From contig NZ_JAKJHX010000185.1 of assembly GCF_021648855.1 (NCBI RefSeq), positions 1 to 5,775 of the forward strand: DNA of 5,775 nt, given 5' to 3'. The DNA is from Tychonema litorale BBK16 (lineage in GTDB: Bacteria; Cyanobacteriota; Cyanobacteriia; Cyanobacteriales; Microcoleaceae). Within the stretch, counting starts at the first letter, position 1. Each line of letters opens with the position of its first letter. The position numbers were made by a program, and so were the translations under genes. Positions 1 through 5,775 of this stretch are shown here, piece by piece. The notes beneath the pieces are model-generated. The model was given only the letters and a program-made list of their open reading frames with translations, searched no databases and had not been told where the DNA came from.

Positions 1-7
1 TGAAAGA

Positions 8-35
8 GTTGGGTTTCCCAAAGCCTCAACCCAAC
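8..35. repeat. Dispersed hairpin repeat, GTTGGGTT/AACCCAAC
   Basis: Positions 8-15 (gttgggtt) are perfectly complementary to 28-35 (aacccaac), giving an 8-bp stem around a 12-nt loop, followed by cctaca. Seen directly. Elements of this form (GTTGGGTT, variable centre, AACCCAACCTAC) are, from memory, scattered in many copies through filamentous cyanobacterial genomes. Only one copy lies in this window, so its repeat nature is recalled rather than shown here. There is no T-tract on either side, so it is not called a terminator. Confidence 0.55.
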
Positions 36-83
36 CTACACTATGTACATTTTATTTTTAATTCGCCAACAGTCTCTTGATAT

Positions 84-103
84 CATTGAGCGTAGTCGAA
101 ATC
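84..103 (+). repeat. Dispersed TGAGCGTAGTCGAA element, copy 1
   Basis: The 14-mer at 87-100 recurs exactly at 5618-5631. Across the wider 20-bp unit, 84-103 and 5615-5634 match at 17 of 20 positions. This is a familiar dispersed cyanobacterial intergenic sequence. Here it lies just downstream of the terminator of the minus-strand barrel gene. This copy has lost the outer CACT/AGTG complementarity that copy 2 keeps. Confidence 0.7.
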
Positions 104-111
104 TCCAGGTC

Positions 112-144
112 AAAAAAAGGTTGGCTGCAATCTTACAGCCAACC
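112..144 (-). terminator. Intrinsic terminator of the barrel-protein gene
   Basis: Read on the minus strand, a perfect 9-bp stem (144-136 with 127-119, ggttggctg/cagccaacc) closes an 8-nt loop and is followed at once by seven T residues (118-112). This is a textbook Rho-independent terminator, 39 bp beyond the stop codon of the minus-strand gene at 183-1295. On the plus strand the stem is not followed by a T-run, so it should act in one direction only. Confidence 0.9.
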
Positions 145-182
145 ACCTATTTATCGGTCATAGATTTGCTCAAACAGCAAAA

Positions 183-1295
183 CTATCTGACAATGTTCGG
201 AAATGTATAACCAACGCCGAGTAACAGTCCCACTTCAGCACCGTCCAGAAAACCAATATTCAGGCCGGCGGTAGCTGTAAAATTACTCGACAGCGGCACA
301 TCTACACCACCCGAAATCAGGAACCCAAAATGGCTGTCATCTCCCGTAGAAAATGCCACGCCAGCACCTGCATAAGGAGCAGCAGTAATCACAAAATCAT
401 CGCTGACTTCCACTGCATTTTGAGATACAAAGTCGTAAGTAACGGGAATCAAAACAGTTACGTTGTCGCGGAACAAAACAGTCGGTCTCACCGAGAAATT
501 ACTCGTCAAACCAATTTTGCTGATAATCGCAAAGGAACTGTCGCCCAAGGCTGTATCTCCGCCAAAACCGAGATTACCGCCAATCCCGATGTAGCTGGGG
601 CCAGAACGGGTTGAGCGTCCGGGTCTGACTTTATTGTCTTGAGCCACTTTTTGAGTTGGCGCTGAGGCAGTTTCCGATTTTGCTACAGTTGTCGGTTCGT
701 TTGTCAAGGCTGATGCCGAAGTGCTGACAGGATTGCTTAAGACTTCTTGTGCTGTCTTGACTTCTTTTTCAGTATTGGCTGCTGTCAGTTCGGAGTTATC
801 GCGCGCAACAGTTGCTGTGGCTCGATCGCGATCGGCAACAATTTTCACACTTGGCTGCACTTTAACGCTACCATCAGCAATGGTAGTCGCTGCTTCCGAG
901 TTTTTAGTCTCAGCAACAATTGATGTATTTTCAGTTCCAGCAATTTCGGAATTTGCGATATCAGACTTTTCTGGTGCGACAACAGATGCTTGCAAGTTGG
1001 TGGCTGGTTGCGAAGCCACTGCTTCTGCTGCTAACCCAGATTGGACTGCGGGATCTAGTTCTAGCGCACTTATAGAATCAATTTGTGTATTAGCAGTTGC
1101 TTCTGCATTGGCTTCAGGGGCTTTTGTTGTAGCAGTATCCGAAAGTCCAGCCAGGTTTTGAGATTGCAAACTGGTAGTTGTAGCCACATCTGACAAGTTG
1201 CCAGTTTCAGCTTTCACAGACAGGGCGGTGCAGCAAACAGCCAAGGCTGCAAGATTCACTAAAGCGAAAGTAGACTTGGAAAATAGATTATTCAC
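183..1295 (-). CDS. Secreted low-complexity protein with C-terminal outer-membrane-type beta-barrel
   Basis: A 370-residue protein probably sited in the outer membrane. Residues 1-29 form a signal peptide: K7, a hydrophobic core at about 10-26, and V-K-A before a likely cut after A29. Residues 30 to about 232 are a long Ala/Ser/Thr/Glu-rich stretch with no recognisable fold, probably a disordered periplasmic or surface linker. From about S234 the sequence turns into alternating Gly/aromatic/hydrophobic strands (YIGIGGNLGFGGD, about eight strands to YTFP at 363-366), like small cyanobacterial outer-membrane barrels. The last residues (NIVR) lack the usual terminal Phe/Trp. The start is GTG; it is preferred because AAGGAG lies 5 nt upstream and the signal peptide begins here. 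The gene is transcribed alone, divergent from the cyclic-nucleotide-fold gene, with its own terminator. The exact function is unknown; the barrel could be a scaffold, adhesin or pore. Coding and signal peptide are secure, the barrel is likely. Confidence 0.85.
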   Translation of the reverse strand: MNNLFSKSTFALVNLAALAVCCTALSVKAETGNLSDVATTTSLQSQNLAGLSDTATTKAPEANAEATANTQIDSISALELDPAVQSGLAAEAVASQPATNLQASVVAPEKSDIANSEIAGTENTSIVAETKNSEAATTIADGSVKVQPSVKIVADRDRATATVARDNSELTAANTEKEVKTAQEVLSNPVSTSASALTNEPTTVAKSETASAPTQKVAQDNKVRPGRSTRSGPSYIGIGGNLGFGGDTALGDSSFAIISKIGLTSNFSVRPTVLFRDNVTVLIPVTYDFVSQNAVEVSDDFVITAAPYAGAGVAFSTGDDSHFGFLISGGVDVPLSSNFTATAGLNIGFLDGAEVGLLLGVGYTFPNIVR

Positions 1296-1300
1296 AAATT

Positions 1301-1306
1301 CTCCTT
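1301..1306 (-). promoter_or_regulatory. Shine-Dalgarno site fixing the GTG start of the barrel gene
   Basis: On the minus strand AAGGAG (1306-1301) is followed by AATTT and then GTG (1295-1293). It is the clearest ribosome-binding site in the window and supports a non-ATG start. The next ATG would lie well inside the coding region and would lose the signal peptide. Confidence 0.8.
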
Positions 1307-1582
1307 AATCAATGGTTTGTTAAAAGTGTATCAGAGCTACTGTCGAGAGCTTTGTTTAAACTTGACATAAATTTGAGTAGTGTTGTTCCTACCTTGTCAC
1401 TCAAGCGTTCAACATATACGCTTAACGCGGTAAATCTAGGAATTCATCCAAATCTACTGTGTATGGCATAATCAGGCATGGCTCCAAGCTCGAAAAATTT
1501 GAAGGTGTCCCTTTTTGGATTCAAGAATCCTTGCACGTTCACGCCCAGAAGTGTCAAATAATTTAATCTCAATCTAATTTTT
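1307..1582. other. Divergent intergenic region between barrel gene and cyclic-nucleotide-fold gene
   Basis: This spacer must carry promoters for both flanking genes, but I cannot place either with confidence. A TTGACA at 1362-1367 (plus) has no matching -10 at 16-18 bp. There is a small inverted repeat aagcgt (1403-1408)/acgctt (1418-1423) with a 9-nt spacer, and a short hairpin ggatt-caag-aatcc at 1517-1530. Both are too weak to call operators. A minus-strand reading frame across 1444-1680 runs into the next gene and resembles nothing known. Confidence 0.4.
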
Positions 1583-2122
1583 ATGAGTAAAGTTTTAGTT
1601 ATATTAGGCGAATTGAGCGATCGCGACATCGACTGGATGGTTGCCAACGGCAAGCGCACCAAACTCCAGCCCGGCACCACACTGATCGCCGAAGGTCAAC
1701 CCTTAGATGCACTCTACATAGTGCTGGATGGCACTTTGAGCGTATTTGTATCAGCTTTAGGTCATAAAGAAATTGGGACAATTATTTCCGGGGAAGTATT
1801 GGGCGAAATGTCTTTCGTAGACGGGAGACTTCCCTCAGCTAGCGTCACAGCCCTTGAAGAATGCTTAATCCTATCAATTTCTAGGCGTCTGCTCACTGAG
1901 AAACTGGAACAAGATGTGCTGTTTTCTCTGCGGTTTTATCGGGCGATTACCAAATTTTTGTCATCGAGATTGCGCGGTACTGTGAAGCGTTTCGGTGAAG
2001 AGAGTGATGATTTAGTATATCAACAACCAGACGATGAACGCCCGATCTCTAAAACTTTGGAAAATCCTGATTTGGCTCAATCTAGATTTCAATTGCTATT
2101 GGAGCGTTTAAAAGGAAATTGA
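1583..2122 (+). CDS. Stand-alone cyclic-nucleotide-binding-fold (CRP/EPAC-like cupin) protein
   Basis: A 179-residue cytosolic protein. Residues about 10-130 form a cNMP-binding beta-roll: the KLQPGTTLIAEGQPLDALYIVLDGTLSVFV segment holds the first strands with the glycine turns, GEMSF (74-78) starts the phosphate-binding cassette, and helices follow at about 103-135. At the position of CRP Arg82, ten residues after the cassette Glu, this protein has Ser85 (LPSASVTA). The Arg that pairs with the cyclic phosphate is therefore absent, and canonical cAMP binding is doubtful. About 45 polar residues follow, with no helix-turn-helix, kinase or channel domain, so it is not a CRP-type regulator by itself. 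It may bind another ligand or act through a partner. The start is the ATG after an AT-rich leader with no clear ribosome site. It is convergent with the split photolyase genes. Fold assignment is strong; function is unknown. Confidence 0.88.
   Translation: MSKVLVILGELSDRDIDWMVANGKRTKLQPGTTLIAEGQPLDALYIVLDGTLSVFVSALGHKEIGTIISGEVLGEMSFVDGRLPSASVTALEECLILSISRRLLTEKLEQDVLFSLRFYRAITKFLSSRLRGTVKRFGEESDDLVYQQPDDERPISKTLENPDLAQSRFQLLLERLKGN
1617..1624. other. HIP1 octamer GCGATCGC
   Basis: Exact GCGATCGC palindrome near the 5' end of the cyclic-nucleotide-fold gene. HIP1 is over-represented in many cyanobacterial genomes, so it serves as a lineage marker and is not claimed as a regulatory site. Confidence 0.85.
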
Positions 2123-2192
2123 TGGAATGGGGAATTGGGAATTGGGAATGGGGAATGGGGAATTGGGAATTGGGCATAGGGCATAGGGCATT
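2123..2192 (+). repeat. Heptad array (GGGAATT/GGGCATA), ten units, starts right after a stop codon
   Basis: Exactly ten 7-bp units fill 70 bp: one tggaatg, then gggaatt twice, gggaatg twice, gggaatt twice, gggcata twice and gggcatt. The first unit begins at the base after the TGA of the preceding gene. This is a short tandemly repeated repetitive (STRR) sequence as known in filamentous cyanobacteria. The G-rich strand is the sense strand, and the regular GGG-N4 spacing meets the usual G-quadruplex rule. Most of it pairs with the opposed array at 2229-2273. Confidence 0.9.
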
Positions 2193-2193
2193 A

Positions 2194-2228
2194 GTTAGTG
2201 GTTATTTGTTAGTGGTTAATTGTCAATA
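2194..2228 (+). repeat. Second heptad family (GTTAGTG/GTTATTT), five units
   Basis: Units gttagtg, gttattt, gttagtg, gttaatt and gtcaata run in strict 7-bp register, one extra base after the GGG-type array. This is a different heptad family from its neighbour. It forms the loop between the two arms of the foldback 2123-2273. A related series in inverted orientation occurs at 2739-2772. Confidence 0.65.
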
Positions 2229-2273
2229 ATGCCCAATTCCAATTCCCCAATTCCAATTCCCCATACCCAATTT
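2229..2273 (-). repeat. Opposed heptad-derived array forming the second arm of a foldback
   Basis: Read on the minus strand this is GGG/GGGG runs separated by AATT and AATTGGAATT. Its inner end (2229-2248) pairs with 2157-2177 with a single-base bulge, and complementarity continues imperfectly outward. It lies between the stop codon of the alpha/beta gene (2280-2278) and the array at 2123-2192. The combined structure sits at the meeting point of two convergent genes, so it may stop transcription from both sides, although neither arm has a clean T-tract. Confidence 0.75.
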
Positions 2274-2277
2274 GATA

Positions 2278-2691
2278 TTAAAAAACGTATTTTTCTGCAA
2301 CACGCCAGTAGCGGGAAAAACGCTTTAAATCAATGTAACCATCGTAGCGCACAAAGGATTCTGGGGGCAAAACTTCTACTGGGATCGATCGCGTAATTTC
2401 CCGACAAGTATCCTGAAACCGAGGACTCGGACTTTCTGCTGTCACCACTTGATTAGCCCCAGATTCTTTAGCAAAAGCGATAATTTCCGTAGCAACATCG
2501 CCACGCCGAATCACTACTGGCAACTCCAGCAAACATTCGTAAATAAATACCATCCGTTTAAGACTTAACTGCCATTCATCTATTAGCGCATCATCCCAAA
2601 CCCAAATCGCCTTAGCTTCGGGGTGCGCTTGGAAAGCAGGGCCTTCGGGACTCAGACAGTCGCCGTGTAACCAAATAATTGGATTGTTCAT
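2278..2691 (-). CDS. Separate photolyase-type N-terminal alpha/beta domain protein
   Basis: A 137-residue protein resembling only the N-terminal Rossmann-like (antenna-binding) domain of photolyases and cryptochromes. It shows strand 1 with IIWLHGDCLSP (5-14), strand 2 IWVWDDAL (29-36), a helix with LKRMVFIYECLLEL (44-57), strand VVIRRGD (59-65), then AFAKESGANQVVTAES (72-87) as helix and strand. The start lacks the usual WFRRDLR signature and resembles the GDQLSP start of FeS photolyases (DPRP-like domains). I chose ATG 2691 because this start matches the domain. A longer GTG-started frame (from 2769) adds 26 residues encoded by heptad repeat DNA. The flavin-binding catalytic domain is the upstream gene (stop at 2773, 81 bp away), so the two probably form one transcription unit and a two-subunit protein. 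There is no catalytic site here. The likely role is antenna binding or partner assembly. The ribosome site is weak. Confidence 0.78.
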   Translation of the reverse strand: MNNPIIWLHGDCLSPEGPAFQAHPEAKAIWVWDDALIDEWQLSLKRMVFIYECLLELPVVIRRGDVATEIIAFAKESGANQVVTAESPSPRFQDTCREITRSIPVEVLPPESFVRYDGYIDLKRFSRYWRVAEKYVF

Positions 2692-2693
2692 AA

Positions 2694-2735
2694 TGGAAAT
2701 GGGAAATGGGCATTGGGCATTGGGCATTTGGCATT
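2694..2735 (+). repeat. Heptad array (GGGAAAT/GGGCATT), six units, between the two photolyase genes
   Basis: Units tggaaat, gggaaat, gggcatt three times, and tggcatt, in exact 7-bp register. Unlike the arrays after the other genes, the G-rich strand is antisense to the flanking genes, so their mRNA carries the C-rich version. It lies directly upstream of the ATG of the alpha/beta gene, where it occupies the usual ribosome-binding position. Confidence 0.85.
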
Positions 2736-2738
2736 GTT

Positions 2739-2772
2739 GAATGTTAACAAATAACCAATAACAAATCACAAA
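2739..2772 (-). repeat. GATTTGT/TTATTTG heptad series abutting the FAD-domain stop codon
   Basis: On the minus strand, starting at the stop codon, the sequence reads as roughly four 7-bp units (gatttgt, gatttgt, tattggt, tatttgt) before taacatt. This is the second heptad family in the inverse orientation to 2194-2228. The stop codon TGA (2775-2773) lies inside the first unit, so the repeat reaches the coding end. Confidence 0.6.
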
Positions 2773-3627
2773 TCAACGACCTTTTTTCTGACGATTCCAA
2801 CTTTTAGAGCCGCCGCTGCGATCGACCTTTTCTCCCAAAGGAAATAACTTCGCTTCCAACTGTTCGTAACTTCCCTCAAAATCGCATTGTCCATAAAGAG
2901 CACAATCGCGACAATAAACCGCCTTAGTATAACGCTCCAAATTCTCCCGATTAAAAAAGTAAGCCTTGTGACTAAAAGTGCTCGCCACCCATTGCCAAGA
3001 AAGATTATTACTCGCCGGATCTCCATCTAGCAAATGTGCCAAAAACCAGCGAGCTCCCGTTTGCCAACGCACTTTACGCCAGTGTACGAGATAAGCAGCC
3101 ATCCACATCCTCTGGTGATTGTGCAAATAACCAGTTTCCTGCAATTCGCGACTAAAACTGTCGATGCAAACCAAACCAGTCGTCCCCTCAATGATATCTT
3201 CCGGCATAGTTTCGCCGTATTGTGAAGCAGTATAACCAGTTTTGTAGAGTTCCTGGTCTTGCCAAATACCGTTTCCCAATTCTGCATAAAGTCGTTGCCA
3301 ATAATCTCGCCAACCCAACTCGTTGACAAGTTTTACTGCATCTTCTTGGTGTAGCACCTTTGTCAGTACGAAATCCCGCACTTCTGCAAGGCTCAAAACA
3401 CCGTAACGTAAATATGGCGACAACCTAGTTACCGCGCCGTTGAGGAAGTTGCGGGTTGAGCTGTACTTGGCGGGATCGACTTGTTGTAGCGCTGTTTCGG
3501 CGGCTTTGCGCCCGCCTAGGGTGGGGGATACGTGACTGTCCCTAGCCTCGGCTTCTGGGAACTGTTGGCGCAGGTAGGTAATTAATTCTTCGCGATCGGC
3601 AAATTCTCGCTTCATGTCGTGAGTCAT
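2773..3627 (-). CDS. Split photolyase/cryptochrome: FAD-binding catalytic domain with four-cysteine pattern
   Basis: A 284-residue protein covering only the helical FAD domain of photolyases, which normally follows an alpha/beta domain. Signatures: RLSPYLRYGVLS (68-79); ELGWRDYW (103-110), with E103/W106 matching the substrate Glu/Trp of E. coli photolyase (E274/W277); GYLHNHQRMW (166-175); W188 and W211 at the 23-residue spacing of the electron-transfer Trps W359/W382; and SNNLSWQWVAST (206-217), with N207 at the flavin-N5 Asn position. The third triad Trp is not evident. The only cysteines are C154, C239, C242 and C248. From memory, FeS photolyases hold a [4Fe-4S] cluster with Cys at about +0, +88, +91, +104; here it is +0, +85, +88, +94, in similar context (CID..., YC..C, C-x-F). 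An iron-sulfur photolyase catalytic subunit is inferred. The partner domain is the next gene downstream; ribD is divergent. Start ATG 3627 (M5 possible). The family is certain, the cluster is likely but unproven. Confidence 0.9.
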   Translation of the reverse strand: MTHDMKREFADREELITYLRQQFPEAEARDSHVSPTLGGRKAAETALQQVDPAKYSSTRNFLNGAVTRLSPYLRYGVLSLAEVRDFVLTKVLHQEDAVKLVNELGWRDYWQRLYAELGNGIWQDQELYKTGYTASQYGETMPEDIIEGTTGLVCIDSFSRELQETGYLHNHQRMWMAAYLVHWRKVRWQTGARWFLAHLLDGDPASNNLSWQWVASTFSHKAYFFNRENLERYTKAVYCRDCALYGQCDFEGSYEQLEAKLFPLGEKVDRSGGSKSWNRQKKGR

Positions 3628-3702
3628 TTTTTCTTAAGCGCCTGTTATTGTTCCTTTATGTTAAAGCTATAGACTCAAGGTTAAATATCATAGCAAAATC
3701 TC
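3628..3702. promoter_or_regulatory. Divergent promoter region, photolyase unit and ribD
   Basis: Only 75 bp separate the two divergent starts, so both promoters must lie here or extend into coding sequence. On the minus strand TGCTATGAT (3695-3687) fits an extended -10 box for the photolyase unit, giving a leader of roughly 50 nt. For ribD, TATAGA (3668-3673) is the best plus-strand -10 candidate but lacks a good -35. The spacer is too short for an FMN riboswitch and none of its conserved elements are seen. Both promoter calls are weak pattern matches. Confidence 0.35.
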
Positions 3703-4860
3703 ATGGCAACTTTTCCGACGGGCGCTAATGCGATCGCCACCTCAACTAAACAACTGGAAAATAGCGCAGAAATTCAAGAGTTCGATCGAGCCATGATGCG
3801 CCGCTGCATAGAATTAGCCCGCCGCGCTCTTGGCAAAACTGCTCCTAATCCCCTCGTCGGTTCAGTCATTGTTCGTGACGGCAAAATTGTCGGCGAAGGA
3901 TTTCACCCCGGTGCAGGCCAACCTCACGCCGAAGTTTTTGCACTCCGGGAAGCGGGGGAACTGGCCGCCGGAGCGACGGTTTATGTGAGTCTGGAACCAT
4001 GTAATCACTATGGACGGACTCCTCCCTGTACCGAAGCTTTAATTAAGGCAAAGGTGGCAAAAGTAGTAGCTGGCATGGTCGATCCGAATCCTTTGGTAGC
4101 TGGTACAGGACTGGCCCGATTGCGAGAAGCTGGGATTGAAGTTGTGGCGGGGGTAGAAGGCGAAGCTTGTCAAAAACTGAACGAGGGTTTTGTACACCGG
4201 ATTTTGTATCGCCGACCTTTGGGAATTTTGAAATATGCGATGACTTTAGACGGTAAAATTGCTACAAGTAGCGGTCACAGCGCTTGGGTAACAGGCGAGG
4301 AGGCTCGGAGTGAAGTACACAGTGTGCGTGTCGGCTGTGATGCGGTGATTGTGGGGGGAAATACGGTGCGTCTGGATAATCCCCAACTGACGAGCCATCA
4401 ACCTAATAGCAATAATCCCCTGAGAGTGGTGATGAGTCGCTCTCTGGATTTGCCAAAGTCGGCTCGTTTGTGGGAAACCTCTGCTGCACCTACTTTGGTG
4501 TTGACTGAGCCTGGGGTTAATCGGGAATTTCAAGCATTTTTGATAGCAAAAGGGGTGGAAGTTGTGGAGTTGTCGCCGCTCACACCGGCGAATGTTATGG
4601 CTTATTTGTACGATCGATCTTTTCTTTCTGTACTGTGGGAGTGTGGTGGTACTCTGGCGGCAAAAGCAATTGCTGACGGTGCGGTACAGAAAATTATGGC
4701 TTTTATTGCTCCTAAAATTGTCGGAGGCTCAAAGGCTCCAACTCCTGTGGGAGATTTGGGGTTTGCCAAAATGACTGATGCTTTAGTTTTAGAGCGAGTT
4801 TCTTGGCGCACGGTGGGTACAGACTGTTTGATGGAAGGCTATTTGAAAAGTAAAGATTGA
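3703..4860 (+). CDS. ribD: RibD, bifunctional diaminohydroxyphosphoribosylaminopyrimidine deaminase / 5-amino-6-(5-phosphoribosylamino)uracil reductase
   Basis: A 385-residue cytosolic enzyme for the second and third steps of riboflavin synthesis: Zn-dependent deamination of the pyrimidine, then NADPH-dependent reduction of the ribose. The deaminase domain (about 31-150) shows APNPLVGSVIV (47-57), the catalytic HAE (H75, E77) and PCNHYGRTPPC (99-109), with H75, C100 and C109 as Zn ligands. The reductase domain (about 170-385) shows KYAMTLDGKIA (177-187), WVTGEEAR (195-202), VIVGGNTVRLDNPQLT (215-230), WECGG (312-316) and PKIVGGSKAP (337-346). Both halves look complete, and the length is normal apart from about 30 extra N-terminal residues before M31-M32, where many RibD proteins begin; a start at 3793 is therefore possible. 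It is divergent from the split photolyase, which needs its pathway's end product FAD. No FMN riboswitch is seen upstream. The identification is very secure. Confidence 0.97.
   Translation: MATFPTGANAIATSTKQLENSAEIQEFDRAMMRRCIELARRALGKTAPNPLVGSVIVRDGKIVGEGFHPGAGQPHAEVFALREAGELAAGATVYVSLEPCNHYGRTPPCTEALIKAKVAKVVAGMVDPNPLVAGTGLARLREAGIEVVAGVEGEACQKLNEGFVHRILYRRPLGILKYAMTLDGKIATSSGHSAWVTGEEARSEVHSVRVGCDAVIVGGNTVRLDNPQLTSHQPNSNNPLRVVMSRSLDLPKSARLWETSAAPTLVLTEPGVNREFQAFLIAKGVEVVELSPLTPANVMAYLYDRSFLSVLWECGGTLAAKAIADGAVQKIMAFIAPKIVGGSKAPTPVGDLGFAKMTDALVLERVSWRTVGTDCLMEGYLKSKD
3730..3737. other. HIP1 octamer GCGATCGC
   Basis: Second exact HIP1 palindrome, inside the N-terminal extension of ribD. It encodes part of a poorly conserved stretch (residues 10-12). 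It is a lineage marker only. Confidence 0.85.
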
Positions 4861-4911
4861 AAGTTAAAAAAATCAATCAAATCTATCTTTTTAGTTTTAA
4901 TTTTTTAACTT
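4861..4911. repeat. AT-rich inverted repeat after ribD
   Basis: The 11-mer aagttaaaaaa (4861-4871), starting at the base after the ribD stop, is perfectly complementary to 4901-4911, with a 29-nt AT-rich loop. Only two of the 11 pairs are G-C, and no T-run follows the stem on the plus strand, so this is a weak terminator at best. The next gene starts 12 bp later and may be read through from ribD. Confidence 0.4.
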
Positions 4912-4923
4912 GTAAGTGCTTCT

Positions 4924-5520
4924 ATGGTTGAAATTTTGATTTGGAGTTTGATGGTTGGCAGTCTGGGTTTAGAGTCTGTGATCGTGGGTAATTTTGTGAA
5001 CCGCGAGCAATTGACGAGGGGGCAAAAAAACGATGATGAGGAGGAAGTTTTGACTCGGTACGATTCTCAAGAAGGAAACTTAGCTGGGCGGGATAGTTCG
5101 CAATCAACCAGCAATTTCATAGCTGATGGTATGATTGTGGAATATAAAATTGTGCGGGCTAGCAGCGATGTATTTCGGAATCCTGCTATTTTTCAAAAGC
5201 TGTGTCGAGAAGAGGCGGAATTTGGCTGGATAATGCTAGAAAAGCTGGATGATAGGCGGGTGAGGTTCAAACGCCCGATCGCACTTCGGGATATCCAGAG
5301 GCCAGATTTACCACCGTTTGACCCTTATCGCACTCATTATGGCCCGATGTTGAATCGGATCAATCTGGCTGGTGCGATCGTATTTCTGAGTGCGATGTTA
5401 CTTCCTGCTGTTTTGGGCTATGCTTTGGTGTCTACTACTCTAATGAGAAGTCGCTCTAATATGCCTCTGGCTCCTATTCAATCTATGCCTTCTCCGGAAG
5501 CTCCAGAAAATACTAATTAG
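4924..5520 (+). CDS. Conserved cyanobacterial membrane-anchored protein of unknown function
   Basis: A 198-residue protein that I recognise only as a hypothetical family seen in cyanobacteria. Residues 1-25 are moderately hydrophobic (possible weak anchor or mis-set start). Residues 30-68 are acidic and polar (DDEEE at 37-41). The compact conserved-looking core at 70-140 contains EYKIVRAS (73-80), FRNPAIFQKLCREEAEFGW (84-102), LEKLDDRRVRFKRP (105-118) and DPYRTHYG (133-140). One clear transmembrane helix (about 147-172) and a Pro/Ser/Met-rich tail of 26 residues follow. The EEAEFGW...LEKLDDRRVRFKR pattern suggests a small alpha/beta domain held at the membrane. No catalytic motif is visible. 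Start ATG 4924 has no clear ribosome site; M10 is an alternative and M70 would keep just the core and anchor. It lies 63 bp after ribD on the same strand, possibly co-transcribed. Coding status is good; function is unknown. Confidence 0.8.
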   Translation: MVEILIWSLMVGSLGLESVIVGNFVNREQLTRGQKNDDEEEVLTRYDSQEGNLAGRDSSQSTSNFIADGMIVEYKIVRASSDVFRNPAIFQKLCREEAEFGWIMLEKLDDRRVRFKRPIALRDIQRPDLPPFDPYRTHYGPMLNRINLAGAIVFLSAMLLPAVLGYALVSTTLMRSRSNMPLAPIQSMPSPEAPENTN

Positions 5521-5575
5521 GGAATTGGGAATTGGGAATCGGGAATTGGGCATAGGGAATTGGTAATTGGTGATC
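5520..5575 (+). repeat. Heptad array (GGGAATT), eight units, starting inside a stop codon
   Basis: Eight units in 7-bp register: gggaatt, gggaatt, gggaatc, gggaatt, gggcata, gggaatt, ggtaatt, ggtgatc. The first G is the last base of the TAG stop codon of the preceding gene. The G-rich strand is sense. The array is opposed by the C-rich array at 5692-5775, and the two can pair over roughly 50 bp. Confidence 0.9.
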
Positions 5576-5614
5576 AATTATAGCAACCCCCAAAGTAGTT
5601 AGAATATTTAGGAT

Positions 5615-5634
5615 CACTGAGCGTAGTCGAAGTG
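5615..5634 (+). repeat. Dispersed TGAGCGTAGTCGAA element, copy 2
   Basis: CACT-GAGCGTAGTCGA-AGTG; the ends CACT/AGTG are complementary and the centre is shared with copy 1 at 84-103 (the 14-mer 5618-5631 is identical). It is nested in the 116-bp core between two opposed heptad arrays. Confidence 0.7.
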
Positions 5635-5654
5635 TCTTAACAACCTTGGGGATT

Positions 5655-5687
5655 ACTCCTATAATAGTTAGTCGTTAGGAGTTTTTT
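5655..5687 (+). terminator. Probable intrinsic terminator
   Basis: The stem actccta (5655-5661)/taggagt (5676-5682), 7 bp with a 14-nt loop, runs into six T residues (5682-5687). It lies 135 bp after the stop of the 4924-5520 gene, the nearest plus-strand gene. The stem is short with three G-C pairs, so strength is moderate, and it may equally be part of the repeat element in which it sits. Confidence 0.5.
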
Positions 5688-5691
5688 AACA

Positions 5692-5775
5692 AATTTCCAA
5701 TTCCCAATTCCCAATTCCCCATTACCAATTCCCAATTCCCAATTCCCAATTCCCAATTCCCAATTCCCAATTCCC
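5692..5775 (-). repeat. Heptad array (GGGAATT on minus strand), twelve units, cut by window end
   Basis: Twelve 7-bp units fill 84 bp: aatttcc, aattccc three times, cattacc, then aattccc seven times without error up to the last base of the window. The array probably continues beyond. It is the most homogeneous array here, which suggests recent expansion, and it is opposite in orientation to 5520-5575. Confidence 0.9.

What the first reader, a model, noticed from the sequence alone, without database searches (positions are those of the whole stretch)
2773..3627. Four cysteines matching the iron-sulfur photolyase ligand pattern in a class I-like catalytic domain
The FAD-domain protein has exactly four cysteines: C154, C239, C242, C248. 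FeS bacterial photolyases (PhrB/CryB type) use four Cys for a [4Fe-4S] cluster, recalled as spaced +88, +3, +13; here it is +85, +3, +6, in matching local contexts (Cys-x-Asp before the H-x-x-QR motif, YC-x2-C, and C-x-F). Yet the flavin pocket (SNNLSWQWVAST) is of the classical photolyase type. A hybrid with a shortened last Cys loop may be an intermediate or separate lineage.
Basis: partly seen in the sequence, partly recalled or inferred. Interest (0 to 1): 0.78.

Follow-up and report, generated by a model that had tools for sequence, protein, structure and literature searches.

The report
Split iron-sulfur DNA-repair photolyase
This cyanobacterial gene encodes the flavin-binding half of a light-driven DNA-repair enzyme with four conserved cysteines predicted to hold an iron-sulfur cluster, and the gene just after it encodes a relative of the light-antenna half, so the two likely make one split enzyme of a kind already described in marine cyanobacteria.

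Summary
ORF 2773-3627(-) is a 284-aa photolyase FAD domain with exactly four Cys (154, 239, 242, 248), invariant in 121 of 121 close rows and all present in 201 of 205 wider rows. A profile alignment puts them on the Cys columns of FeS-BCP photolyases. It is no unknown hybrid: it fits 'short photolyase-like' (SPL) proteins and Phr4, the FAD half of the reverse-domain photolyase Phr4/Phr5 of marine Synechococcus (PMC9426592), which has the same Cys spacing (+85,+3,+6).

The parts
2773..3627 (-). SPL / Phr4-type photolyase FAD-binding (catalytic) half, 284 aa
3166..3168 (-). codon of Cys154, predicted Fe-S ligand 1
   Evidence: invariant in 121/121; aligned with FeS-BCP Cys1
2911..2913 (-). codon of Cys239, predicted Fe-S ligand 2
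   Evidence: invariant in 121/121; aligned with FeS-BCP Cys2
2902..2904 (-). codon of Cys242, predicted Fe-S ligand 3
   Evidence: invariant in 121/121; aligned with FeS-BCP Cys3
2884..2886 (-). codon of Cys248, predicted Fe-S ligand 4 (shortened C3-C4 loop)
   Evidence: invariant in 121/121; aligned with FeS-BCP Cys4; C3-to-C4 spacing 4-14 in relatives
2977..3012 (-). flavin-pocket motif SNNLSWQWVAST, residues 206-217
   Evidence: aligned with class I photolyases; N207, W211 and W213 unchanged in all 205 rows
2278..2691 (-). partner gene: 137-aa antenna-type alpha/beta domain (Phr5-like), ATG at 2691, 81 nt after the stop of the FAD-half gene
2281..2355 (-). conserved C-terminal tail of the partner (residues 113-137), low confidence in the isolated model; proposed interface with the FAD half (inference)
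   Evidence: F113, G118-L122 and R124-W129 invariant in the 23 rows of A2 but pLDDT under 50 for 113-137

Best explanation
The gene at 2773-3627 encodes the FAD-binding half, and the next gene (2278-2691) a relative of the antenna half, of a DNA photolyase that is likely split in two, with the domain order reversed, and predicted to carry a [4Fe-4S] cluster on its four conserved cysteines. Shown by sequence: the two genes, their families, the four conserved Cys, the co-inheritance of the two proteins and the existence of fused forms with the FAD domain first. Inferred: (1) the two polypeptides pair as the two domains of an ordinary photolyase do, the conserved C-terminal tail of the partner packing on the FAD half; (2) the partner holds a light-harvesting or structural cofactor of unknown identity; (3) reduced FAD in the catalytic half, excited by blue light, donates an electron to a cyclobutane pyrimidine dimer (CPD), as in class I enzymes, because the class I lesion-contact positions are kept (E103, N170, M174); (4) the cluster is structural, as a support of the C-terminal region, or helps DNA binding; at least one relative pair without the Cys set keeps the pairing (G247). 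It is the same kind as Phr4/Phr5 of marine Synechococcus.
For: Family and fold of both halves. Cys conservation and alignment to FeS-BCP ligands. Of 386 cyanobacterial genomes: both 82, FAD half only 1, partner only 2, neither 301; three more genomes, G262, G323 and G402, have only weak partner matches (E 5e-5 to 1e-3) and were set aside as no partner. The single FAD-half-only case, G052, is a 451-aa FeS-less chain with extra C-terminal sequence; of the partner-only cases G403 is a broken partner with a weak remnant of the FAD half (E 0.11) and G360 lies at a contig end. Geometry of the 82 pairs (first place per genome): 55 adjacent or fused (partner within 600 nt downstream, same strand), 4 within 20 kb, 12 further apart on one contig, 11 on different contigs. 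Named loci: of 80, 43 adjacent, 11 fused, 1 near, 25 without a partner ORF in the locus; a whole-genome search of these 26 found a partner match in 25, of which G011 is a 42-residue piece at a contig end and G024 a partial; G021 has none. Fused protein in three Deinococcus plasmids and an overlapping gene pair in a fourth, QL22. Same Cys spacing and reverse order in Phr4/Phr5 and Phr6 (PMC9426592, passages). Lesion-contact positions: E 202, N 205, M 193 of 205 rows (their role is recalled). SPLs are called CPD repair enzymes with an Fe-S cluster in PMC9649867 (passages); that this rests on a Rhodococcus fascians protein is recalled from the abstract of Xu 2021.
Confidence: 0.78

Rival explanations
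1. The FAD half is a complete short photolyase (SPL) that works alone; the downstream gene is an unrelated stress protein of a similar fold.
Against: Near-complete co-occurrence (82 genomes with both against 1 and 2 with one only); single-chain fusions, C-terminal partner in all 120 listed relatives of the fused query, though that list was chosen by similarity to a fused protein; profile match to class I N-terminal domains.
Confidence: 0.12
2. Same split enzyme, but it repairs 6-4 photoproducts rather than CPDs.
For: Haney et al. infer this from the Fe-S cysteines; FeS-BCPs are treated as a subtype of prokaryotic 6-4 photolyases in PMC9178010.
Against: The class I lesion-contact positions E103, N170, M174 are kept (their role is recalled), the pocket is class I-like, PMC9649867 calls SPLs CPD repair enzymes, and the own genome already has an FeS-BCP.
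Confidence: 0.15
3. The four Cys bind zinc or another metal, not a [4Fe-4S] cluster.
For: Nothing here measures the metal; the C3-C4 loop is shorter and more variable (spacing 4-14) than in FeS-BCPs (12-15 residues between).
Against: All four align with the cluster ligands of FeS-BCPs, and an SPL cluster is reported second-hand.
Confidence: 0.08
4. One reading: an evolutionary intermediate between class I and FeS-BCP photolyases.
For: It joins class I-like pocket residues with FeS-BCP-type Cys; in the tree the class I rows attach among unresolved SPL forks, away from FeS-BCPs, so a path through SPL-like forms is not excluded.
Against: Deep order in that tree is open and long branches meet; nothing places SPL between the two, and the lineage is already described.
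Confidence: 0.06

Closest known systems
Phr4/Phr5 (split) and Phr6 (fused) reverse-domain photolyase of marine Synechococcus/Cyanobium (Haney 2022, PMC9426592)
   Same: FAD-domain gene first, photolyase-domain gene second; four Cys at the same spacing (+85/+3/+6); a fused form exists; the paper states that Nostoc punctiforme has the same set
   Different: Here the genes are 81 nt apart with 7-base tandem repeats between them, not seven bases, so frameshifting into one chain is unlikely (inference); in 27 of 82 cyanobacterial genomes with both genes they are not adjacent as assembled
Short photolyase-like proteins, SPL (Xu 2021, not held; cited in PMC9178010 and PMC9649867)
   Same: Short chain with the FAD domain only, class I-like, four Cys in some
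   Different: SPLs are described as lacking the alpha/beta domain; here it is a separate co-inherited gene
FeS-BCP / prokaryotic 6-4 photolyases (PhrB, CryB)
   Same: Four Cys in corresponding columns; among the best structural matches of both halves, tied with class I chains
   Different: No PF04244 domain in the chain, shorter C3-C4 loop, outside their clade
Class I CPD photolyases
   Same: Flavin pocket and lesion-contact positions
   Different: No N-terminal domain in the chain; the own-genome class I protein has no Cys pair at the C-x2-C spacing (Cys list)
NewPHL / Phr7-type inverted photolyases (P0246 of Ruegeria and L090-L094 taken as such here, by architecture; label recalled)
   Same: FAD domain first, extra sequence C-terminal
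   Different: No four-Cys set in the one checked (P0246); C-terminal domain matches the partner only marginally (hhalign probability 10-57% by set)

Membership tests
Phr4/Phr5 reverse-domain photolyase | separate FAD-domain gene followed by photolyase-domain gene, same strand | tested here: met
   2773-3627(-) then 2278-2691(-)
Phr4/Phr5 reverse-domain photolyase | four Cys as in RS9916 Phr4 (C169, C254, C257, C263) | tested here: met
   same spacing:
Phr4/Phr5 reverse-domain photolyase | same clade as marine Synechococcus Phr4 | tested here: inconclusive
   Synechococcus-labelled rows L028 and L034 fall among the SPL rows but at unresolved forks; RS9916 Phr4 itself was not retrieved
Phr4/Phr5 reverse-domain photolyase | protects cells from UV | not testable with these tools
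   needs a mutant
SPL | chain with the FAD domain only, class I-like pocket and (in some) four Cys | tested here: met
SPL | no alpha/beta domain at all in the functional enzyme | tested here: inconclusive
   absent from the chain, but a co-inherited partner gene encodes a related domain; assembly not tested
FeS-BCP | four Cys in the cluster-ligand columns | tested here: met
FeS-BCP | PF04244 domain in the same chain | tested here: not met
   only PF03441 found up to E 1
FeS-BCP | 12-15 residues between Cys3 and Cys4 | tested here: not met
   5 residues here; published range
FeS-BCP | falls in the FeS-BCP clade | tested here: not met
   the six PF04244 rows are one clade, 100/100, without SPL rows
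Class I CPD photolyase | N-terminal PF00875 domain in the same chain | tested here: not met
Class I CPD photolyase | curated NCBIfam equivalog score | tested here: not met
   92.6 bits against cut-off 506 for PRK10674
Class I CPD photolyase | lesion-contact and flavin-pocket residues | tested here: met
   their functional role is recalled

The most novel reading that the evidence does not exclude
'Short' photolyases are not minimal ancestral enzymes but the catalytic halves of an obligate two-part, domain-inverted Fe-S photolyase that has been fused and split repeatedly (at least seven state changes on the best tree, two forced by well-supported branches), and that assembles from separate genes even when these lie megabases apart. 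That would remove a main argument for rooting the cryptochrome/photolyase family on an antenna-less enzyme.
Probability: 0.5. Interest if true: 0.6.

Novelty: new member of a known kind. Interest (0 to 1): 0.38.

Why it matters
SPL proteins have been proposed as the ancestors of the photolyase/cryptochrome family, and are named for lacking the antenna-type domain (second-hand; PMC9649867 finds SPL as root the simplest tree). If the cyanobacterial and Deinococcus forms come with that domain, as a neighbour, a distant gene or a fusion, the 'short' state is more likely gene fission than a primitive state. It also gives a natural split photolyase with a directly testable protein pair.

Tried and rejected
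Partner by plain sequence: no PDB sequence match up to E 1, and PF00875 only below cut-off; it took profiles and a model. Domain of NewPHL-type proteins as a homologue of the partner: marginal (probability 38-57% with sets that include fused proteins, 10% with split partners only; and those C-termini gave 0.3-0.5% against class I and FeS-BCP N-terminal domains), so not claimed; the Persicobacter C-terminus gave at most 0.4%. Deep order of SPL, NewPHL-type, class I and FeS-BCP: left open because long branches meet; SPL rows were one side of a branch in only 56% of bootstrap trees. Fusion versus fission direction: not decidable, as the tree counts changes only (two loci, L033 and L053, left out as incomplete). 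RibD (flavin synthesis) beside the photolyase: found in 7 of 80 named loci, all labelled Microcoleus, Tychonema, Microcoleaceae or Oscillatoriales (an eighth hit, L002, is the window's own locus), so not taken as a functional link. Whether the R. fascians SPL has a partner could not be tested: the paper is not held, no Rhodococcus is in the 30 rows listed of 179 plasmid records with a match to an actinobacterial fused query, and the genome search takes only G handles as a centre. Coevolution between the two proteins was considered and not run (too few independent pairs). Papers searched for an earlier description. I saw passages of seven papers (PMC9178010, PMC9649867, PMC9498864, PMC9426592, PMC9659335, PMC3204975, PMC13274461; of PMC9426592 also the abstract and sections 8 and 9); in those passages none joins SPL to Phr4/Phr5. 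PMC13274461 speaks of 'NewPHLs or SPLs' with inverted domain topology, which comes close. PMC9426592 has no hit for 'SPL' or 'Xu L' in its main text by word search.

Full report
What the window holds. The window is contig C185 of a 5.27-Mb genome; the closest listed FAD-half relative is from Microcoleus anatoxicus, 93% identical. Six ORFs of interest: a 370-aa protein with no Pfam match, a cyclic-nucleotide-binding-domain protein, the partner (2278-2691), the photolyase FAD half (2773-3627), RibD (3703-4860) and a 198-aa protein without a family match.

The observation. The FAD half has exactly four Cys at 154, 239, 242 and 248. They are invariant in 121 of 121 rows (the window and all 120 listed homologues; 5953 hits existed, so this is the near end of the list). 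In the wider set (208 rows given; the partner row P0245 dropped, the FeS-less rows L008 and P0246 counted apart) 201 of 205 keep all four. P0351 has lost all four, P0359 and P0363 have an altered C-terminal region, P0326 has lost one. The own-genome FeS-BCP has its Cys at +88/+3/+13, and a profile alignment places the four SPL Cys on the four FeS-BCP Cys columns, the main length difference lying in the C3-C4 loop. So the pattern is real and not chance. The cluster geometry itself could not be measured.

What it is. PF03441 matches, curated photolyase and cryptochrome models of NCBIfam stay far below their cut-offs, and no PF04244 domain is found. The tree (40 rows) puts the six PF04244 rows in their own clade at 100/100; the SPL rows need two changes on the best tree and are one side of a branch in 56% of bootstrap trees, so SPL as one clade is not shown; class I rows attach among unresolved SPL forks. 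Of the class I-type positions, N170, R173, W188, D201, N207, W211 and W213 are unchanged in 205 of 205 rows, D203 in 204, E103 in 202; M174 is Met in 193 and Leu in 12. The first two tryptophans of the E. coli electron chain correspond to W211 and W188, and the third position is not Trp (my reading of the alignment; the E. coli numbering is recalled).

Inheritance and architecture. In 386 cyanobacterial genomes drawn by the tool (completeness of at least 90% asked for), 84 have a clear partner, 83 an SPL-type FAD domain at E up to 1e-45, 82 both, 301 neither; three weak partner matches were set aside. Of the 82 pairs (first place per genome), 55 are adjacent or fused, with the partner within 600 nt downstream on the same strand, 4 lie within 20 kb, 12 are further apart on one contig and 11 are on different contigs. 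The three discordant genomes were read: G052 is a 451-aa FeS-less chain with extra C-terminal sequence that does not significantly match the partner profile (E 0.61), G403 a broken partner with a weak remnant of the FAD half (E 0.11), G360 a partner at a contig end. G247 is an adjacent pair without the Cys set, so pairing can outlive the cluster. A whole-genome search of these 26 found a partner match in 25; G011 is a 42-residue piece at a contig end and G024 a partial; G021, a Chloroflexi MAG whose contig ends just after the FAD half, has none. Deinococcus has the fused form in three plasmids, FAD domain first, and an overlapping gene pair in QL22. All 120 listed relatives of the fused query carry the partner domain C-terminally, but that list was selected with a fused query. 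Fused and split states change at least seven times on the 118-row tree, two changes forced by starred branches (quick method, no bootstrap; loci without a partner in reach were counted as split).

What is known. PMC9426592 (abstract, passages, sections 8 and 9) describes Phr4/Phr5 and Phr6 as a reverse-domain photolyase with four Cys at C169, C254, C257, C263 and suggests either heterodimerisation or frameshifting. A phr4 mutant survives UV-C 20-30 times less well but UV-B as well as the control; in E. coli the pair raises UV-C survival without significant difference between light and dark, and does nothing after UV-B. SPL proteins are described second-hand in PMC9178010, PMC9649867 and PMC9498864 (passages); the original paper was not held. 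The window pair fits Phr4/Phr5 and the FAD half fits SPL.

Verdict. Identity as the split, domain-inverted, four-Cys photolyase: well supported. Cluster, pairing, antenna cofactor and CPD specificity: likely, unmeasured.

Noticed in passing
P0283, P0284, P0285, P0287 (688-709 aa): Inverted photolyase of Deinococcus type with an extra C-terminal uracil-DNA glycosylase domain (PF03167), a three-domain DNA-repair fusion; Pfam matches rechecked for P0283 and P0287.
   Followed up: partly
window 2124-2192, 2707-2736, 2745-2773, 5515-5570, 5692-5775: Tandem repeats of 7-base units (GGAATTG, TGGGCAT, TAACAAA, AATTGGG, AATTCCC) in the intergenic regions, including the gap between the two photolyase genes.
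   Followed up: no
window 3703-4860 (+): RibD, a flavin-synthesis enzyme, lies divergently beside the photolyase; a RibD relative is also found in 7 of 80 named loci, all labelled Microcoleus, Tychonema, Microcoleaceae or Oscillatoriales.
   Followed up: partly
L108 (G247): A split pair in which the FAD half lacks the cysteine set, the partner frame following its stop codon directly in the same frame.
   Followed up: partly
L010, L011, L012: In some Nostocales the partner ORF follows the FAD half in the same frame after a single stop codon and a few bases, as if a fused gene had been cut by one stop.
   Followed up: partly
L023: A MAG labelled Tatlockia carries a pair that sits among cyanobacterial rows in the tree: transfer or a mixed bin.
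   Followed up: no
G000 contigs C134 and C91: The same genome also holds a 485-aa conventional photolyase and a 506-aa PF04244 (FeS-BCP) protein, so at least three photolyase systems.
   Followed up: yes
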